From an uncultured Actinomycetes bacterium (lineage in GTDB: Bacteria; Actinomycetota; Actinomycetes; S36-B12), in contig CAJBZP010000051.1 in assembly GCA_903960135.1 (NCBI GenBank), forward strand, positions 1-56,361: DNA of 56,361 nucleotides, given 5' to 3'. Shown here one piece after another: positions 1 through 56,361 of the stretch. Numbering within the stretch: the stretch's first letter is position 1; each line of letters starts with the position of its first letter. Under the pieces are notes generated by a model, which was not told the origin of the DNA, searched no databases, and saw nothing but the letters and a program-made list of their open reading frames with translations. Made by a program: the position numbers and the translations under genes.

Positions 1-948
1 GCCTTTCAGCGTCCGGTCAATACGGTGTTTCAGTCCTACGCCTTATTCCCACATCTAGATATCTTCGAGAATGTGGCCTTTGGGCTGCGTCGCCGGGGAA
101 TCAAGGATGTGAAGACCCCGGTCAATCAAATGCTGGAGTTGGTCGAACTAAGCGCCATGGCCAGGCGGAAGCCAACCCAGCTGTCAGGTGGCCAGCAGCA
201 GCGGGTGGCAGTTGCTCGCGCATTGATAAATGAGCCGGATGTCTTACTTCTGGACGAACCCCTTGGTGCCTTGGACTTGAAATTACGGCGGCAGATGCAA
301 ATTGAACTGAAACGCATTCAACATGAGGTCGGCACCACGTTTGTGCATGTAACGCATGATCAAGAAGAGGCCATGACGATGGCCGACACCGTGGCTATCA
401 TGAATGCTGGGCGAATAGAGCAGATGGGTAACCCGGCTGCTATATACGAACTCCCTGAAACAGTTTTCGTCGCAAACTTCTTGGGGCAATCTAATCTGAT
501 TACCGGCACCGCCCAAGGCCGAAATGGTGACGACATCTTGGTGTCGGCGCATGGCCAGAACTATGTCGTCCCTGCAGCTCGATCATCGGCTCCGGGATCG
601 TCGGTCATCGTTGGCGTGCGCCCCGAGAAAATGACGGTTCTCGACGCCGTGGATGGTCACCGAGCCCCTGAAGCTCATAACAAGGTTTCGGGTCGGGTAA
701 CCGACGTTTCATATGCCGGGGTGTCAACCCAATACCTAGTGCGCACTCCATGGGATCAAGAACTCACAGTGTTCGAACAAAATGTCATCGTGGGGGATCG
801 GTGCTCGGTCGGTGATGAAGTCCTGCTCCATTGGGCCAGCGAGCACACATTCGGTCTAGACGGTGCGCAGGATGTGCACGCGGGGGTCGCACCGGAGCTG
901 TTGGACCTCGAGGCGGCTGCCAGTGCACCCCAGAGTCGCGGCGCCTAA
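1..948 (+). CDS. potA: Spermidine/putrescine-type ABC transporter ATP-binding protein (5' truncated)
   Basis: This is the cytoplasmic ATPase that powers polyamine-type uptake together with the two permeases that follow. The window edge cuts off the N-terminus, so the Walker A loop is missing, but the reading frame is open from base 1. Visible in order are the Q-loop ([10 protein letters not shown]), the ABC signature LSGGQQQR, Walker B (VLLLDEP) with D-loop GALD, the H-loop THDQEEA, and a C-terminal TOBE-like domain. The length and TOBE domain fit the PotA/iron/molybdate group. The two following PotB/PotC-like permeases favour polyamines. No periplasmic binding protein (PotD) is in view; it may lie upstream. 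Substrate is inferred from context, not from binding residues. Confidence 0.88.
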
Positions 949-950
949 TC

Positions 951-1841
951 GTGTCACCGATACTTGTAGCGGAGCCGGCAAAGCCGGTTGTCGTGGCCCA
1001 GCGCCGCTCCCGAACCGGCTACATTTTACTGTTCCCCGGTCTGACTTGGCTGGCAATCTTCTTCGCAATTCCGTTCATCACCTTGTTCATGACGAGTTTG
1101 CAACAACCCGTGCCGGGCAAGATGGGCAAGTATCAAGCGGGGTTTGAACTTAGTAACTACGCCAATGCGATGGCCGAATATTGGCCACAATTCCTTCGAT
1201 CCTTCATCTACGCAGGCATCGCAACCCTGCTCGCGTTAGTTATCGCCTTCCCCCTTGCATACTTCATTGCGATGAAGGGCGGAAGGTGGCGACCACTGTT
1301 GCTGGTGCTGGTAATCGCACCGTCTTTTGCCTCCTTCTTGCTTCGCACCTATGCGTGGCGCACGATCTTGTCCGATGAAGGCCCGATCACTTCTTTTTTC
1401 AACGCGCTGCACCTGCTGCCAGATGATCGAATTCTGAACACGGGCATCGCCGTGGTCGCAGGGCTGACGTACAACTTCTTGCCGTTCATGATCTTGCCGC
1501 TCTATGCGGCTATTGAAAAAATCGACCCACGGTTGATCGAGGCATCGAGCGACCTCTATGCATCGGCATCGACGACCTTCCGCAAAGTAACCTGGCCGCT
1601 CTCCCTGCCGGGGGTGGTGGCCGGAACATTACTGACATTCATTCCGGCCGCTGGTGATTACATCAACGCGGAACTATTGGGTTCAACCAAGGATCGCATG
1701 ATCGGCAATGTGATCCAGACGAACTTTATCGAGTTTCGTGACTATCCGACGGCAAGTGCCCTCTCCTTTGTGCTGATGGCCGTGATCTTGGTGATGGTAT
1801 TCACCTACATCCGAAGAGCCGGGACGGAGGAACTCGTCTGA
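951..1841 (+). CDS. potB: Spermidine/putrescine-type ABC transporter permease
   Basis: An inner-membrane permease of about 296 residues, with roughly six hydrophobic segments. The cytoplasmic EAA-type loop appears as EASSDLYASASTTFRKVTWP, the contact site for the ATPase. I chose the GTG at 951, two bases after the potA stop. The longer open frame runs back into potA and gives an arginine-rich, implausible N-terminus. The stop TGA overlaps the ATG of the next gene by one base, so potB and potC are translationally coupled. The pairing with PotC and PotA indicates a heterodimeric importer. Substrate range (spermidine, putrescine or related) cannot be read from the sequence. Confidence 0.9.
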   Translation: MSPILVAEPAKPVVVAQRRSRTGYILLFPGLTWLAIFFAIPFITLFMTSLQQPVPGKMGKYQAGFELSNYANAMAEYWPQFLRSFIYAGIATLLALVIAFPLAYFIAMKGGRWRPLLLVLVIAPSFASFLLRTYAWRTILSDEGPITSFFNALHLLPDDRILNTGIAVVAGLTYNFLPFMILPLYAAIEKIDPRLIEASSDLYASASTTFRKVTWPLSLPGVVAGTLLTFIPAAGDYINAELLGSTKDRMIGNVIQTNFIEFRDYPTASALSFVLMAVILVMVFTYIRRAGTEELV

Positions 1842-2638
1842 TGCGCTTTGTTCGCAGGAACCTACTTCGCGTAGTTGCAATCCTTGTCTTGGTTTATCTG
1901 TTTATCCCGATTGCAGTCGTGGCGATTTTGAGTTTCAATAAACCGAGCGGCAAGTTCAATATCAGTTGGAACGCGTTCTCGACGGATGCCTGGACCAATC
2001 TCTGTGGTGTCCCCGGTGTCTGCTCCTCGTTTGTCACCAGTATTCAAATTGGTCTCATTGCGACGGTCGTGGCAACCGCGCTGGGAACCATGATCGCTTT
2101 CGCCTTGGTGCGCTACCGTTTTCGCGGCCGTAGCACGACCAATCTACTGATCTTCTTGCCGATGGCGACACCTGAGGTTGTCATGGGTTCGAGTTTGCTC
2201 GCCCTGTTCTTGAACCTGCGCTTCCCACTGGGCCAGTGGACGGTGATCATCGCTCACATCATGTTCATCATCTCTTTTGTGGTAGTCACGGTGAAAGCCA
2301 GATTGCAAGGACTAGACCCAAGGCTTGAAGAGGCGGCTCGAGACCTTTACGCGAATCCGCGGGCGACATTTCGTTATGTCACCTTGCCTCTGGTGGCTCC
2401 CGGGATCGCGGGCGCAGCCCTACTTGGGTTCTCGTTGTCCTTTGATGACTTCATCATCAGCTATTTCAATGCGGGAACCTTGGTGACTTTCCCGATCTTC
2501 ATCTGGGGCGCTGCGCAACGGGGTATCCCGGTGCAGGTAAATGCCTTGGCCACCCTTGTATTTGCCATTGCACTGCTCATAGTTCTCGGTAGTCAAGTGG
2601 TGAACTATCGTCGGCGCCGCAAGTTGATGTCGGCCTGA
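1841..2638 (+). CDS. potC: Spermidine/putrescine-type ABC transporter permease
   Basis: The second membrane subunit of the importer, 265 residues, with an N-terminal signal-anchor-like helix after MRFVRRNLLR. The EAA loop reads EEAARDLYANPRATFRYVTLP. The start overlaps the potB stop by one base. A motif typical of PotC (FDDFIISYF) lies near residue 205. It is followed by a 131-base spacer holding a strongly folded RNA leader before the oxidase gene, so the catabolic genes may be controlled separately from the transporter. Confidence 0.9.
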   Translation: MRFVRRNLLRVVAILVLVYLFIPIAVVAILSFNKPSGKFNISWNAFSTDAWTNLCGVPGVCSSFVTSIQIGLIATVVATALGTMIAFALVRYRFRGRSTTNLLIFLPMATPEVVMGSSLLALFLNLRFPLGQWTVIIAHIMFIISFVVVTVKARLQGLDPRLEEAARDLYANPRATFRYVTLPLVAPGIAGAALLGFSLSFDDFIISYFNAGTLVTFPIFIWGAAQRGIPVQVNALATLVFAIALLIVLGSQVVNYRRRRKLMSA

Positions 2639-2671
2639 TCGATTTCTTGGTACGGTTGGGGTTCTGACGGG

Positions 2672-2769
2672 CAGGCTGTAGGCAGCCTCGATTTGGTTGA
2701 AGGGACTGGTGGGATCCCCTGGGCGTTGGCCCAGGTTTCCGATGGTCCCGCTACCGAAAGGCCAAACCC
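2672..2769 (+). ncRNA. Structured 5' leader RNA upstream of the FAD oxidase (candidate riboswitch, family not recognised)
   Basis: Four helices can be paired by eye. AGGCTG (2673-2678) pairs with CAGCCT (2683-2688) around a TAGG loop. TTTGG (2692-2696) pairs with CCAAA (2762-2766), with two flanking G·U pairs. GGGAC (2702-2706) pairs with GTCCC (2745-2749). CCTGGGC (2718-2724) pairs with GCCCAGG (2729-2735) around GTTG. GGGA (2711-2714) can also pair with TTCC (2737-2740), giving a long arm with an asymmetric unpaired segment (2750-2759). The likely Shine-Dalgarno GAAAGG (2756-2761) and the GTG start at 2770 sit at the 3' edge of the outer helix, as in translation-controlling riboswitches. 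I compared it from memory with guanidine-I, ZTP, glycine, SAM and glutamine aptamers and found no match. Function is inference. Confidence 0.5.
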
Positions 2770-4185
2770 GTGTTCGTCGACACGCAGACTGAAACCTCGA
2801 TGAGGTCACTGGCGAATGTCCGCCATGAAGTTTTTTGGCTTGATGATCCGACGCGCCCGGTGGCGCGGCCGCCATTGCAGGCGCATATCACCGCCGACCT
2901 TTGTGTCGTTGGCGGCGGTTTTAGCGGTCTTTGGACGTCGGTGCTTGCCAAACAGCAGCATCCTGACTGGCGGGTGGTCCTACTCGAAGGGGATCAGGTC
3001 GCCAGTGGCGCAACGGGCCGCAACGGTGGATTCTGCGCGGCCTCCCTTACCCACGGGCTGGCAAATGGGATGAGCCGGTGGCCCGGTGAGATGCCGATCC
3101 TGCTGCAATTGGGCCGGGAAAACCTGGACGCGATTGAGGTTTTCGTTGCCGATCACGGGATCGACTGCGAGTTTGTTCGATCCGGGGATTTAGCGATTGC
3201 AACCGAGGCATACCAAGTCGCAGATCTCATTGAGCACTGCGAGGCGGGTAACGCACTAGGGCTGTCGCTGGAGTTCCTAGATGAGGAGTCCTTGAAAAGT
3301 CGCGTAGATTCACCCACCTACCTTGCCGGGTTATTCGACGGGGCCGGGACCGCGATGGTGAATCCGGCGCGATTGGCTTGGGGTTTGGCGCGGGTTGCGA
3401 CTGACTTGGGCGTCGAAATCCATGAACACTCGCCGGTATCGACCATGTCGGACAAATTGGCAGCCGTCAGTGTCTTCACGATTTCGGGGAGTGTGGCTGC
3501 TTCGAGAGTGGCGCTTGCAACTAACGCGTATCCGCCGCTATTGCGTCGTATCAGCAACTACGTGGTTCCCGTCTATGACTATGTTCTGATGTCGGAGCCG
3601 CTAAGAGGCGAGCAGCGCGCATTAGTTGGATGGGATGGTCGCGAAGGATTGTCCGACAGTGGGAATCAATTTCACTACTACCGAATAACCGAAGAGGGAC
3701 GAATTCTGTGGGGCGGCTATGACGCGATTTATCACAGCGGTAACGGTTTTGGTAAGGAGCACGAGGTTGATGATGCCTCCTTCCAGCGGTTGGCCGCGCA
3801 CTTCTTCCAGACTTTCCCGCAATTAGCTGGCCTTGAGTTCACCCATGCATGGGGCGGGGCAATTGACACCTGCTCGCGCTTTAGTGCTTTTTGGGGTAAT
3901 GCGCATGGCGGTAAGACCGTCTACGTAACCGGATACACCGGGTTAGGCGTTGGCGCATCTAGGTTCGGTGCGCAGGTCATGCTCGACCTATTGGCGGGGC
4001 GAGAAACGGCGCGGACGAAATTGCAGATGGTAAGGCGGAAACCTAAGCCGTTCCCGCCAGAGCCGCTTCGGTCCATCGGTATTGATTGGACAACTAGGGC
4101 ACTGAAGTCGGCCGACCGAAACTTCGGACGCCGGAATTTGTGGCTGCGCACATTGGATCGGCTTGGGTTGGGGTTCGACTCGTAA
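2770..4185 (+). CDS. FAD-dependent amine/amino-acid oxidoreductase (DAO family, PuuB-like)
   Basis: A 471-residue flavoprotein of the D-amino-acid-oxidase fold. The dinucleotide-binding motif is DLCVVGGGFSGLW (about residues 41-53). The conserved GATGRNGGF follows near residue 82, and the C-terminal FAD contact YVTGYTGLGVG near residue 385. The family includes gamma-glutamylputrescine oxidase (PuuB) and glycine/sarcosine oxidases, which release an aldehyde or keto acid, ammonia and hydrogen peroxide. The neighbouring transporter, ureohydrolase and GABA genes point to polyamine or guanidino substrates, but specificity is inferred. The GTG at 2770 has GAAAGG about eight bases upstream; an ATG at 2800 is the alternative. 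The folded leader before it suggests post-transcriptional control. Confidence 0.82.
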   Translation: MFVDTQTETSMRSLANVRHEVFWLDDPTRPVARPPLQAHITADLCVVGGGFSGLWTSVLAKQQHPDWRVVLLEGDQVASGATGRNGGFCAASLTHGLANGMSRWPGEMPILLQLGRENLDAIEVFVADHGIDCEFVRSGDLAIATEAYQVADLIEHCEAGNALGLSLEFLDEESLKSRVDSPTYLAGLFDGAGTAMVNPARLAWGLARVATDLGVEIHEHSPVSTMSDKLAAVSVFTISGSVAASRVALATNAYPPLLRRISNYVVPVYDYVLMSEPLRGEQRALVGWDGREGLSDSGNQFHYYRITEEGRILWGGYDAIYHSGNGFGKEHEVDDASFQRLAAHFFQTFPQLAGLEFTHAWGGAIDTCSRFSAFWGNAHGGKTVYVTGYTGLGVGASRFGAQVMLDLLAGRETARTKLQMVRRKPKPFPPEPLRSIGIDWTTRALKSADRNFGRRNLWLRTLDRLGLGFDS

Positions 4186-4208
4186 GTACCCAGTATTAAG
4201 GTCAGGGG

Positions 4209-5234
4209 ATGACGCGCTACGGAGCACAATTTGGGCCGGATATTACCTTTCTTGGAGTGGATCGCTGTGATCTAGACGACCCGAGCTCCTATGACAGCGC
4301 TGATATCGTGATTTTGGGCGCGCCATTTGATGGCGGGACCTCTTTTCGAAGCGGCGCCCGCTTCGGCCCACAGGCAATTCGAGCAACCTGCTATCTGCCA
4401 CACGACGGTAGCCGGCCATCCCTGGCGATGAGGGTTGACGGCTTGGCCGATCTGCGAGTGGTAGACGCCGGTGACGTCGAGATGTATAGCGGTGATGCTG
4501 CCACCGCATGTGCTTCCCTGGAGGCGGTAGTTGAAAAGGTGGCCAAGGCTGGCGCTATCCCCATTATTTTGGGTGGTGATCACACCATCACTTGGCCAGA
4601 TGTGACCGGAGTGGCCCGTGCCCGCGGGTGGGGCAAGGTTGCGATCATTCATTTCGATGCGCACGCTGACACCGGCGACACCTGCTTTGGCTCACTGATC
4701 GGGCACGGCCAACCAATGCGCAGACTGATCGAGTCCGGGGCGGCTCGTGGCGATCGGTTCTTGCAGATCGGGCTTCGAGGTTATTGGCCCGAGCCGGAAA
4801 CCTTGCAATGGATGGCCGAGCAGGGTATGCGATCGTATGAAATGACTGAGATTGTCGAACGCGGGCTAGGCGAGGTCTTGACCGAGGCTTTTGCGATTGC
4901 CCTGGATGAATGTGACGGCGTCTTCCTCAGTGTCGATATTGATGTCTGCGACCCGGGCCATGCACCTGGTACCGGCACACCAGAGCCCGGCGGTCTCACC
5001 GCGCGCGAGTTATTGGATGCGGTTCGACGTATCTGCTACGAACTGCCCGTTGTAGGCATGGACGTGGTTGAAGTTGCACCACCATTTGATCATGCCGATA
5101 TCACGGTGATGCTTGGTAACCGTGTGGTCCTGGAGGCCCTATCGGCAATCGCCCGACGCCGGCAAGATGATCGTGATGGCACGACTTGGGATCCGCGGCA
5201 GCCACTGCTCGCTGACCGAATCCCGGGGGAGTAG
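4209..5234 (+). CDS. speB: Agmatinase/arginase-family ureohydrolase
   Basis: A 341-residue member of the manganese ureohydrolase family, which removes urea from a guanidino group. The metal ligands are all present: GGDHT (near residue 122), HFDAHADTGD (near residue 149) and SVDIDVCDP (near residue 241), followed by APGTGTPEPGG. A purine-rich AGGTCAGGGG precedes the ATG. Agmatinase would give putrescine. Guanidinobutyrase, which gives GABA directly, is equally compatible with the neighbouring gabT. Family is certain; exact substrate is not. The next gene begins three bases after the stop, so the two are co-transcribed. Confidence 0.88.
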   Translation: MTRYGAQFGPDITFLGVDRCDLDDPSSYDSADIVILGAPFDGGTSFRSGARFGPQAIRATCYLPHDGSRPSLAMRVDGLADLRVVDAGDVEMYSGDAATACASLEAVVEKVAKAGAIPIILGGDHTITWPDVTGVARARGWGKVAIIHFDAHADTGDTCFGSLIGHGQPMRRLIESGAARGDRFLQIGLRGYWPEPETLQWMAEQGMRSYEMTEIVERGLGEVLTEAFAIALDECDGVFLSVDIDVCDPGHAPGTGTPEPGGLTARELLDAVRRICYELPVVGMDVVEVAPPFDHADITVMLGNRVVLEALSAIARRRQDDRDGTTWDPRQPLLADRIPGE

Positions 5235-5236
5235 CC

Positions 5237-6451
5237 GTGCGGGTACTCGCAGTTGGCGCTGGCGGTGTCGGCACTTCGGCAGCCCTGATAGCGAAGCGGC
5301 GAGATTTTTTCGAATTGTGGGTTTGTGCCGACTACGACATGAATCGAGCTAGTGCGCTGGCAGCCCGAGTCGGCGATCCGCGATTTGTGGCGGCGCAAAT
5401 TGACGCGGCAAATGCCGCAGAGATCACCGAACTGTGTCAGGCTCACGGAATCACCCACGTGCTCAACGTCATTGATCCGCGGTACGTTATGCCGATTTTC
5501 GACGGCGCCTTTGCCGCCGGTGCTAATTACCTCGATACCGCAATGAGTCTTTCGCGCCCGCATCTGACCCTGCCCCACGAGCAGGTAGGTGTCTTGCTCG
5601 GCGCTGAGCAGTTTGCAAAGGAACCGCAGTGGCAAGAGGCTGGACTCTTGGCCTTGTGCGGAGTGGGGGTGGAGCCGGGGCTCTCGGATATTTTCGCGAG
5701 ATATGCCGCAGATCACCTGTTTAGCGAAATCGATGAGATCGGCATCCGTGATGGTGCGAATTTGACGGTCTCGGGCTACGACTTCGCGCCGACGTTTTCA
5801 ATCTGGACCACGATCGAGGAGTGCCTCAATCCACCGGTGATCTGGGAGGCGGGTCGGGGCTGGTATACCACCGCCCCGTTCAGCGAACCTGAGATCTTTG
5901 ATTTCCCCGAAGGTATCGGGCCGGTTGAATGTGTCAACGTAGAGCACGAGGAAGTCCTCTTGGTGCCGCGATGGATCAAGTGCAAACGGGTCACTTTTAA
6001 GTATGGTCTCGGCGATGAGTTCATCGAGGTGCTAAAGACTTTGCATAAGCTGGGGCTTGACAGCACGACTCCGGTTAGCGTTCGAGGGGTCATGGTGAGT
6101 CCGCGGGATCTAGTCTCGGCTGCATTGCCAGACCCGGCGACTCTAGGTGACAAAATGACAGGCAAGACTTGTGCCGGCACTTGGGTTACGGGCGCCGGAA
6201 ACATGGGTGAACCGAAATCGGTTTACCTCTACCACGTCCTCGACAATGACTGGTCGATGCGTGAGTACGGGGTGCAGGCGGTGGTTTGGCAAACCGCCAT
6301 GAATCCGGTAATAGCCCTTGAGTTACTCGCGTCAAAGGCGTGGCAAGGCACTGGAGTATTAGGCCCGGAGGCCTTTGATGCCGTGCCGTTCTTGGAGTTA
6401 ATGGATTCTGGCTACGGCCAAAAATATGGGCTCCGGGTCGATAACCAGTAA
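5237..6451 (+). CDS. Saccharopine dehydrogenase-family NAD(P)-dependent enzyme
   Basis: A 404-residue protein opening with a Rossmann fingerprint, VLAVGAGGVGTSAA (residues 3-16), followed by the saccharopine-dehydrogenase C-terminal domain. Relatives include saccharopine dehydrogenase, carboxynorspermidine dehydrogenase and homospermidine-synthase-like enzymes, which make or break C-N bonds between an amine and a keto acid or aldehyde. Next to a polyamine importer and a ureohydrolase, a role in polyamine or lysine/aminoaldehyde conversion is plausible but unproven. The GTG start lies two bases after the ureohydrolase stop region and follows a GGGGAG ribosome site. Its stop codon abuts the stop of the convergent gabT with no spacer. 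Confidence 0.75.
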   Translation: MRVLAVGAGGVGTSAALIAKRRDFFELWVCADYDMNRASALAARVGDPRFVAAQIDAANAAEITELCQAHGITHVLNVIDPRYVMPIFDGAFAAGANYLDTAMSLSRPHLTLPHEQVGVLLGAEQFAKEPQWQEAGLLALCGVGVEPGLSDIFARYAADHLFSEIDEIGIRDGANLTVSGYDFAPTFSIWTTIEECLNPPVIWEAGRGWYTTAPFSEPEIFDFPEGIGPVECVNVEHEEVLLVPRWIKCKRVTFKYGLGDEFIEVLKTLHKLGLDSTTPVSVRGVMVSPRDLVSAALPDPATLGDKMTGKTCAGTWVTGAGNMGEPKSVYLYHVLDNDWSMREYGVQAVVWQTAMNPVIALELLASKAWQGTGVLGPEAFDAVPFLELMDSGYGQKYGLRVDNQ

Positions 6452-7801
6452 TTAACTCGTGGCTTCAAAGCCGCGTTCGATGATGCCCAGTGCCTCTTCA
6501 AGCAGGTGCATTGGCATTGTCAACGGCGGCAGGAAACGTATGACATTGGAGTAGGTGCCGGTCGTGAGTACCATGACGCCTTCACCGTGGCAGTACTTCG
6601 CGATCGCGCTGGTGCGCTCGGGGTCTGGGTCCATGGTGCCAGGGCGAATTAATTCAATCGCGAGCATCGCCCCGCGACCGCGGATCTCGCCGATGGTGGG
6701 GTGATTGACTTTGATGGCTGCCAGCGCGGGGAGCATTACCGACTCGATGGCCTTCGCCCGCCCACATGCATCCTCTTCTTCCATCCACCTAATTGCCCCG
6801 AGGGCGGCGGCGCAAGCAACCGGGCTGCCGCCGTAGGTACCGCCCAGACCACCGGCTTGCACCGAATCCATGATCTCGGCCCGACCGGTCACCCCGGCAA
6901 GTGGCAGGCCACCGGCAATGCCCTTGGCGGTGGTTACGAGATCTGGGATAACGCCTTCATAGCTGCTGGCGAACCAATCACCGGTGCGGCAAAAACCACT
7001 TTGGATTTCATCGGCGACGAAAACGATGCCGTTTGCCTTGGCGAACTGCGACATCGCGGCGAAATAGCCAGCACCTGGGACAATGAAGCCGCCCTCACCT
7101 TGGATCGGTTCGATGACGATGGCGGCCACATTGGCGCCGCCGATCTCCTTCTCGATGCGGCTGATGGCTCGCTTGGCGATGTCGAGGCCAGAAAGTGGGG
7201 CATCGCGGAAGGGATAAGAGGTGGGTACGCGGTATACCTCCGACGCAAATGGGCCGAAGCCATCCTTGTAGGGCATGTTCTTTGCGGTCATCGCCATTGT
7301 CAGGTTGGTGCGGCCGTGATAGCCGTGTTCGACGACAACAACTGCGGCTCTGTTGGTGTAAGACCGAGCAATCTTGACCGCATTTTCGATTGCCTCGGCA
7401 CCGGAGTTGAAAAGTGCCGAGCGCTTGGCATGGTCACCCGGGGTCAGTCGATTAAGAGCCTCACAAACCTCTACATAACCGGCGTAAGGGGTCACCATGA
7501 AGCAGGTGTGGGTAAATGCCGCCACCTGGCGCTGAACATTTGCGACCACATATGGATTGGCATTTCCTACCGTGGTCACCGCGATCCCAGATCCCATGTC
7601 GATCATGGAGTTACCGTCAACGTCAACCAGCACACCGCCGCCGGCCTTGGTAATGAAAACCGGCAAAGTTACCCCGACTCCCGATGAAACCGCCTCGGTC
7701 TTGCGGGCTAGCAGGGCCATGGATTTTGGCCCGGGGATCGATGTGACAAGTCGGCGCTCTTGGGTTAGATCGTTGTCGGTGCGCTCAGGTGTCAAGGTCA
7801 T
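6452..7801 (-). CDS. gabT: 4-aminobutyrate aminotransferase (class III, PLP)
   Basis: A 449-residue class III transaminase that converts GABA and 2-oxoglutarate to succinate semialdehyde and glutamate. Landmarks are FNSGAEAIENAVKIAR (phosphate/cofactor region), HGYHGRTN, the ADEIQSG aspartate that contacts the pyridine nitrogen, and TAKGIAGG with the PLP lysine. The open frame extends to 7945, but the ATG at 7801 has a GGAG six bases upstream and gives the usual family length, so I start there. An ATG at 7813 is possible. It is transcribed divergently from the aldehyde dehydrogenase across an 83-base control region. The product of this enzyme is the expected substrate of that neighbour. Confidence 0.92.
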   Translation of the reverse strand: MTLTPERTDNDLTQERRLVTSIPGPKSMALLARKTEAVSSGVGVTLPVFITKAGGGVLVDVDGNSMIDMGSGIAVTTVGNANPYVVANVQRQVAAFTHTCFMVTPYAGYVEVCEALNRLTPGDHAKRSALFNSGAEAIENAVKIARSYTNRAAVVVVEHGYHGRTNLTMAMTAKNMPYKDGFGPFASEVYRVPTSYPFRDAPLSGLDIAKRAISRIEKEIGGANVAAIVIEPIQGEGGFIVPGAGYFAAMSQFAKANGIVFVADEIQSGFCRTGDWFASSYEGVIPDLVTTAKGIAGGLPLAGVTGRAEIMDSVQAGGLGGTYGGSPVACAAALGAIRWMEEEDACGRAKAIESVMLPALAAIKVNHPTIGEIRGRGAMLAIELIRPGTMDPDPERTSAIAKYCHGEGVMVLTTGTYSNVIRFLPPLTMPMHLLEEALGIIERGFEATS

Positions 7802-7872
7802 GGCGGGCTCCATTTCTCCAGGTGGGCTCAACCCTAGGTCAATGCCGGTGAACTCGCGGACTGAGGGGGGCA

Positions 7873-7878
7873 TAGGTT
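7873..7878 (+). promoter_or_regulatory. -10 hexamer for leaderless aldehyde dehydrogenase mRNA
   Basis: TAGGTT, then six bases (TTACCC), then the ATG at 7885. There is no Shine-Dalgarno sequence in the gap. The geometry puts the transcript start on the start codon. Confidence 0.5.
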
Positions 7879-7884
7879 TTACCC

Positions 7885-9348
7885 ATGGGAATGAACGAGT
7901 TGCACACCCCGCGACACTGGCCAGCATGGATCGCGGGCCGCGCATCGGATTCAGGTACTCGAGCTGAGGTGACGCACCCAGGTGATGGGTCGGTGATTGG
8001 CACCTACACGGTGCCGGCTGCTGCCAGTATCGAGGCGGCGATCGAGGGGGCTTGGGCGGTACGCAGGGCGGCCCAGCGCACCTCGGCGGCCCAGCGGGCC
8101 GCGGCGCTCACCCATGTCTCTCGACGCTTGGAGGAGCGCCTTGACGAAGTAGCAGCGTTGATTACCGCAGAGAATGGCAAGCCGCTGACGTGGTCGCGGG
8201 CCGAAGCCACCCGCGCGGTTTCGACCTTTAGATGGGCGGCGGAGGAGGCGCGCCGATTCAACGGCGAGTTCCAGCGGCTAGATACCGAGACGGCCACCGA
8301 GGGCCGCGCCGCGATCATTCGTCGCTTCCCGCATGGTCCGGTCCTTGGGATCTCGCCGTTTAACTTCCCGGTGAACCTGGTGGCTCACAAGATCGCTCCA
8401 GCACTCGCCGTGGGTGCACCGATTGTGGTTAAGCCGGCCCCGGCCACCCCACTTGGTGCGCTGCTGCTCGGTGAGCTGCTGGGTGAAACTGACCTGCCGG
8501 CCGGCATGTTCTCGATCATCCCGGTCGGTAACGAGGTAGCCCCGGCATTGGTAGCCGACCCGAGGCTACCCGTCATTTCTTTCACCGGATCAGAGCCCGT
8601 TGGGTTCGCCATCCAGCGCGAGGTGCCCAATAAGCACATCGTTCTTGAGCTTGGCGGCAATGCCGCTGCGATCGTGCTGGCCGACTACAGCAGCGACAAA
8701 GATCTGCAGTGGGCGGCGCGGCGAATTGCCATGTATGGCAACGCGCAAGCCGGGCAGACATGTGTTTCAGTCCAGCGCATATTCGTTGCTGAGTCGGTTG
8801 CCGAAGCATTTACCGAACGGCTAATCGAAAGTGTGCACGCCCTGGTTAAGGGCTCGCCTTGGGACGCTGCGACCGAAGTCGGCCCCATGATCAGCGAGGT
8901 GGCCGCGGCGCGCGTTGACGAGTGGGTGCAAGAAGCGGTTGCGGCCGGAGCCCAAGTGCTGGCAGGTGGTTCGCGCAATGGCACCTCAATCGAGCCAACC
9001 CTGCTCGCCAATGTCGACCCATCGGTTCGAGTCTCCTGCGAAGAGGTATTTGGCCCGGTGATGTCAATACAGGTAATCAAGGATCTAGACGAAGGCATTG
9101 ACCTAGTCAACAATTCGAGGTTCGGCCTGCAAACCGGCCTTTTCACTCACGATATTCAAGAGATCTTTCGTGCGCACCGCGAGCTTGAGGTGGGCGGTGT
9201 GATCATCGGCGATGCACCTACCTTCCGTGCCGACCAAATGCCGTACGGCGGGATTAAGGCCTCTGGTGTCGGACGCGAAGGCTTGCGGTCGGCGATGACC
9301 GATTTAACCCATGAGCGCGTCCTGGTGCTGACCGACCTCGCGCTGTAA
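7885..9348 (+). CDS. gabD: NAD(P)-dependent aldehyde dehydrogenase, probable succinate-semialdehyde dehydrogenase
   Basis: A 487-residue aldehyde dehydrogenase. The coenzyme region ISPFNFPVNLV is near residue 153 and FTGSEPVG near residue 232. The general-base glutamate is in LELGGN (near residue 254), and the catalytic cysteine is in GQTCVSVQRIF (near residue 291). Together with divergent gabT it would oxidise succinate semialdehyde to succinate. Aminoaldehydes from the polyamine oxidase are an alternative substrate. The ATG at 7885 lies exactly six bases after TAGGTT and is probably leaderless. A second ATG at 7891 is possible. Confidence 0.85.
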   Translation: MGMNELHTPRHWPAWIAGRASDSGTRAEVTHPGDGSVIGTYTVPAAASIEAAIEGAWAVRRAAQRTSAAQRAAALTHVSRRLEERLDEVAALITAENGKPLTWSRAEATRAVSTFRWAAEEARRFNGEFQRLDTETATEGRAAIIRRFPHGPVLGISPFNFPVNLVAHKIAPALAVGAPIVVKPAPATPLGALLLGELLGETDLPAGMFSIIPVGNEVAPALVADPRLPVISFTGSEPVGFAIQREVPNKHIVLELGGNAAAIVLADYSSDKDLQWAARRIAMYGNAQAGQTCVSVQRIFVAESVAEAFTERLIESVHALVKGSPWDAATEVGPMISEVAAARVDEWVQEAVAAGAQVLAGGSRNGTSIEPTLLANVDPSVRVSCEEVFGPVMSIQVIKDLDEGIDLVNNSRFGLQTGLFTHDIQEIFRAHRELEVGGVIIGDAPTFRADQMPYGGIKASGVGREGLRSAMTDLTHERVLVLTDLAL

Positions 9349-9362
9349 CTTTCGCGTAAGTC

Positions 9363-9368
9363 TAAGAT
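9363..9368 (+). promoter_or_regulatory. -10 hexamer for leaderless mRNA of the 9375 gene
   Basis: TAAGAT, six bases (CTCCCC), then ATG 9375. No ribosome site is visible, which is consistent with a leaderless transcript. Confidence 0.5.
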
Positions 9369-9374
9369 CTCCCC

Positions 9375-9674
9375 ATGACCACTCATCTGAACAACCATCA
9401 TCGCGATACCGTTTCCGCGCTATTCGCCCACCCGACCAGCCACAACATCCGCTGGGTCGATGTCATCAGCCTGCTTGAGGCGGTTGGCACCGTTGAAGAA
9501 AAGCACGACGGTCGTTTCCGCATTACCGTGGGCGCGGAAATCGAGGTTTTTGACCGCTCGCACAACAAGGACATTTCAATCGAGCAGGTAATTGATTTTC
9601 GTCGCATGCTCAAGAACGCCGGATACGGGCCGACAGCGCCCAGTACCGTAAAGTCACCAGGCGAGGAAGATTAA
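9375..9674 (+). CDS. Small protein with HicA-like (dsRBD-like) fold pattern
   Basis: A 99-residue protein of unknown function. The stretch from about residue 24 to 87 follows the layout of HicA-type small RNA-binding domains: a helix ending in SLLEAVG, a beta region, a basic H/N-rich turn (RSHNKDIS) and a terminal helix ending in LKNAGY. It lacks an obvious HicB partner. The following gene is an eRF1-domain-like protein instead, two bases downstream. The similarity is judged by eye and is weak, so a toxin function should not be assumed. It could also be a stand-alone regulator. The start follows a six-base leaderless spacer. Confidence 0.6.
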   Translation: MTTHLNNHHRDTVSALFAHPTSHNIRWVDVISLLEAVGTVEEKHDGRFRITVGAEIEVFDRSHNKDISIEQVIDFRRMLKNAGYGPTAPSTVKSPGEED

Positions 9675-9676
9675 TC

Positions 9677-10108
9677 ATGAGTTTTCTGGTTGCGGCAATT
9701 GACTTTCACGAAACTCGGGTTTGGGCGATTGATGCCGATGCCAAGGGTCGCCCGGAAAAGATCGTGGCTGGGGATCCGCAAGGCTATTTCCGGCACCTGC
9801 ATGCGAAGGCCGGTAACCCAGATGGCACCTACCGCGATGACAACGACGAATACTGGAAGTCGATCGCTGAGTCATTAGGCAAATCCGATGGCATCTTGCT
9901 GCTGGGGCACGGCAATGGCAAGGCGAATGCCAGCCATCATTTTGTGGCGTACGCCGAGAAGCATTTTTCTGATGTTGCGGCCAAGTTGATCGCTGATGTG
10001 CGCTGCGATATTGATGACTTAACAGATAGGCAGGTGCTGCGGCTAGCGCAGCAATACTTCGGAACCGAGCCCGATCGCGATTTCGGGGATAGCCGCCGCG
10101 GAGAGTAA
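9677..10108 (+). CDS. eRF1 domain 3-like (baeRF-type) translational machinery protein
   Basis: A 143-residue protein that resembles, from memory, the short bacterial translational-machinery/baeRF family. It starts with a hydrophobic strand and IDFHETRVWAID, then has HLHAKAG, an acidic-aromatic DEYWKSIAESL helix, ILLLGHGNGKA (the equivalent of the family's ITGPGxAK loop), H-rich helices and a final LRLAQQYFG. Members are thought to relate to peptide-release-factor domain 3 and are often linked to ribosome stress. Its partner upstream is the HicA-like small gene. Function in this organism is unknown. Confidence 0.65.
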   Translation: MSFLVAAIDFHETRVWAIDADAKGRPEKIVAGDPQGYFRHLHAKAGNPDGTYRDDNDEYWKSIAESLGKSDGILLLGHGNGKANASHHFVAYAEKHFSDVAAKLIADVRCDIDDLTDRQVLRLAQQYFGTEPDRDFGDSRRGE

Positions 10109-10109
10109 C

Positions 10110-11339
10110 GTGATCCGGCGCATCGTGATCTTGGGCAGTACCGGGTCGATCGGTACTCAGGCCCTTGATGTTGCGGCGCGCAACAGGGAATTGTTCAAGA
10201 TTGTCGGGGTGTCCTCGACCGGCGCCGATATCCCGATGCTGGTAAAGCAGGTACTTGATTTTGCGGTCGAAGCCGTTGCGGTGTCCCGCGCCACCACGGC
10301 GCAGGAGTTGCAGTTAGCCCTTTACGCAGAGGCGAAGGCGCGCGGCTATGGGATCGGAGCTTTCAAGCTGCCCGCAATTTTCGCTGGCCCGGGCGCCGCA
10401 GCCGAGCTTGCGCAGTGGCCCTGCGAGGTAGTACTAAATGGCATCGCAGGTGCAGCCGGTCTCGAACCCACGCTGGCGGCACTTGGCGCTGGTCGGATCT
10501 TGGCCTTGGCGAACAAGGAGTCGCTGATCATCGGCGGCGCCTTGGTCAAGGACCTCGCCGCACCAGGACAGATTGTGCCGGTTGACTCAGAGCACTCCGC
10601 TATCGCGCAAGCCCTCCGAGGCGGTGCCCGCGATGAAGTCCGCCGGCTAGTGCTGACGGCAAGTGGTGGCCCATTTCGTGGCCGCACGCGTGCTGAGTTG
10701 TTGGAAGTCACACCGGCCCAGGCGCTGGCGCACCCAACTTGGACCATGGGTCCACTTGTCACTATCAATTCGGCAACCTTGATGAACAAAGGACTTGAGC
10801 TGATAGAGGCTCACCTGCTATTCGATCTACCACTTGCGGCCATCGAGGTAGTAGTGCACCCGCAGTCGGTGGTGCACTCGATGGTGGAGTTCATTGACGG
10901 GTCAACGCTGGCCCAGGCGAGCCCCCCGGATATGCGATTGCCGATTGCCCTCGGGATGTCCTGGCCGGACCGGATCGCAGGTGCCGGGCCGAGCTGTGAC
11001 TGGTCGAACCCAACCACCTGGGAGTTCTTCCCACTAGATGAGGAAGCCTTCCCGGCTATTGGCTTGGCCCGATTGGCCGGCACCCAGGGGGGCACCGCGC
11101 CAGCGGTATTTAATGGAGCCGACGAAGCCTGCGTGGCGGCGTTCTTGGCCGGCGAGATCGGTTTCTTGGAGATCGTGGATTACGTTAATCAGGTACTCGA
11201 CGAGCACCTGAGCGGGAAATTCGCCGCGGCTGGGGGCAGTTGGGTGCCGGGGAACGAAGTGAGCCTGGAAAGCGTCATAGCGGCAGACAGTTGGGCGCGC
11301 GCACGAGCCCGGGAAATAGCTGGGGAGGGCAGACGCTGA
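10110..11339 (+). CDS. dxr: 1-deoxy-D-xylulose 5-phosphate reductoisomerase
   Basis: The second enzyme of the MEP isoprenoid pathway: NADPH- and metal-dependent rearrangement and reduction of DXP to MEP in the cytoplasm. All landmarks are present across 409 residues. These are the NADPH fingerprint GSTGSIGTQALDV (residues 8-20), ANKESLIIGG, the metal/substrate site VDSEHSAI, the flexible loop TASGGPFRGR, ATLMNKGLELIEAHLLF, and HPQSVVHSMVEF. The GTG start is preceded by GAGAG. The stop overlaps the start of the site-2 protease by one base (TGATG). ispG, a later enzyme of the pathway, lies two genes on, a common actinobacterial arrangement. Confidence 0.96.
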   Translation: MIRRIVILGSTGSIGTQALDVAARNRELFKIVGVSSTGADIPMLVKQVLDFAVEAVAVSRATTAQELQLALYAEAKARGYGIGAFKLPAIFAGPGAAAELAQWPCEVVLNGIAGAAGLEPTLAALGAGRILALANKESLIIGGALVKDLAAPGQIVPVDSEHSAIAQALRGGARDEVRRLVLTASGGPFRGRTRAELLEVTPAQALAHPTWTMGPLVTINSATLMNKGLELIEAHLLFDLPLAAIEVVVHPQSVVHSMVEFIDGSTLAQASPPDMRLPIALGMSWPDRIAGAGPSCDWSNPTTWEFFPLDEEAFPAIGLARLAGTQGGTAPAVFNGADEACVAAFLAGEIGFLEIVDYVNQVLDEHLSGKFAAAGGSWVPGNEVSLESVIAADSWARARAREIAGEGRR

Positions 11340-12661
11340 TGTTGGAAGCACTTGGCATCGTTATTTTCGTGCTCTTAATCGGGGGCTCGATCGCCCTGCA
11401 TGAGCTCGGTCACCTGTTGCCGGCCAAGAGATTCGGCGTCAAGGTCACCGATTACATGATCGGCTTCGGTCCCACGATCTGGTCCAAAGTCAAAGGCGAG
11501 ACCAGGTATGGCCTCAAGGGGATACCGGTCGGTGGTTACATCCGAATGATCGGCATGATTCCACCGGCGAAGGACGATCCAAATGGTGCGCCGCGCAGCA
11601 TGACCACCGGCAAATTCGGAGCCATGGTCGATGATGCCCGCCGCCAGTCACTCGATGAAGTCGGCCCGGGGGATGCGGATCGAGTTTTCTACAAGCTCCC
11701 GGTGCGCAAAAAAGTTGTGGTAATGCTCGGTGGCCCGACCATGAACCTGCTATTCGCCTTCGTGCTGTTCACCATCATGCTGGTCGGCATCGGTCTCCCG
11801 CAGCCAACCTTGCAGGTTGCTGGAGTGGTGCCCTGCACTCCGACACTCGCGCAGCCAACCGGCGAGCCGCTACCGTCTGGGCGATGCCCAACCGGGACGA
11901 CCCTTGCACCAGCTGCGGCGGCGGGGCTGATCGACGGCGATTTGATCACTGCGATCGATGGCGTACCGGCAACCTCGTGGGATGAAGTCACGTCCTGGAT
12001 TCGCGCCCATGGCGACACCACCGTGACCTTGTCCCTGGTGCGAGCGGGGTCGCCGACCGAGGTGCCCATCACAATTGCCACCATTGATCGGCCGCTCTAT
12101 GACGATCGCGGGAATCCCACCGGTGAAACCACTACATCGGGCTACCTCGGAATGCGCCCGGCCTTTGAGTTCGTTTCCCAGCCGTGGTCGAGTGTGCCCG
12201 CCTACATGTGGGATATCACAGTTCAATCGGTGAAGGCATTGATCTCATTACCGATACGACTCTATGAACTAGTCACTGACACCTTGATCGGCGGGGGCGA
12301 GCGGGCAATCGACAGCCCGGTGAGTGTGGTGGGCGTTAGCCGCCTTGGCGGCGAAATCGCGGCAATGGACCAACCCTTGATGGCGAAGGCTGCGACCTTC
12401 CTAGGGCTGGCAGCGTCATTGAACCTCTTCCTGTTCTTGTTCAACCTGCTTCCGGTGCTGCCGCTAGACGGTGGGCACGTGGCCGGCGCCCTCTACGAGG
12501 GGATTCGCCGGTGGCTTGCCAAAGTTCGCCACCGCCCCGATCCTGGCCACGTTGATATTGCCCGATTGCTGCCGGTGGCATATGTCGTTGCCGCCTGCTT
12601 GGTCGGGATGGGGGTAATTGTGATTTGGGCGGATCTGATCAAACCGATCAGCCTGGGCTGA
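11339..12661 (+). CDS. rseP: Site-2 intramembrane zinc metalloprotease (RseP/Rip1 type)
   Basis: An integral membrane protease, about 440 residues, that cleaves membrane-bound anti-sigma factors or similar substrates in regulated intramembrane proteolysis. The zinc site HELGH is near residue 21 in the first membrane helix. The third ligand lies in the LDGG motif of LPVLPLDGGHV near residue 377. NLLFAFVLF and a GGP turn (about residues 129-140) precede a PDZ-like domain at about residues 195-260. The open frame extends back to 11240, but the ATG at 11339 starts right at the hydrophobic first helix. It follows GGGGAGG and overlaps the dxr stop, so it is translationally coupled to dxr. Confidence 0.93.
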   Translation: MLEALGIVIFVLLIGGSIALHELGHLLPAKRFGVKVTDYMIGFGPTIWSKVKGETRYGLKGIPVGGYIRMIGMIPPAKDDPNGAPRSMTTGKFGAMVDDARRQSLDEVGPGDADRVFYKLPVRKKVVVMLGGPTMNLLFAFVLFTIMLVGIGLPQPTLQVAGVVPCTPTLAQPTGEPLPSGRCPTGTTLAPAAAAGLIDGDLITAIDGVPATSWDEVTSWIRAHGDTTVTLSLVRAGSPTEVPITIATIDRPLYDDRGNPTGETTTSGYLGMRPAFEFVSQPWSSVPAYMWDITVQSVKALISLPIRLYELVTDTLIGGGERAIDSPVSVVGVSRLGGEIAAMDQPLMAKAATFLGLAASLNLFLFLFNLLPVLPLDGGHVAGALYEGIRRWLAKVRHRPDPGHVDIARLLPVAYVVAACLVGMGVIVIWADLIKPISLG

Positions 12662-12667
12662 TCACCG

Positions 12668-12720
12668 CCCAAATTTGGGATTTCACGACGAAAACGCGCG
12701 CACCCAGCGATGACGCGCGT
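12668..12720. repeat. Two inverted repeats between rseP and the 12763 gene
   Basis: CCCAAATTTGGG (12668-12679) is a perfect 12-base palindrome. ACGCGCG (12694-12700) and CGCGCGT (12714-12720) form a 7-bp stem with a 13-base loop. No T-run follows, so a classical terminator is not supported. An operator or a weak terminator is possible. Confidence 0.4.
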
Positions 12721-12750
12721 CGTAAACCGTGATTGACGGACGTAAGGGTT

Positions 12751-12756
12751 TATGTT
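12751..12756 (+). promoter_or_regulatory. -10 hexamer for leaderless mRNA of the 12763 gene
   Basis: TATGTT, six bases (GCACCC), then ATG 12763. This supports the shorter start over the upstream TTG at 12733. Confidence 0.5.
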
Positions 12757-12762
12757 GCACCC

Positions 12763-13233
12763 ATGGGTGTCCTGATTTTGCCGATTGTGCTGGTGCTGGC
12801 TTGGGTCTTTGCACTCCTTGGTTGGTCGCCGATAGGCGGTCAGGCCGGTGACGACTTCGCCGATTCGGCAATGCGCTGGATGCTGTTCTTGCCGGTGGGT
12901 ATTCAGTTCATCGTGAGCGGGTTCATGCATACGGTATTTGCCAAGTCCACCGCAAAAGGGATCGGTTGGGTGACCAACGGGTTCCAGTACGAAATCGGCT
13001 TTGTGTGTTGGGGTCTAGGGGTCGCGGGCCTGCTGGCAATGACGCGTGGGCCCGAGGCCTGGTTGGTCATCAGTGTGCCGGTGATTATCTTCTTGCTACT
13101 TGCCGGCGTCCAGCACATTAAGCAGATGGCGGTCGAGAAGAACTTCAAGCCGGGTAATTCGCTGATTTTGCTATATGACTTCGGCCTCCCAATCTCCCTC
13201 ATCGCCTTGCTCCTTGCGACCCAATCGGTGTAG
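12763..13233 (+). CDS. Small integral membrane protein of unknown function (possibly DUF6790-like)
   Basis: A 156-residue protein with four or so hydrophobic segments: an N-terminal helix of about 20 residues, then segments near 45-60, 80-100 and 130-155. A polar HIKQM...EKNFKPGNS loop separates the last two. A conserved-looking F-H-T-V-F motif (SGFMHTVFAKSTAKGIGW) resembles the DUF6790 group from memory, but I am not certain. I find no catalytic motif. The start is set by the TATGTT-N6-ATG geometry. Confidence 0.75.
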   Translation: MGVLILPIVLVLAWVFALLGWSPIGGQAGDDFADSAMRWMLFLPVGIQFIVSGFMHTVFAKSTAKGIGWVTNGFQYEIGFVCWGLGVAGLLAMTRGPEAWLVISVPVIIFLLLAGVQHIKQMAVEKNFKPGNSLILLYDFGLPISLIALLLATQSV

Positions 13234-13272
13234 TTGGCCTGATGGCGGCATGCGCCCCGGTGGGCGTTCAGG

Positions 13273-13278
13273 GATACT
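13273..13278 (+). promoter_or_regulatory. -10 hexamer for leaderless ispG mRNA
   Basis: GATACT, six bases (GGGCCC), then GTG 13285. No Shine-Dalgarno sequence is present. Confidence 0.42.
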
Positions 13279-13284
13279 GGGCCC

Positions 13285-14442
13285 GTGAGCATTGATTTAG
13301 GGATCCCGCTGCCACCGCCGGCGGTCTTGGCGCCGCGGCGCAAGACCCGGCAGATCTTGCTGAAGCACCCGACCCACCCGGTGCCGGTGGGTGGCGACGC
13401 ACCGATCAGTGTGCAATCGATGTGTACGACCTTGACTTCAGATGTCAACGCCACTTTGCAGCAGATAGCCGAGCTCACGGCCGCAGGCTGTCAGGTCGTG
13501 CGTGTCGCGGTCCCGAGCCAAGATGATGCCGATGCGCTACCGGAGATCGCCCGCAAATCTGGGATCCCGGTGATTGCCGATATTCACTTTCAGCCGAAGT
13601 ATGTTTTCGCCGCACTTGATGCGGGCTGCGCAGGGGTGCGCGTTAATCCTGGCAATATCAAGGCCTTTGACGACAAAGTCGCTGAGATCGCCAAAGCCGC
13701 AGGTGATCTCGGTACCCCGATCCGGATCGGGGTAAATGCCGGCTCACTTGACCCGCGACTGCTCAAGAAGTACGGCAAAGCCACCCCGGAGGCACTTGTT
13801 GAGTCGGCGCTGTGGGAGGCCTCACTTTTTGAGGAGCATGGCTTCGGCGACATCAAGATCTCGGTAAAGCACCACGACCCGGTGATCATGGTTGAGGCGT
13901 ATACCCAGTTGGCGGCGCAGTGCGACTACCCGCTGCACCTAGGTGTTACCGAAGCCGGCCCGACTTTCCAAGGCACCATCAAATCATCGGTGGCATTCGG
14001 CGCACTCTTGAGCCGCGGGATCGGCGACACCATCCGAGTCTCGCTCTCGGCGCCGCCGGTTGAAGAGGTCAAAGTCGGTAACCAGATTTTGGAGTCGTTG
14101 AATTTGCGGCAGCGCGGGTTGGAGATTGTCTCGTGCCCGTCCTGCGGTCGTGCCCAAGTCGACGTCTACACCTTGGCGGAGCAGGTAACGGCAGGGCTTG
14201 AGGGCCTAGACGTGCCACTTCGTGTCGCGGTAATGGGTTGCGTTGTCAACGGGCCGGGCGAAGCCCGTGAGGCAGACCTCGGGGTTGCGTCCGGCAATGG
14301 CAAAGGCCAGATTTTTGTCCGTGGTGAAGTCATCAAGACGGTCCCCGAGGCGCAGATTGTCGAAACATTGATCGAAGAAGCACTTAAGTTGGCCGAACAG
14401 ATGGGTGATGTTACTGGCGACCCGATCGTCACCACGGCCTAA
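13285..14442 (+). CDS. ispG: 4-hydroxy-3-methylbut-2-enyl-diphosphate synthase
   Basis: The iron-sulfur enzyme of the MEP pathway that converts MEcPP to HMBPP in the cytoplasm. Landmarks across 385 residues are [13 protein letters not shown] near residue 46, [13 protein letters not shown] near residue 96, and the cluster-binding cysteines in SCPSCGRAQ (near residue 281) and [11 protein letters not shown] (near residue 317). The order after dxr and the site-2 protease is conserved in actinobacteria. The GTG start follows GATACT by six bases and is probably leaderless. Confidence 0.96.
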
Positions 14443-14455
14443 TCGACATCCGCCC

Positions 14456-15310
14456 ATGACAATCGACAATCTGCTGACCGGTGTGGTCCGAGGGATTGGC
14501 TCAGGTGACCTCGCCCAGGTGCAGGCCCTCCTCGCGGCCGACCCGGTTGTGAACTGTTTCGTTGATTCGCGAGTAAGAATCGCGGGCACTGATCCGTGGC
14601 GCCTCGGCGGCGACCTATGGGGCTATTTCACCGATGACCGGTTGCATTCGATGGTTTATGTGGGTGCCAACCTCGTCCCAATCGCAACAACGCCGTCATC
14701 GCGTGCCGCCTTCGCCGATCGACTGCGCCCGCTGCCGCGGCGCTGCTCATCATTTGTCGGGCCCGCCGAGGAGGTACAAGACCTATGGCGATTACTCGAG
14801 CCCGCGTGGGGGCCGGCCCGTGAGGTCCGGTCAAATCAACCGTTCTTGGCCATGAGTTCATCACCTCTGGTCGCCGCGGATGTGCGTGTGCAGGTAGCCA
14901 CGCTGGCCGACCTAGACCTGCTGGTGCCGGCCTGTGTGGAGATGTTTACCGATGAAGTTGGGGTTTCGCCGGTCTCGGGTGGGGCGGCCGGTGGCTACCG
15001 CGCTCGCATCGCGGAGATTATTCGAGCGGGCCATGCACTAGCGCGAATCGACGATGGCGAAGTTATCTTCAAGGCGGAGATTGGTTCGGCTACCGGAGCG
15101 GCCTGCCAGGTGCAGGGCGTGTGGGTAGCACCGGCCTATCGCGGACGCGGTCTGGCGGCGCCGGGGATGTCGGCGGTCGTAAATATCGCCCGAGCAACTA
15201 TCGCGCCGGCTGTTTCCCTGTATGTAAATGACTTCAATTTCTCCGCGCGAAAGGCCTACGCCCGGGTCGGATTCGAGCAATCTGAAACCTTCACGACCGT
15301 GCTCTTCTGA
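14456..15310 (+). CDS. GNAT acetyltransferase with N-terminal DUF4081 domain
   Basis: A 284-residue protein usually found between ispG and proS in actinobacteria. The N-terminal half (about residues 5-130) matches the DUF4081 pattern, with DPVVNCFVDSRV and a conserved aspartate-rich turn. The C-terminal half is a GNAT fold: the acetyl-CoA loop is VWVAPAYRGRGLAAPG (about residues 221-236), followed by NDFNFSARKAYARVGF. The acetyl acceptor is unknown. I chose the ATG at 14456, 14 bases after the ispG stop. The longer frame runs inside ispG. I see no separate promoter, so co-transcription with ispG is likely. Confidence 0.87.
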   Translation: MTIDNLLTGVVRGIGSGDLAQVQALLAADPVVNCFVDSRVRIAGTDPWRLGGDLWGYFTDDRLHSMVYVGANLVPIATTPSSRAAFADRLRPLPRRCSSFVGPAEEVQDLWRLLEPAWGPAREVRSNQPFLAMSSSPLVAADVRVQVATLADLDLLVPACVEMFTDEVGVSPVSGGAAGGYRARIAEIIRAGHALARIDDGEVIFKAEIGSATGAACQVQGVWVAPAYRGRGLAAPGMSAVVNIARATIAPAVSLYVNDFNFSARKAYARVGFEQSETFTTVLF

Positions 15311-15330
15311 GTAACGCGGCCCCTGGCCGA

Positions 15331-15336
15331 TAGGGT
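15331..15336 (+). promoter_or_regulatory. -10 hexamer for leaderless proS mRNA
   Basis: TAGGGT, six bases (TTAGCG), then ATG 15343. No ribosome site is seen. Confidence 0.5.
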
Positions 15337-15342
15337 TTAGCG

Positions 15343-17106
15343 ATGCTGCGAATGTCGACACTGTTTCTGCGGACCCTGCGTGAGGATCCGGCGGATGCGG
15401 AGGTGCCAAGCCACCGGTTGCTGGTGCGCGCAGGTTATGTGCGAAGGATCGCCCCGGGTGTCTTTTCGTGGCTGCCCCTTGGCTACTTGGTCTACCGCAA
15501 TATTGAGAACATTATTCGCGATGAAATGGATCGAGCCGGGTTCCAAGAGGTGCATTTTCCGTCGCTACTGCCGCGGGAGCCGTATGAATTAACCGGCCGT
15601 TGGACCGAGTATGGCGATACCTTGTTTCGACTTCAGGATCGGCGAAAAGGCGATTACCTGCTAGGGCCAACGCATGAGGAGATGTTCACCCTGCTGGTTA
15701 AAGGTGAGTACTCGTCGTACAAAGACTTACCGCTGGTGATTTACCAGATTCAGACCAAGTTTCGCGATGAGGCGCGTCCGCGTGCTGGGATTTTGCGCGG
15801 CCGGGAGTTTGTCATGAAGGATTCTTATTCCTTCGATATTGACGATGCCGGCCTTGAGCAGTCCTATCAGCGTCATCGCGATGCCTATATCGATACCTTC
15901 ACCCGCCTTGGCATGCAGTTCGTGATCGTCTCGGCAATGTCTGGGGCCATGGGCGGTTCGGCAAGTGAAGAGTTCTTGGCGCCCACCGAAGTCGGCGAGG
16001 ACACCTTTGTCCGGTGCACTACCTGCGATTACGCCGCGAACGTTGAGGCGGTGGTGACTCCCACACCGGCCCCACTTGATTACTCATCGGTACCGGCAGC
16101 CCATGCGGAGAAGACTCCTGACACACCGACTATCGCTGCACTTGTCGAGCATTCGAATGAGCGCGCCGATTTGGCCAGGTCCGATCGCCCATGGACCGCG
16201 GCTGACACGTTGAAGAACATTGTTTTCATGGTCAAAGGTCCAGACGGTGTTGAGAGCGCCTTGGCGGTCGGGCTGCCAGGTGATCGCGAAGTTGATATGA
16301 AGCGCCTTGAGGCGGTATTGCAGCCGGGGGTGCCGAGGCCATTCGAGGAGCCCGATTTTGCGAAGTACCCGACTTTGATGAAGGGCTATATCGGCCCGGG
16401 GGTTTTGGGTGCGGCTAATTCATCGGGGATCCAATACTTAGTCGACCCGCGGATCGTGACGGGTACCCGATGGGTAACCGGTGCGGATGCGACCGGGTCA
16501 CATGTCTACGACCTGGTGGCGGGGCGCGATTTCACTCCGGATGGCGTTATCGAAGTCGCTGAAGTCCTTGCCGGCGACAGTTGCCCGAAATGTGGGAGTG
16601 GGCTGGCGTTGGCTCGCGGTATTGAGATCGGTCACATTTTCCAATTGGGGCGCAAGTACGCGCAGGCCCTGGGCCTAAAGGTGCTCGACGAAAATGGCCA
16701 GCTGGTAACCGTCACTATGGGCTCCTACGGCATCGGGGTGTCACGCGCGGTAGCCGCGGTTGCCGAGCAGTCACATGACGAGAAGGGCCTGATCTGGCCG
16801 CGCGAGGTGGCTCCGGCCGATATTCATTTGATTGCTACGGGCAAGGAGGACGCCCCATTTGCAGCGGCCGAGTTGCTGGCCGGGCAACTTGAGGAGGCTG
16901 GCCTTCGGGTGCTTTATGACGACCGCCGCGGAGTTTCGCCCGGTGTTAAGTTCAATGACTCAGAACTTATCGGGGTGCCCACGATCGTTGTAGTCGGAAA
17001 GCGCCTGGTTGAGGGATTCATCGAGGTGAAGGACCGTCGCACGGGGGAGCGAACCGATATTGCCATCGCCGAGGCCGTGCCGGCACTGTTGGAAGTTTGC
17101 GAATAA
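15343..17106 (+). CDS. proS: Prolyl-tRNA synthetase (bacterial type)
   Basis: A class II aminoacyl-tRNA synthetase charging tRNA(Pro) in the cytoplasm. At 587 residues it has the bacterial architecture with the editing (INS) domain inserted between motifs 2 and 3. Motif 2 reads [17 protein letters not shown] near residue 140, and KDSYSF follows. The insertion spans about residues 225-385 and carries a YbaK-like core. Motif 3 and GSYGIGVSR appear near residue 465. The anticodon-binding domain ends the protein ([10 protein letters not shown]...VGKR). The start is fixed by TAGGGT-N6-ATG. Confidence 0.97.
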
Positions 17107-17109
17107 CCC

Positions 17110-17829
17110 TTGGCAATCGAGGCGGTAATTTTCGATTGGGGCGGCACTCTCACGCCATGGCATGACATCGATCTCTTCTCGCAGTGGTACGCCTACGCCG
17201 AGACTTATGATCCACCACATGCAGCAGCATTGGCCCAGCAACTTTTCGACGCCGAGAGCAACCGCTGGCGATTGCAGCGAGAATCAGGCGGCGCCACCAG
17301 TACCGGGGCCCTCGACAGTATCTTCATCTCCCTAGGCATCGATACTAAATCGGCTGCACACTTCGGGGCTTTATCGAAATACCTCGACTTTTGGGCCCCC
17401 CATACTCTTGCTGACCCGCAGGCGGCTGAGGTGCTCGGGCAGTTGCGGTCCGATGGACTAGCAATCGGGGTCTTGAGCAATACATTGTGGCCGCGCACGC
17501 ATCACCAAGAGGTGTTCGAGCGAGATAATCTCGCGAACCTAATTGACGAGTCCTGCTACACAAGTGAAATGGATGTCGCGAAACCACATCGTGAGGCTTT
17601 CATGTTGATAGCCGCCCAACTCGAAGTTGATCCGGAACAATGTGTTTTCGTCGGTGATCGCATCTGGGATGACGTTTATGGTGCGCAGCAGGTTGGTATG
17701 CGCGCCATCTGGATTCCGCATTCAAAGGTACCCAGTGAACATATCCCAGATGGCGATGCGGTACCTGATGCAATTGCCAATGGTCTCATCGAGGTGTTGG
17801 CTATCGTTCGCCAATGGCGTTCAGTCTGA
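17110..17829 (+). CDS. HAD-superfamily hydrolase
   Basis: A 239-residue haloacid-dehalogenase-fold phosphatase. Motif I is FDWGGTL (residues 8-14). The nucleophile aspartate is present, but the usual second aspartate of DxDGT is a glycine, as in some HAD subgroups, so acid-base catalysis may differ. Motif II is VLSNT near residue 122, the motif III lysine is in AKPHREAF near residue 157, and motif IV is VFVGDRIWDDVYGA near residue 179. The TTG at 17110 directly before AIEAVIFD is the only sensible start. It lies three bases after the proS stop. Substrate unknown. Confidence 0.82.
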   Translation: MAIEAVIFDWGGTLTPWHDIDLFSQWYAYAETYDPPHAAALAQQLFDAESNRWRLQRESGGATSTGALDSIFISLGIDTKSAAHFGALSKYLDFWAPHTLADPQAAEVLGQLRSDGLAIGVLSNTLWPRTHHQEVFERDNLANLIDESCYTSEMDVAKPHREAFMLIAAQLEVDPEQCVFVGDRIWDDVYGAQQVGMRAIWIPHSKVPSEHIPDGDAVPDAIANGLIEVLAIVRQWRSV

Positions 17830-17838
17830 TTACTTGAA

Positions 17839-18645
17839 GTGGAGATCCTCGCCTTTGAGATAGCTGGGCTTGACCTGACCACCATCATCTTGCTGTGTGT
17901 TGCGGCCGCGGCGGCCGGTTGGGTCGATGCCATTAGCGGCGGCGGTGGGCTACTTCAACTGCCGGCCTTGTTGGTCGCGATGCCGGCCGGCGAGCCGGCA
18001 GTTGCCTTGGGCACAAACAAGCTATCCAGCATCATTGGCACTAGCGGTGCAGCATGGACTTACCTAAGGCAAGTAAAGCCGGATTTGCGTACCGCGCTAC
18101 CGATGGCGGTCGCCGCATTCATCGGATCGGCGATCGGGGCGTCATTTGCCAGTCGGATTCCGGCCGGTACCTTTCGGCCGGTCATCCTTGTGCTGCTGGT
18201 ATTTGTCTGGTTTTGGACCCTGCTTCGCCCCCAACTTGGGCAAGTTCAAGCGTTGCGCTGGCATGGAAAGCGCCGGCACTATGTGATTGCGGTGGTGGCC
18301 GGGTTCGTCATCGGCGGTTACGACGGGCTATTTGGCCCTGGCACCGGATCGTTCCTGCTCATTTTGCTGGTGGCCATTCTCGGGTATTCATTCCTGCAGG
18401 CCTCCGCGACCGCGAAGATCGTCAATGTCGGGACCAATGCCGCTGCGCTGATCGTGTTCGGACTCACCGGTTCGGTACTTTGGCTCCTGGGCCTCTTGAT
18501 GGGTCTATGCAACCTGTTGGGTGCACTAATCGGTGCGCGAACTGCAATCAAACGGGGGAGTGGCTTCGTCCGCATCGTGTTCCTAGTGGTAGTTGCGGTC
18601 CTGATTATTCGACTCGGGTGGGATGTCTTTTACCCTTCGAGATAA
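17839..18645 (+). CDS. TauE/SafE-family membrane exporter
   Basis: A 268-residue integral membrane protein of the TSUP (sulfite/organoanion) family. About eight hydrophobic helices are arranged as two repeats. Each repeat has the family signature: AGWVDAISGGGGLLQLPAL near residue 27 and GGYDGLFGPGTGSFLL near residue 157. The substrate (sulfite, sulfoacetate, thiosulfate or other anion) cannot be told. GTG start with TTGAAG just upstream. The 3' end carries a 10-bp perfect tandem duplication that begins within the last sense codon and covers the stop. Confidence 0.87.
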   Translation: MEILAFEIAGLDLTTIILLCVAAAAAGWVDAISGGGGLLQLPALLVAMPAGEPAVALGTNKLSSIIGTSGAAWTYLRQVKPDLRTALPMAVAAFIGSAIGASFASRIPAGTFRPVILVLLVFVWFWTLLRPQLGQVQALRWHGKRRHYVIAVVAGFVIGGYDGLFGPGTGSFLLILLVAILGYSFLQASATAKIVNVGTNAAALIVFGLTGSVLWLLGLLMGLCNLLGALIGARTAIKRGSGFVRIVFLVVVAVLIIRLGWDVFYPSR

Positions 18646-18660
18646 GTAAAGATAAGTAAA
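18641..18660. repeat. 10-bp tandem duplication across the tauE stop
   Basis: GATAAGTAAA occurs twice, perfectly, at 18641-18650 and 18651-18660. The first copy includes the TAA stop codon. Confidence 0.9.
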
Positions 18661-19062
18661 TTAGGCCCCGTGCGGGAATGCCTGGGATGGTGCTCCCCAG
18701 ACCACGGCTCGAGTAGCGCATTCACTTGCCGCAAGTACGGCATCAGCCCGCTCATCGCCGGTAGCGGCCGCAGCGAGATCGGCATACACCACAACGAGGC
18801 GATTCTCAACGAGTTGGGCCAAGTGAACTGCCTGCTGGCTGTCGGTAACCGGATAGGGGAAGTCGTAGGCGATAGCGGCAGTAGGTGTAGTGCCTGCAGG
18901 TAGAACCGCTGCTAGGCGGTCGCGCCAAGATTGGTGGGCTCGTAGTGCTGCGAGGGCCCTGCGGTGGTCAGTGTTGGACAGCACGGCGCTAATGACCCCG
19001 TACGCATAGATCGCCGCATCCTCGCCGGCGACCGCGATCGCCCGCGCCTCCTGGCTGCTCAT
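18661..19062 (-). CDS. DUF4439 ferritin-like domain protein
   Basis: A 133-residue, mostly helical, alanine-rich protein matching the DUF4439 ferritin-like pattern: AIYAYGVISAVL near the N-terminus and HQSWRDRL in the middle. It starts inside the stop of the lipoprotein gene upstream (ATGA overlap), so the two are coupled. This gene pair next to rimP/nusA is familiar from other actinobacteria. No di-iron ligand set can be confirmed by eye. Function unknown. Confidence 0.8.
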   Translation of the reverse strand: MSSQEARAIAVAGEDAAIYAYGVISAVLSNTDHRRALAALRAHQSWRDRLAAVLPAGTTPTAAIAYDFPYPVTDSQQAVHLAQLVENRLVVVYADLAAAATGDERADAVLAASECATRAVVWGAPSQAFPHGA

Positions 19063-19574
19063 TGGCCTTCGCCGATTGACTTCAACACTGCAATATGTGA
19101 CGCCTCGGAGGCCGCGATGAAAGTCAAAGTGCGCACGAACTCGGGCTCACTGGCTAGCTGGCAGGACTCACGGCGTTCAGCAGCCGCGGTCAGCTCGGCC
19201 TGCCGAAGTGCGCCGAGTGCTGACCTAATGTCACTGGGTGGTGCCAGAGCGGGTGGATCTGCCACTTCCACCCCCGTAGCCGCTAGATGTTCCTCATGCT
19301 GTTGCAGTAGGGGTTGAAGCCTGGGTGCCAATTGCGGGTGGGCGGCGATGATTTCGGTGTACCGCGCGATCAAGTTGCGCTCGGAGGTAGCCACGTCGAG
19401 ATAGACAAGATTCCCGTCCGCTGGCAGGCTCGTTGTGGTCGCACTAGGGGCATCGGCAGTAGAGCCGCAGGCGGTCAAAGCCCCGACCGCGCCCACCGCG
19501 AGCGTGGTCCCAGCGCAGCGCCTCAGCAATTGCCGCCGGGTTATGGCAGTTGCCTGGTCCATCTGGGGCGACAT
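19059..19574 (-). CDS. Tat-exported lipoprotein with ferritin-like helices
   Basis: A 171-residue exported protein. The N-terminus has a twin-arginine motif (TRRQLLRR), a hydrophobic core and a lipobox (LTAC, cysteine near residue 35), so it is probably a Tat-secreted lipoprotein on the outer face of the membrane. The mature part is helical with H/E-rich segments (QQHEEHLAAT, ASEASHIAVLKS) like ferritin-like domains. It is coupled to the downstream DUF4439 gene. The ATG at 19574 is my choice; 19562 and the longer frame at 19622 are alternatives. No clear ribosome site was found. Confidence 0.75.
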   Translation of the reverse strand: MSPQMDQATAITRRQLLRRCAGTTLAVGAVGALTACGSTADAPSATTTSLPADGNLVYLDVATSERNLIARYTEIIAAHPQLAPRLQPLLQQHEEHLAATGVEVADPPALAPPSDIRSALGALRQAELTAAAERRESCQLASEPEFVRTLTFIAASEASHIAVLKSIGEGQ

Positions 19575-19673
19575 AAGGACAACTGTGTCAGGTGAGTGGG
19601 TAGACTCTCGACCGCAACACAAATAATTGGTCCACCAAACAGAATCAGCACTGATGTCGAGGCAGGAGGCGCC

Positions 19674-20159
19674 ATGGCCGCGTCAGCCAGTGTCTTGCTG
19701 GAGGGAATTCGCTCGGCATTGTCCGAATCCGGGGTGGATGTTGAAGATGTGCACGTTCAACAGGCCGGGCGCCGTGAAATCGTGCGGGTGGTCGTTGATC
19801 GTGACGGCGGGGTGGACCTAGACCAAGTTGCTGAGGTGAGCCGAAAGATTTCGGAGCTGTTCGACAGCTCGCCTCTTGCCGATCAGTTTGCGGGAACTTT
19901 TGTACTTGAAGTGTCCTCGCCGGGTGTTGACCGGCCACTCACTGAGTCAAAACACTGGCGGCGCGCGCTCAAACGCAATGTTGACGTGCATCTGTTGAAT
20001 AATTCGACGATCACGGGGCGGATTCTCGAGGTTGGCGACACCGAGGTGATCTTGCAGACTTCCGAAGTTGAGCCCGTTGTGATTGCGTTTGCAGACATAG
20101 CCAGAGGCTTGGTGCAAGTTGAGTTCACTGCGACGGCTGCTGAAACGGATGAGGGATAA
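19674..20159 (+). CDS. rimP: Ribosome maturation factor RimP
   Basis: A 161-residue cytoplasmic 30S maturation factor. The N-terminal domain has the family pattern REIVRVVVDRDGGVDLDQV near residue 38 and EVSSPGVDRPL near residue 80. The C-terminal SH3-like domain follows (ITGRILEVGDTEVIL). The ATG at 19674 has a strong GGAGG five bases upstream. A possible -10, TAGACT, is at 19601-19606. It heads the rimP–nusA–ylxR–infB cluster, and nusA begins two bases after its stop. Confidence 0.94.
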   Translation: MAASASVLLEGIRSALSESGVDVEDVHVQQAGRREIVRVVVDRDGGVDLDQVAEVSRKISELFDSSPLADQFAGTFVLEVSSPGVDRPLTESKHWRRALKRNVDVHLLNNSTITGRILEVGDTEVILQTSEVEPVVIAFADIARGLVQVEFTATAAETDEG

Positions 20160-20161
20160 TT

Positions 20162-21175
20162 ATGGACATTGACGTAAGCGCCCTTAAAGCCTTGGTGCGA
20201 GAAAAGGATTTATCACTAGATGTAGTTGTCGAGACCATCGAGCAGGCCCTGCACGTGGCTTATATGCACACCGAGGGAGCGGCCGAGCGAGCGCGGGTCA
20301 CGGTGGATCGCAAGACCGGACACGTAGTAGTGATGGCAAGTGAGCGTGATGCAGAAGGCAACGTAATCCGCGAGTACGACGACACTCCTGAAGGTTTCGG
20401 CCGCATCGCGGCAACAACGGCGCGACAGGTGCTGCTAACTCGATTGCGTGAGGCCGAAGATGACGTCACCTTGATTGAGTTCACCGGGCGAGAAGGCGAT
20501 TTAGTCTCCGGGGTGGTGCAGCAGACCAGTAATCCGAAAATGGTGCGAATAGATATTGGAAAAGTGGAGGCGAATTTGCCCCCGGAGGAGCAAGCGCCCG
20601 GGGAGTCGTACCCGCACGGCGCTCGTTTTAAGTGCTTGGTTACAGCAGTGCGAAAGGGCTTCAAGGGCCCACAGGTGACGGTGTCCAGAACGCATCCGAA
20701 TTTGGTTAGGGCACTTTTTGCCCTCGAGGTGCCGGAGATCGCTGATGGCACGGTGCAGATCGCTGCGGTGGCCCGCGAAGCTGGTCACCGGACGAAGATT
20801 GCGGTGTTCTCAACGGTGCCCGGGGTCAATGCGAAAGGCTCATGTATTGGCCCGTTGGGCCAGCGGGTGCGCCAGGTGATGTCCGAGCTTGGTGGGGAGA
20901 AGATGGATATCGTCGATTTCAGCGAAGATCCGGCCGAAATGATCGCCCATGCGCTGTCTCCGGCACGGGTTTCCGGAGTGGTTATCGTGGACCCGGTGGC
21001 CCGGTCGGCGCGGGTCACGGTACCCGATTATCAGCTCTCCTTGGCAATTGGCCGCGAGGGGCAAAATGCCCGATTGGCAGCCCGACTCACCGGCTGGCGC
21101 ATAGATATCCGCTCCGATGGGGCCCCCACCGAGTCCGCCGCCGCGCACGAGGTGGGCCCGATTGACCCCGATTGA
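20162..21175 (+). CDS. nusA: Transcription termination/antitermination factor NusA
   Basis: An RNA-polymerase-binding factor of 337 residues. It has the N-terminal polymerase-binding domain (about 1-105), an S1 domain (about 110-180, EGDLVSGVVQQ), then KH1 and KH2 (GVNAKGSCIGPLGQRV near residue 220 and LAIGREGQNARLAARLTGW near residue 290). It lacks the acidic C-terminal repeats of enterobacterial NusA, as is normal in actinobacteria. The last codons and stop lie in a perfect 10-bp tandem duplication. As a result the C-terminus ends in a repeated P-I-D/P-D. Confidence 0.95.
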   Translation: MDIDVSALKALVREKDLSLDVVVETIEQALHVAYMHTEGAAERARVTVDRKTGHVVVMASERDAEGNVIREYDDTPEGFGRIAATTARQVLLTRLREAEDDVTLIEFTGREGDLVSGVVQQTSNPKMVRIDIGKVEANLPPEEQAPGESYPHGARFKCLVTAVRKGFKGPQVTVSRTHPNLVRALFALEVPEIADGTVQIAAVAREAGHRTKIAVFSTVPGVNAKGSCIGPLGQRVRQVMSELGGEKMDIVDFSEDPAEMIAHALSPARVSGVVIVDPVARSARVTVPDYQLSLAIGREGQNARLAARLTGWRIDIRSDGAPTESAAAHEVGPIDPD

Positions 21176-21176
21176 C
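21157..21176. repeat. 10-bp tandem duplication across the nusA stop
   Basis: CCCGATTGAC is repeated perfectly at 21157-21166 and 21167-21176. The second copy contains the TGA stop of nusA in frame. Confidence 0.9.
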
Positions 21177-21181
21177 CCAAA

Positions 21182-21493
21182 GTGAACCCGAGTGCGCCCG
21201 AGGTGGCGTCAGGTGACCTTGGTAAGGCGGTAGAGTCTGCAACTGGCGGCTCGCCCGGGCCGATACGAACCTGTATTGGTTGCCGGGGTCGTGCCGCCTC
21301 GTCCGATCTCCTAAGGGTGGTCGCGGTGGGTGGGGAGTGTCATCCCGATCCGGCCGCTCACTTACCGGGTCGGGGCGCATACATCCACCCAACGGTGGCT
21401 TGTTTTGACGCCGCGACTTCGCGACGAGCTTGGGTTCGCGCACTACGGGTATCAGGTCCGCTGGACTGTGCCCCGGTGCGTGCCCTGCTCTAG
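21182..21493 (+). CDS. ylxR: YlxR-family (DUF448) RNA-binding protein
   Basis: A small basic protein of 103 residues with the family signature PIRTCIGCRGRA near residue 27 and LPGRGAYIHP near residue 61. YlxR lies between nusA and infB in many bacteria and is thought to bind RNA or act as a nucleoid/RNA-associated regulator. The GTG at 21182 is six bases after the nusA stop. The about 25 residues before the signature are poorly conserved, so a later start is possible. Confidence 0.88.
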   Translation: MNPSAPEVASGDLGKAVESATGGSPGPIRTCIGCRGRAASSDLLRVVAVGGECHPDPAAHLPGRGAYIHPTVACFDAATSRRAWVRALRVSGPLDCAPVRALL

Positions 21494-21598
21494 CCCGGGT
21501 TGGTATCGGTTTAGGTGAACTAAGTAGGTCCAAGGCAACCGCCGCGGATGCATAACGAAGAGTTCGGGAGTTTGCGTTGAGGACATTCACCAAATGAA

Positions 21599-21692
21599 CG
21601 CGTTCGAAGTGACCGCGTTCGAAATGACTGCTCAGAAATGACGCTGCAATGAGGCGTCCTACGCACTGACGGTCCGGAGCAAGGCCCGGACC
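21599..21692 (+). promoter_or_regulatory. infB leader: direct repeats and hairpin next to the ribosome site
   Basis: The motif GCGTTCGAA followed by ATGAC or GTGAC occurs twice (from about 21600 and 21615), and an AATGAC recurs near 21646. A stem GGTCCGG (21671-21677) / CCGGACC (21686-21692) ends eight bases before the AGGAGA ribosome site of infB. This could modulate translation initiation. Confidence 0.4.
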
Positions 21693-21706
21693 AAGACAGG
21701 AGAATC

Positions 21707-24511
21707 GTGTCGAAGGTCCGGGTACATGAGCTCGCAAAGGAGCTCGGGGTTGAGAGCAAGGTCGTTCTCGCCAAACTGCAAGAGCTTGGGGAATTCGTAA
21801 AGTCGGCCTCATCTACGGTCGAAGCTCCGGTGGTGCGCAAGCTGAAAGAGGCCATGCCAGCGGCCGCGCCAAGTGATGCTCCCGCAGCTAAGGCTGTTGC
21901 GAAGAAGACTGCGAAGAAGACCACGGCCAAGAAGACCGCCGCGAGCGCTGACGGCGATGACATTGACCTCAGTGCCGCGCAAATGCCGGCTGTAGCAGCG
22001 CTAGCTGTCGAGCCGCCGCTGGCAACTCCACCGGCGCCACTGCCCGCGGTGGCGGTAAGTGAAGAGGCACCGGCCATTCCAGCTGGACGCCCCGTTGGGC
22101 CGCAACCTGGCGCACCTCGACCAGTCGGGCCGCGCCCGGGCAATAACCCGTTCGGCGGTAGCACCGGGATGGGTAGAACATCGGCGCCGCGTCCTGGCAA
22201 CAACCCATTTGGCACCAGCACCGGGATGGGTCGACCGGCGCCGAGCACCGGCGCGCCGGCACCAGGTGGCGCACCAGGTGGGGTGCCTGGCGCACCCCGG
22301 CCCGCAGCCTTCCCCAGCCGCCGACCAACAGGGCCCGGTGGGCCCGGTGGTCCCGGTGGTCCCGGTGGCGCAGGCCGTGGTCCCGGTGGGCCCGGTGGAT
22401 TTACGTCACGTGGGCCCGGTGGATCTGGTGGGCCCGGTGGATCTGGTGGTCCTGGCGGTTTCGCCGGTAGGACAGGAGCACCCGGTCGTGGTCCCGGTGG
22501 TCCTGGCGGACCCGGCGGGCCCGGTGGTCCTGGCGGGCCCGGTGGCTTCCCAGGTCGACCCGGTGCCGGCGGTCGCGGTACTACCGCTGGAGCCTTTGGT
22601 AGGCCAGGTGGCCGGCCCTCGCGTGGCCGCAAGTCCAAGCGCGCAAAGCGGCAAGAATTCGACAATATGCAGGCACCATCCCTTAGCGGGGTGCGCATAA
22701 CCCGCGGCACCGGTGAAACCGTCCGATTGCCTCGTGGCGCGAGCCTGACCGACTTCGCGGACAAAATCGATGCGATGCCGGCCGATCTGGTGAAGGTACT
22801 CATTGAGCTTGGCGAGATGGTTACCGCTACCCAGTCGATCGATGACGACACGCTTCGCTTGCTCGGCAGCGAACTCAACTATGACGTCGAGGTGGTATCA
22901 CCCGAGGATGAAGATCGTGAGCTGCTCGGCTCCTTCCAGCTTGAGTTCGGTGAAGATGAGGGCGTTGAAGCCGACCTCGTCATCCGCCCACCGGTCGTCA
23001 CCGTCATGGGGCACGTCGATCACGGCAAGACCCGTTTGCTCGATGCCATCCGCAAGACAAATGTCATCGGCGGTGAGGCCGGTGGTATTACCCAGCACAT
23101 TGGTGCCTACCAAGTTGCGACACAGACGGCAAGTGGTGAACGCAAAATCACCTTCATTGACACCCCGGGCCACGAGGCATTCACCGCGATGCGGGCGCGT
23201 GGTGCGCAGGTAACAGATATTTCAATTCTGGTGGTTGCGGCCGATGACGGTGTTAAGCCTCAAACGATCGAGGCACTCAATCACGCGCAGGCAGCGGGTG
23301 TGCCGATCGTCGTCGCGGTCAACAAGGTTGATAAAGAGGGCGCAGATCCACTCAAGGTGCGCACCCAATTGACCGAGTACGGCCTGGTTGCGGAGGAGTT
23401 CGGTGGCGACACCATGTTCGTCGACGTCTCGGCGAAGGCGGGTACCGGACTCGAAAGCCTGCTAGATGCCGTGCTGTTGACGGCGGATGCAGCACTCGAT
23501 CTTCGTGCCAACCCGAATCAAGATGCCCAAGGTGTGGCAATCGAAGCACACCTTGACCGTGGGCGTGGCCCAGTCGCCACGGTCCTGGTTCAGCGCGGAA
23601 CCCTGCGTGCCGGCGACTCCATCGTCGCTGGTGATGCGTTCGGTCGGGTTCGGGCGATGCTTGATGACGACGGCAACGTTGTTGAAGTGGCCGGACCATC
23701 TTTCCCAGTCCAAGTGCTTGGTCTGACTTCGGTGCCAGGTGCCGGCGACAGCTTCCTCGTAGTCTCTGAGGATCGAATAGCTAGGCAGATTGCGCAAACC
23801 CGGCAGGCCCGCGAACGCAATGCGATGCTCGCGAAGAATCGCGTGAAGCGTTCCCTCGAAGACTTCCTCGAGTCAATTGAGAAGGGTGAGGTTGCTGAAC
23901 TCACCCTCATCATCAAGGGCGATGTGTCGGGCTCGGTGGAAGCCCTCGAGGATGCGTTGCTCAAAATCGATGTGGGTGAGGAGGTCTCGCTGCGGGTCAT
24001 CCATCGCGGTGTTGGCGCGATCACCAAGAACGATGTCACGCTCGCAAGTGCATCCAAAGCGGTCATCATCGGCTTTAACGTACGGCCGGAAGGCAAAGTC
24101 GCTGAACAAGCTGCGCAAGAAGGCGTTGATGTCCGTTACTACAGCGTCATCTACCAGGCGCTCGACGAAGTGGAATCAGCGCTCCGTGGCCTACTTAAGC
24201 CGGAGTACGAAGAGGCCCAGCTCGGCACCGCTCAGGTGCGTGAGGTCTTCAAGTCCTCCAAGTTCGGCACCATCGTTGGTTGCGTCGTGAAGACCGGCGA
24301 GATCCGACGTAACTCAAAGGCGCGGTTGGTTCGCGACGGCACTGTGGTTGCTGACAACCTCTCAATCGCAACACTGCGCAGGTTCAAAGATGATGTCACC
24401 GAAGTCCGCGAGGGCTTTGAGTGCGGTATCAACCTCGGGTCGTATCAAGACCTCAAGGCTGACGACATCATCGAGACCTTTGAGATGCGTGAGATCCCGC
24501 GAAAGGCGTAG
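21707..24511 (+). CDS. infB: Translation initiation factor IF-2
   Basis: A 934-residue GTPase that places initiator tRNA on the 30S subunit. The N-terminal IF2N domain starts [18 protein letters not shown] long disordered Ala/Pro/Lys then Gly/Pro/Arg-rich linker follows (about residues 45-320), with dense GGPGGP repeats at about 207-290. The G domain has GHVDHGKT near residue 434, the DTPGHEAF switch and NKVDKEG. Domains II-IV follow to the end, including [11 protein letters not shown]. The GTG at 21707 is preceded by AGGAGA. The Gly-rich section makes the antisense strand read as collagen-like, which is a composition artefact. Confidence 0.96.
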
Positions 24512-24535
24512 TTGTCTGGGTGAAAGGGTGGGTAA

Positions 24536-24976
24536 ATGAGTAGCGAGGCTCGGCAGCGCAAGATGGCTGACCGCATCAAGGTGATTGTCGCCGAGTGCCT
24601 GGAAAAGCGGGTCAAGGACCCGCGACTGGGCTTCACGACTATTACCGATGTTCGGGTGACGACAGATCTGCGCGAGGCTTCGGTGTTTTATACGGTATAC
24701 GGCGATGATCAGGCGCGCACCGAGACAGCTGCTGCACTTGAGTCGGCCAAGGGGATCATTCGTTCGGAGGTTGGCCGCCAGACCGGGATCAAGTTCACGC
24801 CGACATTGGCATTCTTTCCAGATGCACTCCCGGAGAATGCCCAACATGTGGCCGAATTGCTGCAACGAGCAGCGGAGGCCGATGCGCAGGTGCACGCGCA
24901 AGCCGCTAACGCCACTTATGCCGGTGACGCTGATCCGTACCGAGCCCCACGCGGGGACGATTCAGAACTCCAATGA
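24536..24976 (+). CDS. rbfA: Ribosome-binding factor A
   Basis: A 146-residue 30S maturation factor with the KH-like fold: RVKDPRLGFTTITDVRVTTDLREASVFY near residue 24, then the helix/strand GRQTGIKFTPTLAFFPD. It has an extra charged C-terminal tail of about 25 residues. The start is 24 bases after infB, with a G-rich upstream stretch. The last four bases (ATGA) overlap the start of truB. The DHH-phosphoesterase and MATE genes often found here in actinobacteria are absent. Confidence 0.94.
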   Translation: MSSEARQRKMADRIKVIVAECLEKRVKDPRLGFTTITDVRVTTDLREASVFYTVYGDDQARTETAAALESAKGIIRSEVGRQTGIKFTPTLAFFPDALPENAQHVAELLQRAAEADAQVHAQAANATYAGDADPYRAPRGDDSELQ

Positions 24977-25863
24977 CTCCCGTCCCAATGACACCCGTAG
25001 GCGTCATTGTCGTCGATAAGCCAAGTGGTATCACGTCACATGACGTAGTTGCTAGAACGCGTAAGGCGCTGCAGACCCGAAAAGTTGGCCACGGGGGCAC
25101 CCTAGATCCGATGGCCACTGGGGTATTGCTGGTGGGGGTTGATCGCGCTACGCGACTACTTGGGTATCTGGCCAAGCAGGACAAGGTCTACCAGGCAACG
25201 ATTCGATTGGGCTCGACAACACTAACCGATGATTCGCAGGGGGAAACCTTGGCGAGGGCAAGTTCCAGTCAACTCGCCGTCATCGACGAGGCGGCAATTC
25301 TGCAAGGTATCGCGAAGTTGACCGGGGACATCTCCCAGGTTCCCAGTGCGATCAGCGCGATCAAGGTCGATGGCCGCCGGGCACATTCATTGGTGCGTTC
25401 GGGTGAGAGCGTTGTGCTCAAGGCGCGTGCGGTGACCGTTGAGAGTTTCGAGGTTAGCCGCCTGACATTTGATCCCGCTTGGGTTGATCTTGATATTGAA
25501 GTGGCGTGCTCAACTGGCACCTACATCCGGGCATTGGCCCGCGATCTGGGTTCTGGGCTCGGGGTGGGTGGCCACCTCACTGCCCTGCGCCGCACCCGGG
25601 TCGGCCCGTTCTCGGCCACCGAGGCTGTTGACCTCGAGGGCGTGACTTCGAAGTCGGTAATCTCAATGGGTGAAATTGCGCGCCGTGCGTTCGTGACTTG
25701 GGGGGTGGACGAAGCCGCAGCCGATGCGGTGGCCCACGGTCGGCGTATCGCATGGGAGCAGGACGACCTCGGGCCACTTGCGATCACCACGACCGCCGGT
25801 GACTTATTGGCCATTGCGGAGCACAACAATGGGCTTGCAAGTTATCTGGCTGTTTTCGTTTGA
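24973..25863 (+). CDS. truB: tRNA pseudouridine(55) synthase
   Basis: Makes pseudouridine 55 in the T-loop of tRNAs. The catalytic aspartate sits in KVGHGGTLDPMATGVL (near residue 46). The family motif VYQATIRLGSTTLTDDSQGE and CSTGTYIRALARDLG (near residue 180) follow. 296 residues, normal length. It overlaps rbfA by four bases. The final about 60 residues form the extra C-terminal domain typical of actinobacterial TruB. Confidence 0.95.
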   Translation: MTPVPMTPVGVIVVDKPSGITSHDVVARTRKALQTRKVGHGGTLDPMATGVLLVGVDRATRLLGYLAKQDKVYQATIRLGSTTLTDDSQGETLARASSSQLAVIDEAAILQGIAKLTGDISQVPSAISAIKVDGRRAHSLVRSGESVVLKARAVTVESFEVSRLTFDPAWVDLDIEVACSTGTYIRALARDLGSGLGVGGHLTALRRTRVGPFSATEAVDLEGVTSKSVISMGEIARRAFVTWGVDEAAADAVAHGRRIAWEQDDLGPLAITTTAGDLLAIAEHNNGLASYLAVFV

Positions 25864-25880
25864 CCTAGAGTGGTGTTGTT

Positions 25881-26807
25881 ATGGTGAGTGAAACTATGGC
25901 AAGTAGTGCTATGGCTCCGGCAGTCGTGTGCCTCGGTGTCTTCGATGGTGTGCACCGTGGCCATCGAGCCCTCATTAACCGGGCGCGAGGGATTGCAGAT
26001 GGTCTCGGTATCGGGTTGGCGGTCATGACTTTCGACCCGCATCCGCTCGCGGTGCTGCGCCCAGAAGCCGCGCCAAAGATGCTCGCCGCCATCGACGAGC
26101 GCAAGGACCTACTCCTTGCCGCGGGGGCCGATGTTGTCCATGTGCTGGATTTTACCGCAGCCACGTCGAGAATGACGCCGCGTGATTTTGTTGAGCGCGT
26201 GGTCGTAAATCAGTTGAACGCCCAGGCGGTTGTCGTTGGCAAGAACTTCTGGTTTGGCCACGAAGCCTCAGGTGACGTGCAAGTACTTACAAACCTTGGT
26301 ACCGAGTACGGGTTCGAGGTGACTTCAGTCGAGATTGCGGGCGAGGGCAGCACCCAGTGGTCGTCAACCAATGTCCGTCGGTTAATTGCAGCAGGTGAGG
26401 TTGCCCAGGCCGCCGGGATTTTAGAGCGTGACTATCGCCTGCGCGGCTTAGTGGTGCACGGTGATGAGCGCGGTCGCGAACTGGGCTTTCCGACAGCGAA
26501 CGTCCAAGTCGCACTAGGTCGCGCCATTCCCGCCGATGGCGTCTACGCGGGTTGGGTCACCGCTTTGGGCTTGGGCCGACTGCCCGCTGCGGTGTCAATT
26601 GGCACCAATCCACAATTCGATGGTCACGAGCCCAGGGTCGAGGCTTATGTGTTGGACCGTAACGACCTTGACCTCTATGACCAAGTGGTGTCGGTTGACT
26701 TCGTGGCAAGGGTTCGTGGGCAGGCAGTCTTTGCTGACTTAGCAGGTTTGGTGGCCGCGATGACGAACGATGTTGCCATGACCAGGAAACTCCTAGTGAA
26801 TCGCTAA
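25881..26807 (+). CDS. ribF: Bifunctional riboflavin kinase/FAD synthetase
   Basis: Converts riboflavin to FMN and FMN to FAD. The N-terminal adenylyltransferase domain has GVFDGVHRGHRAL (near residue 16) and FDPHPLAV. The C-terminal flavokinase domain has RGRELGFPTANV (near residue 195) and the substrate loop GVYAGWV. 308 residues. In-frame ATGs lie at 25881, 25896 and 25911. A TAGAGT hexamer nine bases before 25881 suggests a short or absent leader and favours the first ATG. Confidence 0.94.
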   Translation: MVSETMASSAMAPAVVCLGVFDGVHRGHRALINRARGIADGLGIGLAVMTFDPHPLAVLRPEAAPKMLAAIDERKDLLLAAGADVVHVLDFTAATSRMTPRDFVERVVVNQLNAQAVVVGKNFWFGHEASGDVQVLTNLGTEYGFEVTSVEIAGEGSTQWSSTNVRRLIAAGEVAQAAGILERDYRLRGLVVHGDERGRELGFPTANVQVALGRAIPADGVYAGWVTALGLGRLPAAVSIGTNPQFDGHEPRVEAYVLDRNDLDLYDQVVSVDFVARVRGQAVFADLAGLVAAMTNDVAMTRKLLVNR

Positions 26808-26833
26808 GTGGTGAGTTTTCGAAATCTCGGAAC

Positions 26834-26873
26834 CTGGGAGTCTGGGAGTCTGGGAGTCTGGGAGTCTGGGAGT
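26834..26873. repeat. Five tandem copies of an 8-bp unit
   Basis: CTGGGAGT occurs five times head to tail without mismatch, followed by a degenerate TTTGGG. It lies between the ribF stop and the rpsO leader and encodes no protein. Such arrays change copy number by slippage. Confidence 0.95.
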
Positions 26874-26976
26874 TTGGGCACTAGCTGCCCTGGACCGCCC
26901 GCGCAGCCACCTGGTGCACTGGGATTTCGTCGAATCCAGCCCTGCTGGTAGCCTGCTCCGTAAGACGGTCGTGAAG

Positions 26977-27050
26977 CGGGCGCTTTGCGATACGTGTCAA
27001 ACACGAAAGTGCTGCTCGGTGCTACCGGGAAGCGCGCCCGAGAGGAAGAA
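26977..27050 (+). promoter_or_regulatory. Folded leader of rpsO (possible S15 autoregulation site)
   Basis: CGTGT (26993-26997) pairs with ACACG (27001-27005). A CGGGC near 26977 can pair with the GCCCG just before the AGAGGAAG ribosome site. S15 represses its own mRNA in several bacteria through leader structures. That this leader does so is inference. Confidence 0.3.
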
Positions 27051-27320
27051 ATGCCATTAGATACTGCCACCAAGGCAGCAATTATCGCTGAGTACGGCTC
27101 TAAGCCCGGCGACACGGGATCACCCGAGGTTCAGATCGCGATGCTCACGCGTCGTATCTCCGACCTCACCGAGCACTTGAAGTCGCACAAGCACGACCAC
27201 CACAGCCGTCGCGGGCTGCTGCTCCTCGTGGGGCAACGCCGCCGGTTGCTGCAGTACTTGGCCAAGACCGAAATCGCCCGTTACCGGACGATCATCGAGC
27301 GTCTTGGGATCCGTCGCTAG
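27051..27320 (+). CDS. rpsO: 30S ribosomal protein S15
   Basis: An 89-residue primary rRNA-binding protein of the small subunit. The typical core is [17 protein letters not shown] (near residue 20), then [16 protein letters not shown] and a [14 protein letters not shown]...LGIRR C-terminus. The ATG at 27051 follows AGAGGAAG and gives the exact family length; the longer frame to 26985 is not coding. It is followed by pnp, the usual partner. Confidence 0.97.
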
Positions 27321-27424
27321 CAGCAGCGGCTGTTTAACGCCGGTGGCTTTAAGCCGGCGACAACTAAAGAACGGCACACCAGTACACACATCCGGGGCGC
27401 TCGCGCACGCGTAACGCCTGGAGT

Positions 27425-27488
27425 CGGTCCTCGGTAGTGACCTCCGGGAGTTTTCCCGTGGGCCTCGATCGAAGACCGCGTCTCCCGG
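27425..27488 (+). ncRNA. Structured pnp leader (Actino-pnp-like RNA)
   Basis: Located between rpsO and pnp. CGGTC (27425-27429) pairs with GACCG (27474-27478), and CGGG (27445-27448) pairs with CCCG (27455-27458). CCGGGAG (27444-27450) is also perfectly complementary to CTCCCGG (27482-27488), so a pseudoknot or mutually exclusive fold is possible. The position agrees with the Actino-pnp motif known upstream of actinobacterial exoribonuclease genes. The identification is from memory of that motif, not a search. Confidence 0.55.
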
Positions 27489-27532
27489 AAACAATGCCGC
27501 GCGCGCCCCTGTCACAGAAACAGGAGGCACCC

Positions 27533-29740
27533 GTGGAGGGTTCCCAGATTGCAACAGCAAAGGCCGTTATCGATAACGGCTCGTTCGGTACACGCACGAT
27601 CACTTTCGAAACCGGTCGCTTGGCACGCCAAGCCGCTGGTTCAGTAGCTATCTACCTCGATGAGGAGACGATGCTGCTCAGCGCCACAACGGCCGGTAAG
27701 TCGCCGAAGGATCAATTTGATTTCTTCCCGCTGACCGTTGACGTTGAAGAGCGCATGTATTCCCTTGGTCGGATTCCAGGCTCGTTCTTCCGCCGCGAAG
27801 GCCGCCCGAGTGAAGACGCCATTTTGACCTGCCGGTTGATCGACCGCCCGCTGCGCCCAACGTTCATTAAGGGACTGCGCAATGAGGTTCAGGTCGTCAT
27901 CACCGTAATGGCGCTTAATCCAAATGATCTCTACGACGTGGTTGCCATCAACGGCGCTTCGGCGTCAACCCAGTTATCCGGCCTGCCATTTAGTGGGCCG
28001 ATCGGTGGGGTTCGCGTTGCACTCATCGGTGGTCAGTGGGTTGGGTTCCCGACCCATGAGCAGTTGACCGAAGCGGTCTTCGACATGGTCGTCGCCGGTC
28101 GAATTGCCGGTGATGATGTCGCGATCATGATGGTCGAGGCTGAGGCAACCGATCGCACGATCGAACTGATCGCCGGGGGGGCCACCGCGCCAACCGAGGC
28201 CGTCGTGGCCCAGGGTCTAGAGGCGGCAAAGCCGTTCATTCGGGCCCTTTGCGAAGCGCAGATCACTCTTGCCAAGGCGGCGGCCAAGCCCACGGTTGAC
28301 TTCCCGATCTTCCTTGATTATCAAAGTGATGCCTATGAGGCGGTTGACAAGAGTGCCAATGAATCTGTACGAAAGGCGTTGACCATAGTCAGCAAGGCAG
28401 AGCGAGAAGATCGACTTGATGAGATCAAGGGCGAGGTTCTCGCCGAACTCGGTGGCGCGTTCGTTGGCCGCGAGAAGGAGTTGTCGGCGGCGCTTCGTTC
28501 GGTCACCAAATCATGTGTGCGCGACCGCGTACTTCGTGACAAGATTCGAATTGACGGGCGCGGCTTGACCGACATCCGAACCCTTTCGGCCGAGGTTCAG
28601 GTTCTGCCTCGAGTTCATGGGTCAGCGTTGTTCGAGCGAGGCGAGACCCAGATTCTTGGGGTTACCACCTTGAATATGTTGCGCATGGAGCAGCAACTCG
28701 ACACTTTGAACCCTGAGAATCGCAAGCGGTACATGCATAACTACAACTTCCCGCCGTACTCAACAGGGGAGACCGGTCGCGTTGGTTCACCCAAGCGACG
28801 CGAAATCGGTCACGGGGCACTTGCTGAGCGGGCATTGATCCCTGTGCTCCCATCGCGTTCGGAGTTCCCGTACGCAATTCGCCAGGTCTCCGAGGCCCTC
28901 GGGTCCAATGGTTCGACTTCAATGGGCTCGGTATGCGCCTCAACGATGTCGCTGTTGAACGCAGGGGTGCCACTTCGGGCTCCGGTAGCTGGAATTGCAA
29001 TGGGATTGATCTCCGGTGAGGTAGATGGCAAGACGGAGTACGTCGCATTGACGGACATCCTGGGAGCCGAGGATGCGTTTGGTGACATGGACTTCAAAGT
29101 CGCCGGCACCAAGGATTTCGTCACGGCGCTGCAACTTGATACCAAGCTGGATGGCATTCCAGCTTCGGTTCTGGCAGGGGCATTGACTCAGGCGCACAAT
29201 GCGCGCTTGGCAATTCTTGAGGTGATGAATGAAGCCATTGACGCACCTGATGAGATGGCTGCTACCGCACCGCGGGTGATCTCGATCAAGATCCCGGTCG
29301 ACAAGATTGGTGAGGTGATCGGCCCGAAGGGCAAGATCATCAATCAGATCCAAGAGGAAACCGGCGCAGATATCTCAATTGAGGACGATGGCACGATCTA
29401 CATCGGCGCGACCGATGGCCCATCAGCCGAAGCCGCCCGCTCGCAGATCAATCAAATCGCCAACCCGACCATGCCTGAGGTTGGTGAGCGCTACCTCGGA
29501 ACGGTGGTAAAGACTGCTGCCTTTGGTGCTTTCATCTCCCTAGTCCCTGGCAAGGACGGCCTTCTGCACATCTCCGAGGTTAAGAAACTGGCCGGTGGCA
29601 AGCGCATTGACAGCGTTGATGATGTGCTAAAAGTCGGTGACAAAATCCAAGTGGAGATCAAGGAGATCGATCCACGCGGCAAGTTGTCCCTTGTGCCGGT
29701 CCTCGAAGAGGGCGCCGCGAAAGCAGGTAATGAGGGCTAG
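27533..29740 (+). CDS. pnp: Polyribonucleotide nucleotidyltransferase
   Basis: A 3'-5' phosphorolytic exoribonuclease that forms a trimeric ring, 735 residues. It has two RNase PH domains. The first begins near residue 12 and has [10 protein letters not shown]. The second is catalytic, with [13 protein letters not shown] near residue 365 and [12 protein letters not shown] helical linker separates them. A KH domain ([16 protein letters not shown], near residue 588) and an S1 domain ([16 protein letters not shown], near residue 660) end the protein. The GTG at 27533 has a strong CAGGAGG. The open frame upstream runs through the structured leader and should not be used. Confidence 0.96.
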
Positions 29741-31028
29741 TACTCGCACCCTGCTCCGGGAGGGCGACGGTAGCACCGTTCGCCGCACCGTCCTCCCGGG
29801 CGGATTGCGAATCATTACCGAGCAAGTACCAGGTGTCAGGTCAGTTGCATTCGGTATTTGGGTCGCCGTTGGTTCACGTGATGAGACCGCGGCCCAGATG
29901 GGCTCGGCCCATTACCTCGAGCACCTGCTCTTCAAAGGTACAAAACGCCGGTCAGCCCTCGATATCTCGGCTTCGATCGAGGCGGTAGGTGGAGACCTGA
30001 ATGCGTTCACGACCAAGGAGTACACCTGCTACTACGCCCGGGTACTCGATGTCGATTTACCCCTTGCCATCGAAGTAGTTAGTGACGTTGTAAATGATGC
30101 GTTGATTCTTCCGGCTGATGTCGAGGCCGAACGCGGGGTAATTCTCGAAGAAATCGCGATGCACGACGACGACCCAAGTGATGTGGTTCACGACGAATTC
30201 GCGTCGGTGCTCTTTGGCGGGAGCCCGCTAGGTCGCCCTGTTCTGGGGACGATCGAAACCATTGAGGCGATTTCGCGAAATGCGATCAATCGGTTCTATC
30301 GAGGTCGTTACCAACCCCAGTCCATGGTAATTGCGGCGGCCGGCAATCTTGATCACGAAGTCGTCGTGAAATTGGTCAAGAGCGCGTTCGGCGAGTACTT
30401 GGATGCAATGGCCGATGTCGAGCCAGCGCGTAAGCGAGGCAAGAAACGAAATCACGGGACCGGTGTAAAAGTAACCAACCGTCCCACGGAGCAGGCGCAT
30501 CTGGTTTTAGGGGTGCCGGGCTTAGCCCGAAGCGATGACCGTCGCTATGCGCTTGCGGTACTAACCACCGCATTCGGTGGCGGTATGAGCAGCCGACTGT
30601 TCCAGGAGATCCGCGAAAAGCGTGGCCTGGCGTATTCGGTCTATGCATTTTCGCAGGGCTTCGCCGACGACGGCATGTTAGGGATATATGTAGGTTGCCT
30701 GCCGAATAAGGTGGCAACAGTGCTCGAGGTCTGTAACGCCCAAATACGAGAACTAGTGGCCGGTGGCCTATCGAAGGATGAAATCGATCGCGGCAAGGGA
30801 CAAGTTCGAGGGTCGACCGTACTGGGTCAAGAGGATACCGGTGCGCGAATGACCCGAATTGCGCGCTCGGAACTACATGACGAACCATTACTCAGTATCG
30901 ATCAGTTACTGGCCAAGGTGAACGCGGTCACCCAGGAGGAGATCAACGAGGTGGCTACTGATCTATTTAGTGAGCCATTGCGGCTGGCGGTCATTGGGCC
31001 ATTCGCGGATGAATCGGTGTTCACCGGA

Positions 31029-31031
<3 letters not shown>
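29730..31031 (+). CDS. M16-family zinc peptidase
   Basis: A 433-residue processing-peptidase-type protease. The inverted zinc motif HYLEH is near residue 57, and the downstream glutamate ligand lies in [11 protein letters not shown] near residue 132. The second, inactive-type domain follows, with the R/Y signature [23 protein letters not shown] near residue 285. The start overlaps the last 11 bases of pnp. The order pnp–M16 peptidase–dapB is standard in actinobacteria. Physiological substrate unknown. Confidence 0.92.
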
Positions 31032-31793
<762 letters not shown>

Positions 31794-31799
31794 CACTTG

Positions 31800-32300
31800 C
31801 TATTTGGCAGCCCAGTTTTCGATTGCAATGGCGGCGGCGTCATAGGCGCTGGGCCGAAGCCAGGTGTCCAGGGAGTTGCGCGCAATGTGGGTAGCTACCG
31901 TTGAGCCGTCGGTTAACTTCAGGGCTACTCGACCGGCGCGGCTCTCGGTGTTTGCGACACTGGACCAGGGTCCAATTCGCGTAGTGAACATACGTCGAAT
32001 GGCAAAGCCGCCGTCATTGACGTAGGTTCCAGTTGCCCAACCACGCAGCAGGATTAGCAGGGCGCTGGCCAGTGCCGCGCCGGTCAGTAACACCGGTATT
32101 AGGCCGGCACCGGCGGAGCCCATAATGGCAACGCCACCGAACATGACCAGAAGCAAGGTGAGCACGACCAGCAGTAGTAGGCGCCAAGGGCCACGGGCGG
32201 GGATTCGTATCATGCGCACTTGGCGGAATTGAGCGTCAACCGCGGTATTTGCCGGGGGCCAGAGAAACCAGAAGACGGGTCGGCGCGGTTCGGGGATCAT
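31800..32300 (-). CDS. Membrane protein with bacterial PH-like domain
   Basis: A 166-residue protein. Two adjacent hydrophobic helices (about residues 40-58 and 65-85) are followed by a soluble domain beginning TYVNDGGFAIRR. The pattern of that domain (strand, G-PWSSV turn, LTDGSTV strand) resembles bacterial PH domains found in many actinobacterial membrane proteins. Its ATG overlaps the azlD stop by four bases, so it is the last gene of the glpD–azlC–azlD operon. It converges on dapB with a six-base gap. Function unknown. Confidence 0.72.
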   Translation of the reverse strand: MIPEPRRPVFWFLWPPANTAVDAQFRQVRMIRIPARGPWRLLLLVVLTLLLVMFGGVAIMGSAGAGLIPVLLTGAALASALLILLRGWATGTYVNDGGFAIRRMFTTRIGPWSSVANTESRAGRVALKLTDGSTVATHIARNSLDTWLRPSAYDAAAIAIENWAAK

Positions 32301-32608
32301 GCGCCCAGCCCAGTAGCACGCAATAGTGCAGCGGTGATCGCAGCCGCGAGCACGACCGCCAGGAATGGCGCGCGTAATACCAAGGCCACGACTGCGACGG
32401 CAACGCCCGCCAGACGCGCATCAATTACCAGCGATTGCCCAGATCCAAAAGTTTGGACCGCTACCAAAGCTGAGAGCATGGCAATGGGTAGCAGCGCCGC
32501 GACACTCCTAATCATCGGGCGATCAAGGAGGGATGGCGGAAGGATGAAGCCGAAGAGTTTTTCCAGATAGCACCCGAGCGACCCGATCAAAACTGCAGCC
32601 CAGATCAC
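32297..32608 (-). CDS. azlD: AzlD-family branched-chain amino acid exporter small subunit
   Basis: A 103-residue protein with four hydrophobic helices and the family opening IWAAVLIGSLGCYLEK. With AzlC it forms an exporter of branched-chain amino acids or analogues. The GTG at 32608 overlaps the azlC stop as GTGA, which sets the start. The upstream extension of the frame is arginine/cysteine rich and is not coding. Confidence 0.85.
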   Translation of the reverse strand: MIWAAVLIGSLGCYLEKLFGFILPPSLLDRPMIRSVAALLPIAMLSALVAVQTFGSGQSLVIDARLAGVAVAVVALVLRAPFLAVVLAAAITAALLRATGLGA

Positions 32609-33288
32609 GAGCGATCTCGCAACCGATAGCCGGCGAGTACCGCGATCAATGCCGAGGCGAGTACCGGAACACCCGAGCGGGTAAGGGGAGTTAGTACAAG
32701 TGCAATTGTCGCGCCGCCGGCGGCGATAGCCCAGGCGGTGCGATCGCGTAGCCGCGGCCAAAGGAGGGCGAGAAAGCCGGCAGGTATCGCCGCATCAAGC
32801 CCGAGCATTGCCGGGTCGCCGATTGCGGAGGCACCAAGTGCACCAAGTAGCGTCCCAATATTCCAAAGGACGTAGACGCTGATGCCGGTTGCCCAAAATG
32901 CGTGCCGGCTATGGTCGACTATTGGTTCATGGGCAATTGACATAGCCGTGGACTCGTCAATAGTCAACTGAGCGGCTATCGGCTTTCGCAGGCCACGTAG
33001 ATTAAGCGTTGGCGCAATATGCAGTGCGTAGAGCCCATTGCGGGCACCTAGCAACCAAGCCGTGAGCACCGCGGCGATCGCCCCGCCACCAGCACCGAGC
33101 ACTCCAACGAGGGCAAATTGCGAGGCTCCGGTAAACATCAGGAGCGAAAGTGTTTGTGTCTGAATGGCAGTGAGCCCACTGGCGACACTTATCGCGCCGA
33201 AGGATAGCCCGTAGGCCCCGGTGGCTAATCCGATCCCTAGTGCACTTGAGGTGATTGGCCGCTTACTGCCTTTAGGTGATGGCGTCAA
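32605..33288 (-). CDS. azlC: AzlC-family branched-chain amino acid exporter large subunit
   Basis: A 227-residue membrane protein with about seven helices. It has the AzlC signature GLSFGAISVASGL near residue 26 and MFTGASQFALVGVLGAGGG near residue 49. I place the start at the TTG at 33288, because GAGGAGATCC precedes it at the right distance and the family length is obtained. No ATG or GTG fits. The start lies inside the 3' end of glpD (17-base overlap), so the gene is translated from the glpD message. The linkage to glycerol-3-phosphate metabolism is unusual. Confidence 0.83.
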   Translation of the reverse strand: MTPSPKGSKRPITSSALGIGLATGAYGLSFGAISVASGLTAIQTQTLSLLMFTGASQFALVGVLGAGGGAIAAVLTAWLLGARNGLYALHIAPTLNLRGLRKPIAAQLTIDESTAMSIAHEPIVDHSRHAFWATGISVYVLWNIGTLLGALGASAIGDPAMLGLDAAIPAGFLALLWPRLRDRTAWAIAAGGATIALVLTPLTRSGVPVLASALIAVLAGYRLRDRS

Positions 33289-34807
33289 GGATCTCCTCGG
33301 CGCGTGGCAAGGCTGCGGCAAGATCGGCTGGAACGAGTGACAGTCGAGTCCGCCGTTCGAGCACATCGGCGACCGAACGGGCGCCTTCGCAGCGGACCGC
33401 GAACACCAGTTCCACCCCTCGCACCCCAAGTCCGGGGGCAAGTGGCTCGAGGAGATCGGGGTGCCCATCGGCTAAGGCGGCGACCCGCGCCGCCTCGGCG
33501 CCATATCGGCGGATCAACCGGGCGGGTAACGACTGCGCTGGGGCGGCGGGGCCCGCACCTACTAACGCGATATTTGTCGTTCGACAAGGCCGATCACTGA
33601 TCAAATCGACGGCGTCTTGGGCCATTCGTCGATAGGTCGTGAGTTTGCCACCGGTTACCGTGATAACCCCGTTTGCTCCACGTCGCACCAAGTGCCTGCG
33701 CGAAATATCAGCAGTCTCACCGTCCAGAGCAACGGGTGGGGCAACCAGTGGGCGAAGTCCGGTGAATGCGCCGACTACGTCAGCGGCATTAAGTGGGCTT
33801 TGCAGGACGCGTGAAACTTGGCCAAGGATCCATTCGATGTCAACGGCTGGGGTTCGAGGAACATCGGGAATCGGGCCAGGCTCATCGATATCAGTTATCC
33901 CGGCGAGCAACAGCCCATCTGGGCGCGGCAGGACGAAGCAGTAGCGCCCGTGCATTTCTGGAACCGGGATCGTCATTGCGGCGCGTGGTCGCTGCAACGT
34001 CTCCGCGCGCAGCACCAGGTGGGTGCCGCGTGAGGGGGTGATAACCACTTCCTCGTCAAAAGTCTCAGCCCAAACTCCGGTTGCGCTGATTACGTTTCTG
34101 GCGCGCACCTCGATTTGCTCATCGGTTTGATTGACGACGAGCACGCCGGTGCTGTCAGCGGAGAGCACGTGGTGGCCGGTGAGAATTCGAGCCCCGTAAG
34201 CGGCCGCTGTTCGTGCCACCGCAACAACGAGGCGGGCATCGTCCTCCAATAGGCCATCCCAAGCCAAGAGACCACCGCGAAGGCGTGTGCTGTCAATTGC
34301 TGGTAGTAACCTTCTGGTTTTCGCTGGGCTGATCACTTTCGCACCGGGCAGGATATGTCTGCTGGTACGCGACAACGCGCGCAGAGCATCGCCAGCGGCG
34401 AAGCCAGCGCGGGTTAGCACCGCTGAACCGAAACTAGTGTCGTTCATGATGGGTACCACCTGCGCAAGGGGGCGAACCAAGTGTGGTGCGATGGTCGTCA
34501 TCAAGTGGCCGCGCTCAACCGCGCTCTCCCAGGCGACGTCAACTTGACCATTGGCGAGGTACCGCAGGCCACCGTGCACCAACTTGCTGGACCATCTCGA
34601 GGTGCCAAAGGCCAGATCTTGCCCTTCGAGGACCAAGACCGAGAGGCCACGGGTTGCCGCATCAAGGGCTATTCCGGCTCCGGTTATCCCGCCCCCGATG
34701 ATAATTACGTCAAAAACCGTTGTGGTTAGTGCACTTTCATCCTCGCTGCGGCGAGCTGGCGACAGGTCCGCCAGCGGGTCACCTACCTGGAGATATTCCG
34801 TGCTCAT
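33272..34807 (-). CDS. glpD: Aerobic glycerol-3-phosphate dehydrogenase
   Basis: A 511-residue membrane-associated flavoprotein oxidising glycerol-3-phosphate to dihydroxyacetone phosphate and passing electrons to quinone. The FAD motif is DVIIIGGGITGAGIALDAATRGLS near residue 33. SSKLVHGGLRYL is near residue 73, GLLAWDG is mid-protein and VTGGKLTTYRRMA is near residue 390. The C-terminal DAO_C domain follows. LSPARR before the FAD domain matches actinobacterial GlpD openings. The ATG at 34807 abuts the ATG of the divergent oxidase gene (shared CATATG), so the promoters of both must lie inside coding sequence. Confidence 0.93.
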   Translation of the reverse strand: MSTEYLQVGDPLADLSPARRSEDESALTTTVFDVIIIGGGITGAGIALDAATRGLSVLVLEGQDLAFGTSRWSSKLVHGGLRYLANGQVDVAWESAVERGHLMTTIAPHLVRPLAQVVPIMNDTSFGSAVLTRAGFAAGDALRALSRTSRHILPGAKVISPAKTRRLLPAIDSTRLRGGLLAWDGLLEDDARLVVAVARTAAAYGARILTGHHVLSADSTGVLVVNQTDEQIEVRARNVISATGVWAETFDEEVVITPSRGTHLVLRAETLQRPRAAMTIPVPEMHGRYCFVLPRPDGLLLAGITDIDEPGPIPDVPRTPAVDIEWILGQVSRVLQSPLNAADVVGAFTGLRPLVAPPVALDGETADISRRHLVRRGANGVITVTGGKLTTYRRMAQDAVDLISDRPCRTTNIALVGAGPAAPAQSLPARLIRRYGAEAARVAALADGHPDLLEPLAPGLGVRGVELVFAVRCEGARSVADVLERRTRLSLVPADLAAALPRAEEILDAIT

Positions 34808-36499
34808 ATGTGTCAGGCTTTCACAGTGACCGTCGGCCCTGATGCACTGACCCCGGACCTTGTCGATCGGTTCACTCGGTGGGGGCGCCCGAGTAGCCCG
34901 GTGACCCTCAGCGGGCCCGCCCAAGAGTTCTTGAAGGCAAAGGTCGGGATGGCACCAGCGGCTTCGAATCTGCCGCTGCCAGAAATCTGCGTCCCAGATT
35001 CGAGGCTGCCGGTGCCAGCACTGGAGGCACTCGGCGCGGCGGTCGGGGCTCCGCAGGTGCTAATTGATCCCATTACCCGGCTCCTGCACAGCCGCGGAAT
35101 GTCGTATATCGACATGCTTGCGCGTCGAGCCGCTGACACCAGCGACATCCCTGATGCCGTGGTTATGCCAGCGACCCACGACGAGGTTTTGGCGGTCCTG
35201 CAGGTTTGCACTAATTACCGGATTCGTGTGGTGCCTTTTGGCGGCGGCACTTCGGTGGTTGGCGGTGTCACGAGACCGGCTGAGGGAATCGGGATCGCTA
35301 TCAGCCTGGCAAGACTTGGTGCGCTAATCGCCCATGATGAGCTATCAGGTCTAGTGCGGGTGCAGCCCGGCATTACCGGGCCCGAACTTGAGCGAATATT
35401 GGGCGAGCGGGGTTTCACACTGGGCCACCTACCGCAGTCATGGGAGCGGGCCACTATCGGCGGTTACGCGGCTACTAGGTCGGCCGGGCAGGCATCAAGT
35501 GGCTACGGTCGCATTGACGACATGATCGAGTCCGTGACATTGGCGACACCAATCGGAACCTGGTCGGCGGGTCGGATTCCGGCAAGTGCCGCCGGTCCCA
35601 ACCTGCTGCACTTGGCACTCGGCAGCGAGGGCGCATTCGGCATCATCACCGAAATCACCCTAAGAGTACGGCGCACTCCGAAAGCAAGTTGCTACGAAGG
35701 CGCGATGGCGCCGTCCTTTGCTGCTGGTATTTCGGCTAGCCGTGAACTGGCCCAGTTGGGCTTGACCGGCAGCGTACTTAGACTCTCGGACGAGGCGGAG
35801 ACAACCGCCTCCCTTGCGATGTCAGGGCCAACCGGTTTGAAGCGCAGACTATTCGACCGCTACCTAGCCTTTCGCAAAGTTGGCCAAGGCGCCCTGCTGA
35901 TCCTTGGCTGGGAGGAGCAGTCAGCGGCGCTGTTGGATGCGCGTCGTGACGCGGCGTGGACCGTGCTGAAGAAGTTCGGAGTGGTGTCGTTAGGCAAGGG
36001 GGTAGGTGAAGCATGGAACCACAACCGGTTTGCAGGACCGTATCTGCGCGATACCTTGTTGGATGGTGGCTATCTGGTCGAGACTTTCGAAACTGCCGCG
36101 TCATGGAACTTGGTGCCTGACCTTTATGAGGCGGCTCGGGATGCGGCGCACCAGGCTTTAGCAACCGGTGGGCACACCGCGTACGTGATGGCGCATGTCT
36201 CCCACGTCTATGAGACAGGGGCATCTATCTACTTCACCGTAATTGACCGGGGCGGCCCCGAAGCGGGTCCGCGTTGGCGTGCGGCCAAGACCGCCATCAG
36301 CGGGGCCTTGCAGGCGGCCGGGGGCACCATCACTCATCACCATGGCATCGGCCGCGATCACCAACCATGGCTGCGCACCGAGATTGGTGGCATCGGCATC
36401 GGGTTATTGCAGGCGATCAAAGCTGAACTTGATCCGGACCAGATCATGAACCCGGGAGTATTGCTACTTCCGGCAGTATTGCCACGAGATATAACTTAA
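34808..36499 (+). CDS. FAD-binding oxidase, alkyl-DHAP synthase-like (FAD_binding_4 / FAD-oxidase_C)
   Basis: A 563-residue flavoenzyme. The PCMH-type FAD-binding domain spans about residues 110-290: VVMPATHDEVLAVLQ, the glycine-rich VPFGGGTSVVGGV near residue 143, and TIGGYAATRSAGQAS. The C-terminal FAD-linked oxidase domain ends with HHHGIGRDH near residue 517 and the typical LDPDQIMNPGVL. The family includes alkyldihydroxyacetonephosphate synthase and D-lactate/glycolate oxidases. The RWGRPS opening and the divergent glpD favour the alkyl-DHAP-synthase-like group, but an ether-lipid role is inferred. GTG 34826 is an alternative start. GATATT at 34792-34797 may be its -10. Confidence 0.82.
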   Translation: MCQAFTVTVGPDALTPDLVDRFTRWGRPSSPVTLSGPAQEFLKAKVGMAPAASNLPLPEICVPDSRLPVPALEALGAAVGAPQVLIDPITRLLHSRGMSYIDMLARRAADTSDIPDAVVMPATHDEVLAVLQVCTNYRIRVVPFGGGTSVVGGVTRPAEGIGIAISLARLGALIAHDELSGLVRVQPGITGPELERILGERGFTLGHLPQSWERATIGGYAATRSAGQASSGYGRIDDMIESVTLATPIGTWSAGRIPASAAGPNLLHLALGSEGAFGIITEITLRVRRTPKASCYEGAMAPSFAAGISASRELAQLGLTGSVLRLSDEAETTASLAMSGPTGLKRRLFDRYLAFRKVGQGALLILGWEEQSAALLDARRDAAWTVLKKFGVVSLGKGVGEAWNHNRFAGPYLRDTLLDGGYLVETFETAASWNLVPDLYEAARDAAHQALATGGHTAYVMAHVSHVYETGASIYFTVIDRGGPEAGPRWRAAKTAISGALQAAGGTITHHHGIGRDHQPWLRTEIGGIGIGLLQAIKAELDPDQIMNPGVLLLPAVLPRDIT

Positions 36500-38782
36500 A
36501 TGGGCCTAAGACGGTGGTGGCGAGGGCGCGACAAACCTGAAATCACCCCGACCCGAGCGATTGATCGCGGCCTCTTGATCATCGCCTTGGTCTGGCAGGG
36601 CGCTTGGTTGGGCGCTGATCCGAGTCTTTGGCCGGTGGGGCACGGCCTCGGGGTGAACGCGCTCATTGTTTTGTCTCTTGCCACTTGGTTATTTCTACTC
36701 GGCACCGGATTTGGGCCCCTTGCCGATGCCAAGTGGAACCAGATTGCGCGTTATTGCGATATCGGGGCCACGGCCTTTGCGGCAGTTGCGCTCTTAATGC
36801 ACGATCATGGTGTGCCCGAAGGCGCCTGGCAGGAGGGCGCTTCAATGCTGAACCTAACAGCGGGGCTCATCGGGTTACTCCTCGTTACCAAAGTCGCGGT
36901 GCCACTGTTGGTGGCCGTAGTTATAGCCGAGTTCGCGTTATTGAATCTGCGTGCGGTGATTGGGCTGCCCGATGATGGGTTGGTTGACCGGATGCTGTAC
37001 GCGATCTACGCCTTAGCGATCGGTGCCGCCGCGGCCGGCGGTCGTCGAGGATTGATCATTGCGGCGGCACAATCCGAGCAGGAAGACCTTCGTGCGAGGG
37101 CGGCGCGTGGCCACAGCCAAGGCTTGGCTGAGGTGCAAAGTGCTTTGTCGGCGCACGAGCGAGGCCTGCATGAAACCGTTTTGAACACACTGACCGCAAT
37201 CTCGATGGGCGCCGGGCACTCAGCGGATCTGCCCGCGCGTTCTGCAAACTGTCTTGAGGTCTTGGCTGGAGTAACGACGATTGCTTCCCCAGCAGGGGAT
37301 CAGCACAACGGCTTTGCGATTGACGATCTCATCGCGGATTTGAAAAATGCGGGTGTTGAGATGGATGCCGATCTCGATCGGGCGCAGGAATTACCTATTG
37401 CCGTACAGGCGGCTGTGCAAGCGGCGATTCGAGAGGCACTTCTAAACATCTTGCGACACGCCAGAGCATCGCGCGTCGAAATTCGCGGCGGACACTTGGC
37501 AGGTCCCGGCACGGATTTTCACGTACGGATCAGTGACGACGGCGTCGGCTATGACGAAGCCGAAATGGTTCCTCGCTTTGGGATACAAGAGAGCATCATG
37601 AACTCGATGAATGCTGTCGGTGGCAACGCAGTGCTCGTCTCTGCCACCGGAGTCGGCACGGTCGTGCGGCTCGACTGGACCAAGAATCAAAAGTGGCGAA
37701 GCAAAAGTCGTGCATTGATCATCGAAAGCAGTAGCGCATTCGTGGTTCCGGTGATCTGCGCATTTGGCGCACTGGCGTTCCTTTCGATGATTTCGACACT
37801 TCCGCAAAGCATTGACCTTCGATACACAATTGGCGCCTTCGCGCTAGCCGTGGTCATGGGTGCATTGTTGATTTGGCGAAGTCGGTTCGGGCTGGTACCG
37901 GCATGGTTGGTGGCTCTGGTGTGCGTGGTTGTCCCATCGATTTATGGTTTCCAATCCCAGGGGGTCGGTGGCGCCGGAGGTGTCTGGAGTGACTGGGCAT
38001 CAGAGGTAATGATTGCGCTACTTATCGTGGTCGTAGCGATGGGCCCGTGGTGGGCGTGGATCCCTGCGCTGGCCGCATGGGTTTATGCCCAAGGCGCCTT
38101 AATGGAGTTACTTCGGCCCGGGTCTGCCTTGATTATCGCGGCCGCACTATTTGCGCGAAGTGTGCGAAAAAGCGTCCGCACCTACATTAGAAATAGTGAT
38201 CAGCAAGCTACCGCCGCAACTGAATACTATGCCCGCGCGGAATCTCTGCGGCGCTTAGACCACCGATATGAACTGCTGCGGGCAGCGGGGGCGGTGGAGT
38301 TGTTTGCCGATCTGGCTGCTGGTCGGGCCGACCCAGCGGATCCGTTGGTGCGATCGGCATGTGCGCGTGAAGAAAGGTTTATTCGCTCGATCATGCGGCT
38401 GGACCCATCCGGCGACCCACTCCATGGGTTAGCCGCAAAACTCGCGGTATTGGCATTGAACCAAGGCGTACCACTAGATATTGACCTCGGCCCACCCGGG
38501 CAGGCACCGGCGGGTGCACTTGACAGGTTGCAATCCGATACCGCATCGGCTCTTTCGTTGGCAAGACCCAGAACACCTGCCAAACTGTCGGCGCGGGTCG
38601 AGGAAGACTTTTTCGTGGTGCGGTTTGTGGCCACCTTGTCGCATGAGGTAACGGGGGAACAGTTGTTTGGCAACGGGCGCGAAGAGCAGGCGGACTATTT
38701 GGTGCTGATAGATCCCGAAGGCAACTTGCTCATTGAGGCGCGTTTCGCGGTACGGAATGAGGCACGTCTTGCCGGCCGTTGA
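36500..38782 (+). CDS. Membrane histidine kinase with two transmembrane blocks and degenerate C-terminal region
   Basis: A 760-residue sensor kinase. Five or six hydrophobic helices lie at about residues 20-190. Next is a HisKA_3-like helix with the phospho-acceptor histidine in ERGLHETVLNTL (near residue 223). A HATPase domain follows with N-box REALLNILRHARAS (near residue 312), G1 DDGVGYD and G2 FGIQES. A second membrane block occupies about residues 410-560. A C-terminal soluble region of about 200 residues looks like a kinase core without a recognisable H-box or ATP site. Having the kinase core between two membrane blocks is unusual. It starts on the base after the oxidase stop and overlaps the response regulator. 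Signal unknown. Confidence 0.78.
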   Translation: MGLRRWWRGRDKPEITPTRAIDRGLLIIALVWQGAWLGADPSLWPVGHGLGVNALIVLSLATWLFLLGTGFGPLADAKWNQIARYCDIGATAFAAVALLMHDHGVPEGAWQEGASMLNLTAGLIGLLLVTKVAVPLLVAVVIAEFALLNLRAVIGLPDDGLVDRMLYAIYALAIGAAAAGGRRGLIIAAAQSEQEDLRARAARGHSQGLAEVQSALSAHERGLHETVLNTLTAISMGAGHSADLPARSANCLEVLAGVTTIASPAGDQHNGFAIDDLIADLKNAGVEMDADLDRAQELPIAVQAAVQAAIREALLNILRHARASRVEIRGGHLAGPGTDFHVRISDDGVGYDEAEMVPRFGIQESIMNSMNAVGGNAVLVSATGVGTVVRLDWTKNQKWRSKSRALIIESSSAFVVPVICAFGALAFLSMISTLPQSIDLRYTIGAFALAVVMGALLIWRSRFGLVPAWLVALVCVVVPSIYGFQSQGVGGAGGVWSDWASEVMIALLIVVVAMGPWWAWIPALAAWVYAQGALMELLRPGSALIIAAALFARSVRKSVRTYIRNSDQQATAATEYYARAESLRRLDHRYELLRAAGAVELFADLAAGRADPADPLVRSACAREERFIRSIMRLDPSGDPLHGLAAKLAVLALNQGVPLDIDLGPPGQAPAGALDRLQSDTASALSLARPRTPAKLSARVEEDFFVVRFVATLSHEVTGEQLFGNGREEQADYLVLIDPEGNLLIEARFAVRNEARLAGR

Positions 38783-39440
38783 CCGCGCCTCGACTGTGCC
38801 GCCGGGGGTTTTGATTCGGCTGGCGATTATCGATGACCATGAAATGGTCCGGGAGGCGTTGGTTGCGCTACTAAGTTCCCCTGAGCAGCTGTTCGCAGAG
38901 GTCGTTTATCGGGGCGACAGCCCCCATGAGGGCGCCGCGGCGGCTCCCGATGTGGCCTTATTGGATATTGACCTCGGTGCCGGTGGCATCTCGGTAACCG
39001 ACGCTGTTGCCTGCTTGATGTCGGCTGGCGCCGCCGTGCTGCTAATAAGTGCTTTCGAGGATCCGGTGGCGGTGCGAACAGCTATGTTTGCCGGCGCATT
39101 GGGTTTTGTCCCCAAGCGCGCCTCGCCGGCGTCTTTGCGTTTGGCCATCGAGACGGTTGCCGGTGGGGAGTTTTATCTCTCGGCGGATCTAGCGGCGATT
39201 CTTGCGACGGCCACGGAGTCGCCTGGCTTGAGCCCACGTGAACTTACGGCCCTGCGGTTGTATGCATCTGGCCTGAAATTGTCGGCCGTTGCCCATCGCA
39301 TGGGCATCTCACCGCACACCGCCAAGGAGTACCTAGATCGGGCCCGGGCCAAATATGCCCAAGTGGGGCGAAATGCGCGCACGCGCACCGAGTTGTACGC
39401 ACAGGCGGTTAGAGATGGGCTGTTGGACCAGGAACCGTGA
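38757..39440 (+). CDS. NarL/LuxR-type response regulator
   Basis: A 227-residue two-component regulator, partner of the kinase that it overlaps by 26 bases. The receiver has the acidic pair IDDHEMVREAL, the phospho-acceptor aspartate in VALLDIDLG, the serine of LISAF and the KRAS lysine. The LuxR-type HTH is LSPRELTALRLYASG...ISPHTAKEYLDRARAKY near residue 165. The start is uncertain: ATG 38757 is used here, while GTG 38796 gives a receiver starting at its usual first strand. Targets unknown. Confidence 0.85.
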   Translation: MRHVLPAVDRASTVPPGVLIRLAIIDDHEMVREALVALLSSPEQLFAEVVYRGDSPHEGAAAAPDVALLDIDLGAGGISVTDAVACLMSAGAAVLLISAFEDPVAVRTAMFAGALGFVPKRASPASLRLAIETVAGGEFYLSADLAAILATATESPGLSPRELTALRLYASGLKLSAVAHRMGISPHTAKEYLDRARAKYAQVGRNARTRTELYAQAVRDGLLDQEP

Positions 39441-39502
39441 CCCCTGCGATGGGGACATCCGCGACGTGACTTCCGCTAGTTTTCCGGCTCTACTTAACTA
39501 TT

Positions 39503-39531
39503 GGCCGGCGGGCACGGGGGATCCGCCGGCC
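39503..39531. terminator. Hairpin terminator between convergent genes
   Basis: A perfect 9-bp GC-rich stem GGCCGGCGG (39503-39511) / CCGCCGGCC (39523-39531) with an 11-base loop, followed by ATTATTT. It lies between the response regulator and the convergent acetyltransferase and could serve both directions. Confidence 0.7.
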
Positions 39532-39539
39532 GCCATTAT

Positions 39540-40091
39540 TTAGTCACCTGAGTTGTCTCTGATATCGGTCACTAATCGCACTTCGCGTAAAATTTTGTCA
39601 TCGCTGATGACTCGATCCCGGTACGCTGAGTCCGGGCCCCAGCCGCAGGAGCTAAGAAATCCTCGAGTGATTTCGTCAGCGAGTGGCAGCCAAGTGACTA
39701 AGGTGACGTGCCCGCTTGCACGAACTTGCTCGACTGTGGCAGCAATAAGCCTGGACCCGTGTCCCAACCGGGTGTGACCTGGGTCCACGACGAGGGCGAG
39801 CAACTCTGCGGTACCGGGGTTGGCATCCGGATCGGTTCCGGCACCGAAGGCCGCATAGCCGACAACCACATCGGTGCCCAAGGTGTCTGCTACCGCAACC
39901 ATGAGCCGGTGGGTGGGGGTGGGTGGATTCAAAATCGCCGAGGCCCAAGCCATGGCAAGTTCGTCTTCATCGAGTGCGGCCAGTTCAGCAGCCGGCAAGA
40001 TGTTTGCGTAATTGACCCGCCACGTGCGCACTTGGAGCGCGGCGATGTTGTCGACATCTGGCGTTCTGGCTGGTCGCACTCCGGTCGGCAC
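39540..40091 (-). CDS. GNAT-family N-acetyltransferase
   Basis: A 183-residue acetyltransferase. The opening VRPARTPDVDNIAALQVRTWRVNYANILPA matches the YitI/ribosomal-type GNAT start. The acetyl-CoA loop is VVDPGHTRLGHGSRLI (near residue 105), and LSSCGWGPD follows near residue 150. The GTG at 40091 is preceded by AGGTGA and by CACAAT six bases further up. It is divergent from thyX. Acceptor unknown. Confidence 0.83.
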   Translation of the reverse strand: MPTGVRPARTPDVDNIAALQVRTWRVNYANILPAAELAALDEDELAMAWASAILNPPTPTHRLMVAVADTLGTDVVVGYAAFGAGTDPDANPGTAELLALVVDPGHTRLGHGSRLIAATVEQVRASGHVTLVTWLPLADEITRGFLSSCGWGPDSAYRDRVISDDKILREVRLVTDIRDNSGD

Positions 40092-40153
40092 TCACCTATT
40101 GTGCCGCGCCACTCGCGCAGCCACATCTTGGCGGCATCGTGGCGTCTGCCAGA

Positions 40154-40159
40154 TAGGCT
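40154..40159 (+). promoter_or_regulatory. -10 hexamer for leaderless thyX mRNA
   Basis: TAGGCT, six bases (GGGCGC), then GTG 40166. No ribosome site is present. Confidence 0.5.
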
Positions 40160-40165
40160 GGGCGC

Positions 40166-40891
40166 GTGACTGAAATCCCTAGGTTGACTTTTCGAAGCGA
40201 TGTCACGGTCGAGTTAGTGCGTTCGGGGGCAAGTGACGCCGATGTGGTTTTCGCGGCGCGAGTATCGACAGCGGGGGAACAGTCCCTGGCTGATCTACAG
40301 GCTGATCCCGCCGCTGCCAAGGGGTTGATCAGCTACCTGATGCGCGAGCGTCATGGCAGCCCGTTTGAGCACAACTCTATGACCTTCTTCGTGCAGGCCC
40401 CGATATTCGTCTGGCGTGAGCATATGCGCCATCGCATTGCCAGCTACAACGAAGAGTCCGGTCGCTACCGCGAGTTGCAGCCGGTGTTTTATGTCCCAAA
40501 TCGCGCGCGCAATGTGGTGCAGGTCGGCAAGACCGGGGCCTACGAGTTCCTGCCTGGCGACGATGCGCAATACGCGTTGATCGATTCAGCCATGCGTGAG
40601 TCCTGCACCCAGGCGTATTTGGCCTATCAAGACATGCTGGCCGCCGGAATCGCCCGGGAGGTGGCTCGAATGGTGCTCCCGGTGTCGATTTTCTCCAGTG
40701 CCTACGTGACGATGAACGCCCGCGCTTTGATGAATTTCCTTTCGTTGCGGCGAAAAGCCGAAGACTCGCAGTATCCGTCTTACCCACAGCGCGAAATCGA
40801 GATGGTGGCGGAGAAATATGAAGAGAAATGGGCCGAGCTGATGCCCCTGACGCACGCTGCCTTCGTCGCCGCCGGCCGCGTTGCGCCTTGA
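40166..40891 (+). CDS. thyX: FAD-dependent thymidylate synthase
   Basis: Converts dUMP to dTMP using methylene-tetrahydrofolate and reduced FAD. The ThyX motif RHRIASYNEESGRY is near residue 88. The active-site region ARMVLPVSIFSSAYVTMNARALMNFLSLR follows near residue 170. 241 residues, normal length. It precedes dapA and rnj, the conserved actinobacterial order. GTG start fixed by TAGGCT-N6. Confidence 0.96.
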   Translation: MTEIPRLTFRSDVTVELVRSGASDADVVFAARVSTAGEQSLADLQADPAAAKGLISYLMRERHGSPFEHNSMTFFVQAPIFVWREHMRHRIASYNEESGRYRELQPVFYVPNRARNVVQVGKTGAYEFLPGDDAQYALIDSAMRESCTQAYLAYQDMLAAGIAREVARMVLPVSIFSSAYVTMNARALMNFLSLRRKAEDSQYPSYPQREIEMVAEKYEEKWAELMPLTHAAFVAAGRVAP

Positions 40892-40894
40892 CGA

Positions 40895-40900
40895 TAGCCT
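40895..40900 (+). promoter_or_regulatory. -10 hexamer for leaderless dapA mRNA
   Basis: TAGCCT, six bases (TGGGCT), then ATG 40907. The same bases form an ATAGCC/GGCTAT inverted repeat (40894-40908) reaching the start codon. Confidence 0.48.
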
Positions 40901-40906
40901 TGGGCT

Positions 40907-41818
40907 ATGCCCGGTCCTAACAGCGCCCGCCAGCCCTTTGGGGTAATGCTCACGGCCATGATCACCCCGATGCAGGCCGATGGCAGCCTTGACCTCGTGG
41001 GAGCCCAGCGCTTGGCCACGCACCTGGTCGATAATTTGGCCCATGATGGCCTGATCATCAATGGCACTACCGGCGAGGCATCGACCACCACCGATGCAGA
41101 GAACCTCGACCTGATCCGCGCAGTTGTTGAGGCCGTTGGTGATCGGGCGACGGTAGTCGCCGGGGTAGGGACCAACGACACGGCCCACTCGGTAGAAAGT
41201 GCCAAGGGCGCACTACGAGTCGGGGCCCATGCGGTCATGGCAGTCAGCCCTTACTACAACCGGCCACCTCAGGAAGGACTGGTTGCGCATTTCAAGGCCG
41301 TTGCAGACGCAACGGACCTACCCCTGATCGTTTATGACATTCCCAAACGCACCGGGGTAGCGATCGAGACCGAGACGTTGGTACGTATTGCCGAACACCC
41401 AAGAGTCATTGCCTACAAGGATGCGAAAGGTGATCTTGATGCGAGCCAATGGGGGATGGCGCGCACTGACCTAGCCTGGTATTCCGGTGACGATATTTTG
41501 AACCTGCCACTGCTGGCACTTGGCGCGGCGGGAATGATCTCGGTGGTGGGTCACCTTGTCGGTGACCGGCTCAAGGAGATGGCGAGCGCATATTCAGTTG
41601 GCCAAGTCGAGTTGGCAGTTGAAATTAATCGAAGTCTGCTCCCGGTCTACACCGGAGTATTTCGGACCCAAGGTCTTATCTTGATCAAGGCGGCACTCGC
41701 TGAACTCGGCTTGCCGGCCGGGCCAGTTCGATTGCCCTTGGTTAACGCGAGTCAGGAGCAATTGGCGATTCTGCGCGCTGATCTTGCCGCTGGCAAGGTC
41801 AGCGGGTTCACCGCATGA
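40907..41818 (+). CDS. dapA: 4-hydroxy-tetrahydrodipicolinate synthase
   Basis: Condenses pyruvate and aspartate semialdehyde in lysine/diaminopimelate synthesis. The 303-residue TIM barrel has GTTGEAST near residue 56, the tyrosine-containing YYNRPPQEGL and VYDIPKRTG (near residue 145), and the Schiff-base lysine in IAYKDAKGD (near residue 170). Its stop overlaps the start of RNase J (ATGA). It acts before dapB, which is elsewhere in this window. Confidence 0.95.
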   Translation: MPGPNSARQPFGVMLTAMITPMQADGSLDLVGAQRLATHLVDNLAHDGLIINGTTGEASTTTDAENLDLIRAVVEAVGDRATVVAGVGTNDTAHSVESAKGALRVGAHAVMAVSPYYNRPPQEGLVAHFKAVADATDLPLIVYDIPKRTGVAIETETLVRIAEHPRVIAYKDAKGDLDASQWGMARTDLAWYSGDDILNLPLLALGAAGMISVVGHLVGDRLKEMASAYSVGQVELAVEINRSLLPVYTGVFRTQGLILIKAALAELGLPAGPVRLPLVNASQEQLAILRADLAAGKVSGFTA

Positions 41819-43494
41819 GCCGAGGCGATCTACCAGCGCCACCCGCGCTGCCCAGTGGTGGCCTGCGCATTTTTGCCCTCGGCGGTCTGGGCGAAATTGG
41901 GCGCAATATGACTGTCTTTGAATTCGACGGGCGGCTATTGATCGTCGACTGCGGGGTGCTCTTTCCGGAGGAGTCGCAGCCTGGAGTGGATTTGATTCTG
42001 CCGGATTTCGGTCCGATCAAGGAGCGCCTCGCGGATATCGAATGTGTGGTTCTAACCCACGGGCATGAAGACCACATCGGTGCCGTTCCGTACCTCTTGC
42101 GCCTACGCGAGGACATCCCGTTGCTCGGCTCGCGGCTGACTTTGGCTTTACTTGAGGCCAAACTGAAGGAGCATCGAATCAAGGCGATAACCCTTGAGGT
42201 AACTGAAAGCCAGCAAGAGAAACTGGGGCCATTTAATCTGGAGTTCCTAGCTGTCAACCATTCGATCCCAGATGCGCTCGCCGTGGCGATCACCACACCG
42301 GCTGGCGTCGTGCTACATACCGGTGACTTTAAGATGGATCAAGTGCCACTTGATAGTCGAATAACTGACCTAAATGGGTTTGCCCGCCTTGGTGATGCTG
42401 GTGTTGACCTGCTATTGATTGACAGTACCAATGCTGAGGTTCCCGGCTTTGTTCCGAGTGAGCGTGACATCGTTCCGGTACTAGATGCCGTGTTCCTTCG
42501 GGCCGAGGGCCGCATCATCGTGGCATCTTTCGCATCGCATATCCATCGGGTGCAGCAGGTCATCGATATGGCGGCGCTGCACGGCCGCAAAGTTGCGTGG
42601 GTGGGCCGATCGATGATTCGAAATATGGGCATCGCCCGTGACCTTGGCTACTTGCAAATCCCGGGTGGGCTGTTGGTTGCCGTCGAGGATCTTGCCGATC
42701 TGCCCGATGACGAGACGGTGTTGATCTGCACTGGATCACAGGGTGAGCCAATGGCTGTGTTATCTCGCATAGCCAACCGCGACCACCCAATTACCGTCGG
42801 TCCAAGTGACACCATCGTGCTGGCATCATCGCTGATACCCGGCAATGAGAACGCGGTATTTCGAGTCATCAATGGCCTTTCGAAACTAGGTGCGCACATC
42901 ATTCACAAGGGCAATGCTCTAGTTCACGTCTCCGGCCATGCGGCCGCGGGAGAATTGCGCTACGTCTACAACATCGTAAAACCACGGCACGTGCTGCCGG
43001 TCCACGGCGAATGGCGGCATATGCGCGCTAACGCGGAAATCGCCAAGGGTGTTGGTATCGCGCCGGATCGCATTTTGCTTGCCGATGACGGTGTGGTGGT
43101 GGATCTTGTCGACGGACGGGCTTCAATCACCGGATATGTTCCAGTCGGCTTTGTATATGTCGATGGTTCAAGTGTCGGTGACGTCACCGAAACCTTGCTT
43201 AAAGACCGGCGCGTGCTTGGCGAGGAGGGCTTCATCTCGATCTTTGCAGCGGTGGATCTCATCGATTCAAAAGTTGTCGTCGGCCCGGAGATTCATGCCC
43301 GCGGACTCGGACTTGATGATGAAGCGATGCTGCCACTGCTTGAACAGGTACGCGATGCGCTAGAGGAGTCCCTGCGCCACGGCACCACCGACCCCCATGA
43401 ACTGCAGCAACTGGTCCGCCGCCGGGTGGGCAAGTGGATTAGCGGAACCCATCGCCGCCGGCCGATGATCGTGCCAGTAATCGTCGAGGCGTAA
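41815..43494 (+). CDS. rnj: Ribonuclease J
   Basis: A 559-residue metallo-beta-lactamase/beta-CASP ribonuclease for RNA processing and decay. The zinc motif HGHEDHIG is near residue 82, with further ligands in LHTGDFKMD and the late HVSGHAAAGEL. The opening LRIFALGGLGEIGRNMTVFE is typical, and the C-terminus ends with the basic RRRPMIVPVIVE. It is coupled to dapA by a four-base overlap. Its stop codon lies in a 14-bp tandem duplication. Confidence 0.95.
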   Translation: MSRGDLPAPPALPSGGLRIFALGGLGEIGRNMTVFEFDGRLLIVDCGVLFPEESQPGVDLILPDFGPIKERLADIECVVLTHGHEDHIGAVPYLLRLREDIPLLGSRLTLALLEAKLKEHRIKAITLEVTESQQEKLGPFNLEFLAVNHSIPDALAVAITTPAGVVLHTGDFKMDQVPLDSRITDLNGFARLGDAGVDLLLIDSTNAEVPGFVPSERDIVPVLDAVFLRAEGRIIVASFASHIHRVQQVIDMAALHGRKVAWVGRSMIRNMGIARDLGYLQIPGGLLVAVEDLADLPDDETVLICTGSQGEPMAVLSRIANRDHPITVGPSDTIVLASSLIPGNENAVFRVINGLSKLGAHIIHKGNALVHVSGHAAAGELRYVYNIVKPRHVLPVHGEWRHMRANAEIAKGVGIAPDRILLADDGVVVDLVDGRASITGYVPVGFVYVDGSSVGDVTETLLKDRRVLGEEGFISIFAAVDLIDSKVVVGPEIHARGLGLDDEAMLPLLEQVRDALEESLRHGTTDPHELQQLVRRRVGKWISGTHRRRPMIVPVIVEA

Positions 43495-43505
43495 TCGTCG
43501 AGGCG
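43478..43505. repeat. 14-bp tandem duplication across the rnj stop
   Basis: TAATCGTCGAGGCG occurs twice, perfectly, at 43478-43491 and 43492-43505, followed by a third TAA. The second TAA (43492-43494) is the rnj stop codon. Confidence 0.92.
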
Positions 43506-43642
43506 TAATTTTCGGCTGCCAGAGTTTTTTGGTGTCCGGGGCGGGCTAATTCCCCCCGGGGGTCCGAAAACCGGCTAATGCGCCTACGCGACACGCACCA
43601 GTGGGGAGGGTGTGACTACCGGGGCTGGTGGGTTTGAGTCGC

Positions 43643-43648
43643 TACGCT
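43643..43648 (+). promoter_or_regulatory. -10 hexamer for leaderless ftsK mRNA
   Basis: TACGCT, six bases (GCGGGT), then ATG 43655. This argues against the upstream TTG at 43628. Confidence 0.48.
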
Positions 43649-43654
43649 GCGGGT

Positions 43655-46198
43655 ATGGCTTCCCGCACGTCTGCTCCGGCGCGCTCGCGCACCGGTCGCG
43701 GATCTTCCCCAGCGAAAAAACGTCCAGCGCGCCGACCATCGGCGCCCAAGGCCAGCGGCCCAGGGCCGGTAGCGCGCTTGTTTTATGCCCTCGGGCGGGC
43801 CGCCCGCGGCGGGTATTTGGCGGTTGCGCACGGCATCGGTTTTGTCACTAGGAGTATCGGATCTAGTGCCCGCGGCCTCGACCCGGCTCAGCGCCGGGAC
43901 GGCCTAGCTCTTGCGTTCATCGCTGCTGCAGCGATTTTGGTGGCCGGTACCTGGTTTGGAGTTGAGGGCTGGTTCGTGTCCTGGGCGGCCATGGTCGCGC
44001 AGGCGCTGCTTGGCGCACTGGCTTGGCTATTGCCGATTTTGCTCTTGGCCTTGGCCTGGCGCTACCTACGGCACCCAGATGACGGTGCCACCACCGGGCG
44101 CATGCTGATCGGGGGCGCAGCGGTGCTGGTGGCCCTAGTTGGCGGCTGGCACCTAATCGCCGGGGCGTCAACTCCAAGTGATGGTGCCGAGGCGATGAGC
44201 GCTGGCGGTGGGGTTATTGGCTGGGTGGCGACGGCTCCGATCGTTTCAGCTATCGGACCGATAGTCACCGGGGTGATTTACCTACTGGTACTCATTTTTG
44301 GCGTCTTGGTTCTTACCGCAACCTCGATAAGTGCGGTGCGCGCCAAACTTGCAGCTGGCGTTGGCGCGGTGGGCCGACTGGGTGCCCTGAAAACCGTGTT
44401 TAGTAAACACAAGGGCGTACCTAAAGTGCCGACGTTGGATCAGGACCCCGGCCTTGGTGAAATAGGTGAGGATTTTTCAACTGATTTGGTTGACGGGTTT
44501 GTTGGGGATGAGCCGTTCATAACTCCGGTCGCCGAAGACGAGTTTCGCCCCGCGGCGGGCCTGATGGCCGGCCTAGCGGCTACCAGTGCCACGGTGCGCC
44601 CCGATGCCACATTCGAGCAGGTTGGTCATCCGGCCCGCCATGAAACCCTTGCTTTGGCGCGCCCGATGAATGCGGTATCGGCAAGTCGGGCGCCGAGGGT
44701 CGTTGAGCAGTTGCCGTTGACCGGCAGCGTGACTTATGTGTTACCACCAGCCAATTTATTGAAACCCGGTGCCGAGCATAAGACGGCGACCCGGGCCAAC
44801 GATCAAGTCGTTGCCGCATTAACCGAAGTGCTCGAGCAATTCGGCATCGATGCCCAGGTGACCGGTTTCATGCGCGGACCCACTGTCACCCGTTATGAGA
44901 TCGAGTTGGGGCCGAGTGTCAAGGTTGAGCGGGTCACGGCCCTTAGCAAGAACATCGCATATGCGGTGGCTAGTGCCGATGTTCGGATCCTCAGCCCGAT
45001 TCCAGGGAAAAAAGCAATTGGCATTGAGATTCCGAACTCAGATCGCGAACTTGTCGCGCTGGCCGATGTCATGCGCAGCAAGGCGGCGGTAGGTGATCAG
45101 CATCCAATGGTCGCGGCACTGGGTAAGGATGTTGAGGGTGGGTTCGTGGTCGCAAACCTCGCCAAAATGCCGCATATCTTGGTAGCCGGCGCAACTGGCG
45201 CGGGGAAGTCCAGTTGCATCAACGCCCTAGTCACCTCCATCTTGATGCGCGCAACGCCCGACGAGGTTCGCCTCATTCTGATCGACCCAAAGCGGGTTGA
45301 ACTTAAGGCCTACGAGGGTGTCCCGCATTTGATAACCCCCATCATCACGAACCCGAAAAAGGCGGCGGACGCGCTGCAGTGGGTGGTCAAGGAAATGGAC
45401 CGTCGGTATGACGATCTAGCTCTTTATGGGTTTCGGCATATAGATGATTTCAATAAGGCGGTACGGAGTGGGCGGGTAGATGCATTAGCCGGCAGTGAGC
45501 GAGTGCTGCACCCGTACCCATATCTGCTGGTTGTCGTCGATGAGTTAGCCGATCTCATGATGGTGGCGCCGCGCGATGTCGAGGACGCAATCGTTCGGAT
45601 CACCCAATTGGCCCGGGCCGCCGGTATTCATCTGGTCCTCGCGACGCAGCGCCCAAGTGTTGATGTCGTCACCGGGCTGATCAAAGCGAATGTGCCAAGT
45701 CGCCTGGCCTTTGCCACCTCAAGCCTAACCGACAGTCGGGTTATTTTGGATCAGCCAGGCGCCGAGAAACTGGTGGGCCAAGGTGATGGTTTGTTCCTAC
45801 CTATGGGGGCCAATAAGAGCCAACGTATTCAGGGTGCATTTGTTTCAGAGAATGAAATTCGGGCGGTGGTTGCGCACTGCAAGGCGCAGTCGGTTGCGGT
45901 CTACGCCGCTGACGTGACCTCAGCGGCAACCGGTGGGGTAAGGGAGGTCGATGGAGATATCGGTGACGACCTCGACGTGTTACTACAAGCCGTTGAACTG
46001 GTGGTCTCGACCCAATTTGGCTCGACTTCAATGCTGCAACGCAAGTTGCGGGTGGGGTTTGCGAAGGCGGGACGGCTAATGGACTTGATGGAGTCAAGGG
46101 GAGTGGTGGGGCCCAGCGAAGGGTCCAAAGCGCGCGACGTACTGGTGAAACCAGATGAACTCCCGGAGATCTTGGCGATGCTCAGGGGTGACAGCTAG
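43655..46198 (+). CDS. ftsK: DNA translocase FtsK/SpoIIIE
   Basis: An 847-residue septal DNA pump that resolves chromosomes at division. A basic N-terminal stretch is followed by four membrane helices (about residues 80-230), an acidic linker (about 250-360), and the motor. The motor has the alpha domain with [15 protein letters not shown], Walker [10 protein letters not shown] near residue 511, Walker [12 protein letters not shown] and [21 protein letters not shown]. The C-terminal winged-helix gamma domain ([23 protein letters not shown]) reads DNA polarity signals. ATG 43655 is set by the leaderless geometry. Confidence 0.95.
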
Positions 46199-46306
46199 CC
46201 GCGTGCGCCCAAGATCTAGTGCCCGACTACTAAGCCCACCTTTTGTCCCCTGAATAGCCCAACGGGTCGCGGGCCTCGGTGACTGGCGCAGTGCGTGCCA
46301 TTGGAA

Positions 46307-46312
46307 TACGCT
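46307..46312 (+). promoter_or_regulatory. Probable -10 of the 46340 regulator gene
   Basis: TACGCT lies 27 bases before ATG 46340. Unlike the leaderless cases, this gene has a short leader with a clear GGAGG ribosome site. Confidence 0.35.
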
Positions 46313-46339
46313 TCTGCAAAATCTCAGACTGGAGGTCAA

Positions 46340-46579
46340 ATGAGCGTTGGTTTGACCATCGGGGAGGCACGTATGGCGCAGGGTGTGAGCATTTCGGACC
46401 TCGCTGCGGCAACCAAGATCCGCGAAGCGTTGTTGCTGTCTTTGGAAGCAAATGATTTTGAGTGTTTCGGCGGGGCCGCTTACACGAGAGGCCACTTGAA
46501 GGTCATTGCCGCATTCTTGGACCTTGATGCGAACGCACTGGCGCATGAATTTGATTTGCAATACGCAGACCCGGTTTAG
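46340..46579 (+). CDS. Short RodZ-like helix-turn-helix protein (HTH_25)
   Basis: A 79-residue protein made only of the HTH_25 domain: TIGEARMAQGVSISDLAAATKI, then REALLLSLEANDFECFGGAAYTRGHLKVIAAFL. In RodZ and similar proteins this domain is followed by a membrane helix and an extracytoplasmic part. Here the frame stops at once and no such extension is seen in the 72 bases before rimO. A stand-alone regulator, or a truncated RodZ-like gene, are both possible. A good GGAGG precedes the ATG. Confidence 0.8.
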   Translation: MSVGLTIGEARMAQGVSISDLAAATKIREALLLSLEANDFECFGGAAYTRGHLKVIAAFLDLDANALAHEFDLQYADPV

Positions 46580-46639
46580 TCAAGCTTGCCTCATCCACTC
46601 AAATTTCTACCGCTTACGTCCGCACTGACGGCCACTCCG

Positions 46640-46645
46640 TAGGCT
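46640..46645 (+). promoter_or_regulatory. -10 hexamer for leaderless rimO mRNA
   Basis: TAGGCT, six bases (GGGGCA), then GTG 46652. No ribosome site is seen. Confidence 0.5.
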
Positions 46646-46651
46646 GGGGCA

Positions 46652-48115
46652 GTGCCCCGGGCAACCAGCAGTAATTCGCAAAGTGTCGCATTGGTGACAC
46701 TAGGGTGCGCGCGCAATGAGGTCGATTCCGAAGAACTCGCTGGTCGACTCACGGCCGCGGGCTGGACGATTGTTGATGATCCGACAACCGCCGACGCTGT
46801 TTTGGTGAATACCTGTGGATTTGTCGATGTCGCCAAGAAGGATTCGATCGACGCAATACTTGGTGTTGCAGCGTTGAAGAGTGAACTCGGTGGGCCGGGC
46901 GCGGTGGTCGCGGTGGGCTGCCTGTCCGAGCGGTACGGGCAGGAGTTGGCAGCGCAGTTGCCAGAGGCCGACGCGGTACTGGGCTTTGATGATTATCCCG
47001 ATATTGCCGAGCGCCTTAGGGCGATCGTGGCCGGTGATCGGCCACTGGCGCACCAGCCAAGGGACCGTCGATCACTGCTGCCGATTTCGCCGGTCGATCG
47101 GCCAGCAGCCTTGGCCTCGATCCCGGGCCATGGTGCAAATGAATCGATGAGCGTGCCCGGTTGGCAGCCACCGATTCTGCGCCGGCGCCTTGACGGTAGT
47201 CCGGTGGCGCCGGTGAAACTGGCGTCGGGTTGTGACCGCAGATGCACCTTCTGCGCGATCCCAGCATTTCGTGGCTCATTTATCTCCCGACCGGCCGCTG
47301 ACATCATTGCCGAGATCAATTGGCTAGTTGATCAGGGTGTGCAGGAGGTTATTCTCGTTAGCGAGAATTCGACCTCTTATGGCAAGGACCTCGGCGATAT
47401 TCGACTGATGGAGGCGCTACTGCCGGCAATCGGCAACGAAACTTCACTTCGTCGCTTGCAGGTTGCGTACTTGCAGCCGGCAGAGGTCCGCCCGGGCCTG
47501 ATCGAAGTCATCGCCAATACCCCCGTGGTGGCACCGTATTTCGATTTATCCTTTCAGCATGCGAGTAGTTCGCTGCTACGGCGAATGCGCCGCTTCGGCG
47601 GGAGCCAGGATTTTCTCGCGCTTATTGACCAGATCCGGGCGCTAAACCCAGAGGCGGGGATTAGGAGCAACGTCATAGTCGGTTTCCCGGGGGAGACCCA
47701 AGCCGAGTTCGACGAACTCGCGGATTTCTTAACCATGGCGCGGCTCGATGCCATCGGGATATTTGGTTATAGCGATGAAGAGGGCACTGAGGCGGCCACC
47801 TTTGACGGCAAATTATCTGACGAGGTTATCGCCGCGCGGGTCGAGATGATCTCCGCGATCGCCGAAGAAGTCATGGCGCAGCGGGCCGAAGACCGAATTG
47901 GCACCACGGTTCAGGTTTTGGTCGAGGCCATTGAACTCACCGACGATGGTGAGCCGACCGGCCGGGTCATTGGTCGAGCCGGGCATCAAGGACCCGACGA
48001 TGGCGCCACCATCATCGCTGCCTCAAGTCGCGGTAAGCGAGTGCAAATTGGTGATTTCATGGATGCGAATGTGGTCGATACCGAAGGGGTCGATCTCCTG
48101 GCGGAGCCGGTATGA
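46652..48115 (+). CDS. rimO: Ribosomal protein S12 methylthiotransferase RimO
   Basis: A radical-SAM enzyme that adds a methylthio group to an aspartate of ribosomal protein S12. The N-terminal UPF0004 domain has [14 protein letters not shown] (near residue 12), NTCGFVD and GCLSERYG, which carry three cluster cysteines. The radical-SAM CxxxCxxC is in [12 protein letters not shown] (near residue 195). A TRAM domain ends the protein. 487 residues, with a linker insertion of about 40 residues before the radical-SAM core. It overlaps pgsA by four bases. miaB, a paralogue, begins at the far end of the window. Confidence 0.94.
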
Positions 48116-48735
48116 AGCCGGCGAAGCCAGATGCTGCGGGCGATCAAGTCACCGGCGCCTCCGCGGTCAATATCGCAAATTTCCTGACGGTGCTGCGCAT
48201 TGCCTGCGTCCCACTAATGGTGGCCTTGCTGTTTGCTTCAGGCGGGCATGATCAGGAATTACGCTGGTGGGCGGCCGCGGTATTCGTTGTTGCGGCACTA
48301 ACAGATCTATTGGACGGTGCAATAGCTCGCCGCAAAGGTTTGGTTACGAATTTCGGGAAGATTGCGGACCCAATTGCCGACAAGGCCCTGATCGGGGCGG
48401 CCCTGATTTCACTTTCCATCCTTGGTGACTTGGCTTGGTGGGTGACGATCGTAATTTTGGCCCGCGAACTTGGGATAACCGTCTTGCGATTTTGGGTCAT
48501 TGAGCATGGGGTTATCCCAGCGAGTCGGGGCGGCAAGGTCAAGACCGTCGCTCAGGGGGTGGCGATCACGATGTACATCGCGCAGTTTCCTGGTCTGCCT
48601 TGGTGGCCGGCGGCGAGCATGCTCATGATGGCCATTGCCGTAATCCTCACGTTGGTCACCGGCGTCGACTACGTGGTGCGCGCCGTTCGAATGCGTAGCC
48701 GGGCAAAAAAGCTGCCGGAAACTGCCTCATCATGA
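48112..48735 (+). CDS. pgsA: CDP-diacylglycerol–glycerol-3-phosphate 3-phosphatidyltransferase
   Basis: A membrane enzyme making phosphatidylglycerol phosphate. The CDP-alcohol phosphotransferase motif is [20 protein letters not shown] followed by ADPIADK (from about residue 64), with the conserved aspartates. Several membrane helices; 207 residues. It is coupled on both sides: its ATG overlaps the rimO stop, and its stop overlaps the cinA start. Preference for glycerol-3-phosphate is inferred from the rimO–pgsA–cinA context. Confidence 0.92.
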
Positions 48736-49202
48736 CCACCGCGGCGGCCGTAGTAGCCGCTTGTGTTAACCAGGAGCTCACGCTCGCCACCGCTGAATCA
48801 CTGACCGCTGGGCTTGTTGCCGCGAGGCTCGGTGAGGTTCCTGGGTGTTCGGCCATGCTGCGGGGTGGAGTGATTGCCTACGCAAACGAGGTGAAAGCCC
48901 AGGTGCTGGGTCTGGACCCGGCGCTGTTGGAGCGGGTGGTCAGTGAACCCGTGGCAGCGGCACTGGCCCGCTCCGTGACTGAACTTCTGCACAGTGACAT
49001 TGGCATTGGCACCACCGGGGTGGCCGGTCCCGATTGGCTGGCAGGTGAGCCACCTGGCACCGTCTGGATTGCGGTTTACGACGCGCGAACCATGAACTTG
49101 CGCACCGAAAAATTGGCCCTGTCCGGGGATCGGGCAGCGGTTCGGGAGGGAGCCGTACAGGCGAGCTTCGACCTGGTGATGCGACTACTAACCGAAGGCT
49201 AG
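48732..49202 (+). CDS. cinA: CinA C-terminal domain protein (NMN amidohydrolase PncC-like)
   Basis: A 156-residue protein that contains only the amidase part of CinA. The motifs are ATAESLTAGLVAARLGEVPGCS, GGVIAYANEVK and GTTGVAGP. Relatives deamidate nicotinamide mononucleotide in NAD salvage. The N-terminal MoCF-like domain of full CinA is absent, which is usual in actinobacteria. It is coupled to pgsA. A G-rich repeat follows the gene. Confidence 0.9.
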   Translation: MTTAAAVVAACVNQELTLATAESLTAGLVAARLGEVPGCSAMLRGGVIAYANEVKAQVLGLDPALLERVVSEPVAAALARSVTELLHSDIGIGTTGVAGPDWLAGEPPGTVWIAVYDARTMNLRTEKLALSGDRAAVREGAVQASFDLVMRLLTEG

Positions 49203-49231
49203 GGAATAGTCGTGGGTGCCGGCCGGTTACC

Positions 49232-49276
49232 GTAGGGGTAGGGGTAGGGGTAGGGGTGAGGGTAGGGGCAGGGGTA
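49232..49276. repeat. Telomere-like G-rich hexamer array (G-quadruplex potential)
   Basis: Seven G-runs of three to four bases are separated by TA, TGA or CA, mostly as GGGGTA. The array lies between cinA and the ClgR-like gene, about 50 bases before that gene's ribosome site. The plus-strand RNA could form a four-stranded structure. Confidence 0.9.
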
Positions 49277-49326
49277 AGTGGCTGATCTGGTTGTTCCGGG
49301 TTAGCCTTTGACAAAGGGAGGCCATG

Positions 49327-49602
49327 ATGATCGTGCTTCGGCAGGTAGTTGGCGACGAGCTTCGTCGTCGCCGGCAGGACCAAGGCCGTACCCTGCGTGA
49401 CGTATCGGCCGCAGCAGCGGTTTCACTTGGCTACCTTTCCGAAGTCGAGCGCGGGCAAAAAGAAGCATCGAGTGAATTACTCGCGGCAATTTGTGGCGCC
49501 CTCGATGTTCCACTTTCGGCGGTGCTCTCCTCGGTCAGTTCAAATATGGCTGAAGCTGAGACCGGTGACTTTGTATCCCGAGTTTCAGCACTGGTTATCT
49601 AA
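49327..49602 (+). CDS. clgR: ClgR-like XRE-family transcriptional regulator
   Basis: A 91-residue DNA-binding protein. The helix-turn-helix reads [33 protein letters not shown], the form seen in ClgR, which controls Clp protease and stress genes in actinobacteria and sits between cinA and recA. The ATG at 49327 lies five bases after GGGAGG; ATG 49324 is only two bases away from it and less likely. The short C-terminus is normal. ClgR levels are usually set by Clp proteolysis; the C-terminal residues here are VSALVI, a hydrophobic end compatible with that. Confidence 0.85.
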
Positions 49603-49608
49603 CCTTCG

Positions 49609-49800
49609 GTGAGCCTGGCGGATTTCTGGGAGCGGATGGATCTCGTGCTGGGGCCGGTTTATTCGCGGTCTTGGGCAAATGACTTCGTCCTATCTGGTAT
49701 TGGGCTCACCGTCCTTCAAGCCATCGCCGCAGGGGTCGAAACCCGGGAGATCTGGCGGGCGGTCTGCGCGGCTACCGAGGTCCCGAGCACCTTGATCTAG
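49609..49800 (+). CDS. DUF3046 protein
   Basis: A 63-residue actinobacterial protein that starts with the family motif LADFWERMDLVLGPVYSRSWA and ends with a TREIWRAVCAATEVP helix. It regularly lies just upstream of recA. Function unknown. GTG start six bases after the clgR stop. Its TAG stop forms part of the -10 hexamer of the next gene. Confidence 0.88.
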   Translation: MSLADFWERMDLVLGPVYSRSWANDFVLSGIGLTVLQAIAAGVETREIWRAVCAATEVPSTLI

Positions 49801-49803
49801 GTT
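49798..49803 (+). promoter_or_regulatory. -10 hexamer for leaderless sulfotransferase mRNA
   Basis: TAGGTT overlaps the DUF3046 stop codon. Six bases (GTTGCC) separate it from ATG 49810. Confidence 0.5.
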
Positions 49804-49809
49804 GTTGCC

Positions 49810-50514
49810 ATGCGGCTGCGTCGGGGGGCTCCACGGGAGCTCTCGTATGTGACAGTCGTTACCTACGGTCGCACAGGAAGCACCGCAATCCAGGCGAGTC
49901 TTAATGCCTTGCCCGGTGTCTTGGTGCGAGGTGAGAATTACGGGGCCATGCGCGGCCTCGGCACTTACCTGCAGTCGATCGCAGAAGTTGCCGACCGCCA
50001 CCACGCCCGCCGGCCCACCCACCCCTGGTATGGATCGGCGAACCTGGACCTAACCGGGTTATTGGCCGATGTTCGGCGCCATGTCCTCGAGCAGGTCCTG
50101 CGGCCGACGGCCGACACCCACTGGATTGGGTTCAAGGAAGTTCGCTATGAGACTGGGCATTTCGCAAATTATGATGAGTTGCTGCAGCATTTGATTTTTC
50201 TCGGGCACCTTTTCCCGGGTTTACGGTATTTGATGAATGTGCGGGCGCCAGCCGACGCGGCAAGTAGTGGTTGGTGGCCCAAGAATCCAGATGCGATCGA
50301 GGTACTAACAACTACTCGGGCTTGGCTTCTAGAGTCGGTCACAGATCTAAATGCCTTTTTCGGTACCCATCGAGCCATTGGAGTTGCATACGAGCGGTGG
50401 GCTGCGGACCCGCAAGTCTTAATCGATGCCTATGCCGGCCTTGGTTTGCCCCGAGCCGATGATGCGGTCCGCGCTGCATTAGCCGAGCGGCTTGCGCACG
50501 GGCCGCACCAGTGA
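49810..50514 (+). CDS. Sulfotransferase-family protein
   Basis: A 234-residue protein with the PAPS 5'-phosphosulfate loop near the N-terminus (TYGRTGSTAIQASL, about residues 18-31), and a 3'-phosphate-type region around RYLMNVRAPADAASSGWW near residue 138. The family transfers sulfate from PAPS to alcohols or amines on lipids or glycans. The N-terminal strand before the loop is short, as in bacterial forms. Its position between DUF3046 and recA is not the usual arrangement, so it may be an accessory insertion together with the MFS gene. Acceptor unknown. Confidence 0.75.
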   Translation: MRLRRGAPRELSYVTVVTYGRTGSTAIQASLNALPGVLVRGENYGAMRGLGTYLQSIAEVADRHHARRPTHPWYGSANLDLTGLLADVRRHVLEQVLRPTADTHWIGFKEVRYETGHFANYDELLQHLIFLGHLFPGLRYLMNVRAPADAASSGWWPKNPDAIEVLTTTRAWLLESVTDLNAFFGTHRAIGVAYERWAADPQVLIDAYAGLGLPRADDAVRAALAERLAHGPHQ

Positions 50515-50530
50515 TCACGGCCCTAGTTTG

Positions 50531-51802
50531 ATGGCAACCCAAGTAGCTCTTTCGGACGCGGCCGTTGCCGAGGTGCAAAAGCGCACCATTTGGGTGCTGT
50601 CGTCGGCACAAGTACTAAGCGGAATTGCAATCGCCGGTGCAGTGCCCGTTGGTGCACTCATCGCCGCTTCAATCGCTGGGTCGGATGCCGCAGCAGGCTT
50701 GGCACAAACATTTGGCATCCTGGGTTCCGCATTGATTGCCTTGCCACTGGCCCAAGTCGCGCTGAGTCGAGGTCGGCGCGTGGCCTTAAGCACGGGTTTC
50801 GGCATCGGTGCGGTGGGTGCGGTGATAATCATTTATGGCGCGGTCCTGCGCAATCTGGCCCTGGTTTATCTGGGTTGCACCGTCTTTGGCGTCGCATCGG
50901 CCGCCGGGTATCAAGCCCGATACACGGCAACAGATCTGGCCCTAGAAGAGCACCGAGCACGCGCCCTTTCCTGGGTGGTGTGGGCAGGCACCATCGGTGC
51001 CGTACTCGGACCGAATCTACTGAATTTCTCCGGTTCGATCGGGATGGCGCTAGGCCTGCCGCAGCTGTCCGGGCCCTATGTCATCTCGGCGGTCACCTTG
51101 CTGGCGGCGACCGTGGTCCTCTTCTTGTTTCTGCGACCTGATCCCTACTTACTCGCGACCGCGAATCGGGCGGCAAAATCCGGAGCCGTTCCGCGTCCTA
51201 AATTGCGGGCTGCCCTAGGGCATGTGCGAGGGCGGCCCCGGGCCATCTTGGGGATTACCGCTGTGTCGATTGGGCATGTGGTGATGGTGATGGTGATGGT
51301 CATGACGCCAATCCACATGGCCCATGTTGATGTGTCCTTGCAGCTCATCGGGTTGGTAATCAGTGTGCACGTGGCCGGGATGTATGCCTTTTCACCGATT
51401 GTCGGCTGGGGGGTGGACCGGCTTGGTCGAATTCAGGTAATCGTCATCGGGATTGCGATCTTGGCGGCGGCCTGCATCATTTCGGGCTCAGCCCCTGGCA
51501 ATAACACCTGGCAACTGGGGATCGGCTTGTTCTTGCTGGGCTTGGGGTGGTCATGCACCCTTATTGCCGGGTCCACCCTATTGACCGACGAGGTAGGGGC
51601 AGCGGATCGTCCCGCGGTGCAGGGCCTATCGGATTTGGTGATGAATGTCGCCGGCGGGGTCGGTGGTGCCATCGCGGGCGTAATCGTGCTCTTCGCCTCA
51701 TATGCCGCTCTTTGTGGTGCGTCTTTGGTCCCGTTGATCGGTCTGGGCGCACTCGTAGCGCTTCCGGCGTGTCGTCGCCATTCGAACACCCGTTCGATAT
51801 AG
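50531..51802 (+). CDS. Major facilitator superfamily transporter
   Basis: A 423-residue membrane protein with about twelve hydrophobic helices. An MFS-type loop SRGRRVALSTGFGIG follows helix 2 (near residue 78) and a related one, GWGVDRLGRIQVIVIG, lies in the second half (near residue 295). A GTGATG repeat in the DNA (about 51281-51303) makes a V-M-V-M-V-M helix segment. Substrate unknown. The ATG at 50531 lies 16 bases after the sulfotransferase stop, with no good ribosome site. The last codons contain the recA SOS box. Confidence 0.85.
   Translation: MATQVALSDAAVAEVQKRTIWVLSSAQVLSGIAIAGAVPVGALIAASIAGSDAAAGLAQTFGILGSALIALPLAQVALSRGRRVALSTGFGIGAVGAVIIIYGAVLRNLALVYLGCTVFGVASAAGYQARYTATDLALEEHRARALSWVVWAGTIGAVLGPNLLNFSGSIGMALGLPQLSGPYVISAVTLLAATVVLFLFLRPDPYLLATANRAAKSGAVPRPKLRAALGHVRGRPRAILGITAVSIGHVVMVMVMVMTPIHMAHVDVSLQLIGLVISVHVAGMYAFSPIVGWGVDRLGRIQVIVIGIAILAAACIISGSAPGNNTWQLGIGLFLLGLGWSCTLIAGSTLLTDEVGAADRPAVQGLSDLVMNVAGGVGGAIAGVIVLFASYAALCGASLVPLIGLGALVALPACRRHSNTRSI
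51782..51797. promoter_or_regulatory. LexA-binding SOS box upstream of recA
   Basis: TCGAACACCCGTTCGA is a perfect inverted repeat with the actinobacterial/Cheo form GAAC-N4-GTTC. It lies inside the final codons of the MFS gene, 145 bases before the recA start. Confidence 0.85.
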
Positions 51803-51872
51803 ATTCCTGTCACGAGATCAGGTGGGTTCTCCTCCACACCGGCTAGTTCGGGGGTGGTGGCTAGCCCGCCGA

Positions 51873-51894
51873 TGTCAGAGGGTCGCCTTACCTT
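51873..51894 (+). promoter_or_regulatory. Candidate PafBC-type (LexA-independent) recA promoter
   Basis: TGTCAGA at 51873-51879 is followed, eight to nine bases on, by TTACCT/TACCTT (51888-51894). This resembles the TGTCRGT-N8-TAnnnT DNA-damage promoter described for mycobacterial recA. One base of the upstream element and the spacing are not perfect. Confidence 0.4.
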
Positions 51895-51941
51895 TCGTAA
51901 TCCAACGAACATGACCACCGACCAGACAGGGAGAACCACCC

Positions 51942-53057
51942 ATGGCCAGTACAGCCGGTGACCGCGAGAAGGCCCTGGACGCCGCACTCGCCCAAATCGA
52001 ACGGCAATTCGGCAAAGGCTCAGTGATGCGGTTGGGTGAGGAGGGTCGGATCCCGATCGATGTGATCCCGACTGGCTCGATTGCCCTGGACGTGGCCCTT
52101 GGTATTGGCGGGTTACCACGCGGGCGCATCGTTGAGATTTACGGCCCCGAATCGTCGGGTAAGACCACCTTGGCCCTGCACGCGATCGCAAATGTGCAGG
52201 CCGCAGGTGGACTAGCAGCCTTTATTGATGCCGAGCACGCACTTGATCCCGACTACGCCTCACGGTTGGGGATTGACCTCGACAGCTTGTATGTCTCGCA
52301 GCCCGACACCGGCGAACAGGCCTTGGAGATCACCGACACCTTGGTGCGATCGGGCGCCCTTGACCTAATCGTGATCGACTCCGTCGCCGCGCTGGTTCCA
52401 CGGGCGGAGATCGAAGGAGAAATGGGCGATAGCCATGTTGGCCTGCAGGCCCGCTTGATGAGCCAGGCGCTACGCAAGATGGCCGGTGCCCTGAGTAATA
52501 CCAACACGACCTGCATTTTCATCAATCAGCTGCGCGAGAAGATCGGTGTAATGTTTGGCTCACCGGAAACCACGACCGGCGGTAAAGCCTTGAAGTTCTA
52601 TTCATCGGTCCGCCTTGACGTTCGCCGCATCGAGACCCTCAAGGGTGGAACCGAGGCAGTTGGTAACCGCACCCGCGTAAAGGTCGTTAAGAACAAGGTT
52701 GCACCGCCCTTTAAGCAGGCCGAATTTGACATTTTGTACGGCGAAGGTATCTCGCGTGAGGGATCACTTATTGATGTTGGAGTTGACCAAGGGATCGTTA
52801 AGAAGTCTGGCGCCTGGTTCACCTATGAGACAGATCAATTGGGTCAGGGCAAGGAGAATGCTCGGACTTTCCTGAAAGACAACCCAGACCTCGCAAATGA
52901 AATTGAGAAGCGGATCAAGGAGCAGATGGGGATCGGTGCCCGGCTTGATGCCCCTGCCGACATACCGGCGCTGGCGTTGCCGGAGGCACCAAGTGCTCCC
53001 GAGGTGGCGGTTAAGAGCTCCGGTAAATCTGCGACGAAGCCAATTGACCTGGAATAA
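51942..53057 (+). CDS. recA: Recombinase RecA
   Basis: A 371-residue DNA strand-exchange ATPase and LexA co-protease. Walker A is GPESSGKTT (near residue 68). Walker B is [12 protein letters not shown], loop L1 follows in [21 protein letters not shown], and [21 protein letters not shown] is near residue 195. The C-terminal tail is Ala/Pro/Lys rich rather than acidic. A GGGAGAA ribosome site precedes the ATG. Regulation by LexA is supported by the upstream SOS box. recX follows ten bases later. Confidence 0.97.
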
Positions 53058-53066
53058 GAAGAGGTA

Positions 53067-53555
53067 ATGGAGCAGGAGCGTTCGGCGCAGGATTTCGCGC
53101 AGGATGCGCGAACTATCGTGTTGCGGAAGCTAAATTTTGCAGCGCGTACCCGTTCCGAGTTGGCCCGGGACTTAGCCGCCGCGCACATCCCGGACCTAAT
53201 AGCCGGGCAGGTTCTAGACCGCTATGTCGAGGTTGGTCTAATCGATGACGCTGCACTTGCCGAATTGTGGGTGACCTCGCGGCAACGAACCAAAGGCAGT
53301 ACTCGATCGGTGCTAAAGCATGAGTTGCGCAAGAAAGGGGTAAGTGATCTTGATGCGGAAGCGGCACTCGCGCTTATTAGCGATGATGATGAATATGAGC
53401 GGGCGCGGCGCCTGATCGCCAGCAAGTTGCGGGCGACCTCGCGGCTGGCGCCAAAAGTGCGTTCAAGACGCTTAATGGGTGTATTGCTGCGCCGGGGCTA
53501 CCCTCCTAATCTGGCGAATGCGGTGATCACTGAAGCCTTGGGGGAGTGCGAGTAA
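53067..53555 (+). CDS. recX: RecA modulator RecX
   Basis: A 162-residue regulator that inhibits or remodels RecA filaments. It has three RecX repeats: an N-terminal ARTIVLRKLNFAARTRSELARDLAA, then VEVGLIDDAALAELWV with RSVLKHELRKKGV, and RRLMGVLLRRGYPPNLANAVITEAL. It lies directly after recA, with an AGAAGAGG ribosome site, and shares its SOS control. Confidence 0.92.
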   Translation: MEQERSAQDFAQDARTIVLRKLNFAARTRSELARDLAAAHIPDLIAGQVLDRYVEVGLIDDAALAELWVTSRQRTKGSTRSVLKHELRKKGVSDLDAEAALALISDDDEYERARRLIASKLRATSRLAPKVRSRRLMGVLLRRGYPPNLANAVITEALGECE

Positions 53556-53643
53556 TCTCACCAGAGTTGGGTTTGCGGGTTAGGCGAATTTCGGGCTTAA
53601 TGGGTGTGTCCGTGGATAATACGAATTTTCGGGGGTTGCTGCC

Positions 53644-55992
53644 GTGCCTGGTCTGTCGAAATGGGCGATTCGTCGCCCGATCGTCGCCCTTATTGCTTGG
53701 GTAATCGTACTTGGTGCGATTGTGGGTTTGGGGAGTCAACTTGGTGGCGAGCTCAATGACTCATTCTCCCTGCCAGAAACTGAATCCACGGTGGCCCAAG
53801 AGTTGCTGACGACCGGTGGCGATAGTGCCGCCAGTGCTGGCGCGGGCGCGCGGGTAGTTTGGTCACCGGCTAATGGCTCTGCGGTTGATGCAGGGGTGCT
53901 CAGTGAGATCACCCCGGTCCTGCAGGAGCTCGCGGGCTTGGCCAGCGTTAGTTGTATCACGATGCCGACCGGCGCCAGCTTGGGTTCGGATTGCCCGGCC
54001 GCACCGGCGGGAATGGACCCAGATCAGCTACAGCAGTTACCCGTCGAGCAACAACAGCTGATCGGCGATGCGGCGGCGGCGTTCGCGGCGGCATCGTCCG
54101 CGGTCAGTCCTGATGGTCGTGTTGCGTACTCGAATGTGACTTTCCAGGATGGCTTGGTCTCCGCAAGTGATGGGGCCGCCTTCTTGGCGGCGGTCAAGGG
54201 CGCTAACACCGAGACACTGCAAGTGGGTGCCAATGGTCAGGCCCTGGAGTGGGCGGCTCAGGAGCCACCAAAGAGTGAGGCCATCGGTATCGGAGTGGCG
54301 ATTATCATCTTGCTGATTGCCTTCGGCTCCGTCATCGCCGCCGGGATGCCAATCTTCGTTGCGGTGGTTGGGTTGGCGATGGGTCAGATGGCGGTACTTC
54401 TCGTCGCGAATTTCCTCGATGTTGCCACCTTCGCGCCCACCTTGGCTGCGATGATCGGGCTCGGCGTTGGCATTGACTACGCGCTGTTCGTCATGAACCG
54501 ATTTCGGCAGGCGGTGTTGGCCGGCCATGAACCAAAGGCCGCGGCGCGCGAATCGGTGGAGACCGCCGGCCGAGCCGTGCTTTTCGCTGGCGGCACCGTG
54601 ATAATTGCGCTACTCGGTTTGTTTGTGCTGCGCATTAATTTCTTCAATGGCCTCGCCGTTGCTGCCGCATTAACAGTCCTGATGGTAATGCTGTCGGCGC
54701 TTTGGATGCTGCCGGCGCTACTAAGTCTGTTGGGAACCAAGGCACTTGGCATCCGGTTGCCTTGGGGGAAGAAACCCGGTGTTGCGCACCCCGAGGGTAA
54801 GCGCTGGGCGCACTACGGCCATAACCTGCAACGCCGCCCGTGGCTCACGACCATCGGTGCCGTCGCTGTCATCGTGATTTTGGCCATTCCGGTGCTGAGT
54901 TTGCGCCAAGGGTTCGCTGATGATTCCGGTAAGCCGGCGGGCAGCAGTTCGCGTATTGCCTACGACCTAATGTCAAGTGGCTTTGGCCCGGGGGTTAATG
55001 GTCCGTTCTTTGCGGCCGTGAAACTCCCTGCGGCAAATGATGTCGCGGCTTTTACCCAGGTGGTTACCGGGCTGGGTGCTGCTGATGGGGTTGCCGCTAC
55101 GTTGCCAACCGCGGAAATGATCCCGCTCATCGCGATGAACCCTGACTCTTTTGGTCCAGATGGCACGGTCGCGACCATCATGATCACCCCAACCTCCGCG
55201 CCGCAGGATGCGGCCACCACCGAGCTGCTGGATCGACTTCGGGTCGAGGTGAATCCGGATCTGGAGGCCACGACCGGCGCCCAGATTTATATCGGCGGCG
55301 CCCAAGCGATCACCTCGGATTTCACCACCGTTTTAACCGATGCGCTGCCGATCTTCCTACTGGTGGTAGTTGGGCTCGGCTTCTTGGCCTTGGTCTTGCT
55401 GTTCCACTCACTCGTGGTGCCACTGACCGCGGCAGTCACCAGCCTCATGAGCTTCGCGGCCGCCATGGGCATCACGGTGGCGGTGTTCCAATGGGGCTGG
55501 TTGGCGTCACCCCTTGGCATCAGTGGTACCGGGCCGATCATGCCGTTCTTACCGATTATGGTTTTCGCGATCTTGTTCGGGTTGTCCATGGATTATCAAG
55601 TGTTCCTGGTGACCCGCATGCAAGAGGAGTGGGCACGAACCGGTGACAACGCGGCATCGGTTCGGCGCGGGCTCGCGGGCTCTGGCCGGGTGGTGATGAT
55701 TGCCGCGGCAATCATGGCAAGTGTCTTCTTGGCTTTCGTCCCAACACCGGAGGCAACTATCAAGTTGTTCGGTATTGCACTCTCCTCGGCCGTGATTATT
55801 GATGCCTTCTTGGTGCGACTGGTCCTGGTTCCCTCCTTAATGTCGATACTCGGTAAGGCAAACTGGTGGTTGCCCGGTTGGTTGGATCGAATCTTGCCGC
55901 GGGTGCAAATTGAGCCCGGGGCTGATGAGATCCAAGATGATGACGATGACTTAACCGGTGGTGCCGCACCGCGCGAATCAGTTTCGGTCTAG
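53644..55992 (+). CDS. MMPL/RND-superfamily transporter
   Basis: A 782-residue membrane protein with the two-fold MMPL layout. It has an N-terminal helix, an extracytoplasmic domain (about residues 35-215), five helices (about 215-370), a second loop domain and a second set of five helices (about 570-745). Family features are GLGVGIDYALFVMNRFR near residue 273 and the equivalent GLSMDYQVFLVTRMQEE near residue 642, with the proton-relay aspartates in IDY and MDY. Cargo (lipid, siderophore or drug) unknown. The GTG at 53644 follows GGGGG. GATAAT at 53615-53620 may be its -10. Confidence 0.9.
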   Translation: MPGLSKWAIRRPIVALIAWVIVLGAIVGLGSQLGGELNDSFSLPETESTVAQELLTTGGDSAASAGAGARVVWSPANGSAVDAGVLSEITPVLQELAGLASVSCITMPTGASLGSDCPAAPAGMDPDQLQQLPVEQQQLIGDAAAAFAAASSAVSPDGRVAYSNVTFQDGLVSASDGAAFLAAVKGANTETLQVGANGQALEWAAQEPPKSEAIGIGVAIIILLIAFGSVIAAGMPIFVAVVGLAMGQMAVLLVANFLDVATFAPTLAAMIGLGVGIDYALFVMNRFRQAVLAGHEPKAAARESVETAGRAVLFAGGTVIIALLGLFVLRINFFNGLAVAAALTVLMVMLSALWMLPALLSLLGTKALGIRLPWGKKPGVAHPEGKRWAHYGHNLQRRPWLTTIGAVAVIVILAIPVLSLRQGFADDSGKPAGSSSRIAYDLMSSGFGPGVNGPFFAAVKLPAANDVAAFTQVVTGLGAADGVAATLPTAEMIPLIAMNPDSFGPDGTVATIMITPTSAPQDAATTELLDRLRVEVNPDLEATTGAQIYIGGAQAITSDFTTVLTDALPIFLLVVVGLGFLALVLLFHSLVVPLTAAVTSLMSFAAAMGITVAVFQWGWLASPLGISGTGPIMPFLPIMVFAILFGLSMDYQVFLVTRMQEEWARTGDNAASVRRGLAGSGRVVMIAAAIMASVFLAFVPTPEATIKLFGIALSSAVIIDAFLVRLVLVPSLMSILGKANWWLPGWLDRILPRVQIEPGADEIQDDDDDLTGGAAPRESVSV

Positions 55993-56085
55993 CATTCGGG
56001 CTAGGCCAAGTTTCTCGCCCTAGCGGTTCATTTGGGCGGCTGGGCCCATACACTCCACTGACGTTTGACTGGCGGGAGGAGGGGT

Positions 56086-56361
56086 ATGAAATCCGGTGGC
56101 TTTCTATCCGGCACCTCAAAGATGGCGGCGTCCTACCAAGATCTGAACGGCCCCGAGATGCTTTCCGACCAAGAGCGTACCGACCAAGTGCGCACCTACC
56201 AAGTGCGCACCTACGGGTGTCAGATGAACGTGCACGACTCGGAGCGTCTATCGGGTCTGCTGGAGTCGGCTGGCTATCAACTCGTCGCTGACGGCGCGGT
56301 AGCTGACGTAGTTGTCTTCAATACCTGCGCCGTACGCGAGAACGCGGATAACCGCTTATAC
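56086..56361 (+). CDS. miaB: tRNA-2-methylthio-N6-dimethylallyladenosine synthase MiaB (3' truncated)
   Basis: The first 92 codons of a methylthiotransferase; the window ends inside it. The UPF0004 domain is clear: [25 protein letters not shown], with the first cluster cysteine, and [10 protein letters not shown] with the second. The radical-SAM core is beyond the window. The N-terminal extension of about 40 residues is poorly conserved and contains an in-frame duplication (QVRTY twice). ATG 56086 has GGGAGGAGGGG upstream; ATG 56122 is an alternative. It follows the recA–recX region, the usual actinobacterial place. Confidence 0.92.
56183..56212. repeat. 15-bp in-frame tandem duplication in miaB
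   Basis: ACCAAGTGCGCACCT occurs twice, perfectly, at 56183-56197 and 56198-56212. It duplicates five residues just before the YGCQMN motif. Confidence 0.95.

Follow-up and report, generated by a model that had tools for sequence, protein, structure and literature searches.

The gene of an FAD-dependent oxidase at positions 2770-4185 (+) of the window, the 56,361-nucleotide stretch of DNA that was analysed, is preceded by a structured leader, which is rather likely to represent a family of cis-regulatory RNAs absent from Rfam and acting at the translation of the oxidase. Leaders of this family share a core and a hairpin, P2; within one order, about 65 genomes from at least 14 genera and 3 families have this pair. 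The riboswitch-like leader of the original prediction is real and conserved, but the prediction missed its main feature, the core at 2699-2714. The leader has withstood the comparison with its homologues and with Rfam: it is conserved, P2 covaries and, as the prediction had claimed for several known aptamer families, the Rfam covariance models fit neither the window leader nor those of representative relatives.

All the elements of the leader are on the (+) strand. It contains the P0 hairpin (AGGCTG-TAGG-CAGCCT, 2673-2688), the 6-bp stem of which is formed by the arms 2673-2678 and 2683-2688. The genus-conserved stretch CGATTTGGTT (2689-2698), with its UUUGGU part at 2692-2697, leads into the invariant core GAAGGGACTGGTGGGA (2699-2714). 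The family consensus of the core is GARGGGAYTGGTGGGA, spelled GARGGGAYUGGUGGGA. The P2 hairpin (CCTGGGC-GTTG-GCCCAGG, 2718-2735) consists of the arms CCTGGGC (2718-2724) and GCCCAGG (2729-2735), and is followed by the 3' strand UUCCGAUGGUCCC (2737-2749), the P1 arm, which is the partner of the core in the genus of the window. The segment CTACCGAAAG is located at 2751-2760, the Shine-Dalgarno (SD) sequence GAAAGG, invariant in 8 of 8 genus members, at 2756-2761, and the GTG start codon at 2770. Directly 5' of the start codon is a CCC (2767-2769), a possible anti-core. A putative -10 box, TACGGT (2651-2656), is a candidate for the leader promoter; TANNNT is similarly placed in several genus members. 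Counterparts of P0 with an altered sequence (GGCTG..CAGCC, GGCCTC..GAGGCC) are present in most of the genus, one of them degenerate (L002), and no common counterpart was seen in the family outside the genus of the window.

The genes around the leader agree with the polyamine context of the original prediction: the oxidase is found together with a ureohydrolase, a PotABC-like transporter and a GABA aminotransferase. The transporter genes, upstream of the leader (25-2638, +; potA is cut by the window edge), encode a polyamine-type ABC transporter; their best NCBIfam models are PotA, PotB and PotC, all below the cutoffs. The oxidase (DAO, PF01266) has 471 amino acids and no close solved relative in a structure search. 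The next gene (4209-5234, +) encodes a ureohydrolase of the agmatinase/guanidinobutyrase family (PF00491; TIGR01230 above its cutoff), the nearest PDB relatives of which are proclavaminate amidinohydrolase and guanidinobutyrase. It is followed by the gene of a saccharopine-dehydrogenase-like protein (5237-6451, +), for which the nearest NCBIfam model is carboxynorspermidine synthase, below cutoff. The aminotransferase of the cluster passes the NCBIfam cutoff for GABA transaminase. The gene order potA-potB-potC-leader-oxidase-ureohydrolase-(saccharopine-dehydrogenase-like)-gabT is widespread. The oxidase is a probable enzyme of polyamine breakdown, and a pathway in which a polyamine or agmatine is oxidised to an aldehyde and converted through GABA or guanidinobutyrate to succinate would fit these genes. 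Strains of acI have been reported to share spermidine/putrescine ABC transporters (PMC5301498).

A DNA search of near relatives retrieved the same leader from 7 further genomes of the genus, with 81-84% identity, and a trace of it from one more distant genus. The unchanging block GAAGGGACTGGTGGGA emerged from the alignment of the genus leaders. The exact pattern GARGGGAYTGGTGGGA occurs in 47 of the 166 genomes of the order, versus about 2 for a reversed-pattern control. These 47 genomes, one member found only by the covariance model (G011, L161, with a one-base change) and 17 Planktophila members, 5 of them found by the covariance model and 12 by protein homology, make up the total of about 65. 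The order of the hosts is probably Nanopelagicales. Among the pattern-found leaders, the search itself imposes part of the invariance of all 16 nucleotides; to check for this bias, oxidase orthologues were gathered by protein similarity and their upstream DNA was then retrieved. In this unbiased set, 13 nucleotides of the core, GGGACTGGTGGGA, are present in all 12 additional Planktophila-type upstream regions whose sequence is readable (a thirteenth, masked at the place of the core, was left out), about 140-205 nt before the oxidase. Much of the remaining leader has diverged in these 12, while the core is kept.

The gene 3' of the core is the same FAD oxidase wherever the downstream frame is available; two copies stop at contig edges. 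Changes among the neighbouring genes do not part the leader from the oxidase: the two remain together in loci with a divergent ureohydrolase (L138, L139), with an aldehyde dehydrogenase as the upstream gene (L195-L199), and without any other gene of the cluster next to them (L140). It is absent from closely related genera in which the oxidase starts directly after potC, and the element is therefore dispensable. A second oxidase paralogue, about 50% identical, is found without a core leader in many of these genomes (G000:C27:10303-11652; similar loci L265-L272). A wider spread in the class or phylum was rejected, as matches of the covariance model and of the pattern beyond the order do not exceed chance, and those inspected lie mostly in coding sequence. 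In another family of actinobacteria, one exact core match, AAGGGACTGGTGGGA, precedes an arginine deiminase gene by about 90 nt (L171/L208, G324). The gene is suggestive, but the number of such matches is that expected by chance, and the match was not used as evidence.

P2 is present in nearly all leaders, after the core, and in short leaders its loop often has the form C-GNUCG-G. RNAalifold found no consensus in raw MAFFT alignments of whole leaders, and P2 was therefore aligned on 20 leaders of one geometry, all from other genera. In these 20 relatives the eight pairs of P2 show 35 double changes with 95% of cells paired, and the covariation score is 0.747, compared with 0.32 +/- 0.04 after shuffling and at most 0.11 for slid partners. 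Among eight homologues of the window's genus, three pairs are changed on both sides and 96% of cells are paired.

The original prediction described P2 as the innermost of three nested helices of a long arm. The named segments, i.e. the hairpin, the three helices, the tail segment and the GTG, are all in place, except that the outer helix, said to end four bases before the GTG, has its CCAAA arm three bases before it. The three helices fared differently when the eight homologues of the genus were compared. The inner one is supported by the double changes. The middle one, GGGAC (2702-2706) with GTCCC (2745-2749), is kept, with 97% of cells paired; as its 5' strand, which belongs to the core, is constant, the only variation is one-sided, from one standard pair to another. 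The outer one, TTTGG (2692-2696) with CCAAA (2762-2766), is not conserved and was rejected: 80% of cells are paired, there is no double change, and the helix is broken in several species. The lowest-energy fold of the window leader pairs UUUGGU (2692-2697) with ACCGAA (2753-2758), which covers part of the SD sequence. This helix is kept in 85% of cells among the eight genus members, likewise without double changes. Judging from the predicted fold, sequestration of the SD sequence in the window is probably due to UUUGGU:ACCGAA and not to UUUGG:CCAAA.

Folding as a whole is moderately above chance for the 106-nt window leader (z of -2.9 versus dinucleotide shuffles); z is -1.6 for the 161-nt stretch 2640-2800 and ranges from -0.5 to -4.4 across the leaders of eight genus members. 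Complementarity between core and tail, taken over the family, does not exceed that of shuffled tails (mean z -0.31). The long arm is consequently a feature of the genus, and the core must be kept for its sequence, as an aptamer or a protein site; pairing with the tail was rejected as the general reason for the invariance of the core.

The region of the start codon has a feature of its own. Of 41 leaders, 28 have a CCC no more than 8 nt from the start codon, as opposed to 2 of 65 other SD-bearing genes of the same loci and to 8.4 +/- 2.5 expected from shuffled tails. Several leaders have no CCC near the start. The CCC is complementary to the GGGA tracts of the core, and its potential to pair with them suggests a translational switch. 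When the core is forced to be unpaired, the mean predicted accessibility of the start region rises from 0.36 to 0.45 (p 0.0003 versus base and p 0.013 versus masking of other windows, all p-values being optimistic as the sequences are phylogenetically related). The predicted gain is strong in some lineages (0.33 to 0.66 in L045, 0.22 to 0.56 in L131). Masking the core of the window leader has a small effect, from 0.38 to 0.41, and masking the 16 nt that precede it increases the predicted accessibility of the ribosome-binding site from 0.38 to 0.55. In 20 of 44 leaders a TANNNT ends at a distance of 14-34 nt 5' of the core, versus 10.0 +/- 2.6 in shuffles, and these promoter-like boxes suggest that the core is inside the 5' UTR. 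No terminator was noticed in the leaders by eye.

The following mechanism can be put forward. The oxidase gene would open an operon for the breakdown of a polyamine or a guanidino compound, and the segment in front of it would be the 5' leader of this operon. In the resting state, translation would be lowered by pairing of the GGGA tracts of the core with the SD/start region; in the genus of the window, the flanking UUUGGU would pair with this region instead. The core and P2 would be the sensing part of the translational switch: a bound signal would hold them in another fold, by which the start region is freed. The signal may be a small molecule, which would make the leader a riboswitch, or, less likely, an RNA-binding protein. 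As judged from sequence, the riboswitch nature of the leader is plausible. Because the gene is catabolic, an ON switch answering a substrate of the pathway is the most likely logic, and putrescine, spermidine, agmatine or a guanidino acid are candidate substrates. A more specific proposal is tentative: the leader could be a new riboswitch class, an ON switch whose compact core-plus-hairpin aptamer for a polyamine or guanidino compound opens translation of the oxidase, the same oxidase being led by unrelated RNA leaders in related lineages, as if sensors had been swapped.

Other explanations of the conserved leader differ in what they make of the core. It might be the site of a regulatory RNA-binding protein, presented by P2, in which case the leader would be a protein-controlled translational operator and no riboswitch. 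A short invariant sequence combined with a hairpin of variable stem and conserved loop (often C-GNUCG-G) is typical also of protein sites, the conservation of the core goes beyond what tail pairing explains, and a lineage-specific protein could account for the restriction to one order. We nevertheless consider such an operator unlikely, as the genes compared include no candidate regulator that is regularly next to the leader, and the Planktophila-type core sits in a multi-helix leader of about 230 nt, larger than a usual protein site. It is very unlikely that the core serves an upstream ORF as ribosome-binding site, with GAAGGGA as the SD sequence and GTG GGA as the start, the product being an arrest or attenuation peptide MGRR..R[SP]. 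Although AAGGGA is at a plausible distance from the GTG, and several of the predicted peptides are arginine-rich and alike (MGRRGGRSR, MGRRDGRSR, MGKSGARSG), the ORF varies from 6 to about 60 codons, occurs in all three frames relative to the oxidase and has early stops in L005 and L007. The base-pair covariation of P2 and the GGA codon, unchanged also in the 12 homology-found leaders, argue in the same direction, and a leader-peptide attenuator was rejected because frame, length and stop of the upstream ORF are not conserved.

The two remaining explanations leave the RNA structure without a function. A DNA operator or promoter-proximal site of a transcription factor, with an incidental hairpin, would agree with a strongly conserved non-coding stretch near a promoter-like box. 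This stretch, however, lacks palindromic symmetry, the covariation of P2 is that of an RNA stem, and the promoter-like boxes are upstream of the core, often by 14-34 nt and farther in Planktophila-type leaders, all of which makes the operator highly improbable. That the leader is an ordinary untranslated one, structured by chance and without regulation, is scarcely credible: the invariant core in at least 14 genera, the covariation and the gene-specific association oppose it, even though the fold z-scores are only moderate (-1.6; -0.5 to -4.4) and sister genera are without any leader. The preferred explanation remains an RNA element that controls the translation of the oxidase.

The Planktophila leaders are about 230 nt long. 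By eye and by minimum-free-energy folding, ACUGGUG of the core has, in most Planktophila members, a downstream complement, CACCAGU, after which comes a GUGAG/CUCAC hairpin; L254 and L255 depart from this arrangement. By the same means, some of these leaders show potential pairing between bases 5' of the core and the region of the start codon. Most Planktophila-type leaders (L195-L199, L253, L256-L264) have an apparent second, shorter unit, CAAGGGG-hairpin-CCGAUUGG, about 60 nt upstream of the core, possibly in a tandem arrangement with the core unit.

Orthologues of the oxidase are also found behind other leaders. A different conserved leader (L065, L075, L085, L089 and, in family f7, L232-L240) consists of a long variable hairpin and then a stem enclosing UCCGGAGGACCCGGG, e.g. 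GGCCGUAUCG-UCCGGAGGACCCGGGG-CGGCC. When the class was scanned with a narrow pattern of this leader, matches came only from the order of the core, and L065 and L089 have no Rfam gathering match. A third, unrelated short leader is located just upstream of the oxidase in Chloroflexi (L020, L023, L027, L029, L034, L048, L063, L078). It has the form UAUGA, a hairpin of variable sequence, and CCGCGA..CUGGAGA before the start codon; many of these leaders have a TACACT-like -10 box slightly upstream, and those scanned gave no Rfam gathering match. With two more structured leaders, both unrelated, before its orthologues, the oxidase gene would offer a natural experiment on the gain and replacement of RNA control.

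It has been difficult to establish convincing natural RNAs that sense polyamines, for reasons discussed in PMC10853860, and a compact uncatalogued leader on a polyamine-type oxidase of abundant freshwater actinobacteria is a directly testable candidate. No polyamine riboswitch of such form was found in the literature, the coverage of which was incomplete, so that an earlier description elsewhere is possible. Nor was any report found there of a riboswitch at this locus in acI, the authors of these genomes having searched with named Rfam models only. In an Rfam 15 scan of the window, the gathering threshold was reached only by an Actino-pnp RNA (RF01688) at 27423-27480, at the 5' end of the ORF 27437-29740. 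The window leader alone gave only chance matches at E up to 10, and the leaders of representative relatives no relevant match.

Several known systems resemble the leader in part. It shares the guanidino/ureohydrolase gene context with the guanidine-I, -II, -III and -IV riboswitches, the models of which match neither the window leader (E up to 10) nor the relatives (E up to 0.5). Leader-peptide control exists in polyamine and ornithine genes, e.g. speFL, and there, too, a structured leader is found on a polyamine-type operon; here, no upstream ORF is conserved in length, frame or stop. The spermidine riboswitch is a four-stem variant of SAM-I with a reportedly narrow distribution among Gram-positive genera (Salvail et al. 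2023, PMC10853860), and it turns off biosynthesis genes via transcription termination (PMC10853860). Both are RNA leaders tied to polyamine metabolism, but most leaders of the present family have a 16-nt core and one hairpin in place of the four stems of SAM-I, their gene is that of a catabolic oxidase, and no terminator was noticed. The SAM-I model has no match in the window, in the leader at E up to 10, or in the relatives. The translational riboswitches of the preQ1/SAM-II type, which mask the ribosome-binding site, differ in that their covariance models do not match here. They are similar in being compact elements by the SD sequence and start codon, which they expose or hide, as the present leader would by the mechanism proposed. 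Like riboswitches in general, the leader shows conservation and covariation of an RNA structure that precedes a metabolic gene and, to judge from the -10-like boxes, probably lies in its 5' UTR.
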